Part shown: positions 1-53,564 of the stretch, piece by piece
Position numbering within the stretch: the first letter of the stretch is position 1
Layout: every line of letters starts with the position of its first letter
Origin: Pseudofrankia coriaricola
Lineage (GTDB): Bacteria; Actinomycetota; Actinomycetes; Frankiales; Frankiaceae
Length of the DNA: 53,564 nt
NCBI RefSeq assembly: GCF_001854805.1
Contig: NZ_MBLO01000228.1
Location: 46,703 to 100,266, forward strand
Reading direction: 5' to 3'
Position numbers and translations under genes: made by a program
Notes under the pieces: generated by a model
What the model was told of the DNA's origin: nothing
The model's database searches: none
The model's input: the letters and a program-made list of their open reading frames with translations, nothing else

Positions 1-60
1 AGCGCACAACCCCGCCGCTAACACGCCAACCACGCCCCAGCCCCAACCACGATGGGGGTC

Positions 61-105
61 CAGGGGGCGAAGCCCCCTGGCGTGGGGTCCGGGGCTCGGC
101 CCCGG
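61..105 (-). terminator. Two adjacent GC hairpins downstream of tRNA-Gln
   Basis: Two perfect stem-loops lie side by side. CAGGGGGC (61-68) pairs with GCCCCCTG (72-79) around a GAA loop. CCGGGGC (89-95) pairs with GCCCCGG (99-105) around a TCG loop. They lie 62 nt past the 3' end of the minus-strand tRNA and so could end its transcript. There is no T-run, which is common for actinobacterial terminators. They could equally be one of the GC-rich palindromic repeats scattered in such genomes. Confidence 0.45.
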
Positions 106-166
106 GGTAGAATCACGGCCCCCGGCGAAGCCGACCAAAGGTCGGCGAGCACGCAGCCCCAGCTCG

Positions 167-238
167 CTCCGCCGCCACGACTCGAACGTGGACTAGAAGA
201 ACCAAAATCTCCTGTGCTGCCTATTACACCACGGCGGA
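167..238 (-). tRNA. tRNA-Gln, anticodon UUG
   Basis: Read on the minus strand the 72 nt fold as a full cloverleaf. The 7-bp acceptor stem is TCCGCCG/CGGCGGA. The T arm is CCACG-TTCGAGT-CGTGG, and the anticodon arm is GGAGA-TTTTGGT-TCTTC. The 7-nt loop places TTG at positions 34-36, which reads Gln CAA/CAG. CCA is not encoded. A TAGACT hexamer (complement of 255-260) about 16 nt upstream could be the -10 box. tRNA-Gln next to glmU is a known arrangement in actinobacteria, although here it points away from glmU. Confidence 0.93.
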
Positions 239-569
239 CCGCGAAAACAGCAGAAGTCTACCATCGCCAGCTTGCTCGGCGTCGAATTCCCCACCCCCTG
301 GTCCTGGGCTGGACGGCCAGCGCGGACTCACCACGGTCGACCTGATGCTGAGTGCACGGACGGCGCCGGGCCCGCGGTCGCCTGTCCGTCGTTCTTCTCG
401 TCACGGTTTTCCGGGGAGTCGTTTCTGCCGCGGATCTCTCCGCGTGCCGTGAGGAAATGACGATGGGGGTGGGATGAAGCAGGAAGGTGGCCGGGTAGGG
501 TGTGGGCGTCGGCGGGGAGCGCGGGTTGGACGCGGTCCAGGCCCGGCGCGGATCACAAGGGGAGCGGTC
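239..569. other. Intergenic region between tRNA-Gln and glmU
   Basis: This 331-bp gap carries the outward promoters for the tRNA (minus) and glmU (plus). No gene is convincing: the reading frames crossing it have no recognisable product. An in-frame ATG at 474 would lengthen GlmU by 32 residues of Gly/Arg-rich sequence with no family support. I see no repeat or strong palindrome. Confidence 0.5.
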
Positions 570-2051
570 GTGACCCAGACACGTCTGGCGGCCACCATCG
601 TCTTGGCTGCGGGCGCGGGGACCCGAATGCGGTCCGCCACGCCGAAGGTGCTACACCGCGTCGCCGGGCGGTCTCTGCTCGACCACGTCCTAGCCGCCGC
701 GGGCCCGCTGGGCGCGCGTCACACGGTGGTCGTCATCGGGCATGGGCGAGAGGAAGTCGCGGCGTCGCTGCGGAACCGCGACGGGGTACGCACCGTCGTG
801 CAGGACCAGCAGGGTGGCACCGGGCACGCGGTGCGGGTCGCGCTCGGCGCGCTGGACGGCCTGCGTCCCGACGACTGGGTCGTCGTGCTGCCCGGCGACA
901 CTCCGCTGCTGACCGCCGAGACGCTCACCTCGCTGCTCGCGCTGCACGCCGACCGCGGCGCGGCGGCGAGCGTGCTGACGGCGGTGGTGCCCGACCCGAC
1001 CGGCTACGGGCGCATCGTGCGCGGCCCCGCCGGCGGGTCCGTACGGGCGATCGTCGAGCAGCGGGACGCGGACGCGGCGACCGCGGCGATCCCGGAGGTC
1101 AACGCCGGGGTCTATGTCTTCACCGCCGGAATGCTGCGCTCGGCGCTGGGCCGGCTGACGACGGACAACGCGCAGGGCGAGGAATACCTCACCGATGTGA
1201 TCGGGCTGCTGGTGGCCGACGGCGAGCCCGTCGCGGCGCACACCGCCCCCGACGCGGGTGAGACAGCCGGCGTCAACGACCGGGTGCAGCTCGCCGCGAC
1301 CGGCGCGGTACTGCGTGACCGGCTCGCGCGGGCGGCGATGCTCGGCGGCACCACGATCGTCGACCCGGCGACCACCTGGATCGACGCGGGCGTGACGTTC
1401 GAGCCGGACAGCACGGTGCTGCCGAACACCCACCTACGCGGCGCCACCCACCTGGCCGCTGGCAGCGTGGTCGGGCCGGACAGCACCCTGACTGACACCG
1501 TCGTGGAGTCCGGGGCGTTCGTCGAGCGCAGCACGGTCACCGGGTCGTGGATCGGCCCGGGCGCCGGTGTGGGCCCGTACGCGCACCTGCGGCCGGGGAC
1601 CCGCCTCGGCCCGAACGGCCGAATCGGGGCGTACGTCGAGACCAAGTCCGCCGAGATCGGCGCCGGTACCAAGGTGCCGCACCTCGCCTACGTCGGCGAC
1701 GCGACCGTCGGTGAGCGGTCCAACATCGGCTGCGGCACGGTGTTCGCCAACTACGACGGCGTTCACAAGCATCGGACCGTGGTCGGCTCGGACGTGAAGA
1801 TCGGTAGTGACACGGTGCTCGTCGCCCCGGTCGTGATCGGTGACGGTGCCTACACCGGCGCCGGGACGGTGGTCCGGTCGGATGTCCCCCCTGGCGCACT
1901 CGCCATCACCGAGGGCCGGCAGCGCACCATAGAGGGGTGGGTCGAGCGGTCCCGTCCGGGCACGGCCGCGGCCGCCGCCGCCAACCGGGCGGGCGAGACC
2001 TCCCCGACAAACGACGCACAGCCGGCATCCGATCGTCTAGCCGTGAACTAG
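570..2051 (+). CDS. glmU: Bifunctional GlmU: N-acetylglucosamine-1-P uridyltransferase / glucosamine-1-P acetyltransferase
   Basis: GlmU makes UDP-GlcNAc for peptidoglycan in the cytoplasm. It acetylates glucosamine-1-phosphate and then transfers UMP from UTP. The 493-aa protein starts at GTG 570, five bases after AAGGGGAG (557-564). The first residues then lead straight into the nucleotidyltransferase motif [18 protein letters not shown]. The C-terminal half is a left-handed beta-helix of hexapeptide repeats, with the acetyltransferase signatures RPGTRLG, KSAEIG and NYDGVHKH. The last 30 residues are an Ala-rich tail. Length fits the family. The next gene, prs, follows after 111 bp, the conserved actinobacterial glmU-prs order. 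Confidence 0.97.
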
Positions 2052-2162
2052 GCCACATCACTCCCTCTCCGTCCCGCATCGCTGGCATTCGCGAGCGGCG
2101 CCCCGGAACCTAGGGGGCTGGTTGGGGCCGGCATGGGCGCCAGGAGACGTCAAGGAGACACG

Positions 2163-3137
2163 GTGGGCTACCAGACGGAGAACCGGCGCAACCTGATGCT
2201 CTTCTCGGGCCGGTCCCATCCGGACCTCGCGGCCGAGGTGGCGCAGAAACTCGGCGTAAGGACGGTGCCGACCAGCGCGTACGACTTCTCCAACGGCGAG
2301 ATCTTCGTGCGGTTCCAGGAGTCCGTCCGCGGCTGCGACGCCTTCGTCCTGCAGGCGCACTCCGCGCCGGTGAACACCTGGCTGATGGAACAGCTGATCA
2401 TGGTGGACGCGCTGAAACGCGCCAGCGCCAAGCGGATCACCGTCGTCGCCCCGTTCTACCCGTACGCCCGGCAGGACAAGAAGCACCGCGGCCGCGAGCC
2501 GATCTCCGCCCGGCTGGTCGCCGACCTGTTCAAGACCGCGGGCGCGCACCGGCTGATGTCGGTCGACCTGCACACCGCGCAGATCCAGGGCTTCTTCGAC
2601 GGCCCGGTGGACCACCTGTTCGCCCTGCCGCTGCTGGCGGACTACATCGAGAGCAAGGTCGACGCCTCCGAGGTGACCGTGGTGGCGCCCGACTCCGGCC
2701 GGGTCCGCGTCGCCGAGCGCTGGACGGACCGGCTCAGCTGCCCGCTCGCGATCATCCACAAGCGTCGCGACAAGGACGTCCCGAACCAGGTCAAGATGTT
2801 CGAGGTGGTCGGCCAGGTGGCCGGGCGCACCTGCGTCATCGTCGACGACATGATCGACACCGCCGGCACGATCACCAAGGCGGCCGAGGCCCTGAAGGCC
2901 AACGGCGCCAGCACGGTCATCGCCGCCGCGACCCACGGGGTGCTGTCCGGCCCGGCGATCGACCGGCTGAAGAACTCCGACATCAGCGAGGTCGTGCTGA
3001 CCAACACCCTGCCGCTGCCCGCCGACGCCAGGATTGACAAGATCACCGAGCTGTCGATCGCGCCGCTGCTCGCCGCCGCGATCAAGGAGGTCTTCGAGGA
3101 CGGCTCGGTCACCAGCCTCTTCGGCGGAGATGCTTGA
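2163..3137 (+). CDS. prs: Ribose-phosphate pyrophosphokinase (PRPP synthetase)
   Basis: This enzyme makes PRPP from ribose-5-phosphate and ATP for nucleotide, His and Trp synthesis. The 324-aa protein starts at GTG 2163 with AAGGAGA at 2152-2158. An ATG at 2133 is in frame but would add 10 atypical residues. Family marks are the divalent-metal/ribose-5-P site VDLHTAQIQGFFDGPVDH, the flexible loop PYARQDKKHRGREPIS, and the PRPP loop VIVDDMIDTAGTI. The C-terminal FGG is also typical. In Streptomyces the next genes are rplY and pth. Here prs runs into the repeat cluster instead, which points to a rearrangement just downstream. Confidence 0.96.
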   Translation: MGYQTENRRNLMLFSGRSHPDLAAEVAQKLGVRTVPTSAYDFSNGEIFVRFQESVRGCDAFVLQAHSAPVNTWLMEQLIMVDALKRASAKRITVVAPFYPYARQDKKHRGREPISARLVADLFKTAGAHRLMSVDLHTAQIQGFFDGPVDHLFALPLLADYIESKVDASEVTVVAPDSGRVRVAERWTDRLSCPLAIIHKRRDKDVPNQVKMFEVVGQVAGRTCVIVDDMIDTAGTITKAAEALKANGASTVIAAATHGVLSGPAIDRLKNSDISEVVLTNTLPLPADARIDKITELSIAPLLAAAIKEVFEDGSVTSLFGGDA

Positions 3138-3767
3138 TTTTCTAGTTCCCTATGTTGCTGGCTCGCTCCGTCCGGGCACGGCGCTACGGCCCCTTACTCG
3201 CTTCGCTGGTGGCCGAATGATTTAGCGGGCCGGGCGGAAGGTTGTTGCTGGTTCGCTCCGTCCGGGCACGGCCCTCCGGCAGCCCGCTCGCCTGGCGGCT
3301 CGCGGGCTACCTCCGGGCCGTGTCCTCCTCCGCGCCAGCACGGTCGCCTGCCGCTGTAGCGTCACCCAGCCCCCCGCGGGGGGCCACTTCGCTTCGCTCG
3401 TGGACTCTGAACCGCTGCTGGTCGTGTTCCGTACCGATCATGCACAAAGGCCACCCCACGAGCGAAGCGAAGTGCTCCTCGCGAACGCGGCTGTCTTCGG
3501 TTTGGTGACGTACAGCGGAACGCAACCGAGCTGGGCGCGGAGGCGCACCTCGCGGAGGCCCTCCTACGAGCGAAGCGACGTAGGGGGGCCGCAGCGAGGT
3601 CGCCGGAGCGCCCGTGAGCGCAGGAGGACGGCGCGCGGAGGTCCCGTGGGAGCGAAGCGAGTACGGGGCCGTAGCGCGCCGTCCGCACGGAGCGAACCAG
3701 CAAGCAACCTTCCACCCCGGCCCAAATCTTTGAGGAGGGCGCCGCCCGCACGGAGCAAACCAGCAAC
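3138..3767. repeat. Intergenic cluster of inverted and direct repeats between prs and pmt
   Basis: These 630 bp hold no convincing gene. A 53-bp arm at 3155-3207 is repeated inverted at 3651-3703 with 46 of 53 positions identical by eye. It begins TTGCTGG(C/T)TCGCTCCGT and ends TACTCGCTTCGCT. Shorter copies of its first part lie at 3245-3273 (direct) and 3744-3766 (inverted). Inside, a perfect 19-bp inverted repeat pairs 3385-3403 with 3456-3474 (CACTTCGCTTCGCTCGTGG and its complement). Several more AGCGAAGCGA motifs occur near 3570 and 3651. No transposase or target duplication is visible. The layout resembles a composite of genome-wide GC-rich repeats at a rearrangement point. Confidence 0.8.
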
Positions 3768-5495
3768 TCAGATCCAACCCGGGAACCACATGCGGGCGCG
3801 CCAGCCGGAGAGTGGGATCTGCTGGGCGGCGAGGATTGGGTAGAAGTAGGCGAACAGCAGGACGACGGCGATCAGGTAGACGCCGACTGACAGCGCGCCC
3901 ACGAGTCGCCTGGTATCGGACGCCTCGCGCGGCCCCAGTGCGAGGCCGGCGGTCGCGGTGATGCCGAGGACCAGGAATGGCAGCAGCGGCAGCGCGTAGA
4001 AGAAGAACATCGTCCGGCTCGGGACGAGCTCCCAGGGCAGGAACGACGAGGCGAAGCCGACCAGCACCAGCGCGGCCCGCCAGTCCCGCCGGACCACCCA
4101 CAACGCCAGCATCACCACCAGGCAGGCCGTGCCGACCCACCAGACGGCCGGGTTGCCGATCGCCAGGACCTCGCGGGAGCAGCCGCCAGCGGAGGTGCAG
4201 CCCTTCTGGCCGTACGCCGGGCCGTCGTAGTAATAGGGCACCGGCCTGCCGAGAACCAGCCAGCTGAACGGCGCGGACTGCGCCGGGTGCGGCGAGGTCC
4301 TGGTGGTCAGATGCTCGTGGAAGTTGAAGATCGCGTCCTGGTAGGCCCACCAGCCCCGCCACATCGCCACGAACCCGTTGCCGTAGGCGTGGCGGTCGTA
4401 GCCCCCGTCGGTGACGAACCAGCCCGTCCAGGTCGCAAGGAAGGTCGCGATCGGCAGGGGCACATAGCAGCCGAACCAGGCCGGGACATCCCGCCTCAAC
4501 GCCCCCAGGATCGGCTGCCGCGCTCCCGCGGTCCGCCGGGCGCCCGCGTCCCAGGCGATCGCCAGCACCGCGAAACCGAGCAGCGTGTACAGGCCGCTCC
4601 ACTTCACGCCCATCGACGCGCCCAGGAAGAACCCGGCCGCGAGCCGCCAGGGGCGCAAGCCCAGCTTCGGCCCGTAACGAACGTCGCGCTCGCGGGCGGC
4701 CCGTTCGCGCGTGGCCCGGTCGCGGGCGCCAAGGGCCTCCTCGACAGCCGTGCCACCGCCGGCGGACGGGGGCGCGTCCCTGTCCTCATCCGTCGGCACG
4801 GCGGCAAGCGCGGCCGTCCGGTCAGCGAGCTTCGAGCGCCCATAGTCGCGGTCAAGAACCAGGCAGGCCAGCGCCACGATCAGCAGCGTCATCAGGAAGA
4901 TGTCGAGGATGCCGATCCGGCTCTGGACGAACTCCAGCCCGTCGAATGCCAGGAGGAGCCCGGCGAAGCAGCCCAGGATCGTCGACCGGAACATCCGCCG
5001 CGCCGTGCGGGTCAGCACCAGCACCGCGATGGTCCCGAACAACGCCGACGCGAACCGCCACCCCAGCTCGGGACTTCCGTGCACCGCGCCCGAGCAGTCC
5101 GTGTAGCCGAAGAGCTTTTCCGACGCCGCCATGAACCACTTACCCAGCGGGGGGTGCACGACGTAGCCGGGGCCGACGCAGTTCTTGCTGTCCACCTCGT
5201 AGCCGTGGGTCATCAGGCCCCAGGCGTCCTTGGTGTAGTAGACCTCGTCGAAGTAGATGCCCTTCGGCTCCGTCAGCCGCCAGAACCGCAGGATGCCCGC
5301 GACCAGCGTGACGGCGAGCGCGGCCAGCCAGCCGGCGAGGCGGTCGGACGGCATCGGCGGGCAGAGCCGGTCATGCAGTGGCCCGCGCCCGCGCACCTCA
5401 CCGACGTGGTCGCTCACGCCCGCGGGCCCCGCGGCCGCGGGCACGGCCGGGCCGGCATCGGCCAGGGTCGGATGGGCCGTCGTCGTCACGGTCAC
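3768..5495 (-). CDS. pmt: Dolichyl-phosphate-mannose-type protein O-mannosyltransferase
   Basis: This is a polytopic membrane enzyme that transfers mannose from polyprenyl-phosphate-mannose to Ser/Thr of secreted proteins, the GT39 (PMT) family. The 575-aa product begins at GTG 5495 with no clear ribosome site. After a 50-residue Ala/Gly-rich cytoplasmic stretch comes the first membrane segment and then FDEVYY, the catalytic acidic pair of the family. HPPLGKW and the QSRIGILDIF loop follow. A charged Ala/Arg insert near residues 225-275 separates membrane segments. The C-terminus WFPGWI is exposed as in mycobacterial Pmt. It is divergent from rsmI with 171 bp between them, a neighbour pair conserved in actinobacteria. 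Confidence 0.92.
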   Translation of the reverse strand: MTVTTTAHPTLADAGPAVPAAAGPAGVSDHVGEVRGRGPLHDRLCPPMPSDRLAGWLAALAVTLVAGILRFWRLTEPKGIYFDEVYYTKDAWGLMTHGYEVDSKNCVGPGYVVHPPLGKWFMAASEKLFGYTDCSGAVHGSPELGWRFASALFGTIAVLVLTRTARRMFRSTILGCFAGLLLAFDGLEFVQSRIGILDIFLMTLLIVALACLVLDRDYGRSKLADRTAALAAVPTDEDRDAPPSAGGGTAVEEALGARDRATRERAARERDVRYGPKLGLRPWRLAAGFFLGASMGVKWSGLYTLLGFAVLAIAWDAGARRTAGARQPILGALRRDVPAWFGCYVPLPIATFLATWTGWFVTDGGYDRHAYGNGFVAMWRGWWAYQDAIFNFHEHLTTRTSPHPAQSAPFSWLVLGRPVPYYYDGPAYGQKGCTSAGGCSREVLAIGNPAVWWVGTACLVVMLALWVVRRDWRAALVLVGFASSFLPWELVPSRTMFFFYALPLLPFLVLGITATAGLALGPREASDTRRLVGALSVGVYLIAVVLLFAYFYPILAAQQIPLSGWRARMWFPGWI

Positions 5496-5666
5496 GCCAA
5501 CAGCGTAGGTCGTCCGGGCTGACAGACTGCGCAGTGGCCGAACGATGCACGATCATGATCTTCCCGGGTGAATCCGGAGACCTCCGGACAGACGGTCAGT
5601 CGCCCGGCTGGGACACCCGTCCAGACGGGGCAGGACGCGGCCAGGCGAGACGAGACAGGGGCGACG

Positions 5667-6722
5667 ATGACCGGGGTGCTGATCGTGTGCGGAGCGCCCA
5701 TCGGTGACCCGCGGGACGCCAGTCCCCGGCTCGCCGAGGTGCTGACGACGGCGGACGTCGTGGCCGCCGAGGACACCCGGCGGGTCCGCCGGCTCGCGCA
5801 CGCGCTCGACGTGACCATCACCGGGCGGGTCATCTCCTGCTATGACGCGGTCGAGGGCGCCAGGGCCGCCGCCCTGACGGAGCAGCTGCTCGCGGGCCGG
5901 ACGGTCGCGCTCATCACCGACGCTGGGATGCCGGCGGTCTCCGACCCCGGCTTCCGGGTGGTCGCGGCGGCGGCCGCCGCCGGCGTGGCCGTCACCGTCG
6001 TGCCCGGGCCGTCCGCGGTGACCGCGGCGCTGGCCGTCAGCGGGCTGCCGAGTGACCGGTTCACGTTCGAGGGCTTCCTGCCGCGCCGCGGCGGCGAACG
6101 CCGCTCTCGGCTGCGCGAGCTAGGGGCCGAGCGGCGCACGATGGTCTTTCTGGAGGCTCCGCACCGGCTGGCCTCGAGTCTGGCCGACCTCGCCGCCGTC
6201 TTCGGCGCCGACCGCCCCGCCGTGCTGTGCCGGGAGCTCACCAAGACCTGGGAGGAGATCGTGCGCGGCGACCTCGGGCGGCTGGTGGGCTGGACCACCG
6301 ACGGCCGTGAGATCCGCGGCGAGCTCACTCTGGTCATCGGCGGCGCCCCCGCCGGCCCCCGCCGGCCCACCGCGACGGCCCTCACCGGCGCCGCCACCCC
6401 GGCCGCGCCCGCGGGCGCGGCCGGCGGGGCCGCCACGACGGACGCGAACGGCCGAGGCACGGATGGGACCCGCGACCGCTCCGTGGTTGGCGGGCCTGCC
6501 GTGGACGACGAGGATGCCGTGGACGACGAGGAGCCGCTCGGGCCGCCCGCTCCCCCGACCCCGGCCGAGCTCGCCGAGGCGGTTGCCGGCCACGAGGCCG
6601 CCGGACTCTCCCGCGCCGACGCCCGCCGGGCCGTCATGGTCGCCTACGGCGTCTCCCGTGCCGACGTCTACGCGGCTCTCCTCGCCGCCCGCCCCAAGAA
6701 CTCCGCCAGCGGCTCGTCCTGA
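5667..6722 (+). CDS. rsmI: 16S rRNA (cytidine-1402-2'-O)-methyltransferase
   Basis: RsmI methylates the 2'-OH of C1402 in the 30S decoding centre using SAM. The start is taken as ATG 5667, where the conserved sequence MTGVLIVCGAPIGDPRD begins. An ATG at 5568 would add 33 unsupported residues. Tetrapyrrole-methylase-fold marks follow: AAEDTRRVRRLAHAL, ITDAGMPAVSDPGFR and PGPSAVTAALAVSGL. The 351-aa protein is longer than usual because an Ala/Pro/Asp-rich linker of roughly 70 residues (about 230-300) splits the catalytic domain from the small C-terminal helical domain (ELAEAVAGHE through SRADVYAALLA). It converges on rsmA, leaving 41 bp. Confidence 0.94.
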   Translation: MTGVLIVCGAPIGDPRDASPRLAEVLTTADVVAAEDTRRVRRLAHALDVTITGRVISCYDAVEGARAAALTEQLLAGRTVALITDAGMPAVSDPGFRVVAAAAAAGVAVTVVPGPSAVTAALAVSGLPSDRFTFEGFLPRRGGERRSRLRELGAERRTMVFLEAPHRLASSLADLAAVFGADRPAVLCRELTKTWEEIVRGDLGRLVGWTTDGREIRGELTLVIGGAPAGPRRPTATALTGAATPAAPAGAAGGAATTDANGRGTDGTRDRSVVGGPAVDDEDAVDDEEPLGPPAPPTPAELAEAVAGHEAAGLSRADARRAVMVAYGVSRADVYAALLAARPKNSASGSS

Positions 6723-6763
6723 CAAGCCAGGGCACGGTCAGATCGCGGCGGTCAGGACCACGG

Positions 6764-7672
6764 TCAGGGCTGTGCGGCGCGGGCGGCGGCCAGGCGGCAG
6801 TAGGCGGCGACGTCGAGGGTCTCGCCGCGGGCGCCGGAGTCCACGCCGGCCGCGGCGGCGATCCGGTCGACGGCGGCGGGCGAGCCGGCCCAGCCGGCCA
6901 GCGCCGTGCGCAGCGTCTTGCGGCGCTGGGCGAAGGCCCCGTCGACCGCGGCGAACACGTCGGCGCGCAGCGCCTCGGGCGCGGGCGCCGGCCGGCGGGC
7001 GAACGCCACCAGCCCGGAGTCGACGTTCGGCACCGGCCAGAACACCGACCGCGGGACCAGCCCGGCGGAACGCGCTTCGGCGTACCAGGCGAGCTTGACG
7101 CTCGGCACGCCGTAGACCCGGCTGCCCGGCGGGGAGGTCAGCCGGTCGGCCACCTCGGCCTGGACCATCACCAGGCCGCGCTGGATCGACGGGACCCGAG
7201 CCAGCAGCCCGAGCAGCAGCGGCACGGCGATGTTGTAGGGCAGGTTCGCCGCGAGCACGCCCGGCGCGTCCTCGGCCGCCGGTTCCGCCCCCGCCAGCGT
7301 GTTCGCCCCCTCCGGTGAGGGCGACAGGTCGGCGGGGCCGAGCCGCAGAGCGTCCTCGGTGAGAACAGTGAGCCGCCCGGCCACGGCGGGGCCAAGCCGG
7401 GCGGCGGCGGTCGCCGGCAGCGCAGCCGCGAGCGGCGGGTCGACCTCGACGGCGACCACCCGGCGCGCGGCGCCGAGCAGGCCGAGGGTCAGCGACCCGA
7501 GCCCTGGCCCCACCTCGAGCACCACGTCGTCCGGCCCGACGCCGGCCAGCCGTACCAGCCTGCGGACCGTGTTGGGGTCGACCAGGAAGTTCTGCCCGCG
7601 CTTCTTCGTCGGCCGCAGGTCCAGCGCCGCCGCGATCGCCCGGATGTCAGCACCGGACAACAGCCCGCCCAC
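6764..7672 (-). CDS. rsmA: 16S rRNA (adenine-1518/1519-N6)-dimethyltransferase
   Basis: RsmA (KsgA) dimethylates A1518 and A1519 in the 3' hairpin of 16S rRNA. The proposed start is GTG 7672, 23 bp after the tatD stop codon, giving 302 aa. It places the hallmark KKRGQNFLVD about 22 residues in, as in homologues. The Rossmann SAM site is VLEVGPGLGSLTLGLL, and the catalytic NLPY motif appears as ANLPYNIAVPLLL. A shorter low-complexity insert precedes the NLPY motif. Together with tatD immediately upstream it forms an operon. The common actinobacterial companions rpf and ispE are not here. Confidence 0.94.
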   Translation of the reverse strand: MGGLLSGADIRAIAAALDLRPTKKRGQNFLVDPNTVRRLVRLAGVGPDDVVLEVGPGLGSLTLGLLGAARRVVAVEVDPPLAAALPATAAARLGPAVAGRLTVLTEDALRLGPADLSPSPEGANTLAGAEPAAEDAPGVLAANLPYNIAVPLLLGLLARVPSIQRGLVMVQAEVADRLTSPPGSRVYGVPSVKLAWYAEARSAGLVPRSVFWPVPNVDSGLVAFARRPAPAPEALRADVFAAVDGAFAQRRKTLRTALAGWAGSPAAVDRIAAAAGVDSGARGETLDVAAYCRLAAARAAQP

Positions 7673-7695
7673 CCGCTCGCCCGCCGAGGCGCCGC

Positions 7696-8538
7696 TTACC
7701 AAGGCCCGAACACTCGTCTGGCGGTCGCGGCGACGGTGGCGGCCAGCTCGTCGACCGGCATGCCGCGGACCTCGGCGATCGCACGCAGGGTCAGCGGCAC
7801 CAGGTAGGGGCCGTTGGGCCGGCCGCGGTAGGGCATCGGGGTGAGGAACGGCGAGTCGGTCTCGACGAGCAGCAGATCCGCGGGTGCGACGGCCGCGGCG
7901 GCGCGCAGCCCCTCCGCGTTCTTGAAGGTCACATTTCCGGCGAAGGACATCACGTAGCCGGCGTCGGCGCACGTCTTCGCCATCCCGGCGTCGCCCGAAA
8001 AGGCATGGAAGACGACCGTCTCGGGTGCGCCCTCCTCGGCCAGGATCCGCAGCGTGTCGGCGTGCGCCTCCCGGTCGTGGATCATCAGCGGGCGCCCCGT
8101 CTCCTTCGCGATCGCGATGTGGCGGCGGAAGCTCGCCTGCTGGGCGGCGTGCTGCTCGGGTGCCGTCCGGTAGTAGTCCAGGCCGGTCTCGCCCACGGCG
8201 CGCACCTTCGGCAGCCGGGCGAGCGCCGTGAGCTCGGCGAACGTCCGCTCGTCGACGCCGCGCGCGGCCTCGTTGGGGTGGATCGCGACGGCCGCGTAGA
8301 CGTCCGGGAACTGGCCCGCGACGTCGGCCTGCCAGCGACTGGTCGGCAGGTCCACCCCGACGGTGACCATCCGGCGGATGCCGACGGCTCGGGCGGCCGC
8401 GACCGCCTCGGCCGGGGAGGTATCCATCAGGTCGAGGTGGCAGTGGCTGTCGATGATCTCGACGCCGAGCGGGTCCGGCGCGGGCGGCGGCTCACCCTTG
8501 CGTCCCGTGTCCTTAGCGCGCGCATTTTCGGCCGTCAC
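7696..8538 (-). CDS. tatD: TatD-family metal-dependent deoxyribonuclease
   Basis: TatD proteins are cytoplasmic metal-dependent 3'-5' nucleases linked to DNA quality control. The start is GTG 8538, preceded by a GGTAGGGGTGG stretch, giving 280 aa. An upstream in-frame start at 8709 lacks support. Metal ligands are visible: DSHCHLD near residue 30, the GETGLDYYR motif with its Glu, the HDREAH and HAFSGD histidines, and the VETDSPFLTP aspartate near the end. The ordering tatD then rsmA is typical of actinobacteria, though with a resuscitation factor gene normally between. Confidence 0.93.
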   Translation of the reverse strand: MTAENARAKDTGRKGEPPPAPDPLGVEIIDSHCHLDLMDTSPAEAVAAARAVGIRRMVTVGVDLPTSRWQADVAGQFPDVYAAVAIHPNEAARGVDERTFAELTALARLPKVRAVGETGLDYYRTAPEQHAAQQASFRRHIAIAKETGRPLMIHDREAHADTLRILAEEGAPETVVFHAFSGDAGMAKTCADAGYVMSFAGNVTFKNAEGLRAAAAVAPADLLLVETDSPFLTPMPYRGRPNGPYLVPLTLRAIAEVRGMPVDELAATVAATARRVFGPW

Positions 8539-8732
8539 CGGTCCACCCCTACCAAAGACCTCACACCTACCTTCACGGGCTTGTTGGCGCCCGGATACGC
8601 TGCGGCAGGACGCTGTTCGCGTGGTTCCAGATCCTATGGCTCGCGGATGGCAGTCCTCGTGTGGCCAGATCCGGGGGTCTGGCCGCCCTGCCAGCATCGG
8701 GGATGCCACTCCATGGGTCGCTTGCTACACGG

Positions 8733-9845
8733 ATGCCGATGACCGCTCTGAACGTCGCCCTTGTCACTCCACTCGCCGGTCCCGACGCGACGCAGGGTCT
8801 GGCGAGCGTGCGCGGGCTGACCCTGTGGGCTCGGGACGAGTATCTGCCCCCGCCGTGGACCGAGATCAGCGTGACGGCCTATGACGCCTACCCCGACCCG
8901 GCGGCGGCGATGCGGTCCGCGGTGGCCGCCAGGCCCGCGGCGATCATCGGCCCGTACGGCCGGCGCGCGGCGCTCGCCGCGACCTCCGCGACCGACCGGG
9001 TGGTCTTCAACGCCGGCGCCCCGACCACCCGGTTCATGCGCCAGGCCTACCCCAAGGTCATCAACATCGCCGCCCCGTCGTCGACCTGGCCGCGCCAGGT
9101 GCTCACGCTGGTCCGGTCCGCGGACCGGACCGCCCGCAAGGCCGTCCTGCTGCTGGCGGCCGGCGACTTCGCGGTCGAGGCCACGGCCAGCACGAAGGCG
9201 GCCGCCCGCTCGCTCGGGTTCGAGGTCACCACCAGCACGTTCGGCCCGGGCCAGGCCGCGATCGCGGCCAGTCGGCTGCCCACCGCCGATGTGCTGATCG
9301 TGCATGCCGACCCGGACGACGAGCTGACGGCGGCCAATGCCCTGCTGCGACGCCCGTGGAAGGCCGCCGCCTTCTCCACCGCGGTCAGCGTCCAGGGCGC
9401 CGCCACCTTCGGCGACTCCAGTGACGGCCTCCTCGCGCCCGGCAGCTGGCTGCCGGACAGCATGGCCGAGACGACCACTGGCCCGAACGCCTGGGCGTTC
9501 ACCGCCGACTTCAGCGCCCTGCACGGCACGCCGCCCACGGCGACCGCCGCCTGGACGTTCGTGGCCGGCCTGATTCTCGGCGCCTGCATCCGCCGCTCCG
9601 GCAGCGCCGACGACACCGCGGTACTCGCCGCGGCCCGCGGCCTGGACACCACGACGCTGCTCGGCCGGTTCCGCCTCGACGAGACGACCGGCCTGCAGGT
9701 GGGCCACCAGATCCCGATCGTGCAGTGGCAGTCGGGCACGTCCTGGACGGTGTGGCCCCGGGAGGGCGCGCGGGCGCGGTTCGCGCATCCCCGCTGGCAG
9801 GCCCGCACGGCGAACCCCGGCCTCACCCCGCGTCCGTACCGCTGA
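8733..9845 (+). CDS. Type I periplasmic-binding-fold protein without signal peptide
   Basis: The 370-aa product resembles the leucine/isoleucine/valine-binding (Peripla_BP_6) fold. An N-terminal NVALVTPLAGPDATQGLASV strand and ligand loop leads to IIGPYGRRAALAAT, which corresponds to the usual G-P-x-x-S site. It is followed by FNAGAPTTRFMRQAYP, a second-lobe stretch ADVLIVHADPDD, and a C-terminal FRLDETTGLQVGHQIPIVQW. There is no lipobox and no hydrophobic leader, so it may act inside the cell as a sensor or in a protein complex rather than with an ABC importer; no permease is nearby. ATG 8733 and 8739 are equally possible starts. It is divergent from tatD. Confidence 0.6.
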   Translation: MPMTALNVALVTPLAGPDATQGLASVRGLTLWARDEYLPPPWTEISVTAYDAYPDPAAAMRSAVAARPAAIIGPYGRRAALAATSATDRVVFNAGAPTTRFMRQAYPKVINIAAPSSTWPRQVLTLVRSADRTARKAVLLLAAGDFAVEATASTKAAARSLGFEVTTSTFGPGQAAIAASRLPTADVLIVHADPDDELTAANALLRRPWKAAAFSTAVSVQGAATFGDSSDGLLAPGSWLPDSMAETTTGPNAWAFTADFSALHGTPPTATAAWTFVAGLILGACIRRSGSADDTAVLAAARGLDTTTLLGRFRLDETTGLQVGHQIPIVQWQSGTSWTVWPREGARARFAHPRWQARTANPGLTPRPYR

Positions 9846-9990
9846 CCGGCGTTCGCCGGTCGTGGACGGTGGCTGGCTGGTGCCGTGGCCGGGTTCACCG
9901 GCAGGTGAAAGGCTGGGTTGGCGCGGCGCTGTGACGAGGGTGCCGCCGAGGCGAAGATCCGGCCGAAGGCCGCGTGGCGGGGGGTACCTG

Positions 9991-10662
9991 ATGACGACAG
10001 GACCCGTCGCGCCGCCAGCGTCCTCCTCCGGTGGGTCGGCGCGGCCAGCGGCCAGCGGCAAGGTCCCCGACGGGGCTCGCGGGCCAGGCGGCGGCGTCCC
10101 CCACGGCGGCCCGGCCGGGCCGGGCGGCGCGCCCGGCGCGCTACGCCGCCGTCGGCTGCTGCGCAGCGCCGCCGGGCTGTTCGCGGTCGCGTTCATCCTG
10201 ACCACGGCGAAGCTGTTCGTGTTCCCGAAGCGGGACGTGCCGGCGCCCGTCGACGCGATCGTGATGTTCGCCGGTAGCCCCGGGCGCCTGGAGCTCGCCG
10301 TCTCGCTCGCCCGCTTCGGGTATGCCCCGGTGCTCGCGGTCTCCCAGCCGACCCCGGACAACATCTGCCCGCCGGACACGATCCCGGCTGTCGAGGTCAT
10401 CTGCTTCCACCCCCAGCCGCTGACCACGCAGGGTGAGTCGCGCTGGACGGCCGCGGCGGCGGCCGCCCGTGGCTGGCGGTCCATCATCGTGATCACGTCG
10501 ACGACGCAGGACAGCCGGGCGCGGCTGCGGCTGGGCCGCTGCTACGACGGCCAGATCAAGATCATCCCTATCGACCCGCCAAACCGGGCCACCTGGGCTT
10601 ACATGATCACCTACGAGTGGGCCGCGATGGCCAAGGCCCTCGTTCTCCAGCGCGGCTGCTGA
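9991..10662 (+). CDS. YdcF-like (DUF218) membrane-anchored protein
   Basis: The start at ATG 9991 follows a GGCGGGGGG run and gives 223 aa. The first 50 residues are Pro/Gly/Ala-rich. One membrane segment follows (AAGLFAVAFILTTAKLFVF), and then a domain of about 150 residues with DAIVMFAGSPGRLELAVSLA and IIVITSTTQDSRARLRL. These match the strand-loop pattern of DUF218 (YdcF-like) proteins, where a dinucleotide-like pocket and an Arg-rich loop are conserved. The biochemical role of the family is unsettled. The protein probably sits in the membrane with the domain outside. It converges with trpS. Confidence 0.6.
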   Translation: MTTGPVAPPASSSGGSARPAASGKVPDGARGPGGGVPHGGPAGPGGAPGALRRRRLLRSAAGLFAVAFILTTAKLFVFPKRDVPAPVDAIVMFAGSPGRLELAVSLARFGYAPVLAVSQPTPDNICPPDTIPAVEVICFHPQPLTTQGESRWTAAAAAARGWRSIIVITSTTQDSRARLRLGRCYDGQIKIIPIDPPNRATWAYMITYEWAAMAKALVLQRGC

Positions 10663-10741
10663 CCGCCGCGGCGCGGGCCTCCGCCCGCCGCTGTCCCCTC
10701 CGCGCTGCCCGCGCTGTTCCCGGCGCGTGTGGCCCAGTCGG

Positions 10742-11767
10742 TCAGAGGCCGTCGACGCCGACGGCACGGCGGACGCCGGCGAGGATCGGGCGCGCACGCT
10801 CGCGGGCGCGCTCCGCGCCCTCGGCCAGGATCGCGTCGATCTCGCTGTCCGGCTCCATCAGCTCCTCGTAGCGCTTCCGCAACGGGGCCAGCTGGGCGTT
10901 GAGCTCCTCGAACAGGGCGTTCTTCAGCTCACCCCAGCCCGTGCCGCCCGCCTCCAGCCGCCGGCGCATCTCGGCGACGTCCTCGGGCGCGGCGAAGTTC
11001 TCGTAGAGGTGGAACGCCGCCGAGCTGTCCGGGTCCTTCGGCGCCTCGACCGGGGTGCTGTCGCTCTTGATCGACCGCACGAGCTTGCGCAGCCGGGCCT
11101 CCGGGGCGAACAGCGGGATCGTGTTCTGGTACGACTTGCTCATCTTGCGCCCGTCGAGGCCGGGCAGCACCCGCCCCGACTCGCCGGGCGGCGTGACCGC
11201 CTCGGGAATCTTCAGCGAGAAGACGTCGCCGAACAGGTGGTTGAACGAGCCGGCGATGTCGGCCGCGTACTCCAGGTGCTGGACCTGGTCCTGGCCGACC
11301 GGCACGACGTCCGCATTCATGATCAGAATGTCGACCGCCATCAGCACGGGGTAGTTGAACAACCCCATGTTGATGCCGGCGTCGAGGTCGGCCAGCCCCG
11401 CCTCGGCGTTACGGTCGCGGGCGGCCTTGTAGGCGTGCGCCCGGTTCATCAGGCCCTTGCCGGTGACGCACGACAGCACCCACTGCAGCTCGAAGACCTC
11501 GGGAATGTCGGACTGCCGGTAGAAGATCGTCTGCTTCGGGTCGAGGCCCAGCGTGATCCAGGTGGCCGCCACCGAGCGGGTCCAGCTCGCCATCTGAGCG
11601 CGGTCACGCACCGACGTCAGCGCGTGATAGTCGGCGATGAAGTAGAGCGACTCGAACCTCGACGCCATCTCCAGCGCCGGCCGGATCGCCCCGATGTAGT
11701 TGCCCAGATGCGCGTCACCAGTCGGTTTGATGCCGGTGAGCGAGACCTTCTGGCCCTCGTGTGCCAT
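10742..11767 (-). CDS. trpS: Tryptophanyl-tRNA synthetase
   Basis: This class I synthetase charges tRNA-Trp. The 341-aa protein starts at ATG 11767 with a GAGG just upstream. The HIGH-equivalent motif is in GIKPTGDAHLGNYIGA, and the KMSKS motif is intact in LDGRKMSKSYQNTI. Other family marks are YFIADYHALT, the LQWVLSCVTGKG segment, and VPVGQDQVQHLEYAADIA near the Trp pocket. Its length is normal for the bacterial enzyme. It faces the YdcF-like gene and is co-oriented with the glycosyltransferase gene, whose stop codon lies downstream of the trpS start. Confidence 0.95.
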   Translation of the reverse strand: MAHEGQKVSLTGIKPTGDAHLGNYIGAIRPALEMASRFESLYFIADYHALTSVRDRAQMASWTRSVAATWITLGLDPKQTIFYRQSDIPEVFELQWVLSCVTGKGLMNRAHAYKAARDRNAEAGLADLDAGINMGLFNYPVLMAVDILIMNADVVPVGQDQVQHLEYAADIAGSFNHLFGDVFSLKIPEAVTPPGESGRVLPGLDGRKMSKSYQNTIPLFAPEARLRKLVRSIKSDSTPVEAPKDPDSSAAFHLYENFAAPEDVAEMRRRLEAGGTGWGELKNALFEELNAQLAPLRKRYEELMEPDSEIDAILAEGAERARERARPILAGVRRAVGVDGL

Positions 11768-11809
11768 GCGCCTCAGTCTACGGACGCCGCGGGCCGCCCC
11801 CTCGGTCCG

Positions 11810-12904
11810 TCAGGCCGAGGAAGCGGGCGCGGCGCGGCGATGGCGGGCGGCATAGGCCAGCATGAAGCGGACGTGCCGGCCAGCGTCACGAAGCGAATGC
11901 AACTTCGAGACGCCGGACCGCGGGTGGTAGGTGATAGGGACCTCCTCGACCCGCAGCTGGCTCGCCGCCGCCGCGACAATCAGCTCCGAGGCCAGTTCCA
12001 TCCCGCCGTGACACGGCGCCATCCGCTCGTAGGCGGCCCGGGTGAAAGCCCGCATCCCCGAATGCGCGTCGGAGGTCCGCAGCCCGAACAGCCGGTTGAG
12101 CATCCGGGTGAGCACCGGGTTGCCGATGTGCTGGTGTGTCCACGGCATCGCCCCCGGCAGGATCTCACCGGTGAACCGGGAGCCCAGGACGTAGTCGGCG
12201 TCGCCGGCGCGCAGCGGCGCCAGCAGGCCGGGAAGTTCGCCGAAGTCATACGAACAGTCCGAGTCGCCCATGACCAGGTATCTACCGCGCGTAGCGGCGA
12301 ACCCGGCAAGGTAGGCGTTCCCATATCCGCGGCGAGGCTCGCGCACCACCCATGCTCCAGCTTCGGCGGCGACCCGGCGTGAGTCGTCCATCGAGCCGTT
12401 GTCGGCCACGATGACCTCCCCCGGCAGGCCGGTCGCGGCGATGCCCGCCAAGGCCGCGCGCACGCAGCGGCCCACCGACTCCCGCTCGTTCAGGCACGGC
12501 ATCACGACGGAGACCATGGGCCGGCCGCGCGCCGGCGAGGTGGCCGCCGGTGGTGACTGGCCGGTCAGGCGCCACGGGTCGGGCTGAGCATGCCGCGTGG
12601 CCAGGCGCGTTCGACGCGCCGCCGCGGGCGTCCGGCCCACCGGCGGGCTCTGGGCGGGAGCGGCCGCGCCGGCTGCCGCCTGCGTGGGAGACGCCACCCG
12701 AACTGGCGAGGCCGGACGTGCTGGGTTGGCGGGGCGCGTCGACATTCCCGCCTGGTCCACGCCTCCCGCCGCCACCTGGGTGGCGGCGGGAGGCGCCTGC
12801 GGCGTCGGGGGCGCGGTTCTGGTCGCGGTCGGTGCCGCTCGGCCGGCCCGCTGGCTGCGTCTGGTGGCCGGGCGTCGCTCCGGCCTCGAGGTGTGCTCGG
12901 TCAC
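11810..12904 (-). CDS. GT2 family glycosyltransferase, polyprenyl-P-mannose/glucose synthase-like
   Basis: The catalytic domain (about residues 125-350) has the GT-A layout of the DPM/DPG-synthase-like group. It starts VSVVMPCLNERESVG, has EVIVADNGSMDDS, and carries the DXD-type site in YLVMGDSDCSYDF. FTGEILPGAMPWTHQHIGN and SDAHSGMRAFTR follow. The first 120 residues are Pro/Ala-rich and look disordered. No membrane helices are seen. The start is uncertain: GTG 12904 is used, with ATG 12958 possible. Such enzymes load a sugar on polyprenyl phosphate. The Pmt gene 7 kb away needs such a donor, but a link is only inferred. Confidence 0.75.
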   Translation of the reverse strand: MTEHTSRPERRPATRRSQRAGRAAPTATRTAPPTPQAPPAATQVAAGGVDQAGMSTRPANPARPASPVRVASPTQAAAGAAAPAQSPPVGRTPAAARRTRLATRHAQPDPWRLTGQSPPAATSPARGRPMVSVVMPCLNERESVGRCVRAALAGIAATGLPGEVIVADNGSMDDSRRVAAEAGAWVVREPRRGYGNAYLAGFAATRGRYLVMGDSDCSYDFGELPGLLAPLRAGDADYVLGSRFTGEILPGAMPWTHQHIGNPVLTRMLNRLFGLRTSDAHSGMRAFTRAAYERMAPCHGGMELASELIVAAAASQLRVEEVPITYHPRSGVSKLHSLRDAGRHVRFMLAYAARHRRAAPASSA

Positions 12905-13282
12905 GCAGATTCGTCTACCCCTTCCGAGGCGGAGAACGCACAGTGCCCGACCTGGCACGAAATGGCACCACCTCTAGGTGGAAGTCGAGTCGGGAAGGAG
13001 ACAACGAAGTCGTCCGATGACGATGAGTGGACAACGGTAGATCACGCCACCCCGCATGATCGCGAGGTGGAGGGGGGTCATTGGAAGCGGAGCGGCCCGG
13101 TCAGGGATCGTGGAGTCACCACGTCCCGCGCCGGGCGCGGCAGCCGCGGTCAGATTCCGCGTGTCTGAGGGCGCCGGCGGCATGACCAGGGAACGCGCGG
13201 CGAGTCCTGCCGCGCCTCCGGGGCATTCGGGGGGGCCAGTCCGGCCGCTCCGGTGCAGGGACGGCGATCGAGAGGAATCACC
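12905..13282. other. Intergenic region between the GT2 gene and the 81-aa protein gene
   Basis: This is a 378-bp divergent gap. The part near 12960-13060 is less GC-rich and probably holds promoters in both directions. I see no RNA gene, strong palindrome or convincing small frame in it. Confidence 0.4.
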
Positions 13283-13528
13283 ATGGCGGATGTGTCGGTG
13301 CGCTTCGCGATGACCGACGACAGCGAGATCGTGCTGAACCTCTCGCTGACCCAGGCGATCCGGCTGACGGAGGCGATCGCGTCCAAGGTGAGCCAGGCCA
13401 TGACCGAGCAGCCCCGCGGGATGGGCGGCCCGATGACCGGCTCGATGCCCGCGGGCATGACCGGCGGCCTGAACGGCACCGGCGCCTACCCGCCCGGGGT
13501 CCGGCCCGGCCCCTACGGCGGCGCATAA
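13283..13528 (+). CDS. 81-aa protein of unknown function with Met/Gly/Pro-rich tail
   Basis: A good ribosome site (GAGAGGA, 13270-13276) sits six bases before ATG 13283. The first 45 residues form a plausible small domain, with ADVSVRFAMTDDSEIVLNLS followed by an amphipathic helix LTQAIRLTEAIASKVSQAM. The rest is a low-complexity tail with repeated GGPMTG / PAGMTGG / PPGVRPGP elements. No family is recognised. The upstream SD and normal codon bias argue for a real gene. The FHA gene lies 0.4 kb downstream. Confidence 0.7.
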   Translation: MADVSVRFAMTDDSEIVLNLSLTQAIRLTEAIASKVSQAMTEQPRGMGGPMTGSMPAGMTGGLNGTGAYPPGVRPGPYGGA

Positions 13529-13927
13529 ACCGCCGCCCGCCAGCCGGCGGCCCCGTGGCCGGACCCGTGCCTGCCGCGCGCCCCGCCGGGCGGGTGCCGG
13601 CGCGGCCGAGCGTGCTGGCACCCGCGCACGCCGCGCGCAGGCCTGGCCACGGGCGGCGGCTGCCGGGTAGCCGACAGCTCCCGACCGTGCCGTCGACAGT
13701 GGAAGATACGGAAATCCGCTCGCCGGCCCGATAACCTAACCCCGAAGATCGCACGCGGCCAGCGCCGCGCGCCGTGGCTCGAGGCGAGCCGTCGGCGCGG
13801 GTGCCAGGCCGGCGAGCGCCGATCGGACCACAGCCGATCGGATCACAGCAGGCCCGCGGCCGCACCTGGCCCGGGCTATACGGACCGGGGCTACACAACC
13901 GAGCCGACGGGCGCGGAGGGCGAGGCA
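13529..13927. other. Intergenic region upstream of the FHA gene
   Basis: In this 399-bp gap, the stretch 13700-13740 is the least GC-rich part and ends in CCGATAACCTAACC, a possible promoter area for the FHA gene. Frames crossing it look like high-GC artefacts. No repeats or RNA genes were seen. Confidence 0.4.
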
Positions 13928-15394
13928 ATGGCGGGACTGGACCGTTTCCGGGTGGTCGTGGAGGCGGGCCGTGGCCACGAGACCGGTGTGGTGGTCCGGC
14001 TGCCCGGCGTCCTCATCGTCGCCAGGGCCGGCCGGCCGCAGACGGCCGATACCGCGCGACGGCTGCTGGACCTGTGCGCCGAGGTCGTCGCCGAGCCGGG
14101 TGACTCGGCCAGCACCGGCCGCCGGCTGGTGCGCCGCGTGGCGGGGCTGCTCGCCGCCGCGGATCCGGAGGAGGTACCCGACTTCTCGCTGCTCACGGCG
14201 GTCGGGGAGCGAATCGCCGCGCTGGTTCACGGCGCGATGGATGTCGTCGCCGCGGGCCCGATCCCGCTCACCCTCTCCGGCATCGATTCGGCGACCTGGG
14301 TCGACCGGCTGCTCCCCGACGGGATCACCCATCTGCACATCGCCCCGTCCGGCTCTCTCGGCCTTCACAGAGCCCCGGACGACGAAGCGGAAATGACCGG
14401 GACCGGCCTCGGTTTCCCGCTCGACCTGCGCATCGGCGCGGTTCCCGGCATCGGCGCCAGCCTGCTGCCGTCCCGGGACGCGCCGCCGCCGGTCCCGAGG
14501 TCCGCGACCGACGACCTGCTCGCCGGCTACGGCCCGCCGCGCGAGCCGGCGACCGCCGCCGAGCGCATCCCCGTGCCGGCCGAGCGCACCCCGGAACAGC
14601 AGTCCATCGCTCCGCCGGTCCTTGCCCCGCTGCTGAGCAAGGAGGAGCAGGCGCACCGGGCGCAGTCCGGCGCCGAGCCGACCCAGGCGGCGGACTTCGA
14701 CGAGCTCAACGAGCTGGACTACTTCGACCAGGACCCGCCCACCGAACTCGCCCGGCCGGCGCCGAGCGCGAACGGGCAGACGGACGGCCGGGCGCACGGC
14801 GAGCTCACCGAGGAGGACGACAGCGAGGCGCTGACCCAGCTGCCTGGCCAGACGTTCACCGTCTCGGACCTCATCGACGACGGCGACGACGCCCCGACGA
14901 TGCTGCCGGGCAGCGACCAGGAGCAGCAGGTCGAGGGCGTGCTCTGCCCGAACGGGCATTTCAACCATCCGCAGGCGCCCTACTGCGCGCAGTGCGGCGC
15001 GTCGCTGTCCTCGACCGAAGGGCAGTCGGTATGGCGGCCCAGGCCGCCCATCGGCGTGCTGGTCTTCGACGACGGGCAGACGGTGCCCGTCGACATCGAC
15101 CTCGTGATCGGCCGCCAGCCCGACCGTGACGACGCGGTACGCGCGGGCACCGCCCGGCCGCTGCCGGTCGAGGACGGCGAGAGCGCGGTCTCCCGGGTGC
15201 ACGCCGTCATCACCCTGAACGGCTGGGACGCGGTGATCACCGACCGCGGCTCGGCCAACGGCACCTACATCGCGCCGCCCGAGGCGACCGTGTGGACCGC
15301 GTTGGACCCGCACCAGCCGGCGCCGCTGACCTCCGGTACCCGGGTCCAGGTCGGCAAGCGCACATTCGTCTTCAACAGCCAGGTAAACGCCTAA
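13928..15394 (+). CDS. FHA-domain protein with central zinc ribbon
   Basis: The 488-aa protein starts at ATG 13928 behind GGGCGAGG. Residues 1-160 form an unassigned alpha/beta domain (RFRVVVEAGRGHETG and PLTLSGIDSATWVDRLL). Residues 170-330 are an acidic, Pro-rich linker. A zinc ribbon follows: CPNGHFNHPQAPYCAQCG. Residues about 365-485 are an FHA domain with the phosphothreonine-binding pattern VIGRQPDRDD, SAVSRVHAVI and DRGSANGTYI. This organisation implies a cytoplasmic phospho-dependent adaptor for a Ser/Thr kinase system. No kinase or phosphatase gene is next to it. Confidence 0.85.
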   Translation: MAGLDRFRVVVEAGRGHETGVVVRLPGVLIVARAGRPQTADTARRLLDLCAEVVAEPGDSASTGRRLVRRVAGLLAAADPEEVPDFSLLTAVGERIAALVHGAMDVVAAGPIPLTLSGIDSATWVDRLLPDGITHLHIAPSGSLGLHRAPDDEAEMTGTGLGFPLDLRIGAVPGIGASLLPSRDAPPPVPRSATDDLLAGYGPPREPATAAERIPVPAERTPEQQSIAPPVLAPLLSKEEQAHRAQSGAEPTQAADFDELNELDYFDQDPPTELARPAPSANGQTDGRAHGELTEEDDSEALTQLPGQTFTVSDLIDDGDDAPTMLPGSDQEQQVEGVLCPNGHFNHPQAPYCAQCGASLSSTEGQSVWRPRPPIGVLVFDDGQTVPVDIDLVIGRQPDRDDAVRAGTARPLPVEDGESAVSRVHAVITLNGWDAVITDRGSANGTYIAPPEATVWTALDPHQPAPLTSGTRVQVGKRTFVFNSQVNA

Positions 15395-15395
15395 G

Positions 15396-15719
15396 GCGGG
15401 CGGCGCTGGACGCGCGCCCCGCCATCGGACGCTGAGCGGCGGCGGGCGCTGGACGCGCCGCCCGCCTGTCGGACGCTGAGCGTCCTCCCTGCGTGGTGAC
15501 GGCTACATGTGTATGGCCGTGGTTGCTGTGACGCCGGGTCGAGGACGTGGCTGGTCTGGCGCTGCGCTAGTGGCGCCGTCACCTGCTGTGGTTGCGTGTC
15601 GCCTGGACCTGGCCGCTGGCCGTGGCGGTGCGGCCTTGTGACCGGGGCTGGCGTGGTTTCAGGCAGAGGACATGGCTGGTCTGACGCTGCGCTAGTGGCT
15701 CCGTCGCTCGCTGTGGCTG
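15396..15719. repeat. Two pairs of direct repeats downstream of the FHA gene
   Basis: Immediately after the FHA stop codon a segment of about 42 bp with the core GCGCTGGACGCG...TCGGACGCTGAGCG occurs at 15396-15438 and again at 15440-15481. A second pair, 53 bp each, lies at 15542-15594 and 15667-15719, 125 bp apart, with roughly 87% identity. Its core is GGCTGGTCTG(G/A)CGCTGCGC, followed by TAGTGG. The 15395-15867 gap holds no convincing gene. The repeats look like decayed intergenic duplications rather than an insertion sequence. Confidence 0.7.
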
Positions 15720-15867
15720 GGCCTCGAAGCCAGGCCGCGTGTCGGCTCGTGGTCTGGGGTCGGGGTTAGCCTTGGGGGGCGAACTCGTGTGACTGGCGCG
15801 CCGTCCCGACGGGACGGTGACCGGCGGGGGCGCGTTCGGTCAACAAACCGGACCACTAGGAGCCGCC

Positions 15868-16710
15868 TTGCCGGAGCCCACCGCTACCCCGCCGACCGCG
15901 ACCGAGGAAGCGCAAACCGCCACGCGGATGCTCTCCGCTTCCGGGGCGGCGGAGCCCGGCGACACGGCCTCGGCGTCAGCCGTATCGGAGCCGCCCGCCC
16001 TCGATCAGGCCGAGCTCGACCTTGAGTCCGCCCCGGCACGGCGGCGGCCACGGCTGCTGTGGGCACCCCTGGTTGTTCTGGCCGCCGCCGCGCTGGTCGC
16101 GGCGGGGTTTGGCCTGCGCGGGCTGGCCGGCGGTGCCCCGGGCGACGACTCGGTCGACGCGGGCTTCCTGCGCGACATGACCGAGCACCACGCGCAGGCC
16201 GTGCAGATGAGCATGCTCGAGTTCAGCCACGGCGCGGACGAGAACACCATCGCAATCAGCCAGGACATCGCGCTCGGCCAGCAGCGCGAGATCGGGGTGA
16301 TGGGATCCTGGCTCGCCGACTGGGGACTCGGTCAGTCGACCGTCGGCGAGCCGATGCGTTGGATGGGCGGCACCGGCGCCGCGGCCGATGGCCATGACAT
16401 GGCGGGCATGCACGACGGATCCGGCTCGCTGGGCACCCCGGTCGGCACGGACGGAGTCCGGATGCCAGGCATGGCCAGCGGCACGGAGCTGACCCAGCTG
16501 GCCTCTTCCCAGGGGCGGGACAGCGACGTGCGGTTCCTCACGCTGATGATCCACCATCACCGCGGCGGGATCATCATGGCGCAGTTCGCCTCCCAGCACG
16601 CGAGCGAGGACAAGGTGCGCGCGCTGGCTAAGGCGATGGTTACCGTGCAGTCCTGGGACATCTCGCAGATGCAGTTCGATCTACAACGACTAGGAGCCCC
16701 GCCGGCCTGA
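15868..16710 (+). CDS. DUF305 domain protein, membrane-anchored, His-rich
   Basis: DUF305 is a ferritin-like four-helix fold often found in exported, metal-linked proteins; its function is unsettled. The start is chosen at TTG 15868 because AGGAG (15858-15862) lies five bases before it. GTG 15817 is in frame but has only a weak site. The product has 280 aa. An acidic Ala/Pro-rich head is followed by one membrane segment (LLWAPLVVLAAAALVAAGFG) and the external DUF305 domain. The two signature histidine pairs are in MTEHHAQAVQMSMLEFSHG and MIHHHRGGIIMAQF, separated by a Met/Gly/His-rich loop. These could bind Cu or Fe. Confidence 0.85.
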   Translation: MPEPTATPPTATEEAQTATRMLSASGAAEPGDTASASAVSEPPALDQAELDLESAPARRRPRLLWAPLVVLAAAALVAAGFGLRGLAGGAPGDDSVDAGFLRDMTEHHAQAVQMSMLEFSHGADENTIAISQDIALGQQREIGVMGSWLADWGLGQSTVGEPMRWMGGTGAAADGHDMAGMHDGSGSLGTPVGTDGVRMPGMASGTELTQLASSQGRDSDVRFLTLMIHHHRGGIIMAQFASQHASEDKVRALAKAMVTVQSWDISQMQFDLQRLGAPPA

Positions 16711-16987
16711 CGCGCCCCCGTCGAGGGTCGCCCTCGCCGCGACCATCGCGGAAAGTCCACGGCATCCCTGGGCCGACCATGCCGCCAGAAGATCATATTA
16801 TGCGGATTCGGTAGGCTTCCTCCGTTTCGGCGGGCTGCCCGAGCCGCCAAGCGCTCCGGGGAGGTCGGCCGGATGCGCCCGCCGGGACCGCCTTTGCCCG
16901 CCGGCACCATCGCGCTGGCTCGCCAGGCACCGGACAGCCACCGGGGGCACCCGGGCTACCGGTGTCCCTGCTTGTGTGAGGTTCGTC

Positions 16988-18550
16988 ATGTCCGCACTGC
17001 CCGGCCCTGTCCCAGTGCCGTCCCCCCGGACGCGCCGCGGCGCTACCCGTCTGGCAATCACGATGCCAGGGCTGCGCCGCGCCCTGCCAGGGCTGCGCAG
17101 GGTCCTGCCGGGGCCACGGCAGGCAAGCGTCGAGCTGGTCGCCGGGCTGGTCACGGCGCTGGCCCTGATCCCGGAGACCATCTCGTTCTCCGTCGTCGCC
17201 GGAGTGGATCCGGCGGTCGGGCTGTTCACCTCGTTCGTCATCTCGGCGGTGATCGCGTTCACCGGCGGCCGGCCGGCGATGGTCTCCGCGGCGGCCGGCT
17301 CGATGGCGCTCGTCGCCGCCCCGCTGGTACACGCGCATGGCTTCCAGTACCTCATGGCCGCGACGATCGCGGTCGGCATCCTGATGTTCCTGCTCGGCCT
17401 CGCCGGCGTCGCCCGCCTCATCCGTTTCGTGCCGCGGACCGTCATGATCGGATTCGTCAACGCGCTCGCGATCCTGATCTTCCTGGCTCAGATGCCGCAT
17501 GTCTTCGGCCACGGCTGGCGGGTGTACCCGCTGGTCGCGGCGGGGCTGGCGATCCTGTTGATCCTTCCCCGGGTGACGAAGGCCGTGCCGGCGCCGCTCG
17601 CGGCCATCGCCCTGTTGACCCTCGTGACGACGACGTTCAACCTGGACGCGCCGACGGTCGGCGACGAGGGCGCGCTGCTCACCGGCCTGCCCCTGCCCGG
17701 CCTGCCGGACGTCCCGATGACCTGGGAGACCGTCCGGATCCTGCTGCCGTACGTGCTCGCGCTGACCGCGGTCGGCCTGCTGGAGACGCTGCTCACCGCG
17801 CAGATCGTCGACCGGATGACGGACACCCGCCATGACCCGAACCGGGAGGCCTGGGGGCTGGGCATCGCCAACCTCGTCGCCGGGGCGTTCGGCGGGATGG
17901 GCGGCTGCGCGATGATCGGCCAGACGATCCTCAACGTGTCGTCCGGCGGGCGCGGCCGGCTGTCCACCTTCGCCGCAGGCGGCTTCCTCCTGCTGCTGGT
18001 GCTGCCACTGCACGCGATCGTCGGCGTGATCCCGATGGCGGCCCTGGCGGCCGTGATGGTCGTCGTGGCGGCGATGACATTCGAGTGGAACAGCGTGCGC
18101 CCGACCACTCTGCGCCGGATGCCGGTCGGCGAGACGCTCGTGATGGTGGCGACGGTCGCCGTCGTCGTGCCGACCCACAACCTCGCGTACGGGGTGGTCG
18201 TAGGCGTGATCCTCGCCGCGCTGATGTTCACCCGCAAGGCCGCGCACCTGGCGAACGTGACCAGCGTGCTCGACCCGGAGGGCGGCGTCCGGATCTACGC
18301 GGTGCAGGGGCCGTTGTTCTTCGCGTCGACGGGCGAACTGGTGACCGCGTTCGACTACGCCCACGACCCGCCACGGGTCGTGATCGACCTTTCCGATGCC
18401 GACGTGCTGGACTCCGCGGCGGCCGCGGCGATCGACGACGTCCTGCACCGCTACGCGGGGCGGGGCCAGACAGCCGAGATCACCGGCGTCAGTCACGCCA
18501 GCGCGGCCCTGCTGCGCGGCATGACCAGCGCCAAGGCCGCGAGCTCCTAG
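16988..18550 (+). CDS. SulP family anion transporter with C-terminal STAS domain
   Basis: SulP proteins carry sulfate, bicarbonate or related anions across the inner membrane. ATG 16988 follows GTGAGG and gives 520 aa. About 10-12 membrane segments span residues 45-420, starting with ASVELVAGLVTALALIPETI. The first conserved helices and the GGRPAMVSAAAGSMALV segment are typical. A short STAS domain lies at the end: VQGPLFFASTGELVTAF, VVIDLSDADVLDSAAAAAID. The substrate cannot be told from sequence. It stands alone: a DUF305 gene lies upstream and a thioesterase gene 268 bp downstream. CGGTCCGGACCG, a 12-bp palindrome just after the stop codon (18557-18568), may help termination. Confidence 0.9.
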   Translation: MSALPGPVPVPSPRTRRGATRLAITMPGLRRALPGLRRVLPGPRQASVELVAGLVTALALIPETISFSVVAGVDPAVGLFTSFVISAVIAFTGGRPAMVSAAAGSMALVAAPLVHAHGFQYLMAATIAVGILMFLLGLAGVARLIRFVPRTVMIGFVNALAILIFLAQMPHVFGHGWRVYPLVAAGLAILLILPRVTKAVPAPLAAIALLTLVTTTFNLDAPTVGDEGALLTGLPLPGLPDVPMTWETVRILLPYVLALTAVGLLETLLTAQIVDRMTDTRHDPNREAWGLGIANLVAGAFGGMGGCAMIGQTILNVSSGGRGRLSTFAAGGFLLLLVLPLHAIVGVIPMAALAAVMVVVAAMTFEWNSVRPTTLRRMPVGETLVMVATVAVVVPTHNLAYGVVVGVILAALMFTRKAAHLANVTSVLDPEGGVRIYAVQGPLFFASTGELVTAFDYAHDPPRVVIDLSDADVLDSAAAAAIDDVLHRYAGRGQTAEITGVSHASAALLRGMTSAKAASS

Positions 18551-18818
18551 GCAGGACGGTCCGGACCGCCGTCTGGGAGACCGCCGTCCGGAGACCCCCG
18601 CCCGGGCGAGAGCGGCGCGCCGATCCGTGGAGTGGGTCACTGGGGGCGTCCCGCGCGGCCCGCGGCGCCGATAGTGAAAACGGCCACGGCTTCGGTCGGT
18701 GTGCGGATCATCCGCCGACCGCGGTGTCGAGGCCACGCAGGGCCTCCCGGGCCTCCCGGGCCGCGCGGCGCGCCCGCGGGCCAGGGCATCCAGAGCATCG
18801 AGCACGCCTGGGGGTGCG

Positions 18819-19823
18819 GTGGGCACGAGCACGGTCGACGCGCAGGGCACGGCGATCGCCGGGCCGGTCGGCGATCCTGCCGGCCGCCCCGGAGGAACGG
18901 ACGGCGTCCCGCCCGTCGGCGCCGAGGAGCCGCCCACGGAACTCGCCGCGACGCTCCCGCCCGGCTCGTTCCCCCGCCCCGAGTCCGAGCTGTTCAGCCT
19001 CGCCGACGTGCTGGCGGCGCTCGACCTCGCGGGCGACGCGACGCCGCCGCTGCCGGTGCGCGTCCTGCGCAGCCCCCACGGCGGGGTGCTCGCCGCCCAG
19101 CAGCTCGCCCAGCAGGTCGTGCTCGCCGAGCGGCTCGCGCCGGGCAAGTCCACCCAGACGCTGCACACCATGTTCCCCAACTCCAGCCGCTGGGACGAGC
19201 CGCTCGACGTCGACGTCGAGTGGCTCCAGTCGGGCCGCACGTTCGCGAACCTGGCGTTGACGTTCCGCCAGGGCGGCCGGGCGATCAGCCGCGGCGACGT
19301 GCTGCTCGGCGCCGACGCCCCGGACTTCGTGCGGCACGAGGCGGCGGCGCCCGAGCCCACCGACGGCCCGGCCTCCGCCCGGCCGGTCGACTACCCGTTG
19401 CTCCCCTGGGAGGTCCGGCTGTCGCCGGGCCCTGGGCCGTACAGCCTGGACGTGTGGCAGCGGATCCCCGGTATCCCCGCGGACCCGGCGCTGGGCCGCG
19501 CGCTGGTCGCCTTCGCGAGCGAGCCGTGGACCGGGCACCATGTGGCGAACAGCCATTTCCAGCGGGGCACGGCCAGGTTGGCGCCGGGCGAACGGCTGGC
19601 CGCCGCCGTGCTCGCCCAGACGGTGACGTTCGTCGAGGACCTGGACGTCGGGGAGTGGCACCTGCTGCGGGTCGACTCGCCGCACGCGGGCCACGGGCGG
19701 GTGCTCGGCCGTGGCCGGGTCTACACCGCGGACGGGAGGCTCCGTGCCGTCTTCGAATGCCTGGGCATGCTGCGTGCCCTCCCCGCGAAACCGACCGCCG
19801 CTCCCCCCGGGGCCCCTGCCTGA
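18819..19823 (+). CDS. TesB-like acyl-CoA thioesterase (double hotdog)
   Basis: The product has two hotdog domains. Residues 60-160 contain PHGGVLAAQQLAQQ, TLHTMFPNSSRWDEPLD and the antiparallel strand TFANLALTFRQGGRAIS. The second half has PADPALGRALVAFASEPWT and ends in a strand with GRGRVYTADGRLRAVFECLG. This matches acyl-CoA thioesterase II-like proteins, which hydrolyse acyl-CoA to fatty acid and CoA. GTG 18819 is chosen (334 aa) since the longer frame from 18699 adds only Arg/Ala-rich sequence. The stop is at 19823, and the peptide operon begins 195 bp later. Confidence 0.82.
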   Translation: MGTSTVDAQGTAIAGPVGDPAGRPGGTDGVPPVGAEEPPTELAATLPPGSFPRPESELFSLADVLAALDLAGDATPPLPVRVLRSPHGGVLAAQQLAQQVVLAERLAPGKSTQTLHTMFPNSSRWDEPLDVDVEWLQSGRTFANLALTFRQGGRAISRGDVLLGADAPDFVRHEAAAPEPTDGPASARPVDYPLLPWEVRLSPGPGPYSLDVWQRIPGIPADPALGRALVAFASEPWTGHHVANSHFQRGTARLAPGERLAAAVLAQTVTFVEDLDVGEWHLLRVDSPHAGHGRVLGRGRVYTADGRLRAVFECLGMLRALPAKPTAAPPGAPA

Positions 19824-19873
19824 CAGAACAGGCCGCTTCCGGCTTGCCGCCGGCGCTTTCTTTCATCACATGG

Positions 19874-19903
19874 TTGCGCCGTAGGACGCGAGGAACCTAT
19901 TAT
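19874..19903 (+). promoter_or_regulatory. Candidate promoter of the peptide/JmjC/AKR operon
   Basis: TTGCGC (19874-19879) and TATTAT (19898-19903) are 18 bp apart in a locally AT-rich patch, unlike the flanking DNA. They lie about 115 nt upstream of the peptide start. A small hairpin, GCCAC-CTTC-GTGGC (19922-19935), follows. This is pattern matching only. Confidence 0.4.
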
Positions 19904-19936
19904 TTTCCCGCTAGGCGCCGAGCCACCTTCGTGGCG

Positions 19937-20008
19937 GAACCGAGCGACCGAACTGAGCGACGGAACTGCCCCACAGGGAACGTCGTCACAGGGAACGTCG
20001 CCACAGAG
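19937..20008 (+). repeat. Two tandem-repeat arrays in the 5' leader of the peptide gene
   Basis: A 13-bp unit GAACYGAGCGACS begins at 19937 and 19950, with a partial copy at 19963. A 15-bp unit CACAGGGAACGTCGN follows at 19972 and 19987, and its first five bases recur at 20002, leading into the ribosome site AGAGGA of the peptide gene. Both arrays lie between the candidate promoter and the start codon, so they would be transcribed. They may be regulatory (binding sites or RNA structure) or simple slippage products. Confidence 0.7.
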
Positions 20009-20018
20009 AGGATCCGAC

Positions 20019-20138
20019 ATGCACTCGCTCGACATGCACACTGACGATGACGACCTCGTCGTAGCCGTCGAAAGGCTGTCCGAGGTCCAGGACCGCCACG
20101 ACGCCGAGCACTCCGACAGCGACGGAAGCGACGGCTGA
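20019..20138 (+). CDS. 39-aa acidic peptide, candidate modified-peptide precursor
   Basis: This small gene starts at ATG 20019, six bases after AGAGGA (20007-20012), and ends at TGA 20136-20138. The peptide begins MHSLDMHTDDDDLVVAVERL and ends SEVQDRHDAEHSDSDGSDG. It has 11 Asp and 4 His, no Cys, Trp, Tyr or Phe, and no signal peptide. A hydrophobic/amphipathic middle (DLVVAVERLSEVQ) could be a recognition helix and the His/Asp/Ser/Gly tail a core. The JmjC oxygenase starts 52 bp downstream on the same strand. JmjC-type enzymes often hydroxylate Asp, Asn, His or Arg, so the tail would suit such a partner. That the peptide is modified is inference; I recognise no described precursor family. 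Confidence 0.6.
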   Translation: MHSLDMHTDDDDLVVAVERLSEVQDRHDAEHSDSDGSDG

Positions 20139-20190
20139 CCGCAGCGAAATTCCGATCGAAGACGGCTGGTCGACGCGTCCCGAGCCGACC

Positions 20191-21450
20191 TTGGGATCTT
20201 CTGCCGCGGAAAAAAGAACACTCGCGACGGAGCATCTTCTGGTATGCGGTCTCGAGGGCGCGCTCGGCTGGCCCGATGTCGCTCCGCTGGGGCGCCAGTT
20301 CGGGCGAGGGCGGCTTGAGGACCCATCACTCTGTGACCGGCTGATGACCCCGTCGCGGCTTCTCGACATCGTGACGAGACGCCGGCTCGAACCACCCCAG
20401 CTGCGCCTCTTCCAAGACGGTCGCGAGCTCCATCCAAACGCTTTTCTTCGCCCCCAGGTGAACCGGCGCGGCCAGACGCTGCGCATGGTGGACACCCCGG
20501 CGCTGGAAAACCTGCTCGATACCGGCGTGACGCTGGTTCTTGACGCGGCTGAAATATTTGATCCCGCCCTGGAGGTCGCCACCCGCGCGCTGCGCTGGTG
20601 GTCCCATGAGGTGGTACAGGTCAACGCCTACCTGACGACCCGCTCGACCGGTGGCTTTCCACTCCACTGGGACGATCACGATGTGGTCGTCGTCCAGCTC
20701 GCGGGGAACAAGACCTGGGACGTCCGGAGCCATTCCCGGCGGGTACCGATGTACCGGGATGCCGTGCCGAACTCGGTCCCGAGCGAGGAGGTGGTCTGGC
20801 GGGGCACTCTCACGCCGGGCGACGTCCTGCACATCCCGCGCGGGCACTGGCACCAGGCAACGCACGCGGACCACGAGGAGCCGCTGAGCCTGCATCTCAC
20901 CTTCGGCTTCGTCAAACGTACCGGCATCGACTGGCTGGCCTGGATCGCCGACCAGGCGCGCGAACTGGAGATCTTCCGGCGCGATCTGATCCGTTCCGGT
21001 TCCGATGAGGAGCGGGAGGCCGAGCGCGCGTGGCTCGAGGCGGCAGCCGTGGAGCTGCTGCGCTCCCGGCCACCGGCCGCCTTTCTGACCGACCGAGAAC
21101 GGTCACGGCCCCCCGCGCGGCACGCGCCGGCGCTGCCGGCCGCGCACGAGCCGGACGTCGTCGTCTGCGTCACCGAGTTCGCCCCCGACGTCGAGCGCGC
21201 CGGTGGTGACCTCGTGGTCTACGCCGGAGGTCGAAAGATCACCGTACGGGAGCGGGCCGAGCAGGCGCTGGCGCTGCTGCTCAGTGGCTGCCCGATCGAC
21301 CTGGAGCTGGCGGGCGTGGAATGCGGGATCAACGTCAGGCCGCTCGCCCAGATCCTCATCCAGGAGGGGATATGCACAGGCCTGACCGACGAGTTGTCCT
21401 CGGCCTATACCGGACTCGTCACCGGCGGGACCTCCTGGAAGCTGCCCTAG
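20191..21450 (+). CDS. JmjC/cupin-4 type Fe(II)/2-oxoglutarate oxygenase
   Basis: The 419-aa protein has the double-stranded beta-helix of ROX-type JmjC hydroxylases. Residues 120-160 lead into FPLHWDDHDVVVVQLAGNK, giving the HxD pair His159/Asp161. The second iron ligand is in GDVLHIPRGHWHQA (His221). The metal triad is therefore complete. A helical region follows and then a C-terminal winged-helix-like part (KITVRERAEQALALLLSGCP). Family members hydroxylate amino-acid side chains of proteins or peptides. The start is uncertain: TTG 20191 is the first usual start but has no good ribosome site. The 3' end overlaps the aldo/keto reductase gene by 79 bp. Confidence 0.85.
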   Translation: MGSSAAEKRTLATEHLLVCGLEGALGWPDVAPLGRQFGRGRLEDPSLCDRLMTPSRLLDIVTRRRLEPPQLRLFQDGRELHPNAFLRPQVNRRGQTLRMVDTPALENLLDTGVTLVLDAAEIFDPALEVATRALRWWSHEVVQVNAYLTTRSTGGFPLHWDDHDVVVVQLAGNKTWDVRSHSRRVPMYRDAVPNSVPSEEVVWRGTLTPGDVLHIPRGHWHQATHADHEEPLSLHLTFGFVKRTGIDWLAWIADQARELEIFRRDLIRSGSDEEREAERAWLEAAAVELLRSRPPAAFLTDRERSRPPARHAPALPAAHEPDVVVCVTEFAPDVERAGGDLVVYAGGRKITVRERAEQALALLLSGCPIDLELAGVECGINVRPLAQILIQEGICTGLTDELSSAYTGLVTGGTSWKLP

Positions 21451-22286
21451 CGCACGGCGTCCGGGACCTGGACACCGCGTTCAACTACGCCGGTTTCGCG
21501 TCCCACGCCCGGCTCGCGGCCGCCGCCGCCGACCTGCTGCCCGAGTTTCACCTCTCGACGAAGGTCGGGTTCTTCCCGGCGCCGGCCGGCGGCGCTGGGC
21601 AGGAGCCCGGCATGGCGGGTCGTCGGGAGCACTCCCTGGACCCGGCCCGGCTGCGGGCCGCGCTCGAGACGAGCGCCGACAAGCTGGGCAGAGCGCCCGA
21701 TGTCGTCTTTCTGCACAACCCGGAACGGACCCTGCGGGCGGCCGGGCCCGAGCATGGCCACGACCTCTTCCTGGCGGCCGCGGAGGCGCTCGCCGACGCG
21801 GCCCGGTCCGGGCTCTGCGGCGCCTGGGGCGTCTCGACCTGGGACGCCCAGCCGCTCATCGACGCGCTGTGCGCCGGCGGCACCGCGGCGCCACCCCGGC
21901 CGGGGCATCTGATGCACCGCGCCGGCGTGCTCGTCGGGCCCGACGCGCTCGCGGCGGCGGAGACGCTCGCGCGCCTGCTGGGCGTGGACGTCGGTGGACG
22001 CTGGGCGATGAGCCCGTTCAACGGCGATACCCGCCAGTCCTTCTGGGAGGACCTGCGTGTCACCGCGCTGCTCGGCGACCCGCCACCGGCCGGCGTCAGC
22101 ACGGCGCAGGCCGCGTTCCGGCTCGCCTACGAGCTGCCGCCGGTCACCCGGGTGGCCGTCAGCACGAACGACCCCGCCCATCTGGCGGAACTCGCAGGCG
22201 CCGCGCGCCTGGACGTCGACCACGCACGAGTCCAGCGATACCGGACCCTCCTGGAGAATCGCCAGCGTCTCGTCGACGCGTCGTAA
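21372..22286 (+). CDS. Aldo/keto reductase
   Basis: The start ATG 21372 is inside the end of the JmjC gene and has its own strong site AGGAGG (21362-21367), so the two are probably translationally coupled. The 304-aa TIM-barrel protein keeps the full catalytic tetrad of the superfamily: Asp34 and Tyr39 (DLDTAFNYAG), Lys64 (LSTKVGF) and His115 (VVFLHNPE). The C-terminal segment VAVSTNDPAHLAEL corresponds to the NADP(H)-binding loop, though the usual G-x-S/K-R signature is weak. It reduces or oxidises a carbonyl/alcohol. Next to a hydroxylase it could act on the hydroxylated product. Confidence 0.88.
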   Translation: MHRPDRRVVLGLYRTRHRRDLLEAALAHGVRDLDTAFNYAGFASHARLAAAAADLLPEFHLSTKVGFFPAPAGGAGQEPGMAGRREHSLDPARLRAALETSADKLGRAPDVVFLHNPERTLRAAGPEHGHDLFLAAAEALADAARSGLCGAWGVSTWDAQPLIDALCAGGTAAPPRPGHLMHRAGVLVGPDALAAAETLARLLGVDVGGRWAMSPFNGDTRQSFWEDLRVTALLGDPPPAGVSTAQAAFRLAYELPPVTRVAVSTNDPAHLAELAGAARLDVDHARVQRYRTLLENRQRLVDAS

Positions 22287-22340
22287 GGGCTCCCCGGCTC
22301 CCCAATGCTGTTCGGGCGCCCGGACGCCCCGGTGGCCGTC

Positions 22341-23423
22341 TCAGTGGACCGGACCGGCGGCCAGGAGGCTGTCCGTCTCCTCGGTCACGTCGACTTTCCA
22401 GTGGTAGACCGGCTTGGACAGCGCGGCCGTGCAGGTGTACTGGATGGCGGCGTCGTCCCGCTGCTCGCGGCGGAGCTCGATACGCCAGCGCCGGACGCCG
22501 TCATCCACCAGCACGTTGTACCGAGGGACAGCCTCCGGACGCGCGGGCGTCGCCATCGACGACGCCGCCCCCAGGGATCCTTTCCGGATCGCCGATGCCA
22601 ACCCCCCGGAAAGCAGGGACTCGGAGCCAGTTGAGCGCGCGGGGAGCACTCCGGCCGGGATGTGGTGACCAACGCCGACCGGGCCGACGACGCTGATGGC
22701 CGGCAGGTCCGCCGGATCGCGCCGGTGGAACTTCTCCCGGTACCAGATCTCCGCCACCGCCTCGGCGGGCGTGACGCCGAGGCGTCCCCGCAGGTGGGCG
22801 AGCGGGAGGAGCCCCTCCTCGACGAGCTCGCGCAGGTCCTCGTCCGCCATGTCGTCGAGCCGGCCCAGCAGGTAGCCGCTCGGCAGCAGGACGGCCGTCG
22901 GCGCGAAACGATCCCCGCCGAGATGGCTGACGCCGTAGATGGGCGCGTCAGGAACGAGCTGCTGGACCCGGCGGATGAAACCGCCGCCCCGCACACCGCA
23001 GCAGGTGTCGTGCCGGCCGTGGATGCAGACGCCGATGAACTGCGGCACCGTGGTGGGCGCCGCGGCGTGCCAGGCACCGTCCGCCGATCGCGTGCTGATC
23101 TGCCTGCTGTATGTGTCCCAGACGATCGGGCTCTCGGTCGTCGGGCGGCCCGGGTACGGGCGGTAGTAGAGCGTCTTGAGACGGGTAGACGGCGGCAGTC
23201 GGAAACCGTCCGGTTCCGCCGGGCGCACCGCCTGAGGCCACGGCCCCGGAACCGGGAGGAAATGGAAGGCCTCGAAGTTCGGGATGGTTCCGCGCAGCTC
23301 CTCGTCGACCAAGCGCGACTGCGCGCCGCACCGGGCGAAGGTAGAATCGCCCATCACCGCGCGCCCATCCCCGCGCGCGGCTTCCGGCCCCGGGAAGTGC
23401 TGGGCCGTGGGAGCTTCTGCCAC
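22341..23423 (-). CDS. Sucrase/ferredoxin-like thioredoxin-fold Fe-S protein
   Basis: This 360-aa protein belongs to the Suc/Fer-like family (relatives of Aim32 and 2Fe-2S thioredoxin-like ferredoxins). The signature is FIGVCIHGRHDTCCGVRGG near the middle, preceded by an N-terminal CGAQSRLVDEELRGT motif and followed by YGVSHLGGDRFAPTAVLLPSG. The latter is the second conserved motif of the family. The C-terminal 90 residues form an extra domain. Start GTG 23423 lies six bases after GGAGG. The gene converges with the JmjC-AKR operon, leaving 54 bp. Two abutting iron-box-like elements lie 34-71 bp upstream, so iron repression is likely. Confidence 0.85.
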   Translation of the reverse strand: MAEAPTAQHFPGPEAARGDGRAVMGDSTFARCGAQSRLVDEELRGTIPNFEAFHFLPVPGPWPQAVRPAEPDGFRLPPSTRLKTLYYRPYPGRPTTESPIVWDTYSRQISTRSADGAWHAAAPTTVPQFIGVCIHGRHDTCCGVRGGGFIRRVQQLVPDAPIYGVSHLGGDRFAPTAVLLPSGYLLGRLDDMADEDLRELVEEGLLPLAHLRGRLGVTPAEAVAEIWYREKFHRRDPADLPAISVVGPVGVGHHIPAGVLPARSTGSESLLSGGLASAIRKGSLGAASSMATPARPEAVPRYNVLVDDGVRRWRIELRREQRDDAAIQYTCTAALSKPVYHWKVDVTEETDSLLAAGPVH

Positions 23424-23456
23424 CAGGAACCTCCGAAGTCCGTCAGACCACGCTAC

Positions 23457-23494
23457 TTAGGTATACTTGACCTTCTTAAGTTCACCTAACTTTA
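23457..23494 (-). promoter_or_regulatory. Two abutting IdeR/DmdR-type iron boxes
   Basis: Two 19-mers sit end to end upstream of the Suc/Fer-like gene: 23457-23475 (TTAGGTATACTTGACCTTC) and 23476-23494 (TTAAGTTCACCTAACTTTA). Against the 19-bp DtxR/IdeR consensus (TTAGGTTAGSCTAACCTAA), about 12 and 15 positions agree by eye. Position and tandem spacing fit repression of the minus-strand promoter by iron-loaded IdeR/DmdR. The sites are in the most AT-rich patch of the neighbourhood. Confidence 0.6.
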
Positions 23495-23882
23495 CCCCAC
23501 CCCCCTCGCCGCGTGCGCGTGCAAGCAAGCTGGTGACATGTGCCACCATCCGGCCCGGGTCAGAGACGGACCACACCCCCGTGCCCGTCTGGAGGGGTGA
23601 GCCGGCCTCAGGGCGGGTAGCTGGGGGACGGACTCGTCCCACCGCCCAAAGGAGACCCGACGACGCTGTTGCCGTCACGTTCCCGGAGGCCGCACGGTCT
23701 GCCGTCCTGACACACGTCCTGGCGGTCCTCCAGCCGGGATGGCTGCGTCATCGTCTCCCACGGGCGGGCAACGGTCCGCGGGACATGAACCGGGTCTGCC
23801 CGGTCAGGCCCACGTCAGTGCCTGGTGGGGCCGCGACAACGGTCGACCGCCACCGGGTCCACCTTGGCGCGAGGAGGCGGAC
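23495..23882. other. Intergenic region between the iron boxes and the LppP/LprE-like gene
   Basis: This stretch has no convincing gene. A GC-rich two-step hairpin lies at about 23615-23651: GGGCGG pairs with CCGCCC, and GGGAC with GTCCC inside, followed by AAAGGAGACCCG. It might be a leader element or terminator; I could not match it to a known riboswitch class. Confidence 0.35.
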
Positions 23883-24569
23883 ATGACCGCTGGAAGATCG
23901 GCGAGGGAACCGTCCCGCCCGTCGGGCGCGGCCGAAGGCGCCGCCGCCCACGACCCTGCCGGCATGCGAGCCGGCCATGACGCCGCCCGGGGCACCGGCC
24001 ACACCGGGCGCGCTGGCCGGCCCACCAACGGCCGGCGGCTCGCGCTCGCACTGCCGCTCGCGGCGCTGGCCGCGCTCCTGACCGGCGGCGGCCCGGTCGC
24101 CGCGGCGGCGTCGCCCGCGGCCTCTTCCACAGCGCCGGGGCCCGTGGCCACCGCGTCGCCCACCACCGCGTCGCCCACCGGCGGGCTGTCCGTGGCCCAG
24201 GCGATCGCGGTCGTCCGGGCGAGCGGGTACACCCCGACCGACACCACCGGCTACGACCCGGACCGGACGTTGAGCGTCATCCTCGGCATGCTCGCCACCT
24301 CGGTCGACGGCCACCCGCAGCGGGCGTTTCTCTTCCACGACGGGCGCTACGTGGCGACGGACGCGGCCGTGCCGAGCGCGACCGTCAGCTGGATCTGGTC
24401 CACCGACGACACCGTCGCCCTCCAGTACCAGCTCTACCGCCCGGAGGACCCGATGTGCTGCCCGACGGCCGGCGCCGCCACGGTTCGCTTCAGCTGGAAC
24501 GGTGCCGCCGCCGCGCCGCGGGACACGCTGCCGCCCACGGGCTGGAATGCGCCCGCGAGCCGGCGGTGA
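23883..24569 (+). CDS. LppP/LprE-family exported protein
   Basis: The start is ATG 23883 after GAGGCGG, giving 228 aa. A charged 60-residue N-region precedes a signal-like segment (ALALPLAALAALLTGGGPVA). A Thr/Ser/Pro-rich linker follows, then a 100-residue domain with IAVVRASGYTPTDTTGYDP, RAFLFHDGRYVATDA, VALQYQLYRPEDPMCCPT and ATVRFSWNG. These are the hallmarks of the LppP/LprE domain known from mycobacterial lipoproteins. No lipobox Cys is visible, so here the protein may be secreted or held by its leader. Role unknown. Confidence 0.78.
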   Translation: MTAGRSAREPSRPSGAAEGAAAHDPAGMRAGHDAARGTGHTGRAGRPTNGRRLALALPLAALAALLTGGGPVAAAASPAASSTAPGPVATASPTTASPTGGLSVAQAIAVVRASGYTPTDTTGYDPDRTLSVILGMLATSVDGHPQRAFLFHDGRYVATDAAVPSATVSWIWSTDDTVALQYQLYRPEDPMCCPTAGAATVRFSWNGAAAAPRDTLPPTGWNAPASRR

Positions 24570-24596
24570 CTCCCGCCGAAGCCGTTGTGTGACCGG

Positions 24597-26018
24597 TCAG
24601 CCAGCAGGTGCTGGCACCGCGGGGGCCGTCCCGGCCTCGGTGTCCGGGACGGCCACGGCGGCTGGTGCGGGCAGGACGACCGCGTCAGGCTCCGTCCCGG
24701 CCACGAGTGCCCGGCCGAGCGCGGCGGCGAGCGTGCCGCGCGGCGCCACCTCCACCTCGCCCAGGCCCAGCCAGGCCGACATGGCCACAAGCTCCGCCGC
24801 GAGCGCGGCCGCGACCGCTCCGGGCGCGGGGACGGACCTCGCGGCGCCGCGCGACCCCGCGTCGGGCTGGTTCTCCGCCGGCTCCAGCCAGGCGGCCGGC
24901 ACTCGCAGCACCCCGGCCGCCCGGTCGGCCTTCAGGTCGACCCGGGCGACGAGCCGGTCGCCGAGCAGGAACGGCAGCACGTAGTACCCGTGGCGGCGCT
25001 GGTCCGCGGGGGTGTAGACCTCCAGCTTCACTTCCATGCCGAACATCCGCCGCGTCCGGGCGCGCTCCCAGATCAGGGAGTCGAACGGGGAGAGCAGCGC
25101 CGTCGCCTCGACTCGTCGCGGGATCGCGAGGCCCGGGCGCAGGTAGGCGGGCGATGACCAGCCGTCCACCGCGACCTCCACCAGCTCCCCCGCTTCGACC
25201 AGCTCGGCCAGCCGGGGGCGGACGGCCGCCGCGGGCAGCCGGAAGTAGTCACGCAGGTCGGCGGCGAGCGCCACCCCGAGCCGGTCCGCGGCGTGCAGCA
25301 GCAGCGCGCGGTGCGCCTGCGCCGGGCCGGGTGTCGGGGCGGCGCGTACCGCCGCCGGGATCACCCGCTCGGGCAGGTCGTAGGTCCGCTCGAAGGTCGT
25401 CCGCCGGCCGGCGGCGCAGACCTGACCGGTCCACAGCAGGAACTCCAGCGCCCGCTTCCCGTCCGCCCAGCCCCACCAGGAGCCCCGACCGCGCCCCGGC
25501 TCGGACAGCTGGGACGCGGTGACGGGGCCGCCCTCGGCGACCTCGGCGAGCACCCTGGCGACGTAGTCCGCCCGGTCCTGGCCGAACCGCGCGAGCCCGC
25601 CCCACATGCCGTCGCCCGCCAGGGCGGCCGCGGCCCGCCAGCGCAGCAGCGGCTCCCACTCGATCGGCACGAACGACGCCTCATGGGCCCAGTACTCGTA
25701 GGCCCGCCGATCCCGGTGCACATAGTCGTCCAGCGCCGGCCGCGCGTAGGCGCCGAGCCGCGACCAGCCCGGCAGGTAGTGCGACCGGCTCAGCACGTTC
25801 ACCGAGTCGATCTGGAGCACGCCGACCCGTTCGAACAGCCACCGCAGCCGCCGCCGGTCCGCCCGCGCCCCCGTCGCCACGGATCCCCGGGCCCGGGTAA
25901 ACCCCTGCGCCGCCAGCGCCAGCCGCCGCGCCTGCGCCGCCGTCAGCCGTTCCGTCGTCGACCGCTCCGTCGTCGACCGCTCCGTGGGCCCGCCAGCGGG
26001 CGTCTCGGCCACCGTCAT
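24597..26018 (-). CDS. YcaQ/AlkX-like winged-helix DNA glycosylase family protein
   Basis: The 473-aa protein starts at ATG 26018 (MTVAETPAGG). The DNA-glycosylase (HTH_42) family pattern is clear. TAAQARRLALAAQGF leads to the QxD catalytic motif in GVLQIDSVNVLSRSHYLP, and EYWAHEASFVP follows. The winged-helix part has LARFGQDRADYVARVL, and the C-terminal third has LLSPFDSLIWERARTRRMFG, with LEVYTPADQRRHGYYVLP after it. Characterised relatives excise bulky or crosslinking base lesions, so DNA repair is likely. The last 40 residues are an Ala/Val/Pro-rich tail. It converges with the LppP/LprE-like gene (27 bp) and is co-oriented with the FUSC gene, 29 bp away. Confidence 0.85.
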   Translation of the reverse strand: MTVAETPAGGPTERSTTERSTTERLTAAQARRLALAAQGFTRARGSVATGARADRRRLRWLFERVGVLQIDSVNVLSRSHYLPGWSRLGAYARPALDDYVHRDRRAYEYWAHEASFVPIEWEPLLRWRAAAALAGDGMWGGLARFGQDRADYVARVLAEVAEGGPVTASQLSEPGRGRGSWWGWADGKRALEFLLWTGQVCAAGRRTTFERTYDLPERVIPAAVRAAPTPGPAQAHRALLLHAADRLGVALAADLRDYFRLPAAAVRPRLAELVEAGELVEVAVDGWSSPAYLRPGLAIPRRVEATALLSPFDSLIWERARTRRMFGMEVKLEVYTPADQRRHGYYVLPFLLGDRLVARVDLKADRAAGVLRVPAAWLEPAENQPDAGSRGAARSVPAPGAVAAALAAELVAMSAWLGLGEVEVAPRGTLAAALGRALVAGTEPDAVVLPAPAAVAVPDTEAGTAPAVPAPAG

Positions 26019-26047
26019 GGACGCACAGTACGGTGTGGATCCGACAT

Positions 26048-27889
26048 TCAGCCGGCCGAGGAACCGGCCCCGGAACCGCTCGGCGCGCCGCTTGCCGCCG
26101 GAGCCGCCGGCGCCCGCGCCGAGGTACCGGCCGGGGCCTGGCCGAGCCGGTCGGACGAGCCGTCCGGCTCGGACGGGGCTGGCGGCGGCGGGAACACGGC
26201 CGACAGGACGGCGACGGCCTCCGCCAGCTCGTCGAACGCCGCGTCGAGCGGCCCTGGCTCGCCGGCCGGGGGCTCCGGGCGCTGGGCGGGAACGGCGTTC
26301 GCCGGCTCGGGACGGCCGGCGATGGAGCGGCGGACCGAGCCGATCCGGCGCGCGAGCCCACCGGCCCGCCGCCGCGCCGCGCCGGCCGCGAGGGCCGCCG
26401 GAGCGTCGGCCGCGGCCAGCGCGAGCGCGTCCACGGGCTCCCGGCAGCCCCGCACCGCGTCGACGGCGTCCGCCAGATACGGCGCGGGTCGGCGCGCCAC
26501 CCTCCAGACCAGCCTGCGGGCAGCGAGCGTGCCGGCGATCAGCTCCAGCTCGCCGACCGCGTCCAGGAACGCGGCCCGGTGGGCCGCGGCCGGGCCCGTC
26601 TCGGCCCTGGCGACGGCCAGGAGCAGGTCGGTGAGCGCGGCGAGCGCCCTGGCCAGGCGCGATCGGGCGAAGTCGCGGGAGCGGACCGGCAGCACCAGCC
26701 AGCTCGCGGCGACCGCGAGCACCGACCCGACGGCCATCGCGGCGAGCCGCTCGGCCAGCATGTGCCCGGCCGTGAGGCCGAAGTAGCCGTAGAGCAGCGC
26801 GAGCACCGCCGTCACACCGGCGGCCCAGAACGCGTAGTGGACGGTGCGCAGGCACAGCGCGCCGGCGAGCACCAGGAAGATCGCGACGACCGTCCAGGCG
26901 CTGTGCGCGGGCGCAGCCGCCACCACCGCGGTCGCCACCGCGGTCCCGACCGCCCCGCCGGCGAGGCGGGCGACGCTCTTCACCGCGACATCACCGCGAC
27001 CGCGGTTACCGGCGGCGACGATGTAGGCGGTGACCACCAGCCACGGCCAGTGATCCGGGAACGCGACCCGCCCGACCAGGAACGCCGCACCAAGCCCGAC
27101 CGCCATCTGCGCGGCCATCCTGCTGGCGGGCGCTGGACCCGCCTTTCGGGCGCGGGGCGACGGAGGGGCGGGAGCCGCGGGAGTGACCGGAGCCGCCGGA
27201 GCGGCCGGAGCGGCGGCAGTCACGCCATCGGCGGCTGCGGGCGAGGGCAGGAGCCGGATGCGCTCAGCCAGCGCGTTCAGGGTGAGCACCCAGAACGACG
27301 CGATCATCGCCATCAGGGCGGACCACCAGCGCGTCGAGCCGTCCGGAGCGGCGACGGCCGGCGTGATGAGCAGCGCGATGAACGGCAGCGTCGCGAGCGT
27401 GCCGAGGCGAGATGCCGCCGGGCCGAAACGGCGCACCCAGATGCCGGCGCTGATCCCCAGCACGAACAGGGTGTCACCGACGTTCGGGTGCTCGACCATC
27501 AGCCGGCCAACCTCGCTCGCTACCACCGCGACGACGGGCAGCAGGGCGAGCCGGAGCGCCATCGGCGCCCGCGCACGGCCGAGCGCGGCGGCGCGGCTCG
27601 CGCGGGTCCGCTCGACCCGGGCGAGCGTCAGCGCCAGCACGACGGCCTGGACGACGACGCCGAGGCCCAGATGCGCCGCGCGCTCGACCTCCAGCGCGCT
27701 GCCGAAGGATGCGAGAACGGCGGCCATGGCGACGGCGGCCGCCGGCACGCCCCCGCGCAGCGCGGCCGCGAGAGCGGTCACGCGCCGCCTTGGAAGGGCA
27801 AACGCGGACATGTTCAGCAGCATCTCACCGGTCCCGGCCGCGCGAGGCTGTCCGCGCCACGTCTCCACGGCCAGGAAGGACAGTCCCAC
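26048..27889 (-). CDS. FUSC-family (aromatic acid exporter-like) membrane protein
   Basis: The 613-aa protein has two sets of membrane helices separated by an Ala/Pro-rich loop (about residues 215-245). The second set contains FPDHWPWLVVTAYIVAAGN and LAGGAVGTAVATAVV, the FUSC-like signature of fusaric acid resistance/YccC-type proteins. A long cytoplasmic helical region and a Pro/Ser/Gly-rich tail end the protein. GTG 27889 has GGAG seven bases upstream; ATG 27823 is an alternative. Relatives export aromatic carboxylic acids. It is divergent from the HxlR regulator gene, and the shared operator suggests that regulator may control it. Confidence 0.82.
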   Translation of the reverse strand: MGLSFLAVETWRGQPRAAGTGEMLLNMSAFALPRRRVTALAAALRGGVPAAAVAMAAVLASFGSALEVERAAHLGLGVVVQAVVLALTLARVERTRASRAAALGRARAPMALRLALLPVVAVVASEVGRLMVEHPNVGDTLFVLGISAGIWVRRFGPAASRLGTLATLPFIALLITPAVAAPDGSTRWWSALMAMIASFWVLTLNALAERIRLLPSPAAADGVTAAAPAAPAAPVTPAAPAPPSPRARKAGPAPASRMAAQMAVGLGAAFLVGRVAFPDHWPWLVVTAYIVAAGNRGRGDVAVKSVARLAGGAVGTAVATAVVAAAPAHSAWTVVAIFLVLAGALCLRTVHYAFWAAGVTAVLALLYGYFGLTAGHMLAERLAAMAVGSVLAVAASWLVLPVRSRDFARSRLARALAALTDLLLAVARAETGPAAAHRAAFLDAVGELELIAGTLAARRLVWRVARRPAPYLADAVDAVRGCREPVDALALAAADAPAALAAGAARRRAGGLARRIGSVRRSIAGRPEPANAVPAQRPEPPAGEPGPLDAAFDELAEAVAVLSAVFPPPPAPSEPDGSSDRLGQAPAGTSARAPAAPAASGAPSGSGAGSSAG

Positions 27890-27949
27890 CGCCGCGCTCC
27901 GCGATCTCCGCGATCTCCGCGACCGCGGGACCGTCGCGACGAATGGTAG

Positions 27950-27964
27950 GTTGGATTTTCGAAC
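27950..27964. promoter_or_regulatory. HxlR-type operator GTTGG-N5-CGAAC
   Basis: The imperfect inverted repeat GTTGGATTTTCGAAC lies between the FUSC and HxlR genes. The same 15-bp pattern occurs twice more upstream of the thiolase gene (28565-28579 and 28607-28621). No other such copies were noticed in the window, so it is probably the binding site of the HxlR protein encoded between them. Confidence 0.6.
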
Positions 27965-28034
27965 TCACTGGGCGCGCCCTCCCGCGGCATCGGCCGCCAG
28001 GGTCGCCCCGCGCCCATGGAGGGAGGCGGGCACG

Positions 28035-28475
28035 GTGGCCCAGACCGGGCGGGAGTGCTCGATCGCGAACGCGCTCGCGGTCGTGGGCGAGCGGTGGAGC
28101 CTGCTCGCGCTACGCGAGATCAACCTCGGAGCGACCAAGTTCGACCAGATCGCCCGCAACACCGGCGCGAGCCGCGACATTCTGGCCGCCCGCCTGCGCG
28201 CGCTGGTCACGGCGGGCGTCATCGAGCGCCGCCTGTACCAGGAGCATCCACCTCGCCACGAGTACGTGTCGACCGAGGCCGGCAAGGCTCTGCGGCCCGT
28301 GCTGCACGCGTTGATGGAGTGGGGCGACCGGTACGCGACCGAGGGCGATCCGCCCACGGTCCTGGCGCACGACTGCGGCGCCGAGCTGCGCGCACAGGCC
28401 GTCTGCTCGCATTGCGGTGGTCCGGTCGCCTGGGGCGAGAACACCCGCCTTGTCCGGCTCGGCACCGTCCGCTGA
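28035..28475 (+). CDS. HxlR-family transcriptional regulator
   Basis: The start GTG 28035 follows GGGAGG by eight bases, giving 146 aa. The winged helix is typical: CSIANALAVVGERWSLLALR, FDQIARNTGASRDILAARLR and a wing with RRLYQEHPPRHEYV. TEAGKALRPVLHALMEWGDR follows. The N-terminal Cys of the family (REC) is kept, and CSHCGG near the C-terminus adds another Cys pair. HxlR proteins respond to aldehydes, quinones or other redox/phenolic signals. Operator-like repeats in front of this gene and the thiolase gene suggest autoregulation and control of the thiolase. Confidence 0.9.
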   Translation: MAQTGRECSIANALAVVGERWSLLALREINLGATKFDQIARNTGASRDILAARLRALVTAGVIERRLYQEHPPRHEYVSTEAGKALRPVLHALMEWGDRYATEGDPPTVLAHDCGAELRAQAVCSHCGGPVAWGENTRLVRLGTVR

Positions 28476-28564
28476 CCGTGGCGCGCGGGCGAGCCCGACC
28501 CGGCCTCGAAGGCCGCCGCCGGCCTTCGTCGCCGGCTCCCGTATCCAAGGTCACAATGGCCTCA

Positions 28565-28621
28565 GTTGCGATTTCCAACCCACGGGCGGTACACCAATAT
28601 CAGTGAGTTGGGTTTTCCAAC
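28565..28621 (+). promoter_or_regulatory. Two operators upstream of the thiolase gene
   Basis: GTTGCGATTTCCAAC (28565-28579) and GTTGGGTTTTCCAAC (28607-28621) match the site in front of the HxlR gene. Their starts are 42 bp apart, about four helical turns, so bound dimers would lie on one face. The second ends 19 bp before the thiolase start codon and would block transcription or initiation. Confidence 0.62.
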
Positions 28622-28640
28622 CCTCAACGAGGAGGCCGTC

Positions 28641-29840
28641 ATGCGGGACGCAGTGATCGTCGACGCCGTCCGGACCCCGGTCGGCAAGGGCAAGCCGGGT
28701 GGGGCGCTCGCCGGCGTGCATCCCGTCGACCTGCACGCCCACGCGATCCGCGCGCTGGTGGAGCGGACGGGAATCGACCCCGGGCTCATCGACGACGTGA
28801 TTGGCGGAACGGTCGGGCAGATCGGCGAGCAGAGCTCCAACAACGCCCGATGGGCCGCGCTCGCCGCCGGACTACCCGAGTCCGTGCCCGCGGTGACGAT
28901 CGACCGTCAGTGCGGCAGCAGCCAGCAGGCGATCCACTTCGCGGCGCAGGGCGTCATCAGCGGCGCATACGACGTCGCCATCGCCTCCGGCGTCGAGTCG
29001 ATGAGCACAGTGCCCATCGGCAGCTCGTCCGCGGGCCGCGACGCCTCGGGGCCGGGCGTCGCCGCTCGCTATCCCGACGGGCTGGTACCGCAGGGCATCT
29101 CCGCCGAGCTGATCGCACAGCGGTGGGACCTCTCCCGCGTCAGGCTCGACGAGTTCGCGGCCGAGAGCCACCGGCGCGCGGCCGCGGCCTGGGGCGACGG
29201 CCGTTTCGACGCGGAGGTCGTCCCTCTCAAGGCCCCCGCGCCCGATGGCTCGGGTTCGCTGGTCCAGGTCACTCGGGATCAGTCGATCCGGCCCGCGACG
29301 ACGGCGGAGGTGCTCGCCGGCCTGAGGCCCGCGTTCCGCTCCGACGCGTGGGCCGCGCGTTTCCCGGCCCTCGACTGGCGTGTCACCGCGGGCAACTCCT
29401 CGCCGGTCAACGACGGTGCCGCCGCCGTCCTGATCACCGACGGCGACACCGCCCGCCGGCTCGGCCTGCGCCCGCGTGCCCGGCTGCACAGCTTCTCCGT
29501 CGTCGGCGACGACCCGCTGCTCATGCTCACCGGCGTGATCCCGGCGACCGAGAAGGTCCTGCGCCGCGCCGGCCTGCGCATCGAGGACATCGACGCCTTC
29601 GAGGTCAACGAGGCGTTCGCGAGCGTGGTACTGGCCTGGCAGGCCGAGACCGGCGCGGACCTCGCCAAGGTCAACGTGAACGGCGGTGCCACCGCGATCG
29701 GGCATCCGCTCGGCGCCAGCGGCGCCCGGCTGATGACCACGCTGCTGTCGGTGCTGGAGCAGACCGGCGGGCGCTACGGCCTGCAGACCATGTGCGAGGG
29801 CGGCGGCATGGCGAACGCGACCATCGTCGAGCGGCTCTGA
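28641..29840 (+). CDS. Acetyl-CoA acyltransferase (thiolase)
   Basis: Thiolases cleave 3-ketoacyl-CoA or condense acetyl-CoA. The start is ATG 28641 behind GAGGAGG, and the length of 399 aa is typical. The nucleophilic Cys is Cys91 in IDRQCGSSQQAIHFAA. The other catalytic motifs are EVNEAFA, GHPLGASGARL and MCEGGGMANA, so the active site is complete. The N-terminal VDAVRTPVGKGKPGG is standard. It could serve beta-oxidation or degradation of an aromatic or steroid side chain. The HxlR regulator upstream and the nearby FUSC exporter hint at aromatic compound metabolism, but no other catabolic gene is linked. Confidence 0.94.
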   Translation: MRDAVIVDAVRTPVGKGKPGGALAGVHPVDLHAHAIRALVERTGIDPGLIDDVIGGTVGQIGEQSSNNARWAALAAGLPESVPAVTIDRQCGSSQQAIHFAAQGVISGAYDVAIASGVESMSTVPIGSSSAGRDASGPGVAARYPDGLVPQGISAELIAQRWDLSRVRLDEFAAESHRRAAAAWGDGRFDAEVVPLKAPAPDGSGSLVQVTRDQSIRPATTAEVLAGLRPAFRSDAWAARFPALDWRVTAGNSSPVNDGAAAVLITDGDTARRLGLRPRARLHSFSVVGDDPLLMLTGVIPATEKVLRRAGLRIEDIDAFEVNEAFASVVLAWQAETGADLAKVNVNGGATAIGHPLGASGARLMTTLLSVLEQTGGRYGLQTMCEGGGMANATIVERL

Positions 29841-30048
29841 CCCACGCGCCGGCCGGGGCGGTTCCCTGGCCGGCTGCCCGCCGCATCCATAGCCTTTGCG
29901 TCATCAGCCCCCCCGACAGGGCGCAACTCGCGGGGAGGTCTACGGTCATGGCCGACAAATGCGCCTATTTGCGCGAAGCGTCCGCTTTCCGGACAGGGAC
30001 AGACGCGCAAAGCGGGCATTCCATCGGTTCGACCCCGCGAAGGCACCC

Positions 30049-31239
30049 ATGGACAACGAGACACCACAACCGCCGGCCGAAGCTGGACGGCCAGCAGGCG
30101 GGCCGCCCCCCACGGCCGCCAGCTGGGCACCCCCGACCGGACAGCCAGTCCCACCACAACCGGGCGCGGGCCAACCCGGCCCAGTCCCGCCGGGTCCGCC
30201 ACCCAGTTGGCCGCCGGCTTCCGGCTCACCGGCCGCCGGGACCACGCCCCCATGGCCGCGGCCGCCCGGCGGCCCGGCGGCGCCCGGGTCTGCCCCACCG
30301 CCGGCCCCGAGCAAACCGCCACGGCGCGGCCGCGTCGTGGCCCGCCGGGTGCTCGGCGTCGTCGTCGCCCTGGTCGTCGCCGGCGGGGTGCGCTACGGCG
30401 TCGCGCAGGCCATCCATCACGGCGACGGCAACGACTCCTCGTCGTCGGACTCCTCGTCGACGTCCTCCTTCGCCGCGGGCAGCTGCGTAAAGATCACCGA
30501 GCAACCGCGAGTGATAACGAGCAGCCCGCAGAACGGCGAGTTGAAGTCGCCGCCCCAGTACGGCCCGGTGAAGTGCGACGACGAGACCGCCTACGCCAAG
30601 ATCACGGCACTGGACGTCGCCGACGGCGCGGCGGCGGACCCCCTTGGCGGCACGTCCTCGGTGGCCGACGTCGGTTGCCCGGCCGACACCGACGAGATCG
30701 TCACACTGACGAACAGCCTCAGTCTCGAGAAGAGCACAGGCTGCCTGCGCAACCTCAAGGCGCCGCACCCGGGCGACCTGGGCGGAGGCGGTGGGCTGAT
30801 CCGCATCGGCGACTGCCTGGAGGTGTACGACAGCTACTCGAACAACCTCGGCGAGGTGCCCTGCACGAATGAGGAGTGGATCGTCGACGGCGTGAGTTTC
30901 GGCAAGATGTGGTTCGGCAAGATCGCGGGTCGGGTGGACGCGAAGAACCAGTGCCCGCCGCAGGCCAGCTACTCCGTGGAGATCGACGCCTCGAGCAAGA
31001 GGGTTCTCTGCGTGGCGAAGGATGGCGGCTGGCTCCCCGGCGTCGGCGACTGTGTCGACGCGAACAGCTTCAGCGCGTCCGACCCGTCCGCAAACCCGCG
31101 GCGGCGCTTGTGCACTGACCAGTACCTCGCCATGCAGATCATCGCGATGCTCCCCGCCGGCCAGCCCTGTCCCGCCGGCTCGGGACCCAGCGGCCTGCCT
31201 GGCTACCTCCAGACGGTGTGCGGGCGCACCATCCTGTGA
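30049..31239 (+). CDS. Membrane-anchored exported protein with Cys-rich repeats (LppU-like)
   Basis: The start is ATG 30049 after AAGG, giving 396 aa. Residues 1-95 are a Pro/Gly/Ala-rich cytoplasmic head. One membrane helix follows (RVLGVVVALVVAGGVRYGV), then a Ser/Asp-rich linker. The external part has about three related units of 60-80 residues, each with a pair of cysteines. The first runs from GSCVKITEQP to KCDDETAYAKI and the others begin RIGDCLEVYD and GVGDCVDANSF. This matches the organisation of actinobacterial LppU-like proteins, whose function is unknown. The cysteines are likely disulfide-bonded outside the cell. Confidence 0.65.
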   Translation: MDNETPQPPAEAGRPAGGPPPTAASWAPPTGQPVPPQPGAGQPGPVPPGPPPSWPPASGSPAAGTTPPWPRPPGGPAAPGSAPPPAPSKPPRRGRVVARRVLGVVVALVVAGGVRYGVAQAIHHGDGNDSSSSDSSSTSSFAAGSCVKITEQPRVITSSPQNGELKSPPQYGPVKCDDETAYAKITALDVADGAAADPLGGTSSVADVGCPADTDEIVTLTNSLSLEKSTGCLRNLKAPHPGDLGGGGGLIRIGDCLEVYDSYSNNLGEVPCTNEEWIVDGVSFGKMWFGKIAGRVDAKNQCPPQASYSVEIDASSKRVLCVAKDGGWLPGVGDCVDANSFSASDPSANPRRRLCTDQYLAMQIIAMLPAGQPCPAGSGPSGLPGYLQTVCGRTIL

Positions 31240-31288
31240 GCGGACGCCCCGCGCAACAGGCGACGGACGGGCGGCGTCAGCCGCCCGC

Positions 31289-31843
31289 CTACGCGCGGAC
31301 CAGGCGGGCGAGGAGGTCGTCGTAGGCGGAGAGCGGCGGGATGACGGCGGAGGCGTCCTTGCCCGCGTCATCCCAGCGCCGCACCGCGGCGGCGTCCTCG
31401 GCGTATCCGCCCGCCTGGAACGCGGCCAGTTCGCCGCCTTCGAGCGGGCCGCCCTGCATCGCCAGCGTCTTGCGGGAGATCGGCGACAGGACGTCGTAGT
31501 AGCCGGGGTCGACGGCGCAGAGATAGCGCTTCGCGTCGACATGCAGGCGCACCGGTTCGGTCACCCCCGGTCCGAACCATCGTGACAGCCACGCGGCCCC
31601 GGTGTCCTCGTGCCGGATGTCGTCACCGCGCGCCAGCGCGGCGGCCGAGTCGCGGTCCAGCATGTGCCCGACGTCGTGGAGCAGGGCGGCGGCGACGAGC
31701 GCGGGCGCGGCGCCGGCGGCGACCGCGCGGGCCGCCGTCCGCAGCGAGTGCCCGGCCACCGAGACCGACTCGCCCAGGTACTCCGCCGAGCTCGCCGCGT
31801 CGAACAGCGTGTGGATGGCGGCGAGCGCCTCGCCCGCGCTCAT
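31289..31843 (-). CDS. tmpB: PhnZ/TmpB-type HD-domain mixed-valent diiron oxygenase
   Basis: PhnZ-type HD oxygenases cleave the C-P bond of alpha-hydroxyphosphonates with O2. The 184-aa protein shows the whole diiron ligand set: His32, the HD pair His56-Asp57 (LLHDVGH), His78 (RHEDTGAAWL), His101 and Asp157/158. The Tyr22-x2-Glu25 pair (EYLGESVSV) matches the Tyr/Glu lid residues of PhnZ with the same spacing as I recall it. Its start codon overlaps the stop of the upstream oxygenase gene by 4 bp. In the known TmpAB pathway TmpB converts the hydroxylated trimethylaminoethylphosphonate to glycine betaine and phosphate. The exact substrate here is not proven. Confidence 0.82.
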   Translation of the reverse strand: MSAGEALAAIHTLFDAASSAEYLGESVSVAGHSLRTAARAVAAGAAPALVAAALLHDVGHMLDRDSAAALARGDDIRHEDTGAAWLSRWFGPGVTEPVRLHVDAKRYLCAVDPGYYDVLSPISRKTLAMQGGPLEGGELAAFQAGGYAEDAAAVRRWDDAGKDASAVIPPLSAYDDLLARLVRA

Positions 31844-33075
31844 CGGGCCACCGCCGGCACGGTCGCCACCGCGGGCGTGGTCGCCACCGCGGTCCGCGCC
31901 GCCGGCACAGGTGTCACAGATGTCACAGATGCGACCGGCGCCGGGCGCCGGGCGCCGCTTCCGTCGCGGCGCAGCACGTCGAGCGTGCCGCGAAGACCGT
32001 CCATGTCCACGTAGCCGCCCTGCAGATGGCGGCCGCCGCCCGCCGGGTCCGGCTGGAAGGCGGTCCGGCCGTGCAGCACCCGGGTGTTGTCGAAGATCAG
32101 GCAGTCGCCGGGCGTCAGCCGCAGCGTGACCGCCAGGTCAGGCGCCTCGACCACGGCGGCGAACGCGGCGAGCGCCCGGTAGACCTCGGCGACCTGGTCG
32201 GGCTCGACCTCGGGTGGCTGCAGGGCCCGGTCGTTCCAGCGGACCTGCGTCACGGCACCCTCGTTGTCGATCGCGATGATCGGCGCGCGGGCGGTGAGGA
32301 TGGTCGTCGGCCCGTCGTAGCGGAACGGCAGCCAGACCCGGGTGAGCGTGTCGAACGCGGCCGCATCGACGTCACGCAGCCGGCTCGCGGCGGCGAAGCC
32401 GTCGATGAGCGTGGTGTCTCCGCCCTCGCCGGCGGCCCGCAGGCAGTGCAGAAGCTGCACGGTCGGCGCCGGGTCGCGGTAAGGATTGTCGGTGTGTGGC
32501 GCAAGGGCGGCGCCCGTGTAGGCGAGGTGCTCTGGGTCGGCCTCGATACGAACATCGAAAAGCTTGCCGTAGTTCGTTTCCCGGACGAACCCGAAGGTGC
32601 GGGCGACCGCGAGCACCATCCCGGACCGCACAGGCACCTCGGTGAGGATCGCCGCCCCCAGTGCCGAGACCGCGCCGAGCGTGGTCATCATGGCGACCGG
32701 CGAGCGCAGGTAGGCATCCCAGGCCACCCGCGGCGGCCCGGCGGGCAGGGCGGCGGCGGTCCACGGCACGCGGCCGCGCTCGGACTGGTCCCCGATCCGG
32801 GCCGCTCGCCCCGGGGCGCTGCGCGCCAGCCAGTCCAGCTCGAACGTCGCCCGATGGCCGTCGGGCGCGAACACGACCGTCAGCCTGCCCTCCGCCAGTT
32901 CATGGTGCTCGACGGCCGTGTCCGGGAACAGCCGGGCCACCCGCGCGGACCCCACCAGGCGCTGCCCGGTTCCCGGGTGCCGGCACTCGGCGCATCCGCA
33001 GGCGTCGCGCAGCCACAGCGCCGGCAACACCAGATCATCGATCGTGAGTACGCTGACGGGCCCCGCCAAGCTCAT
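31840..33075 (-). CDS. tmpA: BBOX/TmpA-family Fe(II)/2-oxoglutarate dioxygenase
   Basis: The 411-aa protein is a gamma-butyrobetaine hydroxylase-like dioxygenase. The N-terminal zinc-binding subdomain is LWLRDACGCAECRHPGTGQR (three Cys, one His). The iron triad is in LAPHTDNPY (HxD) and RVLHGRTAF (distal His). Partnered with a PhnZ-type enzyme, it best fits TmpA, which hydroxylates 2-(trimethylammonio)ethylphosphonate. Classic PhnY* belongs to a different 2OG family, so a plain PhnY*/PhnZ pair is less likely. ATG 33075 is preferred over GTG 33099 because GGGG precedes it. The last 50 residues are an Ala/Val/Pro-rich tail. A GATGACGTCATC palindrome lies 33 bp upstream. Confidence 0.8.
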   Translation of the reverse strand: MSLAGPVSVLTIDDLVLPALWLRDACGCAECRHPGTGQRLVGSARVARLFPDTAVEHHELAEGRLTVVFAPDGHRATFELDWLARSAPGRAARIGDQSERGRVPWTAAALPAGPPRVAWDAYLRSPVAMMTTLGAVSALGAAILTEVPVRSGMVLAVARTFGFVRETNYGKLFDVRIEADPEHLAYTGAALAPHTDNPYRDPAPTVQLLHCLRAAGEGGDTTLIDGFAAASRLRDVDAAAFDTLTRVWLPFRYDGPTTILTARAPIIAIDNEGAVTQVRWNDRALQPPEVEPDQVAEVYRALAAFAAVVEAPDLAVTLRLTPGDCLIFDNTRVLHGRTAFQPDPAGGGRHLQGGYVDMDGLRGTLDVLRRDGSGARRPAPVASVTSVTPVPAARTAVATTPAVATVPAVAR

Positions 33076-33107
33076 CGCCCCAGCATTCGCCCGCGCCACG
33101 ACCGGAT

Positions 33108-33119
33108 GATGACGTCATC
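33108..33119. promoter_or_regulatory. Perfect 12-bp palindrome upstream of tmpAB
   Basis: GATGACGTCATC is a perfect palindrome 33-44 bp before the tmpA start, where an operator for an HTH dimer would be expected. No regulator gene is adjacent. The rest of the 33120-33367 gap to the APC gene contains no convincing gene. Confidence 0.4.
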
Positions 33120-33367
33120 CTGAACCGCCGCGAACACCCAGCTGACGACTCCGCCCGCTCCGCCTCAGCGCGGTGGGAACGGCGCGGGGATGACGAGGTC
33201 GACGTTGCGGTCGAGACGGGTGCCGGTACCGGCACCGCCGCCCGGGTCCGGGTCCGCGTCGTTCCCCGGGCGGCCACGACCGCCGGTTGGTCTACGGATG
33301 ACCCACCATGAACCCGCGGGTAACCGGATGCCGAGTGGCAAACCTCCCACCTGGGGCCGACGGCGGC

Positions 33368-35086
33368 TCAGGGACGGGCGAGTTCCGCCTCGATCAGGCG
33401 GTGAGAGCGCGCGGCCGGTGGAGCGGTACGGACGGCGAGCTCGAAGATCGCGATACTGAAGGCGATGACGACGGCGAGGTCGACCCAGAAAGGGATGACG
33501 GCGAGACCGCCGCCGAACTGGCCGAGCCAGGAGATGACGGTCAGGCCACCCAGCCACGGCACCAGCCACAGCGCCGAGCGCCATTCCAGCGCGGGCCAGC
33601 GTCCCGCTGGCTGGGTTGCCCGGTAGCCGGCGAAGACCACGAGCCCGGCGACGATGCCCATGGCCAGCTTCTGGTCGTTCTCCCACCCGGCCCAGTAGAC
33701 GATCAGGTTCGACGTGGCGAACGCGACCCGGGACAGCACGGCGGCCATCGGCAGCCGATAGGGGCGTGGCCGGTCGGCGTCGGCGCGACGCAGCACCATC
33801 AGGGCGACCGGCGCGAACGCATAGGTCAGGAACGTCGCCGAGCTGATCAGCGTCACCAGCTGCTGCCAGCCCGGGAACGGCAGGAACATCACCAGTCCGA
33901 TGCCATACGCGAGCAGGATGGCCACCACCGGGGTGCCGCGGCGGTCCAGCCGGGTCAGGCCGCCCGGAAGATAGCCGGCCCGGCCAAGCGAGTACGCCAG
34001 CCGGGCCGAGGTGCCTACATAGATCAGCGCCGTACCGCCGGGAGAGACCACCGCGTCGATGTAGAGCAGCACGGCCAGCCAGGTGAGCCCAAGCCCGGTC
34101 GCGATCGTCGCGTAGGGCCCGTAGTCACCTTCGCCGACCGGATGCCCCCAGCCCCCCGCGATCCACGCCGGGTCGAGCGCCCCCAGGAAGGCGACCGCGA
34201 GCGCGAGGTAGACCGCCGTACCGAGCAGCGTCGCCAGGATCACGGCGCGCGGGATGTCGCGGCCCGGGTTGCGCGCCTCGCCGCCCATCTGGACGGCCTG
34301 CTCGAAGCCCTGCAGCGCGAACACGACGCCGGCCGGCAGCGCCGCGAAGATCCCATGCACGCCGAACGGGGCGAACCCGCCACCCGCGTGGAAGTTCCCC
34401 GGCGTGAAGGCGACGGCCAGCAGCGTGGCGACGGCCACCACCGGGATCAGGAACTTCCAGACGACCGTGACGGCGTTCGTGTCCGCGAGCCGCCGCACGC
34501 CCAGGACGTTGATGACCGTGCACAGCCCGAGCGCGGCGGCCCCGAGCGCCAGGCCCGGGCCGGTGAGGGTGCCGCCCGGGCTGACGAGCCCCGGCCAGAC
34601 GTTGTTCAGGTAGGACAGCGCCGCCTCGGCCTCGATCGGCGCGAGGGCCACGGCCTGGATCCAGGCGAGCCACCCCGCGACGAACCCGGCGAGCGGGCCG
34701 AGCGCCAGCTGGCTGTAACGCGCGCTGCCGCCGGCGACCGGATAGGCGGCGCCCAGCTCGGCGTGCACCAGCGCCAGGCCGGTGATCAGGATGCCGGCCA
34801 GCACCCAGGCGACCAGCGACGCGGGGCCGGCGACCCGGGCGGCCGTCAGCGCGCCCAGCAGCCAGCCGGAGCCGATGATCGACCCGAGCGAGACGAACGT
34901 CAGCCCGAGCAGGCCCAGGTGCGGCGTCATCTTCCCGGCCCGCGGCGGCACAGCCCTTGGCGGCATAGCCCTTGGCGGCACAGCCCTTGGCGGCACAGCC
35001 TCCGGGTCCTGATCTGACGAGCCGAGGCGCGAAGTCAGCTGGTCCGGGCCTGACGGCCGCGGCAGCTCGATTTCGCCGCGCCGCAT
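33368..35086 (-). CDS. APC-superfamily amino acid/amine permease
   Basis: The 572-aa protein begins at ATG 35086 after GGGAGA. A 50-residue polar head contains a PPRAV/M tandem repeat. Twelve or more membrane helices follow, opening with LGLLGLTFVSLGSIIGSGWL, whose GSIIGSG is the TM1 substrate loop of APC permeases. Other marks are GIFAALPAGVVFALQGFEQA and GGEARNPGRDIPRAVI. It is an inner-membrane importer of an amino acid or amine. It lies just upstream of and co-oriented with tmpAB (292 bp gap), so it could supply a betaine-like or amino-phosphonate substrate, but that is a guess. Confidence 0.88.
   Translation of the reverse strand: MRRGEIELPRPSGPDQLTSRLGSSDQDPEAVPPRAVPPRAMPPRAVPPRAGKMTPHLGLLGLTFVSLGSIIGSGWLLGALTAARVAGPASLVAWVLAGILITGLALVHAELGAAYPVAGGSARYSQLALGPLAGFVAGWLAWIQAVALAPIEAEAALSYLNNVWPGLVSPGGTLTGPGLALGAAALGLCTVINVLGVRRLADTNAVTVVWKFLIPVVAVATLLAVAFTPGNFHAGGGFAPFGVHGIFAALPAGVVFALQGFEQAVQMGGEARNPGRDIPRAVILATLLGTAVYLALAVAFLGALDPAWIAGGWGHPVGEGDYGPYATIATGLGLTWLAVLLYIDAVVSPGGTALIYVGTSARLAYSLGRAGYLPGGLTRLDRRGTPVVAILLAYGIGLVMFLPFPGWQQLVTLISSATFLTYAFAPVALMVLRRADADRPRPYRLPMAAVLSRVAFATSNLIVYWAGWENDQKLAMGIVAGLVVFAGYRATQPAGRWPALEWRSALWLVPWLGGLTVISWLGQFGGGLAVIPFWVDLAVVIAFSIAIFELAVRTAPPAARSHRLIEAELARP
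34941..35000 (-). repeat. Four tandem 15-bp units inside the APC gene
   Basis: The unit CTTGGCGGCACAGCC occurs at 34956, 34971 and 34986, with a diverged first copy at 34941; the 34956 copy has one substitution. The units are in frame and encode repeated Ala-Val/Met-Pro-Pro-Arg in the polar N-terminal head of the permease. Copy number could vary between strains. Confidence 0.85.
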
Positions 35087-35370
35087 GGCCGGTTGTCTCC
35101 CGTAAATGGCCGACCGCCCCCCACTTTCCAGATATCGCGACCACCGAAGAACACACACCAGGAAGCCCGTCGCCCAGTGTCCGGCGAACGGGCGCAGGCC
35201 GCCCGCCGGAGTGTGTCCGAACGTCGCATCGACGCCAGACCCATGGCTCGACCCTGCATTGCCGCCCACAAAGCGCCGGAGAACCGGAGAACCCTGGAAC
35301 CGCGAGATGATTTCCCGGAAAATGCTTCTCGCTCGCCCCGAGGAGTGCCTTTTGACAACCAGGAAACCGC

Positions 35371-36972
35371 ATGACAGGACCATCCTCGTCCGGAAGAATG
35401 CCCCGCATGCTGCTGACCCTGACCACGACCGCGCGTCCCGCGACCGATCTCGGGTTCCTGCTGCACAAGCACCCCGACCGGGCGCAGCGGTTCGACACGG
35501 CGGCGGGCGGCGCCCATGTCTTCTACCCCGAGGCGGCCGAGGAGCGTTGTACGGCGGCGCTGCTGCTCGACATCGACCCCGTCGGCCTGGTCCGGGGCAA
35601 GGGCCCGGGCGGCCGCGGCGGGGCCCCGGAGGCCCACTACGTCGACGACCGGCCGTACGCGGCCTCCAGCCTGCTCGCGGTCGCGATGGCGGCCGTCTTC
35701 TCCACGGCGATGGCCGGGATCTGCAAGGCCAGGCCGGAGCTGGCCGCGACGCCGATCCCCCTGGAGATCCACGTCCCGGCGCTCCCCTGCCGGCGCGGCG
35801 GGGCGCCCCTGGTCGAGCGCCTGTTCGCGCCGCTCGGCTGGCGGGTAGCCGCTGTCCCCGCCCCGCTCGACCCGCTGTTCCCGGAGTGGGGCACGGCCGC
35901 GCACCACGACGTGACACTCACCGGGACGGTCCGGCTGGCCGACGCGCTCACCCAGCTCTACGTCCTGCTGCCAGTCCTCGACGACGGCAAGCACTACTAC
36001 GTCGGCCGCGACGAGATCGACAAGCTGGTGCGCGAGGGCGCGAGCTGGCTGCCGGGCCATCCGGAGCGCCAGCTCATCGCCCGCCGCTACCTCGCCCACC
36101 GGGCCGGCCTCGCCTCGGCCGCGCTGTCCCGCCTCGGCGGCGTCGAGGACATCCCCGACGAGGATGTCTCCACCGGCTTCGAACCGGACCTGCTCGCCTC
36201 GGAGACCGAGACCGAGGCCGAGGCGGAGGCGGAGGCCGAGGCCGCCGGCACGACCGGCTCTGAGCCGTCGCCGCAGGCGCGGGACGCGCCGCGGGAGTCA
36301 CCCGACGGAACGGAGCGAGCGGCCGGGACGGCCGCGGCAGAGACACAGTCGCGCCCGCCGTCGCTGGCGGCGCTGCGGCGGCAGGCGATCCTCGACGTGC
36401 TGCGGGCCGCCGGCGCGCGCAGCGTCGCCGACCTCGGCTGCGGCGACGGGAAGCTCGTCGGGGACCTGCTCGCCGACCCGCGTTTCGCCGAGATCGTGGC
36501 GGTCGACGTCTCGCACCGCGCGCTCGAGCTGGCCGCCCGCCGGCTGCGGGCCGACCGGCTGCCCGACCGGGTGCGGGCGCGGCTGCGGTTCGTCGCGTCG
36601 TCGCTGACGTACCGGGACGCCAGGATCGCGGGCCTCGACGCGGCCGTGCTCAGCGAGGTCGTCGAGCACGTCGACCCGCCGCGGCTGCCCGCGCTCGCCG
36701 CCGCCGTCCTCGGCGAGGCCCGGCCGCGGCTCGTCGTGATCACCACGCCGAACGTCGAGTACAACGTCCGCTACGAGGGGCTGGCACCGGGCGCGCCGCG
36801 CCACCGCGACCATCGGTTCGAGTGGACGAGGGACGAGTTCGCCGCCTGGGTCAAGGACCTCGCCGCCCATTACCCCTACACCGCCCGCCTCGGCGGGGTC
36901 GGCGCCGCGGACCCGGAACTCGGCGCGCCCACCCAGCTGGCCGTACTGGACAGGATCGGTGACGCGCGATGA
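35371..36972 (+). CDS. hen1: Hen1 3'-terminal RNA ribose 2'-O-methyltransferase
   Basis: Bacterial Hen1 methylates the 2'-OH of the 3' end of cleaved RNA before Pnkp reseals it. The 533-aa protein has the N-terminal ligase-activating domain (residues 10-265: MLLTLTTTARPATDLGFLLH, KHYYVGRDEIDKLVREGASW), a Glu/Ala-rich linker, and a C-terminal methyltransferase. The SAM site is VADLGCGDGKLVGDLL and the metal motif is SEVVEHV (Glu-x2-Glu-His), with the further His in RHRDHRFEW. ATG 35371 has AGGAAA upstream, but most homologues begin at the MLLTL Met (35407). It overlaps pnkp by 4 bp. Confidence 0.93.
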   Translation: MTGPSSSGRMPRMLLTLTTTARPATDLGFLLHKHPDRAQRFDTAAGGAHVFYPEAAEERCTAALLLDIDPVGLVRGKGPGGRGGAPEAHYVDDRPYAASSLLAVAMAAVFSTAMAGICKARPELAATPIPLEIHVPALPCRRGGAPLVERLFAPLGWRVAAVPAPLDPLFPEWGTAAHHDVTLTGTVRLADALTQLYVLLPVLDDGKHYYVGRDEIDKLVREGASWLPGHPERQLIARRYLAHRAGLASAALSRLGGVEDIPDEDVSTGFEPDLLASETETEAEAEAEAEAAGTTGSEPSPQARDAPRESPDGTERAAGTAAAETQSRPPSLAALRRQAILDVLRAAGARSVADLGCGDGKLVGDLLADPRFAEIVAVDVSHRALELAARRLRADRLPDRVRARLRFVASSLTYRDARIAGLDAAVLSEVVEHVDPPRLPALAAAVLGEARPRLVVITTPNVEYNVRYEGLAPGAPRHRDHRFEWTRDEFAAWVKDLAAHYPYTARLGGVGAADPELGAPTQLAVLDRIGDAR

Positions 36973-39653
36973 CCCACACACCGACCGAGGAACCGGTTGT
37001 GATCGCGATTCCCGAGATCTGCCTCGTCGTGCTCGTCGGCGCGTCCGGCTCGGGAAAGTCGACGTTCGCCCGTACCCGTTTCCAGCCGACGCAGGTGCTC
37101 TCGTCGGACTTCTGCCGCGGGCTGGTCGCGGACGACGAGAACGACCAGTCCGCGTCCGGCGACGCCTTCGACGTGCTGCACTACATCGCCGGGAAGCGGC
37201 TCGCCGCGGGCCGGCTCACCGTCGTCGACGCGACGAACGTCCAGCGGCACGCCCGCCAGTCCCTCGTCGAGCTGGCACGCGAGCACGACGTGCTGCCGGT
37301 GGCGATCGTGCTCGACCTGCCCGAGCGGGTCTGCCTGGAGCGCAACGCCACCCGCCCCGACCGCGACTTCGGCCCGCACGTGATCCGGCGCCAGCGCGCC
37401 GACCTGCGCCAGTCGCTGCGCGGCCTTGCCCGGGAGGGCTTCCGCCACGTCCGCGTGCTGCGCTCGGAGGCCGAGGTGTCGGCGGCGGCCATCACCTATA
37501 CCAAGCTGTTCAGCGACCTGCGGCACGAGACCGGCCCGTTCGACGTGATCGGCGACGTCCATGGCTGCCGCGCCGAGCTCGAGACGCTGCTCGTCGGCCT
37601 CGGGTACAAGCTGCGCCACGACGAGGCCGGCCGCCCGTCCGGCGCGCGCCACCCGGCGGGGCGGCGCGTGGTGTTCGTCGGCGACCTGGTCGACCGCGGG
37701 CCGGACACGCCTGGCGTGCTGCGCCTCGCGATGGGCATGGTCGCCGACGGCACCGCCTTCGTCGTGTGCGGCAACCACGAGAACAAGCTGGTTCGCGCGC
37801 TGCGCGGGAAGAAGGTGACGGTCTCGCACGGGCTCGCCGAGTCGCTCGCGCAGCTCGACGCCGAGAGCGCCGAGTTCCGCGACCAGGCCACGCAGTTCTG
37901 CGACGGGCTCGTCGCGCATTACGTCCTCGACGGCGGACGGCTGATCGTCGCGCACGCCGGGCTCAAGGAGGCTTACCACGGCCGCGCGTCGGCCCGCGTC
38001 CGCTCGTTCGCGCTGTACGGGGACACCACCGGCGAGACCGACGAGTACGGCCTGCCGGTGCGCTACCCGTGGGCGAACGAGTACCGCGGCACGGCAACCG
38101 TCCTCTACGGCCACACTCCCGTGCCCGAGCCGGAATGGGTGAACAACACCCTCTGCCTGGACACCGGCTGTGTCTTCGGCGGCCGGCTGACCGCGCTGCG
38201 CTACCCGGAACGAGAGCTGGTCTCGGTCCCGGCCGGCCGCGTCTACTTCGAGCCCGCCCGCCCGCTCGCCGAGCCCACCCCAGTGACCGGCCCGGCCGTC
38301 GCGGACCTGGCGTCCGCCGACGCGCTGCTGGCGACGCTGTCACCCGTCGCCGTCGACCCGCTCGCGAACGCCGGGCACCGGGAAGGCGACCTGCTGGACG
38401 TCGCCGACGTGCTCGGCCGGCGGGTGGTCGAGACGCGGCATGGCGGGCGGGTGGGGATCCAGGCGGAGAACGCGCTGGCCGCGCTGGAGGTGATGAGCCG
38501 GTTCGCGGTCGACCCGCGCTGGCTGGTCTACCTGCCTCCGACGATGAGCCCGCCGCCCACGTCCACGCTGCCCGGCTACCTGGAGCACCCGGTCGAGGCG
38601 TTCGAGGCCTACCGAGCCGACGGCGTCGACGAGCTGCTGTGCGAGGAGAAGCACATGGGGTCGCGCGCGGTCGCGGTCGTCTGCCGGGACGCGGATGTCG
38701 CGGCGGCCCGGTTCGGCGCGACCGACGGGACCACCGGCGCGGTGGTCACCCGCACGGGCCGGCCGTTCTTCTCCCCCGGGCTGGCCGAGGAACTGCTCGG
38801 CCGGCTGCGGGCCGCCGTGGCGGAGGCCGGGCTGTGGGACGAGCTGGGTGCCGACTGGCTGGTGCTCGACACGGAGATCATGCCGTGGAGCGCCAAGGCC
38901 AGCGAGCTGCTGTCCCGGCAGTACGCGGCGGCGGGGGCCGCCGCCCGGGGCGCCCTGCCGGCCGCGGTCTCGGCCCTCGCGGCGACCGCCGCGCGCGGGA
39001 TCGACGTCGCGGGCCTGCTGGCCAAGACCCAGGACCGGCTCGACAACGCGGCGGCGTTCACGCGCGCCTACCGGCGCTACTGCTGGGCGGTCGACGGCCT
39101 GGCCGGCGTGAGGATCGCGCCGTTCATGCTGCTCGCCGGCGGTCCGGCGAGCCGGGCCGCGGCCGGGACGACGTACGTCGACCGGCCGCATGACTGGCAC
39201 CTGGCGGTCGCCGACCGCCTGGCCGCGGCCGGCGGCGACCTCGTCACGACCACCCGGCGGGTCCCGGTGCGGGTGAGCGACCCGGCGTCGGTCGCTCTCG
39301 CCGTTGCCTGGTGGGAGGAGCTGACGTCCGAACAGGCTGGCGGCGAGGGGATGGTCGTGAAGCCCGCGGCCGGGCTGGCTCGCGGCCGGCGCGGCCTCGT
39401 CCAGCCGGGTGTCAAGGTCCGTGGCCGGGAGTACCTGCGGATCATCTACGGCCCGGACTACCTGCGCCCCGAGCATCTCGACCGCCTGCGCTCCCGTGGC
39501 CTCGGCCGCAAGCGCTCGCTGGCCTTCCGCGAGTACGCCCTGGGCCTGGAGGCACTGGAACGCGCCGCCGCCGGCGAGCCCCTCTGGCGCGTCCACGAAT
39601 GCGTCTTCGCCGTCCTCGCGCTCGAGTCCGAGCCGGTCGACCCCCGGCTGTGA
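36969..39653 (+). CDS. pnkp: Polynucleotide kinase-phosphatase-ligase (Pnkp) of the Hen1 RNA-repair system
   Basis: The 894-aa protein has three catalytic modules. An N-terminal kinase has its P-loop at residues 24-32 (GASGSGKST). A metallophosphoesterase follows, with GDVHGC (195-200), GDLVDRGPD (238-246) and GNHE (268-271). The C-terminal adenylyltransferase/ligase has EEKHMGSRA with nucleophile Lys561 and the later VKPAAG motif. It heals the 5'-OH and 2',3'-cyclic ends of cut RNA such as tRNA and seals them with Hen1. The start overlaps the hen1 stop (ATGA), so the two are coupled. All key motifs are intact, so the system looks functional. Confidence 0.95.
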   Translation: MTHTPTEEPVVIAIPEICLVVLVGASGSGKSTFARTRFQPTQVLSSDFCRGLVADDENDQSASGDAFDVLHYIAGKRLAAGRLTVVDATNVQRHARQSLVELAREHDVLPVAIVLDLPERVCLERNATRPDRDFGPHVIRRQRADLRQSLRGLAREGFRHVRVLRSEAEVSAAAITYTKLFSDLRHETGPFDVIGDVHGCRAELETLLVGLGYKLRHDEAGRPSGARHPAGRRVVFVGDLVDRGPDTPGVLRLAMGMVADGTAFVVCGNHENKLVRALRGKKVTVSHGLAESLAQLDAESAEFRDQATQFCDGLVAHYVLDGGRLIVAHAGLKEAYHGRASARVRSFALYGDTTGETDEYGLPVRYPWANEYRGTATVLYGHTPVPEPEWVNNTLCLDTGCVFGGRLTALRYPERELVSVPAGRVYFEPARPLAEPTPVTGPAVADLASADALLATLSPVAVDPLANAGHREGDLLDVADVLGRRVVETRHGGRVGIQAENALAALEVMSRFAVDPRWLVYLPPTMSPPPTSTLPGYLEHPVEAFEAYRADGVDELLCEEKHMGSRAVAVVCRDADVAAARFGATDGTTGAVVTRTGRPFFSPGLAEELLGRLRAAVAEAGLWDELGADWLVLDTEIMPWSAKASELLSRQYAAAGAAARGALPAAVSALAATAARGIDVAGLLAKTQDRLDNAAAFTRAYRRYCWAVDGLAGVRIAPFMLLAGGPASRAAAGTTYVDRPHDWHLAVADRLAAAGGDLVTTTRRVPVRVSDPASVALAVAWWEELTSEQAGGEGMVVKPAAGLARGRRGLVQPGVKVRGREYLRIIYGPDYLRPEHLDRLRSRGLGRKRSLAFREYALGLEALERAAAGEPLWRVHECVFAVLALESEPVDPRL

Positions 39654-39663
39654 CCCCCCGCCG

Positions 39664-40461
39664 CTACAGCGGCTCGGGGGGGATGGCCTCGTACCGCCGG
39701 ACCAGCGCGCGCGTGAAGGGGTGGTCGCCAGGCCAGCGGACGTCGTCGATCGCCGCGACCGGACGGACGCCGGTCGCGGCGTTGGTGGCGAACGCCCCGT
39801 CCAGGTGGGGCAGGTCGGCGAGCGTGACGGCGGTCGTCGTCGCGTCCGCGCCGAGCTCCTGGTCGATGAGCCGCATCGTGACGCCTGGCAGGCATTCGGC
39901 GCTGGGCCACAGCACGCGGCCGCCGGTCACGAACCCGAGGTTGGACGTCGTGGCCTCGGACAGGACGCCGCCGGCGTCGGTGAACACCGCGTCGTCGTAG
40001 CCGGCGCGCTGGGCGGCCCGCCGCAGGCGCAGCGCGCCGAACAGCCCGACGTGCTTGACCTCGGGCAGGTCTCGCCGGTAGCACGCCGACCGCAGGCGCA
40101 GCCCGGGCGGCGCCGCCGCCGCGGCGGCCGGCCGGGGCGCGGGTCGGGTGGTGACGAGGAGGCGCGGGACAGCGTCGGCGCCGAGGCGGCCGAGCCGCAG
40201 GTCCGGGTCAAAGACGGTGACGCGGACGACGACCGGCGCCGTCGTGCCGGCCATGGCGCGGCGGATCAGGTGACGCACCCGGTCGGGGTCCAGCTCGGCG
40301 TCGAACAGCTGGCGGCAGTCGCGTACCAGGCGCTCCAGGTGCAGCGACAGTCCCCGCACCCGCCCGTCCGCCACCTCCATCGAGGTGAAGTGCCCGTAGT
40401 TGACGAGCGCGAGCGCCTCGAGCTGGTCGACGTCGATCGCGACGCCGTCGAGCTCCGCCAT
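39664..40461 (-). CDS. Class IV PLP-dependent aminotransferase or lyase
   Basis: The 265-aa protein has the fold type IV pattern. The N-terminal VNYGHFTSMEVADGRVRGL is followed by LHLERLVRDC. The PLP lysine is in DLPEVKHVGLFGALRLRRAA, and DDAVFTDAGGVLSEATTSNL is the cofactor phosphate/substrate motif. The C-terminal strand FATNAATGVRPVAAID completes it. PabC (aminodeoxychorismate lyase), D-amino-acid and branched-chain aminotransferases share these traits; sequence by eye does not separate them. The gene converges with pnkp (10 bp between stops). Confidence 0.82.
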   Translation of the reverse strand: MAELDGVAIDVDQLEALALVNYGHFTSMEVADGRVRGLSLHLERLVRDCRQLFDAELDPDRVRHLIRRAMAGTTAPVVVRVTVFDPDLRLGRLGADAVPRLLVTTRPAPRPAAAAAAPPGLRLRSACYRRDLPEVKHVGLFGALRLRRAAQRAGYDDAVFTDAGGVLSEATTSNLGFVTGGRVLWPSAECLPGVTMRLIDQELGADATTTAVTLADLPHLDGAFATNAATGVRPVAAIDDVRWPGDHPFTRALVRRYEAIPPEPL

Positions 40462-40556
40462 GCCGCCCAGTGTGGCATCCGGCCACCTGGGCCGACCTGG
40501 CCGGCGAGATCAGAGCACCTCCTCTGGCATCCCGGCCGCCCGCGGCCGAGCGCGGG

Positions 40557-40589
40557 CGACGGCCCCCGAGCAGTGCTCGGGGGCCGTCG
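40557..40589 (-). terminator. Strong hairpin terminator downstream of the phosphoesterase gene
   Basis: CGACGGCCCCCGAGCA (40557-40572) pairs perfectly with its complement (40574-40589), a stem of up to 16 bp. It lies 53 nt past the minus-strand stop codon at 40642. There is no long T-run. The hairpin separates the phosphoesterase from the aminotransferase gene. Confidence 0.75.
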
Positions 40590-40641
40590 TGAGATCTCCT
40601 ACCCGGAGCCAGCTTTCACCCCCCGGGCAGGCGGCGCGACC

Positions 40642-42276
40642 TCAGTAGTGAAGGTTGCCGCGTGCGGCCTTGATCGACCCATCCGTGTTGAGGATGAGCC
40701 AACGCGGGTCGGGGTCGTGGAAGTCGAACAGCCTGCCCAGGCTGCCCGCGCGCGTGTCGAACGAGCCGTCGCCGACGCGGCCGAGCGACCAGTTGTCCTC
40801 GACGAACTTCAGGATCGAGGCCTGCTCCGTGTACGAGTGGTCGACGTAGTTCGCCTTCGCGAACGGCGAAATCACCAGCAGGGGCAGGCGCTGGCTGGGT
40901 CCGCACCGGTCCTGGTAGCCCTTCGCGACGCCGGCCTTCGCCACCGCGCCGGTGCAGATCGCGGAGTCGTTGGCGGTGTCGGACGAGCCGTTCAGGATGG
41001 TCGGCGCGACGTGGTCGTACCAGCCGTCCGAGTCGTCGTAGGCGATGACGACGGCGGTGTCATGCCAGGCCGGGGAGCTCTGGATGGCGTTGATCTCGGA
41101 GACGAGGAAGTTCTGCTCGTCGGTCGGGTCCGAGTAGCCGGGGTGGCCGTCCTGGTACTCCGAGGCCTTCAGGAGGCTGACGGCCGGCAGGTTGTTCGCC
41201 TTGAGCGCGGCGTCGAAGTCCGTCAGGTCGTAGTTGTGGTTGGCCTGGTCCGTGTGGCCGATCGCTCGGACGGAGGAAGGCGGCAGGTGGTGCGGGTTCG
41301 AGGTGGACTCGTAGTACCCGAAGGGCGAGTGGTGCGGGCTGTAGTCCACCGAGCTGGCGCCGCCGATGTTGGTGTGGGTCGAGCCGCACACGGCGTAGGT
41401 GCCGGGGCCGGCGTACGGGGTGGTCGGCTTGAAGCCGCCCTGGAACCAGCCCCACGTCACGCCCTTGGCGTTCAGCAGGTCGCCGACGTTCTGGCCCGAC
41501 ATCGCGGCGAGCGCGTTTGTCGCCGTGTGGTTCTTGTCGGAGCAGTCGTCGTAGTACGGGTCAGGGTCGTTGATAACCGTGCCGACGCCGTTCGCGTCCG
41601 GGGAGACCACCGTGTACGCGTCGCTGACCTGCGCCCCGGTCGTCGGGTTGTGGGCGGTCACGCCGTGGGTCTGTCCGGCGACCAGGTTGAGCACGCCGGG
41701 AGTCGACGGCCCGAACGTGGTGTCCCACGAGTTGTCGCTCATCGCGAAGTACTGCGCGTAGTTCCACATCGCGGGGACGGTGTTGCCGTCGTAATAGTCC
41801 ATCGTCAGGCCCGGCGCCTTGTACAGGTTGCCGGAGCACGTGTCGACGCTGACGTTCTGGACGAACTTGTCCATCAGGCCGCCGTCGAGTGCCTTCTGCT
41901 CCGCGCCGTACCCGTGGTTCTGGTCGCAGGTGAGCGCCTGGGACGAGCTCAGCCGGGTGGGGGGGTACGTGTTCGGGTTGCTGGTCAGCAGGCCGCTGGA
42001 GACCAGGTTGTTGTTGGCCGGCGTATGGGGCCGGGCCGTGAACTGCGTACCGTCCGTGTTCGCGGCGGTCGGGTACGTGCCGAAGTAGTGGTCGTACGAC
42101 ACGTTCTCATCGAAGATGACCACGACATGCTTGATCGGCGTCGTCGTCGAGCCCGAGTGGTCGGCGGGCGGCGTGGCTGACGACGGCTGCATCTGGAACG
42201 CGGCGATACCGGCCGCCGCGGCGGCCGCGGCGGCAACGGCCAGGCCGGCGCGCCGAAGTCGCGTACTGAGGGTCAC
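40642..42276 (-). CDS. Secreted phosphoesterase (phospholipase C / acid phosphatase superfamily)
   Basis: The 544-aa protein has a signal peptide (RLRRAGLAVAAAAAAAAGIA). The phosphoesterase (PF04185) domain begins IKHVVVIFDENVSYDHYFGT, which carries the metal-binding Asp/Glu-Asn pair. SDNSWDTTFGPSTPGVLNL holds the region of the catalytic Thr/Ser, and IAYDDSDGWYDHVAPT and LPLLVISPFAKANYVDHSYT hold the late metal ligands. Such enzymes release phosphate or diacylglycerol outside the cell and are often phosphate-regulated; I see no convincing PhoP box. The start is ATG 42276. Confidence 0.9.
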   Translation of the reverse strand: MTLSTRLRRAGLAVAAAAAAAAGIAAFQMQPSSATPPADHSGSTTTPIKHVVVIFDENVSYDHYFGTYPTAANTDGTQFTARPHTPANNNLVSSGLLTSNPNTYPPTRLSSSQALTCDQNHGYGAEQKALDGGLMDKFVQNVSVDTCSGNLYKAPGLTMDYYDGNTVPAMWNYAQYFAMSDNSWDTTFGPSTPGVLNLVAGQTHGVTAHNPTTGAQVSDAYTVVSPDANGVGTVINDPDPYYDDCSDKNHTATNALAAMSGQNVGDLLNAKGVTWGWFQGGFKPTTPYAGPGTYAVCGSTHTNIGGASSVDYSPHHSPFGYYESTSNPHHLPPSSVRAIGHTDQANHNYDLTDFDAALKANNLPAVSLLKASEYQDGHPGYSDPTDEQNFLVSEINAIQSSPAWHDTAVVIAYDDSDGWYDHVAPTILNGSSDTANDSAICTGAVAKAGVAKGYQDRCGPSQRLPLLVISPFAKANYVDHSYTEQASILKFVEDNWSLGRVGDGSFDTRAGSLGRLFDFHDPDPRWLILNTDGSIKAARGNLHY

Positions 42277-42763
42277 GCGCTGCTCCTCTCGTCAGGGCTC
42301 CCGGGGCTGCTTCTCCGCGCCGCGGCGATAACTCCGCCCCGCGGTGCCCAGCGGAGCAGATTCGTCCTCTCAGGCGGCCGGGCGGGGCTGAAAAACTAAC
42401 GAGAAAGCGAACGCTGTCCGTCTATCGACACACATCTTCGCGAATGACATCGCTATCTGGCCGCACACACAATTCTTCTACAGCGAAATAGAAGAAAGGG
42501 GCGTCAGAATCGGCGCGAAGGGCGTCCGACGGCGAGCACGGCTTATTTCTACTACAGGTTGGTAGATGAGGCACGCGGCGGCGGGAGGCGAAGCGTCATG
42601 CGGTGAACTCCCGCGGCCAAGCCCGCGCGGCCGGCTGTCGACCCGTGGCCGGCGCACCGGCGGGCCGGGCCAGCAAGCCGACGTGACGTGCCCGCCCGCC
42701 GACGCCACGAGCGCCTGGCCGCGTGACGGGCAGCGCCGGGCGCCGGGCGCCCGGCGCCGGCCG
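42277..42763. promoter_or_regulatory. Intergenic region with AT-rich promoter patch and inverted repeat
   Basis: This 487-bp gap lies upstream of the phosphoesterase gene. 42390-42580 is clearly AT-richer than its surroundings. It holds a perfect inverted repeat TTCTTCTA (42473-42480) / TAGAAGAA (42489-42496) with an 8-bp spacer, and nearby TTTCTACTACAGGTTGGTAG (42546-42565). No coding frame fits. It may be an operator for the phosphoesterase gene, though it is about 200 bp upstream, or a remnant of foreign DNA. Confidence 0.5.
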
Positions 42764-44035
42764 TCAGGTCAGCAGCGCCCGGCCGAACCAGTCGGCGCTG
42801 TCCCGCACCCCGGGCAGCGCGAAGAAGTAGCCCCCGCCGAACGGCACGATGTAGTCGGTCAGCGGCTCGTCGGCCAGTCGCGCCTGCACCGCCTCGAACT
42901 GCCGGGCCACGTCCTGCTGGAAGCAGGTGAAGACCAGGCCCATGTCCAGGTTGCCGTTGCTGTCCAGGCCGCGGTCGTAGTTGTGGCCCCGGCGCAGCGG
43001 GATGCTCGCGGCCGTCTGGGGCGTACGCGGGTTCGCCAGCCGGATGTGGGCGTCCAACGGTGTCTTCCCGCCGGCGGCGTCGTCGGTGTAGTCGGGCGTG
43101 TCCTTCTCCACGTCGCCGGACAGCGGCGCGCCCGTGTCCCGACGTCTGCCGATCATGCGCTCCTGCTCGGCGATCGTCACCCGGTCCCAGAACTCGACCA
43201 GCATGCGGATCACCCGGACGACGAGATAGCTGCCGCCGGATGCCCACGCGGGCTCGTCCTTGCCGCCGGCCCACAGCACCTTGTCGGCGATCGCCGGCTG
43301 GGCGACCGCCGGGTTCGCCGTGCCGTCCTTGAACCCCATCAGGTTGCGCGGCGCCCCGTCCGGCCGGGGCGGCGACAGGAAGCCGTCGACCCGCCAGCGG
43401 GGCTGCATGCCGCCGCGGCTGTGCCGGGTGAGGTCGCGGACGGCGTGCAGCGGGGCGTCGGGCGCGTCGGCGCAGATCTGCAGCAGCAGATCGCCGTCGC
43501 ACTGGGACCGGTCGAGGCTGTCGTTCGGGAACGTCGGCATCGTGCGCAGCTTGCTGGGGCGGGCGGCGGCGAGGCCGAACCGGTCGTCGAACAGCGATGC
43601 CCCCACGGCGGCAGTGATCGTGAGACCGCTGCCACCGATCGTCGGGCCCAGCAGGCCGGAGTCGGCGGGCGGCGCGGAGATGCCGTCGTTCGGCGGGGTG
43701 CCGCCGGTGGCCAGCAGGCGGGCGCGGTCCGTGACGGCGCGCATCAGGTCCACCAGCTCGCCCCTGGAACGGGCGGTGACGTCGAAGGCCGCGGTGATCG
43801 CGTAGGCCTGCGCGGGCAGGACGATGCCCGACTGGTGGGCGCCGTGGAAGGGCACGACGCGGGGGGCGCGGACGGCGGGTCCAGCCGGCGCGCCCGCCGC
43901 GGCCTCGGCGGGCGGCCCGACGAGGGCGGTGTCGGCCGTCACCGCGGCGCCGGCCGCGGCCGCGACGGTGGCGAGGGCCGAGCCGCGCAGCAGCACGCGC
44001 CGGTTGAGCCCCGGATCGGGGTTGGCAGGGGTCAC
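42764..44035 (-). CDS. efeB: EfeB deferrochelatase / Dyp-type peroxidase
   Basis: EfeB is an exported haem peroxidase that helps ferrous iron uptake or removes iron from haem. The 423-aa protein has a Tat signal with [19 protein letters not shown]. The Dyp signature GFKDGTANP holds the distal Asp, and the late part has [14 protein letters not shown], then [23 protein letters not shown] 44035 overlaps the efeO stop codon by 4 bp, so the genes are coupled. The EfeU permease normally encoded first in the operon is not present here. Confidence 0.92.
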
Positions 44036-45225
44036 GACGTCCGCCTCGGCTCGGTGATGGACGCGACCGGGGCCAACTGCTCGCTCAGCCCGCCGAAGTC
44101 GCTGTCGACGCGCTCCCGGTCCGCGGTGGACAGGTCGGCGATCGGCGGGTAGGTGCCGTCGGGCCGCGCGAGCCCCGCGAGGTCCCGGTCCGTGGTAGCG
44201 ATCAGGGCGTCCAGGCTCGGCAGCGAGGCGAGGCGTGTGGTCAGCAGGGGCCGCAGCAGGCCCAGCACCGTCCTCGTGCCGTCCAGGTTCGCCCGGGCGG
44301 TCGCGAGCCCCGAGCCGGAGCCGAAGTCGTCGTGACCGGTCAGCGTGAACTGCAGGGTGTTCTCGGTGATCTCGTGCGCCCGGATGGCGATGTCGCTCGG
44401 GTCGACCTGGGCGTGCGGGAAGTCGGTGCGCAGGCCGCGCTCCGCCGTGAGGAGAGCATCCGCGACGGGCAGCACGTCCCCGGCGCTCTGCCCGTGCCAC
44501 AACCCGTACTCGAGGCGGTGAAAGCCGGCAAAGTCGTCGTCCTTGAGGCCGCCTGGCAGCCCGTCGGGAAGCCCGTTGATGGCGTCGTCGGCATCCCCGA
44601 AGGCGCCGTATGCGGCGCCAAGCTGCTCGTAGCTCAGATGGGCGGGCAACCAGTCGCGGCGCGCCGCGGCCAGGTCACCTCGCGCTATGTCCGTCCGCAA
44701 CGTCTCCGTCTGGCTGATCAGGCCGGGCAGCACGCCCGTCACGTAGCTCTCGTAGGCGCGCGCGATCGGTATCAGGTCGTTCTGGGTGACCGGCAGCACC
44801 GGCGGGACCGGGGTGCGCGCGGTGCCCGAGATGGTGACGGTCGGGCCCGTGATCGCCTGGTCTTCTTCCATCACGCAGCGGAACGCGTAGCTGCCGTGCC
44901 CGAGGACGATGCGCAGGTGCGCGGATGCCCCCGACCCGAGCGGCTCGACCTCCGCGTAGACCGCGCCGGTCGACGGGTCGATGAGCTGGGCGTCACCGTC
45001 ACGCAGGTCGGTGTTGACGAGCAGGAAGTCCTGCTGACCGGCGACCGGTTTCGTCCACCCGTTGCCGCATCCGCTCAGACCGATCGAGACGCGGACCGGC
45101 TCCGCCTGGGCGGACGGACCGTCACCGGGCCCGCCGTCCCCCGCGGTCAGCGCGAGCGTCAGCCCACCGGCGAGGGCGACGGTCGCGGCACCGGCCGCGA
45201 CGAGCATCCACGTTCGTCGTCGCAC
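44032..45225 (-). CDS. efeO: EfeO iron-binding protein (cupredoxin-like plus M75 domains)
   Basis: EfeO binds iron outside the membrane for the EfeUOB importer. The 397-aa protein has an N-terminal membrane anchor ([20 protein letters not shown]). A cupredoxin-like domain with Cys in GLSGCGNGW and FRCVMEED follows. The M75/imelysin domain carries the HxxE motif in [16 protein letters not shown] and [12 protein letters not shown]. Cupin and regulator genes lie upstream. The 127-bp gap before it probably carries its promoter; no good iron box was seen there. Confidence 0.9.
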
Positions 45226-45352
45226 CGGCGAAATTTAGGCGGCTCGGCACCCATACCGGCCGGTCCGGGCCGAGACGTCATCCGATGTTCGACGTACATT
45301 CGCCCGCCCGACAGCACGCCACCTCGGGAGGAACAGGCGCGATGTGACGCGG

Positions 45353-45685
45353 TTACCGACGGATGACGGCCGTCAGCAGGACGACGGAGTCCTCGACGGC
45401 GGCGAGGGCGTGCCGCTCGGCCGGGATGGTCACATGGTCGCCGGCCGCGCCGCTCCAGGCCTCGTGGCCGGTGGTGAGCCGAACGCGACCGCGCAGCACC
45501 TGGAGGGTGGCCTCGCCTGGACTTTCGTGCTCGGCGAGCTCGTGGTTCGCCAGCAGGGCGATCACGGTCTGGCGCAAGGCGCTCCCGCTCCCGCCGTGGA
45601 GCGGGTGGGCCGCCCGGCCAGCGTGGGCCTGGCGGGCCCGCGCCAGCTGTTCCTCGGCGATCGCCGTCAACGAGGTCGTCTCCAT
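45353..45685 (-). CDS. Small cupin protein
   Basis: The 110-aa protein is a single cupin barrel with ALRQTVIALLANHELAEHES, GEATLQVLRGRVRL and GDHVTIPAERHALAAVEDS. The His/Glu/His positions would bind one metal. A function cannot be read from sequence. It follows the membrane protein gene by 38 bp on the same strand and may be the last member of the regulator operon. Confidence 0.78.
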   Translation of the reverse strand: METTSLTAIAEEQLARARQAHAGRAAHPLHGGSGSALRQTVIALLANHELAEHESPGEATLQVLRGRVRLTTGHEAWSGAAGDHVTIPAERHALAAVEDSVVLLTAVIRR

Positions 45686-45723
45686 CGCGGTTCCCCACGT
45701 CGTAGCTGGTCGGGCTTGTTCGG

Positions 45724-46155
45724 TCAGGCCGCGGCGGTGAGCAGGAGCACGCCACCCGCGAGGAGCGCCGCCACCTTGGCCGCATCGAGGACGACGTAGG
45801 CGTGGTGAGCAGACGAACGAGGCGCGTCCCGGCTCGCGAGAACGGCGCCGGAGCGCCGGGCGAGCTTGGGACGGACCGCGGCCAGCTGGGTGGCAAGGAC
45901 GGCGACGGCCACCGCGAGAACGACGACGGTGGGCCGGCGAGGGGGGTCAATGGCGAGGAGGAGCACGATCGCCGCGGCGAGAGCGGTCTCGACCGTGTTG
46001 AGGGCCCGAAACACCAGCCGGCCGATGCCGAGCCCGATAGGCACAGTTACGCCCGGGGCGCGGAATTTCAGCGGAGCTTCGAGGAACGAGATGGCCAACA
46101 CCATGCCCAGCCACACGAATGTGACCGCGACAGCGACCGACTGCCCAGCGCTCAT
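45724..46155 (-). CDS. Small four-helix integral membrane protein of unknown function
   Basis: ATG 46155 overlaps the stop of the regulator gene and has a strong site GGAGGAAGG, so it is translationally coupled to it. The 143-aa protein has about four membrane segments, starting VAVAVTFVWLGMVLAISFLE, with a conserved-looking APLKFRAPG loop and GRLVFRALNTVET after it. No domain of known function is recognised. Being in one operon with a Cys-containing regulator suggests a redox, NO or metal-related role. Confidence 0.72.
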   Translation of the reverse strand: MSAGQSVAVAVTFVWLGMVLAISFLEAPLKFRAPGVTVPIGLGIGRLVFRALNTVETALAAAIVLLLAIDPPRRPTVVVLAVAVAVLATQLAAVRPKLARRSGAVLASRDAPRSSAHHAYVVLDAAKVAALLAGGVLLLTAAA

Positions 46156-46976
46156 GACCTTCCTCCCACGGGGACCAGGTAGGCGACGCACAGGTCCGGT
46201 TCGGCGAACGGCTCCAGCCGGTCCACGGTGAGCGGCGCCTTCCAGGCATCCAGGGCACCGCGCATCACGCCGAGATGGACCGGGCACACGACCTGCGCCC
46301 GCGTCTCGGCGAGCTCGAGGAACGGACAGTGCCGCAGCCGGACCCGGAGATCGGAACCAGCGTCCACGCCCACGCCGGGTGGCTCGGGCGCGAAGCCCAG
46401 GTCATCGAGCAGCCGGACCAGCCGCGCGACCGGTTGCCTCCGGCTGGCCGCGTCCGCGAGGCGGGACCCATCGCCCCGACCGCGGCCAACGTCAGCGCTG
46501 TCGCCAACCGCGCCGTCGTCGTCAGCGCCATTGTCGTCAGCGCCAGCGCCAGCGCCGTCGCCCACGGCGCCGTGGGCAGCGCCGACGGACGCGGTCGAGG
46601 CGACCCGCCGCCCCCAGGCCCGGCCGGCCTCGATCGCGCGCGTACTCGGATCGGAGCCGGCGGCCACGCTCTCCATGAGGATCTCGGCGAGGACCCGGTA
46701 GTGCCGCGGCCCGCCCGGGTCCATCCCCCGCACGGCCCGGAAGAGGGCGCGGGGCCGGCCCGGCCGGCGCCGGTCGGACGGCGCCCGCTCGGCCTGCCCG
46801 TTCGCGACCAGCGTGTCCAGGTGGAACCGGATGGTGTTCGGGTGCACGCCCAGCTCGTCGGCGATCTCGGCGATGCCGCGCGGCGCGCCCGCCGCCTTGA
46901 GCACTCGCAGCACATCGAGCCGCCGGCTGTCGGGCGACGAGCCGTCGACGCGCGCCCGCTCGCCTTCGTTCGCCAT
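46152..46976 (-). CDS. COG2345-type HTH regulator with Cys/His site
   Basis: The 274-aa protein has an N-terminal ArsR/MarR-like winged helix (RRLDVLRVLKAAGAPRGIAE, ADELGVHPNTIRFHLDTLV). A Gly/Ala/Asp-rich low-complexity insert follows (about residues 135-170). The C-terminal domain has RHCPFLELAETRAQVVCPVH, a Cys-x13-Cys-x2-His pattern that could hold a metal or Fe-S cluster as in SufR-related regulators. ATG 46976 is the start. The palindrome ACAAGTAGGACTTGT lies 15 bp upstream, between this gene and the divergent DUF2249 gene, so it probably controls both. Confidence 0.8.
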   Translation of the reverse strand: MANEGERARVDGSSPDSRRLDVLRVLKAAGAPRGIAEIADELGVHPNTIRFHLDTLVANGQAERAPSDRRRPGRPRALFRAVRGMDPGGPRHYRVLAEILMESVAAGSDPSTRAIEAGRAWGRRVASTASVGAAHGAVGDGAGAGADDNGADDDGAVGDSADVGRGRGDGSRLADAASRRQPVARLVRLLDDLGFAPEPPGVGVDAGSDLRVRLRHCPFLELAETRAQVVCPVHLGVMRGALDAWKAPLTVDRLEPFAEPDLCVAYLVPVGGRS

Positions 46977-46990
46977 GGCCGCTATTTTAC

Positions 46991-47005
46991 ACAAGTAGGA
47001 CTTGT
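46991..47005. promoter_or_regulatory. Palindromic operator between regulator and DUF2249 gene
   Basis: ACAAGT-AGG-ACTTGT (46991-47005), flanked by TTTTAC and AAAAAC runs, is a near-perfect dyad in the AT-rich 52-bp gap between divergent genes. It would overlap both promoters. The best candidate protein is the HTH regulator encoded next to it. Confidence 0.7.
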
Positions 47006-47028
47006 AAAAACAGGCATGGAGGACACGA

Positions 47029-47691
47029 ATGCCCCAGCACCAGACGGCCCCACGTGGCACGGACCACGAGGCACGGACGGGCCAGACGCCGGAGGACGAG
47101 CTCGATGTGCGCTCTCTGCGCAAGGTCGACAGGCACCCGGCGATCTTCGCCACCTATGCGGCACTCTCTACGGGCGGCTCGTTCGTCCTGGTCAACGACC
47201 ATGACCCCCGGCACCTGCGTGCCGAGCTCGAAACCGAGCACGCGGGCGGTTTCGACTGGGAGTACCTCAACTCCGAGCAACGCCACTGGCGGATCCGGAT
47301 CACCAAGCGCGCCAGCACGCCGCTCCCCCGCGTCCTGGTCAACACGGGCGACCTCGCGGCCGGCACCGGAGAGCCGGACCTGGCCGGCGCGGTCTGGAAG
47401 CTCCCAGTCGGCGAGCGCGATCTGGACTCCAACGTCATCGCCCTGCCGCCGGGTGGGACCATCGAGGCGCACCGTGGCCCCGATGTCGACGTGTTGGTTC
47501 ACGTACTCGCCGGCTCGGGCACGCTTTCCACCGAACGCGGCACCTTCGACCTCGCGCCCGGCGCACTGCTGTGGCTTCCCCGCCGTTCACTGCGCAGGCT
47601 CGCCGCCGATGACGAAGGCCTGCGATACCTCACCGTCCACCGCCGTCGTCAGGCCCTCGTCGTGGGAACGGCCCCGCCGCCGGCGAACTGA
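47029..47691 (+). CDS. DUF2249-cupin fusion protein
   Basis: The start is ATG 47029, five bases after GGAGGA, giving 220 aa. Residues 25-100 are DUF2249 (DVRSLRKVDRHPAIFATYAA, FVLVNDHDPRHLRAELE, FDWEYLNSEQRHWRIRI). Residues 125-205 form a cupin (NVIALPPGGTIEAHRGPDVD, VLVHVLAGSGTL, LAPGALLWLPRRSLR). DUF2249 is a small TusA-like fold often encoded with nitric-oxide or anaerobic response genes; its action is unclear. It is divergent from the HTH regulator and shares its operator. Confidence 0.83.
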   Translation: MPQHQTAPRGTDHEARTGQTPEDELDVRSLRKVDRHPAIFATYAALSTGGSFVLVNDHDPRHLRAELETEHAGGFDWEYLNSEQRHWRIRITKRASTPLPRVLVNTGDLAAGTGEPDLAGAVWKLPVGERDLDSNVIALPPGGTIEAHRGPDVDVLVHVLAGSGTLSTERGTFDLAPGALLWLPRRSLRRLAADDEGLRYLTVHRRRQALVVGTAPPPAN

Positions 47692-47709
47692 CTCCGGCCC
47701 CGGACCGGG

Positions 47710-48822
47710 TTACAGCCAGTCGCGGCGTTTGAAGATGGCATACAGCGTCAGGGCGCACGCGACCAGGACCACGACGCTGGCCACGAAGCCCCACTCCGTG
47801 CCGAAGCCCGGATAGGGCACGTTCTGGCCGTAGAAGCCGGTGATCGCGGTCGGCACAGCGATGATGGCCGCCCACCCGGTCAGCCTCTTCATAATCAGGT
47901 TCAGCCGGTTGCCCTGGATCGTCAGGTTCGTCTCCAGGATCGTGGTGACGAGGTCGCGCATGCTCTCGGTCCACTCCGTCGCCCGCAGGACGTGGTCGTA
48001 GACGTCCTGGTAGTAGGGCGCCATCTCGGCGTCGACGAGGTGCAGGTCGCGCCGCATGATCGTGTTGACGACCTCGCGCATCGGCAGGACGAGCCTGCGC
48101 AGCAGGACAAGGCTCTTGCGCAGCTGGTAGCTGCGCCGCTGGACCGCGCCGTCCTGCGGGCGCTCGTCGAACAGCATGTCCTCGAGCGCCTCGATCTCGG
48201 TGTCGAGCGACTGCACGGCGGCGAAGTGCTGGTCGACGATGAAGTCGAGCAGGCCGTGCACGAGGTAGCTCACGCCGAAACGCGCGAGATCCGGGTCGGC
48301 CTCGCCCCAGTGCGCGATCAGGCCGTCGACGTCGAAACCCTCGTCGGCGCGGACGGTGACCAGCGCCCGTTCGGTGATGAACGCGCCCACCTCATGGCTC
48401 GTCAGCTCACCGCTGTTCTCGTCGAGGGTGACCGCGTAGGCGTTCAGGAACAGGTGGCTGGCATAGTGGTCCAGCTTGGGGCGCTCCCGCGGGCTGACCG
48501 CGTCCTCGACGGCGAGCGCGGAAAGGTTCAGCTCATCGCTGATGACGTGCAGCTCATCGGTCCGCGGCGCGCAGAGGTCGAGCCACACCACGGTGTCCGG
48601 CTCGGCGAGGTAGTCGCTGATCTGGGCGACCGGGAATCCCTCGGCCTCCAGCTTGCCGCCGCGGTAGACCCGGGTGCGCGGCAGCTGCCGGCCCACCCGG
48701 TTCGCGGGGTCGGCGTCCGGGTCGACCCGGCACAGCTGCTCCGGTCGTCCGCCCTCCTCGCCCGCGTCGCCGTCGCCGTCGCCGTCGGCGCGGCGCGCGA
48801 CGTCGGCGGTAGCGTCGCCCAT
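47710..48822 (-). CDS. CorA-family divalent cation transporter with GQN motif
   Basis: The 370-aa protein has a large N-terminal cytoplasmic domain, long helices (VDQHFAAVQSLDTEIEALED, RKSLVLLRRLVLPMREVVNT) and two C-terminal membrane helices. The pore signature, normally Y-G-M-N, reads TGFYGQNVPYPGFGTEWGF, so Gln replaces Met. Such variants exist among CorA-like and ZntB-like proteins and may change ion choice among Mg, Co, Ni or Zn. The Asp/Gly-rich N-terminus is low complexity. ATG 48822 is used; GTG 48831 is in frame. Confidence 0.88.
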   Translation of the reverse strand: MGDATADVARRADGDGDGDAGEEGGRPEQLCRVDPDADPANRVGRQLPRTRVYRGGKLEAEGFPVAQISDYLAEPDTVVWLDLCAPRTDELHVISDELNLSALAVEDAVSPRERPKLDHYASHLFLNAYAVTLDENSGELTSHEVGAFITERALVTVRADEGFDVDGLIAHWGEADPDLARFGVSYLVHGLLDFIVDQHFAAVQSLDTEIEALEDMLFDERPQDGAVQRRSYQLRKSLVLLRRLVLPMREVVNTIMRRDLHLVDAEMAPYYQDVYDHVLRATEWTESMRDLVTTILETNLTIQGNRLNLIMKRLTGWAAIIAVPTAITGFYGQNVPYPGFGTEWGFVASVVVLVACALTLYAIFKRRDWL

Positions 48823-48866
48823 CGGGCTCACCCTTCTCTCCGGCTCCCCGCGGTGCGGACGGTTCG

Positions 48867-49502
48867 TTACAGGGACAGTGGCACCGGGACGCCGCCCGGC
48901 GGACGTGGCGTGTTGGCCACCGGGTCGATGCCGCTCGGGTCGTCGTCGCCTTTCAGCCGGGCGGCGACGATCTGGGTGTCGTTCGGCACGTCGAACCAGA
49001 TGTCGAGCGCCACGGCATCGTGGGCGCCGATCGTCATGACGTCCGGCTGGCGCCTGATCCGCATCGCGTCGAAGCTGGGCGCGTAGCTCTTCCCCGTCGC
49101 GTCGACGAGGCGCTGGGCGCCGGTGTCGAGGTCGTGAAAGGCCGTGTCGACGTTGTTGACGACGACGCCGAGCCGGCAGTACTGCCCGCGGGCCTCCCAC
49201 TCGGCATGCGTGCCGGAGACCCAGTGCATCCCGCAGGTCAGCCCGATCGGCCGCAGCATCATGTTCCCGTAGCGCGCCGCGTCCGCGTGCTGGACCTTCT
49301 CACCCGGCCAGGCAGGTCGGATCGCCGGCGAGGAGTCCGGCGCGGACAGCCGCCCGGCGAAGAATCCGGCCCCGCCTCCGACGGCCAACAGCCCCACGGC
49401 GACGCCCACGACCAACACCCACCGTCTGGCACCCACCTGGCCTGTCCCTTTCCTCGACGGCGCGCGAGCGGCACCCCCGGCAGATGGTGACACACGCGTC
49501 AT
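48867..49502 (-). CDS. Single-pass membrane protein with DUF4352-like external domain
   Basis: About 211 aa. The N-terminal basic region is followed by one membrane helix (VLVVGVAVGLLAVGGGAGFF). An immunoglobulin-like domain carries GLTCGMHWVSG, CRLGVVVNNVDTAFHDLD and AVALDIWFDVPNDTQIVAA. The strand order resembles DUF4352 (telokin-like) proteins seen in actinobacterial lipoproteins. Two cysteines may form an external disulfide. The start is unsure (ATG 49502 or GTG 49532). Its stop is 44 bp before the corA start, on the same strand. Confidence 0.65.
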   Translation of the reverse strand: MTRVSPSAGGAARAPSRKGTGQVGARRWVLVVGVAVGLLAVGGGAGFFAGRLSAPDSSPAIRPAWPGEKVQHADAARYGNMMLRPIGLTCGMHWVSGTHAEWEARGQYCRLGVVVNNVDTAFHDLDTGAQRLVDATGKSYAPSFDAMRIRRQPDVMTIGAHDAVALDIWFDVPNDTQIVAARLKGDDDPSGIDPVANTPRPPGGVPVPLSL

Positions 49503-49662
49503 CCTCGGAGGCCGAAACGGCTTGACTCCCACCCAGCGGGACCAGGTTGGTCGCGAACTGACCGGGCGCGGGGCGGCAAACGAGTCGGTTGCGTTCCCTC
49601 GGTCCGGCTATCCGTGGCCTGATGATCAAAACAGGCGCACGCCCACCCTCCGGTCGGACGCC

Positions 49663-50853
49663 TTAGACCGCTTCCTCGGTGACGGCGAAGTACTTGGTGT
49701 AACGGGCGGTGCGGGCGCGCAGTTCGTCGAGGTCCATGCCCGTGTCGGCGAAGGTGTACTGGTGGCCGTGGGGCTCACGGGCGTAGTCACGCGCGAAGCG
49801 GGTCATCCGCGCCGCCGTGTCGGCGGGCAGCTCGAAGCCGAACTGGTCGTAGACCGCGCGCGCGGCACCGAGGGCGTCGTCCATGAGGCCGGCGAACTGC
49901 AGGTCGATGACCTGCCCGGCCGGCACCGTGCCGTCGAGGCGCGCGTCCACGGTCCGGTCGAGGCCGTCGAGGATCAGCTCGGCGAACTCCTCGCTGATCT
50001 CGGTCGCGTCCACGTCGTCGGTATAGAGGCGGCGCAACGACGCCAGCATGCTGGCCGTGGAGGCCATGATGCGGGCCGGGTCCCGATGGGTCTGCACGAG
50101 CAGGGCGCCCGGGTACTCGGCCATCAGCTGCGGCAGCGTCCACACGTGCGCCGGCGACTTCACCAGCCATCGGGTGCCCGGGTGCTCGCTCTGCAGCAGT
50201 TCCAGGAAGCGGCGGTGCCAGGTGTACGAGGCGGCGACGTGGCCGTCGCGCACGGCGTCGTGCAGCCACCAGCGCAGGTAGCCGGGGACGCGGTACTGGG
50301 TCGCGAAGATCGCGCTGGTGAACGCGCTGCCGGTGATCCGGCCGCATTCCTGCGCGAGCCCGGCGCCGAGCTGGTGGATGGACCGGAACTCCGGGATGAA
50401 CAGGTCGACGAGCCCGATGAGCTCCTCGGTCTGGGCGATCCGGGGATCGGTCTCGTAGGTCTCGGTTCGCGGCGGCGGCAGCGGGGCCTCGACCTCCCAG
50501 GTCAGCGGCGCCCGGTGGGCCGGGTCCTGGGCGAGGACGTCGAACAGCATGGTGGTGCCCGTCCTGGCCTGCCCGATGATGACGACCGGTGACGCGACGT
50601 CGCGTTCCCTGATCTCCGGGTACGCGCGGTGATGCGCGACGATCCGCAGCCGGTTGGCCAGGTACCCGCCCAGCTCGCCCGCCACGGCGACCTGGCCGAA
50701 CTCGGTCAGCCTGCCGTCGTTCTCCAGGCTCTTGAGAAGGACGTCCAGTCCGTCACGCCAGCCGTCCCCACCGAACAGCTCGTCGTCACCGAAGTCGTCG
50801 AGGCCTGTGGTCTCGCGTGCCGACGCGAGCAGCTCATCCGGGGTCACGCTCAC
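49663..50853 (-). CDS. Sulfotransferase-family protein
   Basis: The 396-aa protein has the PAPS-binding 5'-phosphosulfate loop in VVIIGQARTGTTMLFDVLAQ and the 3'-phosphate motif in ALLVQTHRDPARIMASTASM. WLVKSPAHVWTLPQLMAEYP is the matching family stretch. It resembles the large sulfotransferases (PF13469) common in actinobacteria that sulfate lipids, glycans or natural products. The start could be GTG 50853 or GTG 50847; neither has a strong ribosome site. It is flanked by a 130-bp gap before the DUF4352-like gene and by the decayed PhoX gene on the other side. Confidence 0.85.
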   Translation of the reverse strand: MSVTPDELLASARETTGLDDFGDDELFGGDGWRDGLDVLLKSLENDGRLTEFGQVAVAGELGGYLANRLRIVAHHRAYPEIRERDVASPVVIIGQARTGTTMLFDVLAQDPAHRAPLTWEVEAPLPPPRTETYETDPRIAQTEELIGLVDLFIPEFRSIHQLGAGLAQECGRITGSAFTSAIFATQYRVPGYLRWWLHDAVRDGHVAASYTWHRRFLELLQSEHPGTRWLVKSPAHVWTLPQLMAEYPGALLVQTHRDPARIMASTASMLASLRRLYTDDVDATEISEEFAELILDGLDRTVDARLDGTVPAGQVIDLQFAGLMDDALGAARAVYDQFGFELPADTAARMTRFARDYAREPHGHQYTFADTGMDLDELRARTARYTKYFAVTEEAV

Positions 50854-51098
50854 CAGACAACCACGTCCAGCTGGCGGCCCGGCAACGGGGCAACCGTCCG
50901 GGTGCTGCCCGATCACGGACCCGCTACCAGCGAAACCGCGGCGTAGACCTCTCGGTGGGCTCAGGTCGACCACGAACTGTTTGCCCCGCGTCAGTCCGGC
51001 GGACCCGGATCCGTCGCCGGGTCCTTTCCGCTCGTCCCTAGCGTGCCTCCCGTCCGGCCGGCCGTCCGGCCGCGCGACCAACCGAACGGCGGGATGCG

Positions 51099-51535
51099 AT
51101 GGGTGCGACACGCAGGCAGGTACTGACCGCCACCGGACTCGGCCTGTTCGGCGCGAGCCTCGGCCAGGCCGCCTGGGCCGGTACACCCACGAGCGGTGTC
51201 GCTCAGACCACCACCACCGGCGCCGCCGGCGCCGCCGGCGGCGGCGGAACGCCGGTCGGCCTGGGCCCGCTCGTCCCGGCCGGGCCGGAGCTGGCCCTGC
51301 CGCGCGGGTTCCGGTACACCTCCTTCGGTGCCGGTGGGACGCGGATGTCCGATGGGCTGGTCACCCCCGTCGCCTGCACCACTGGTCACCGGAGGACTTC
51401 CCCGAGCCCGGCGTGGTCGGGGCCAGCGAGCTCTCCGGCGCCCGTTTCACCCCCGACGGACGCCACCTCGTCATCAACGTGCAGTACCCGGGACTCACCT
51501 GCGTCATCACCGGCCCTTGGTCGGCTTTGGCCTGA
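51099..51535 (+). pseudogene. Decayed PhoX/DUF839 phosphatase gene
   Basis: The first 95 codons from ATG 51099 encode a Tat-type leader (TRRQVLTATGLGLFGASLGQ) and the family N-terminus ALPRGFRYTSFGAGGTRMSD. At about 51385 the family sequence continues in another frame as HWSPEDFPEPGVVGASELSG and FTPDGRHLVINVQYPGL, ending at TGA 51533-51535. Those are N- and C-terminal parts of DUF839/PhoX proteins. The 300-400 residues expected between are missing. So an internal deletion with frame change has left a fossil. The Tat signal remains readable. Confidence 0.75.
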
Positions 51536-51541
51536 CCCAGG

Positions 51542-51685
51542 GTGCTCGGTCAGGTGGCGCCGGGCTTCTGGAGAGTCGCGTTGGTTGATGATGCCGGCGC
51601 CGACGATGGCCTGCGGCTGCGGATCCTGCCCTTGGCCGCGCTGGCGGCGTATGGGGAGATCGCGCGCTTGACGACCCGGGGCTGA
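51542..51685 (+). pseudogene. Short unrecognised gene remnant
   Basis: A 47-codon frame from GTG 51542 to TGA 51685 reads VLGQVAPGFWRVALVDDAG then LRLRILPLAALAAYGEIARL. It has natural-looking composition but no ribosome site and no family I recognise. It directly follows the decayed PhoX gene and may be a piece of another broken gene. Confidence 0.3.
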
Positions 51686-52298
51686 CTCGTGGTACCCCGA
51701 CCGGCCCACGGTGACCGACCACGATGACCGCCCACGCGGCGGTCGAACAGCGGGTCGAACAGCACGTGCCACGGCTCGACGCCGAGTCGGCGGCGGGACT
51801 CGGTCATCGACGACGCCGACGGCCGGCCCACCGGTATGCCCTTCTGACAGCGGCGACCCGGCCAGGACGTCGGCCGCAGGATCTAGCTCCAACGAACGTT
51901 CGCCCCGCCGCCTGCGCCAGCAGGTCGATGATCAACCAGACGCTACGCGTCACCGGCGGCGCGCTACGTCTGACCGGTTCCAGAACTCGCGCCGCGGCGG
52001 GCCAACGTTGCCTGTCGCAGCATTGGACCCGATTCGGACCTGGGCGCCTGCGCGGTGCCGTACAGGGTCGCAGCAGTCTTTGAAGGGTAACCGTCTTCAT
52101 CGGGTGCCCAACACCGTGTCGATCAGCCTTCCTGTGCGCAAATCAGTATTGGGTACCGACCTCTCGATAGGGCTCCTATTCGGTCTCTCCGCATTAGATT
52201 TCAGAGTGCTCCAGGGCTGAGCCGGAAGGCCCAATAATTGGGTTATACAGCCTGGTTGGCGGTTTGTGTTATTCCGTTTTCCCGCCTAGGATGAACGC
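51686..52298. other. Gene-poor region with lowered GC
   Basis: Over 600 bp there is no convincing frame. GC drops clearly in 52090-52290 (for example CAATAATTGGGTTATACA near 52231), which probably holds the promoter of the DUF222 gene. The left part could be a decayed mobile or coding remnant, but I could not recognise a transposase or terminal repeats. Confidence 0.45.
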
Positions 52299-53564
52299 AT
52301 GTTCGAAATGCGTGGCGACGGTCTGGACGATGGGGCTGTGCCGTTGTCCCGGAACTCGTCAACCGCGGACACCACGGCGGCTGTCGCGGCCGTCACGGCG
52401 CGGCCAGATCGGGTCTCGCGACTGGCGGGTCCCGGGTGTGGCCGGTCGGCAGCGCGGGCGGCGTCGCGACGCCCGCCGTCGCGGACGGCCGCGCAGGGGC
52501 GGCGGGTCGAGACGGCGCCGGCGGCGGGCACCGCCGATTCGGCGGATGTCCCGGGCGCGCGGTGTCCCGCCGGCTCGCCAGCCGCCAGGGGAACGTCGGC
52601 CGCCTCGGTTGTCGCGCGTCGCGCGGCCCGGGTACCACCGTCCCGTCCCGGCACGATCTCGCCCGGTGACGCAATCCCGCGGGCCGGGATCCCGATCGAT
52701 ACCGGGGCCTTGGCCGCGGGCGGCGTGGCGGCAACCCATCGTCCAGCTCGGTCGGCGCCTGGGGCCGCCTCTGCCGCATCCGTTCCGCCCGGTGGCATGC
52801 CCACTACCCGCGTCGCTGACTTCGAAAGGCCGACCACCAGCGGGCAGGTCATCGACGGGTCTGTCGTCGATGGGCTTGGGGCGGGTGGTGGGTTGGTGGC
52901 TCGGTTGGCTGCGGTGGGTGGGGTCTTCGACGAGCTGCTCGCGGGTCTGGCGGCGTGCGGGGAGGCGGAGGCGTTCGATCTGGTGGTAGGTCTCGTGCGG
53001 CTGGCGTCGCGGTTGGAGGGGCTGGCGATCCGGGCGCAGGTGCGGTGGGCGGAGCTACGCCCGGACACCGGCCGGTGCCTGGACGGCGACGGGGAGGGTG
53101 AGCCGTTCTCGCCGTATCTGGGCGACGAACTGGCGGCCGAGCTGGGTCAGTCGCCGCGGACGATGACCAGCCGACTCGACCAGGCCTGGGACCTCGCCCA
53201 CCGCTTCCCGGCCGCCCTCGACGCCCTGACGGCCGGCGAGCTGGACCAGACCCGGCTACGCGCGCTGCACGCGCTGACCGGTGTCCTGTCCGACGGGCAA
53301 CGCGCGACGGTGGAGGCACAGATGCTCGCCGGCAGCCAGCTGAGCTCACCCACCCAGTGGCGACGCAAAATCCACCGCATGATCAGCCGGCTTGATCCTG
53401 CCGCCGCCGCCCGGCGCCGCGACGAAGCGAAAGCGAAACGGGACGTGTCGATCGAGCCGGCCGAGGACGGCATGGCGCTGCTGTCGGCGACCCTGCCCGC
53501 CGAGGACGCACGGGCAATCTTCGACCTGATCGACCGGATCGCCAGAACCGACGCCCACAGCGAC
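52299..53564 (+). CDS. DUF222 (13E12-type) protein, 3' end beyond the window
   Basis: An uninterrupted frame runs from ATG 52299 (MFEMRGDGLDDGAVPLSR) through the right edge, 422 codons without a stop. The first 170 residues are Ala/Arg/Pro-rich low-complexity sequence. From about residue 205 the DUF222 pattern appears: VGGVFDELLAGLAACGEAEA, LASRLEGLAIRAQVRWAEL, LGDELAAELGQSPRTMTSRL, ALTAGELDQTRLRALHALTG and ALLSATLPAEDARAIFDLID. These proteins usually end in an HNH nuclease domain, which would lie outside the window. They form multicopy families in actinobacteria, sometimes within repetitive elements. The long N-terminal extension is unusual, and an internal start is possible. Confidence 0.8.
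   Translation, partial: MFEMRGDGLDDGAVPLSRNSSTADTTAAVAAVTARPDRVSRLAGPGCGRSAARAASRRPPSRTAAQGRRVETAPAAGTADSADVPGARCPAGSPAARGTSAASVVARRAARVPPSRPGTISPGDAIPRAGIPIDTGALAAGGVAATHRPARSAPGAASAASVPPGGMPTTRVADFERPTTSGQVIDGSVVDGLGAGGGLVARLAAVGGVFDELLAGLAACGEAEAFDLVVGLVRLASRLEGLAIRAQVRWAELRPDTGRCLDGDGEGEPFSPYLGDELAAELGQSPRTMTSRLDQAWDLAHRFPAALDALTAGELDQTRLRALHALTGVLSDGQRATVEAQMLAGSQLSSPTQWRRKIHRMISRLDPAAAARRRDEAKAKRDVSIEPAEDGMALLSATLPAEDARAIFDLIDRIARTDAHSD

Follow-up and report, generated by a model that had tools for sequence, protein, structure and literature searches.

The window, meaning the whole 53,564-nucleotide stretch of DNA analysed here, carries a compact set of forward-strand genes in which a very short open reading frame precedes a JmjC-type oxygenase and an aldo/keto reductase (AKR), followed by a convergent gene on the reverse strand. 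The features referred to below are as follows.

20019..20138, forward strand: precursor-like peptide gene of 39 amino acids, MHSLDMHTDDDDLVVAVERLSEVQDRHDAEHSDSDGSDG, judged from homologues 5′ of JmjC genes and from dN/dS
20052..20078, forward strand: leader motif DLVVAVERL, the proposed RRE-pairing strand, being the most conserved block of the leader and, in its homologue, a strand in a fusion model
20112..20117, forward strand: core Ser32-Asp33, of which the Asp is invariant and the Ser goes with AKR presence in the peptide comparison
20130..20135, forward strand: core Asp38-Gly39, with the second, near-invariant Asp (79/80 unique peptides)
20191..21450, forward strand: JmjC Fe(II)/2OG oxygenase of the ROX (NO66/MINA53/YcfD) fold, with a probable TTG start
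20665..20673, forward strand: HxD ligands of the iron site (H159 and D161), invariant in 44/44 sequences and aligned with NO66
20851-20853, forward strand: third iron ligand H221, from the alignment
21157..21408, forward strand: RRE-like winged helix at the JmjC C-terminus, residues 323-406, from AlphaFold2 secondary structure
21372..22286, forward strand: AKR with intact tetrad (PF00248), a match to which occurs in 77/80 named loci
22341..23423, reverse strand: Suc_Fer-like (sucrase/ferredoxin-like) protein (PF06999), a convergent neighbour and possible accessory
23457..23494, reverse strand: iron-box-like sites 5′ of the Suc_Fer-like gene, with 5-6 mismatches to the iron-box consensus

The 39-codon gene, its ribosome site (AGAGAGG, 7 nt before the ATG), the JmjC gene and the AKR gene were all found where a sequence-only reading of the window had placed them. 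The TTG at 20191 lies 52 nt past the stop of the peptide gene, while the AKR begins with the ATG at 21372 and overlaps the end of the JmjC gene by 79 nt. The JmjC product matches PF08007 (1.6e-20), its JmjC_2 domain scoring 73.3 bits against a curated cut-off of 22, and is a full-length NO66/MINA53-type protein including the C-terminal winged helix. Its iron triad aligns with that of NO66 and is complete, as had been claimed, with H159-x-D161...H221 invariant in all 44 aligned sequences, that of the window included. The AKR matches PF00248 (2.1e-16), and the tetrad D34/Y39/K64/H115, likewise described beforehand as intact, is conserved among aligned AKRs, with the His in 78/78 rows and the Asp, Tyr and Lys in 77/78, the remaining row having a gap.

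The peptide gene is real, and its reading frame is under purifying selection. A homologous peptide lies 5′ of the JmjC gene in the window and in 12/12 loci of close relatives (13/13), and precedes it in each of 80 named actinobacterial loci, these being the ones kept from 193 found; several genomes are common to the two sets. With homologous peptides in 13/13 and 80/80 loci, the association between peptide and JmjC is far beyond chance. Peptide matches (1e-5) occur in 15 of 393 sampled genomes, and matches to this JmjC (1e-100) in exactly these 15. JmjC-AKR pairs without an upstream small gene, which had been sought as refutation, did not occur among the 80 named loci; no recognisable peptide was found at the loci L268 and L274. 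For the largest group of equal-length peptides (29 sequences) the median dN/dS is 0.232, the figure for the JmjC gene in 18 of these loci being 0.233, and both shifted frames of the peptide gene give values above 1, so that the conservation and selection asked of the frame are both present. Medians of 0.05, 0.16 and 0.24 were obtained for peptides of 51, 52 and 53 residues respectively. Values for the groups of 49, 50, 54 and 56 residues (1.36, 1.17, 0.72 and 0.84) have been set aside because unaligned peptides of different types were compared within them. The peptide has the architecture of a leader (LVVAVExL...DR) followed by an acidic core. Neither the window peptide nor any of five relatives gave a match above cut-off in Pfam or NCBIfam.

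Within the core, D33 is invariant in 80/80 unique peptides. The hydroxylation target had been proposed as Asp or His; the invariance of D33 bears out the first, and the second is disfavoured since His residues of both core and leader vary between relatives. Asp is therefore the likelier target, and the JmjC enzyme probably hydroxylates this conserved residue of the peptide, a chemistry that we infer.

The presence of the AKR tracks the identity of peptide residue 32, though with few independent contrasts and two exceptions. The AKR match lies at the JmjC end in 77 of the 80 named loci, and the residue before D33 is Ser where the AKR is present and Ala, Gly, Gln or Asn where it is absent. The Ser-Asp pair was counted in 90/90 rows scored as AKR-present or second-locus vs 0/5 AKR-less loci; a further set, partly overlapping the first, gave 45/45 in a loose pattern count. 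In the AKR-less peptides of a sister family residue 32 was not Ser in 14/14 cases (12 Gly, one Gln and one Asn). At locus L217 the AKR was noticed before the peptide was read, and the peptide then proved to have Ser-Asp. The AKR subfamily is absent at 1e-25 from the whole of genomes G001 and G002, and at the same threshold G003 has a copy only beside a Ser-Asp peptide. One exception is a second peptide locus in the same genome as the window, which has Ser-Asp with no local AKR, the sole genomic copy (1e-25) being in the window. The other is the Streptomyces locus L258, with a truncated JmjC match, which has Ser-Asp and no AKR. In L106, L115 and L138 the peptide has Ser-Asp and the AKR match falls in two pieces in different frames, suggesting that the gene may be broken there. 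The covariation amounts to three supported independent contrasts (four on all branches; sign test p 0.25), and too few independent contrasts leave it short of significance.

The C-terminal domain of the JmjC enzyme is predicted to be a leader-binding, RRE-like element. In the AlphaFold2 model its winged helix runs as four strands followed by three helices, which was taken as RRE-like by the topology defined in PMC12710340. Among the matches listed, in structure lists that one domain can fill, there was no RRE structure. A natural read-through fusion of peptide and enzyme was also modelled with AlphaFold; here the leader segment LVAVEE, homologous to the window motif, forms a strand (block pLDDT 81), and the core and linker are disordered. 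The RRE-like domain and the modelled leader strand, together with the Ser that tracks the AKR, point to the peptide as the substrate of the JmjC enzyme.

An APH-like kinase is the usual fourth gene, present in 72/80 loci by clustering, and is a component absent from the account of the sequence-only reading. In the window genome it is found not in the cassette but beside the second peptide gene, and elsewhere the peptide also occurs with the kinase alone or with AKR and kinase together. No kinase was found in genomes G001, G002, G004 and G006. The family matches PF01636 in 22 of 30 members at E-values up to 0.1 (best 2.1e-6), although the window genome's own kinase taken alone gives no Pfam match, and comparison of the kinase with solved structures gave no significant match. 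Residues H182, D184, N189 and D199 are invariant in the 30 members and fit the APH-type motif, an HxDxxxxN catalytic loop with a following Asp. In thioamitide and class V lanthipeptide pathways, APH-type (PF01636) kinases work with a lyase partner; these clusters would share the kinase type with the peptide cassette, but no such lyase was recognised among the recurrent neighbours here.

Taken together, the locus is rather likely to encode a RiPP-like cassette in which the leader docks on the JmjC winged helix, a core Asp is hydroxylated by the JmjC enzyme and the Ser next to it is the site of AKR action. The peptide had already been proposed as the substrate of such a JmjC/AKR system, and the conserved linkage, the selection, the RRE-like domain and the leader strand support this. 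The leader motif LVVAVExL, modelled as a beta strand, would dock at a site placed by inference on the winged helix. The acidic C-terminal core would then be hydroxylated, most likely at Asp33 and perhaps at Asp38. The AKR may act next on the Ser32-Asp33 unit, to which the covariation directs it, for example by interconverting a Ser-derived carbonyl and an alcohol, and the APH-like kinase may phosphorylate a core hydroxyl. Leader removal and export would depend on genes elsewhere. No protease or exporter had been seen in the window, and likewise no leader protease or exporter was recognised among the recurrent neighbours of the 80 loci (12 clusters read, 7 scanned with Pfam), which counts against this reading. 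The product would be a small, acidic, oxidised peptide. If this is correct, ROX-type JmjC enzymes would have a dedicated bacterial peptide substrate, the winged helix of the family would be shown as a leader reader, and one Ser tracking one reductase would give a clean genetic handle on the reaction.

The cassette is apparently undescribed so far. No description of a JmjC/AKR/peptide combination was recognised in a search of mainly open-access literature, nor did any paper in it contain one of ten short segments taken from the peptides. Macrocyclisation dependent on 2OG in RiPPs has reportedly been described by Xia and colleagues in 2025 and could be relevant. The ROX oxygenases NO66, MINA53 and YcfD (PF08007) have ribosomal proteins as substrates according to their entry titles, whereas the window enzyme has a dedicated peptide beside it, an AKR and usually a kinase; this genetic linkage favours the peptide over a ribosomal protein as its substrate. 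RRE-like domains fused to PF08007 JmjC proteins have been reported, the closest bacterial homologues of which occur in RiPP-like contexts (Bregman et al., 2025; PMC12710340). These proteins resemble the window enzyme with its predicted RRE-like fold on JmjC, but the passages available from that paper name for them neither a precursor nor an AKR, a kinase or a residue that is modified, and "aldo" is absent from its main text (PMC12710340). In biphenomycin-like RiPP pathways, JmjC/cupin-like hydroxylases are represented by BpmG and PbsQ, the latter adding 16 Da to Orn; they are JmjC/cupin-type hydroxylases of a ribosomal peptide pathway, as is proposed for the window JmjC, but in the passages available they act as tailoring enzymes in MNIO and radical SAM pathways, on aromatic cores and other precursors (PMC12257519).

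The iron-related neighbourhood raises the alternative of a ribosomal metal-binding peptide, in which the JmjC enzyme would make beta-hydroxy-Asp as a hard-metal ligand in Asp-Gly-rich cores, with Suc_Fer-like or FhuF proteins reducing or releasing iron. A Suc_Fer-like gene adjoins the cassette or lies within about 1 kb in 8/12 loci of relatives, a relative of it directly follows the JmjC gene in 16/19 distant ROX loci, and the window core contains DSDGSDG. However, no Suc_Fer-like match was found in the fetched stretches around loci of this JmjC subfamily outside Frankia, and DxDG was rejected as a general trait of the subfamily, being unconserved in Streptomyces cores. The next gene had been described as iron-box-controlled; in the window its sites all differ from the iron-box consensus at 5-6 positions, and in eight relatives the sites before the Suc_Fer-like gene differ at 3-5. 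When a single locus was shuffled 20 times, the lowest mismatch count was 4 once and otherwise 6 or more. These sites precede the neighbour and not the peptide, and no iron-box control of the cassette itself was found. The Suc_Fer-like and FhuF proteins might also merely keep the JmjC enzyme reduced. Methanobactin and the bufferins are Cys-based peptidic metallophores made by other enzymes, and as small modified metal-related peptides they would resemble the cassette product on the metal-binding reading, which on balance appears unlikely.

Sister and distant JmjC families bear on the same question. The f17 set has 23 genomes with a JmjC match, from which 16 loci were inspected: the sister peptide is present in 14, a window-type peptide in L217, and L221 is cut by a contig end. 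In the sister family, FhuF lies 3′ of the JmjC gene in 5/7 loci (four adjoining, one at a distance of about 3.2 kb) and is preceded by iron-box-like sites, in favour of metal binding, and an S9 peptidase occurs in 7/7 loci by clustering, one of them scanned with Pfam. As a control, 19 distant ROX loci were taken, 15 of them parsable, and the leader motif was present in 0/15. Asp-rich repeat reading frames occur in 18 of the 19, again favouring metal binding (15 by a strict pattern; L015, L026 and L028 by reading; none in L025). A ribosome site and a common N-terminus are seen in many of them, but some could be frame artefacts because the sequence is of low complexity and very GC-rich. Three putative precursor types stand beside actinobacterial JmjC genes, with an SD...DG core, a GGDSDGTDGSSDFI core or long DGGA repeats, and Asp-Gly units recur in all three. 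It is conceivable, if still doubtful, that the actinobacterial PF08007 JmjC group as a whole hydroxylates Asp in peptides, each enzyme having its own ribosomal substrate rich in Asp-Gly and the substrates falling into three or more architectures. The products would bind iron or other metals through their many beta-hydroxyaspartates, with iron-sulphur reductases encoded nearby to serve them, and in the window branch AKR and kinase steps would lead to a more highly oxidised Ser-Asp unit. If so, Asp-rich reading frames beside JmjC genes could explain the role of many uncharacterised actinobacterial oxygenases.

It is improbable that the peptide is instead a small regulator or adaptor which binds JmjC and stays unmodified, while the enzyme acts on another protein. 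The ROX relatives NO66 and MINA53 do hydroxylate ribosomal proteins by their entry titles, contact between leader and domain alone would account for the conserved N-terminal half, and the recurrent neighbours include no recognised protease or exporter. A substrate role is preferred because conservation of the core equals or exceeds that of the leader (median dN/dS 0.185 over residues 31-55 vs 0.293 over residues 1-29), because a single Ser in the core follows AKR presence, and because cores rich in Asp-Gly are also found behind a different leader type and in repeat form. Cleavage or rearrangement of the peptide backbone by the JmjC enzyme, for instance through Gly alpha-carbon hydroxylation in Asp-Gly, with the AKR reducing the resulting carbonyl, would suit the Asp-Gly units of all three precursor types and the carbonyls that AKRs naturally handle, but is very improbable given that Asp33 is the invariant residue and the Gly following it is unconserved, that AKR-less loci retain JmjC and peptide, and that the available literature passages hold no precedent.

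The JmjC gene is carried by 47/392 sampled Streptomyces species, so that the preferred reading, a hydroxylated peptide made by JmjC and AKR, would imply that roughly one in eight of them has a RiPP-like class needing very few genes. A phage origin was rejected, no phage match being found at 1e-10, as was a plasmid origin, with 5 matching plasmid records out of 72,556 (1e-40). A tblastn search of plasmids with one Streptomyces peptide gave no match; this search is insensitive, as a peptide of another type is present there (L187). An XRE-type regulator read by eye in 40/80 loci was dropped, as it had no Pfam match. A PF00144 serine hydrolase recurs in 23/80 loci.

The 39-aa acidic peptide encoded in the window is a real, conserved gene and stands first in a cassette with a JmjC enzyme of the ROX type and an aldo/keto reductase (AKR). 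The coordinates, spacing and overlap of the three genes as described in the sequence-only reading were borne out when the window sequence was read again:

20019-20138, + strand: acidic peptide gene (39 aa), first of the cassette
20191-21450, + strand: JmjC enzyme, probable TTG start, PF08007 match
21372-22286, + strand: AKR, PF00248 match

The peptide has no match in Pfam or NCBIfam. In a search of 97 genomes, the organism's own included, JmjC matches (1e-10) were found in 32; that from relative G005 is 94% identical to the window enzyme. In the 12 closest loci outside the window, the JmjC match starts 44-121 nt beyond the end of a homologous peptide gene. When the JmjC alignment was run against a collection of species genomes, 193 relatives came up, of which 80 were kept (L075-L154; several genomes are common to this set and the 12), and all 80 possess the peptide. 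In the reverse direction, 15 of 393 sampled genomes have a peptide match (1e-5), and these 15 and no others carry this JmjC at 1e-100. The co-occurrence across genomes that had been proposed as a check on the small gene is thus present, as is purifying selection on its frame. The median dN/dS is 0.232 for 29 equal-length Streptomyces peptides versus 0.233 for the JmjC at 18 of those loci, and both shifted frames of the peptides give values above 1; length groups mixing peptide types gave higher, uninterpretable values. Comparing the peptide genes of the window and L076 gives 9 synonymous changes (23.8 sites) and 9 non-synonymous ones (93.2 sites).

Alignment of 95 peptide sequences (80 unique) shows a leader common to all, L..aVe.L..v.dR.d, followed by an acidic core. 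Leu20, Arg26 and Asp33 (window numbering) are identical in 80/80 unique peptides and Asp38 is kept in 79. The cores vary in length and sequence between groups, that of the window being SDSDGSDG, with SDNAGSSGDAPWPGGDGN in many Streptomyces peptides and SDGAQDAGGDGHG...GDGLN in several from Pseudonocardiales. The leader is modelled as forming a strand.

A fourth gene, usually convergent with that for the AKR, codes for an APH-like kinase and was found by clustering in at least 72 of the 80 loci (at least L115 was missed), 68 of these at the standard place. Its members keep the motif HxDxxxxN...DWED and 22 of 30 match PF01636 (E up to 0.1); the copy in the organism's own genome has no such match when taken alone, and none of the solved structures compared was matched significantly. 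The window locus has no kinase, the copy instead adjoining a second peptide gene at locus L003 of a different contig (C125), where no JmjC or AKR is present:

L003 4967-5103, - strand: second peptide paralogue
L003 3827-4675, + strand: APH-like kinase, adjoining the paralogue

Two relatives have peptide-AKR-kinase loci lacking JmjC, and no kinase was found at 1e-10 in genomes G001, G002, G004 and G006. It follows that the peptide is usually paired with JmjC, while the AKR and the kinase are separable from this pair.

Of the 80 loci, 77 show an AKR match at the 3′ end of JmjC (split over two frames in L106, L115 and L138), and its catalytic residues are conserved across loci. Ser precedes the invariant Asp in 90 of the 95 peptides; the five with Ala or Gly instead are exactly those of the five AKR-less loci:

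AKR-less loci with a non-Ser peptide: G001, G002, G003 locus 1, L098, L136

Among well-conserved columns, only Ser32 differs in all 4 unique AKR-less peptides while being constant across the remaining 76 unique ones. Whole-genome searches of G001 and G002 at 1e-25 gave no AKR of this subfamily, and the sole copy in G003 adjoins a second peptide, of the Ser-Asp type. A further 45 AKR-bearing Streptomyces loci, whose species partly overlap the earlier set, all have Ser-Asp. Mapped on two JmjC trees (102 and 110 proteins), AKR presence and Ser32 each change four times and are concordant in 3/3 supported independent contrasts, too few for significance (p 0.25). There are two exceptions: the second locus of the organism's own genome is Ser-Asp with its AKR only in trans, and L258 is Ser-Asp with no AKR or kinase match and a truncated JmjC match.

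More distant JmjC enzymes (group f17, 33-37% identity) have a short peptide just ahead in 14 of 16 loci examined; of the other two, one is cut at a contig end and one is L217. This sister peptide combines a leader of the VEDL type, TSRD, and a core whose end is DGTD[GS]SSDFI or close to it. All 14 AKR-less loci with this peptide have Gly, Gln or Asn in place of Ser, and the distant AKR-bearing loci L275 and L217 are both Ser-Asp, AKR presence in L217 having been noted before its peptide (core PSDGGSTGKSDLNDG) was read:

Sister-family loci: L207-L216, L218-L220, L269-L273, L276, L277
L217 1273-1395, + strand: window-type peptide; JmjC, AKR and kinase present
L188 5229-9179 (Streptomyces plasmid): distant JmjC with an acidic 51-aa peptide unrelated to that of the window, M16-type peptidase pair, MFS transporter

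Sister loci with longer flanks also have an S9 prolyl oligopeptidase (7/7) and FhuF (5/7; by clustering, one example of each scanned), with an iron-box-like site ahead of FhuF. As a control, the leader motif was found in 0 of 15 parsed among 19 other distant ROX loci (L015-L033). Asp-rich repeat ORFs lie directly upstream of JmjC in 18 of these 19 (15 by strict pattern), many with MALDDDDMTT and then DGGADGGA-type repeats, and a Suc_Fer-like gene lies directly downstream in 16. No recognisable peptide precedes JmjC in L274 or in Streptomyces locus L268; in L274 (4037 onward) the distant JmjC is followed by a 519-aa APH-domain protein.

This wider pattern, with the invariance of Asp33, makes Asp the likely modification target. 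The sequence-only reading had allowed Asp or His, but the peptide His residues are variable. Its metal-binding option gains some support from the Suc_Fer-like and FhuF neighbours, a Suc_Fer-like protein being next to the window cassette and near it in 8 of 12 relatives' loci; the iron-box-like sites, however, lie before neighbour genes and not before the peptide. The leader may dock on the winged helix of JmjC, Asp33 would be hydroxylated, the AKR may act at Ser32 and the kinase may phosphorylate the peptide. The cassette is probably a new RiPP-like class. Literature searches gave no description of a JmjC/AKR/peptide cassette, the nearest being a remark in a paper on RRE-like domains (PMC12710340; Bregman et al., 2025).

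Among 392 Streptomyces species sampled, 47 carry a JmjC of this subfamily (1e-100); 5 of 72,556 plasmid records and no phage record have a match. Upstream of the window cassette (15817-19823) are genes for DUF305, a sulfate-permease-type transporter and an acyl-CoA thioesterase; the order of the first two is kept in 6/6 same-genus loci fetched and the third is found in 5/6, the surroundings of the cassette thus being stable in these loci. The recurrent neighbour clusters of the 80 loci include no known leader protease or exporter, as was remarked earlier for the window. Two other genes, about 2.8 kb and 4 kb upstream of JmjC, recur in these loci, which may reflect synteny or function: one encodes a ~440-aa protein that has no match in Pfam (40 loci), the other a PF00144 serine hydrolase (23 loci). 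Regulators or ATPases recur in fewer loci than the hydrolase. In Streptomyces locus L159 (5971-7237), a JmjC of the window family is interrupted by about 1.2 kb.
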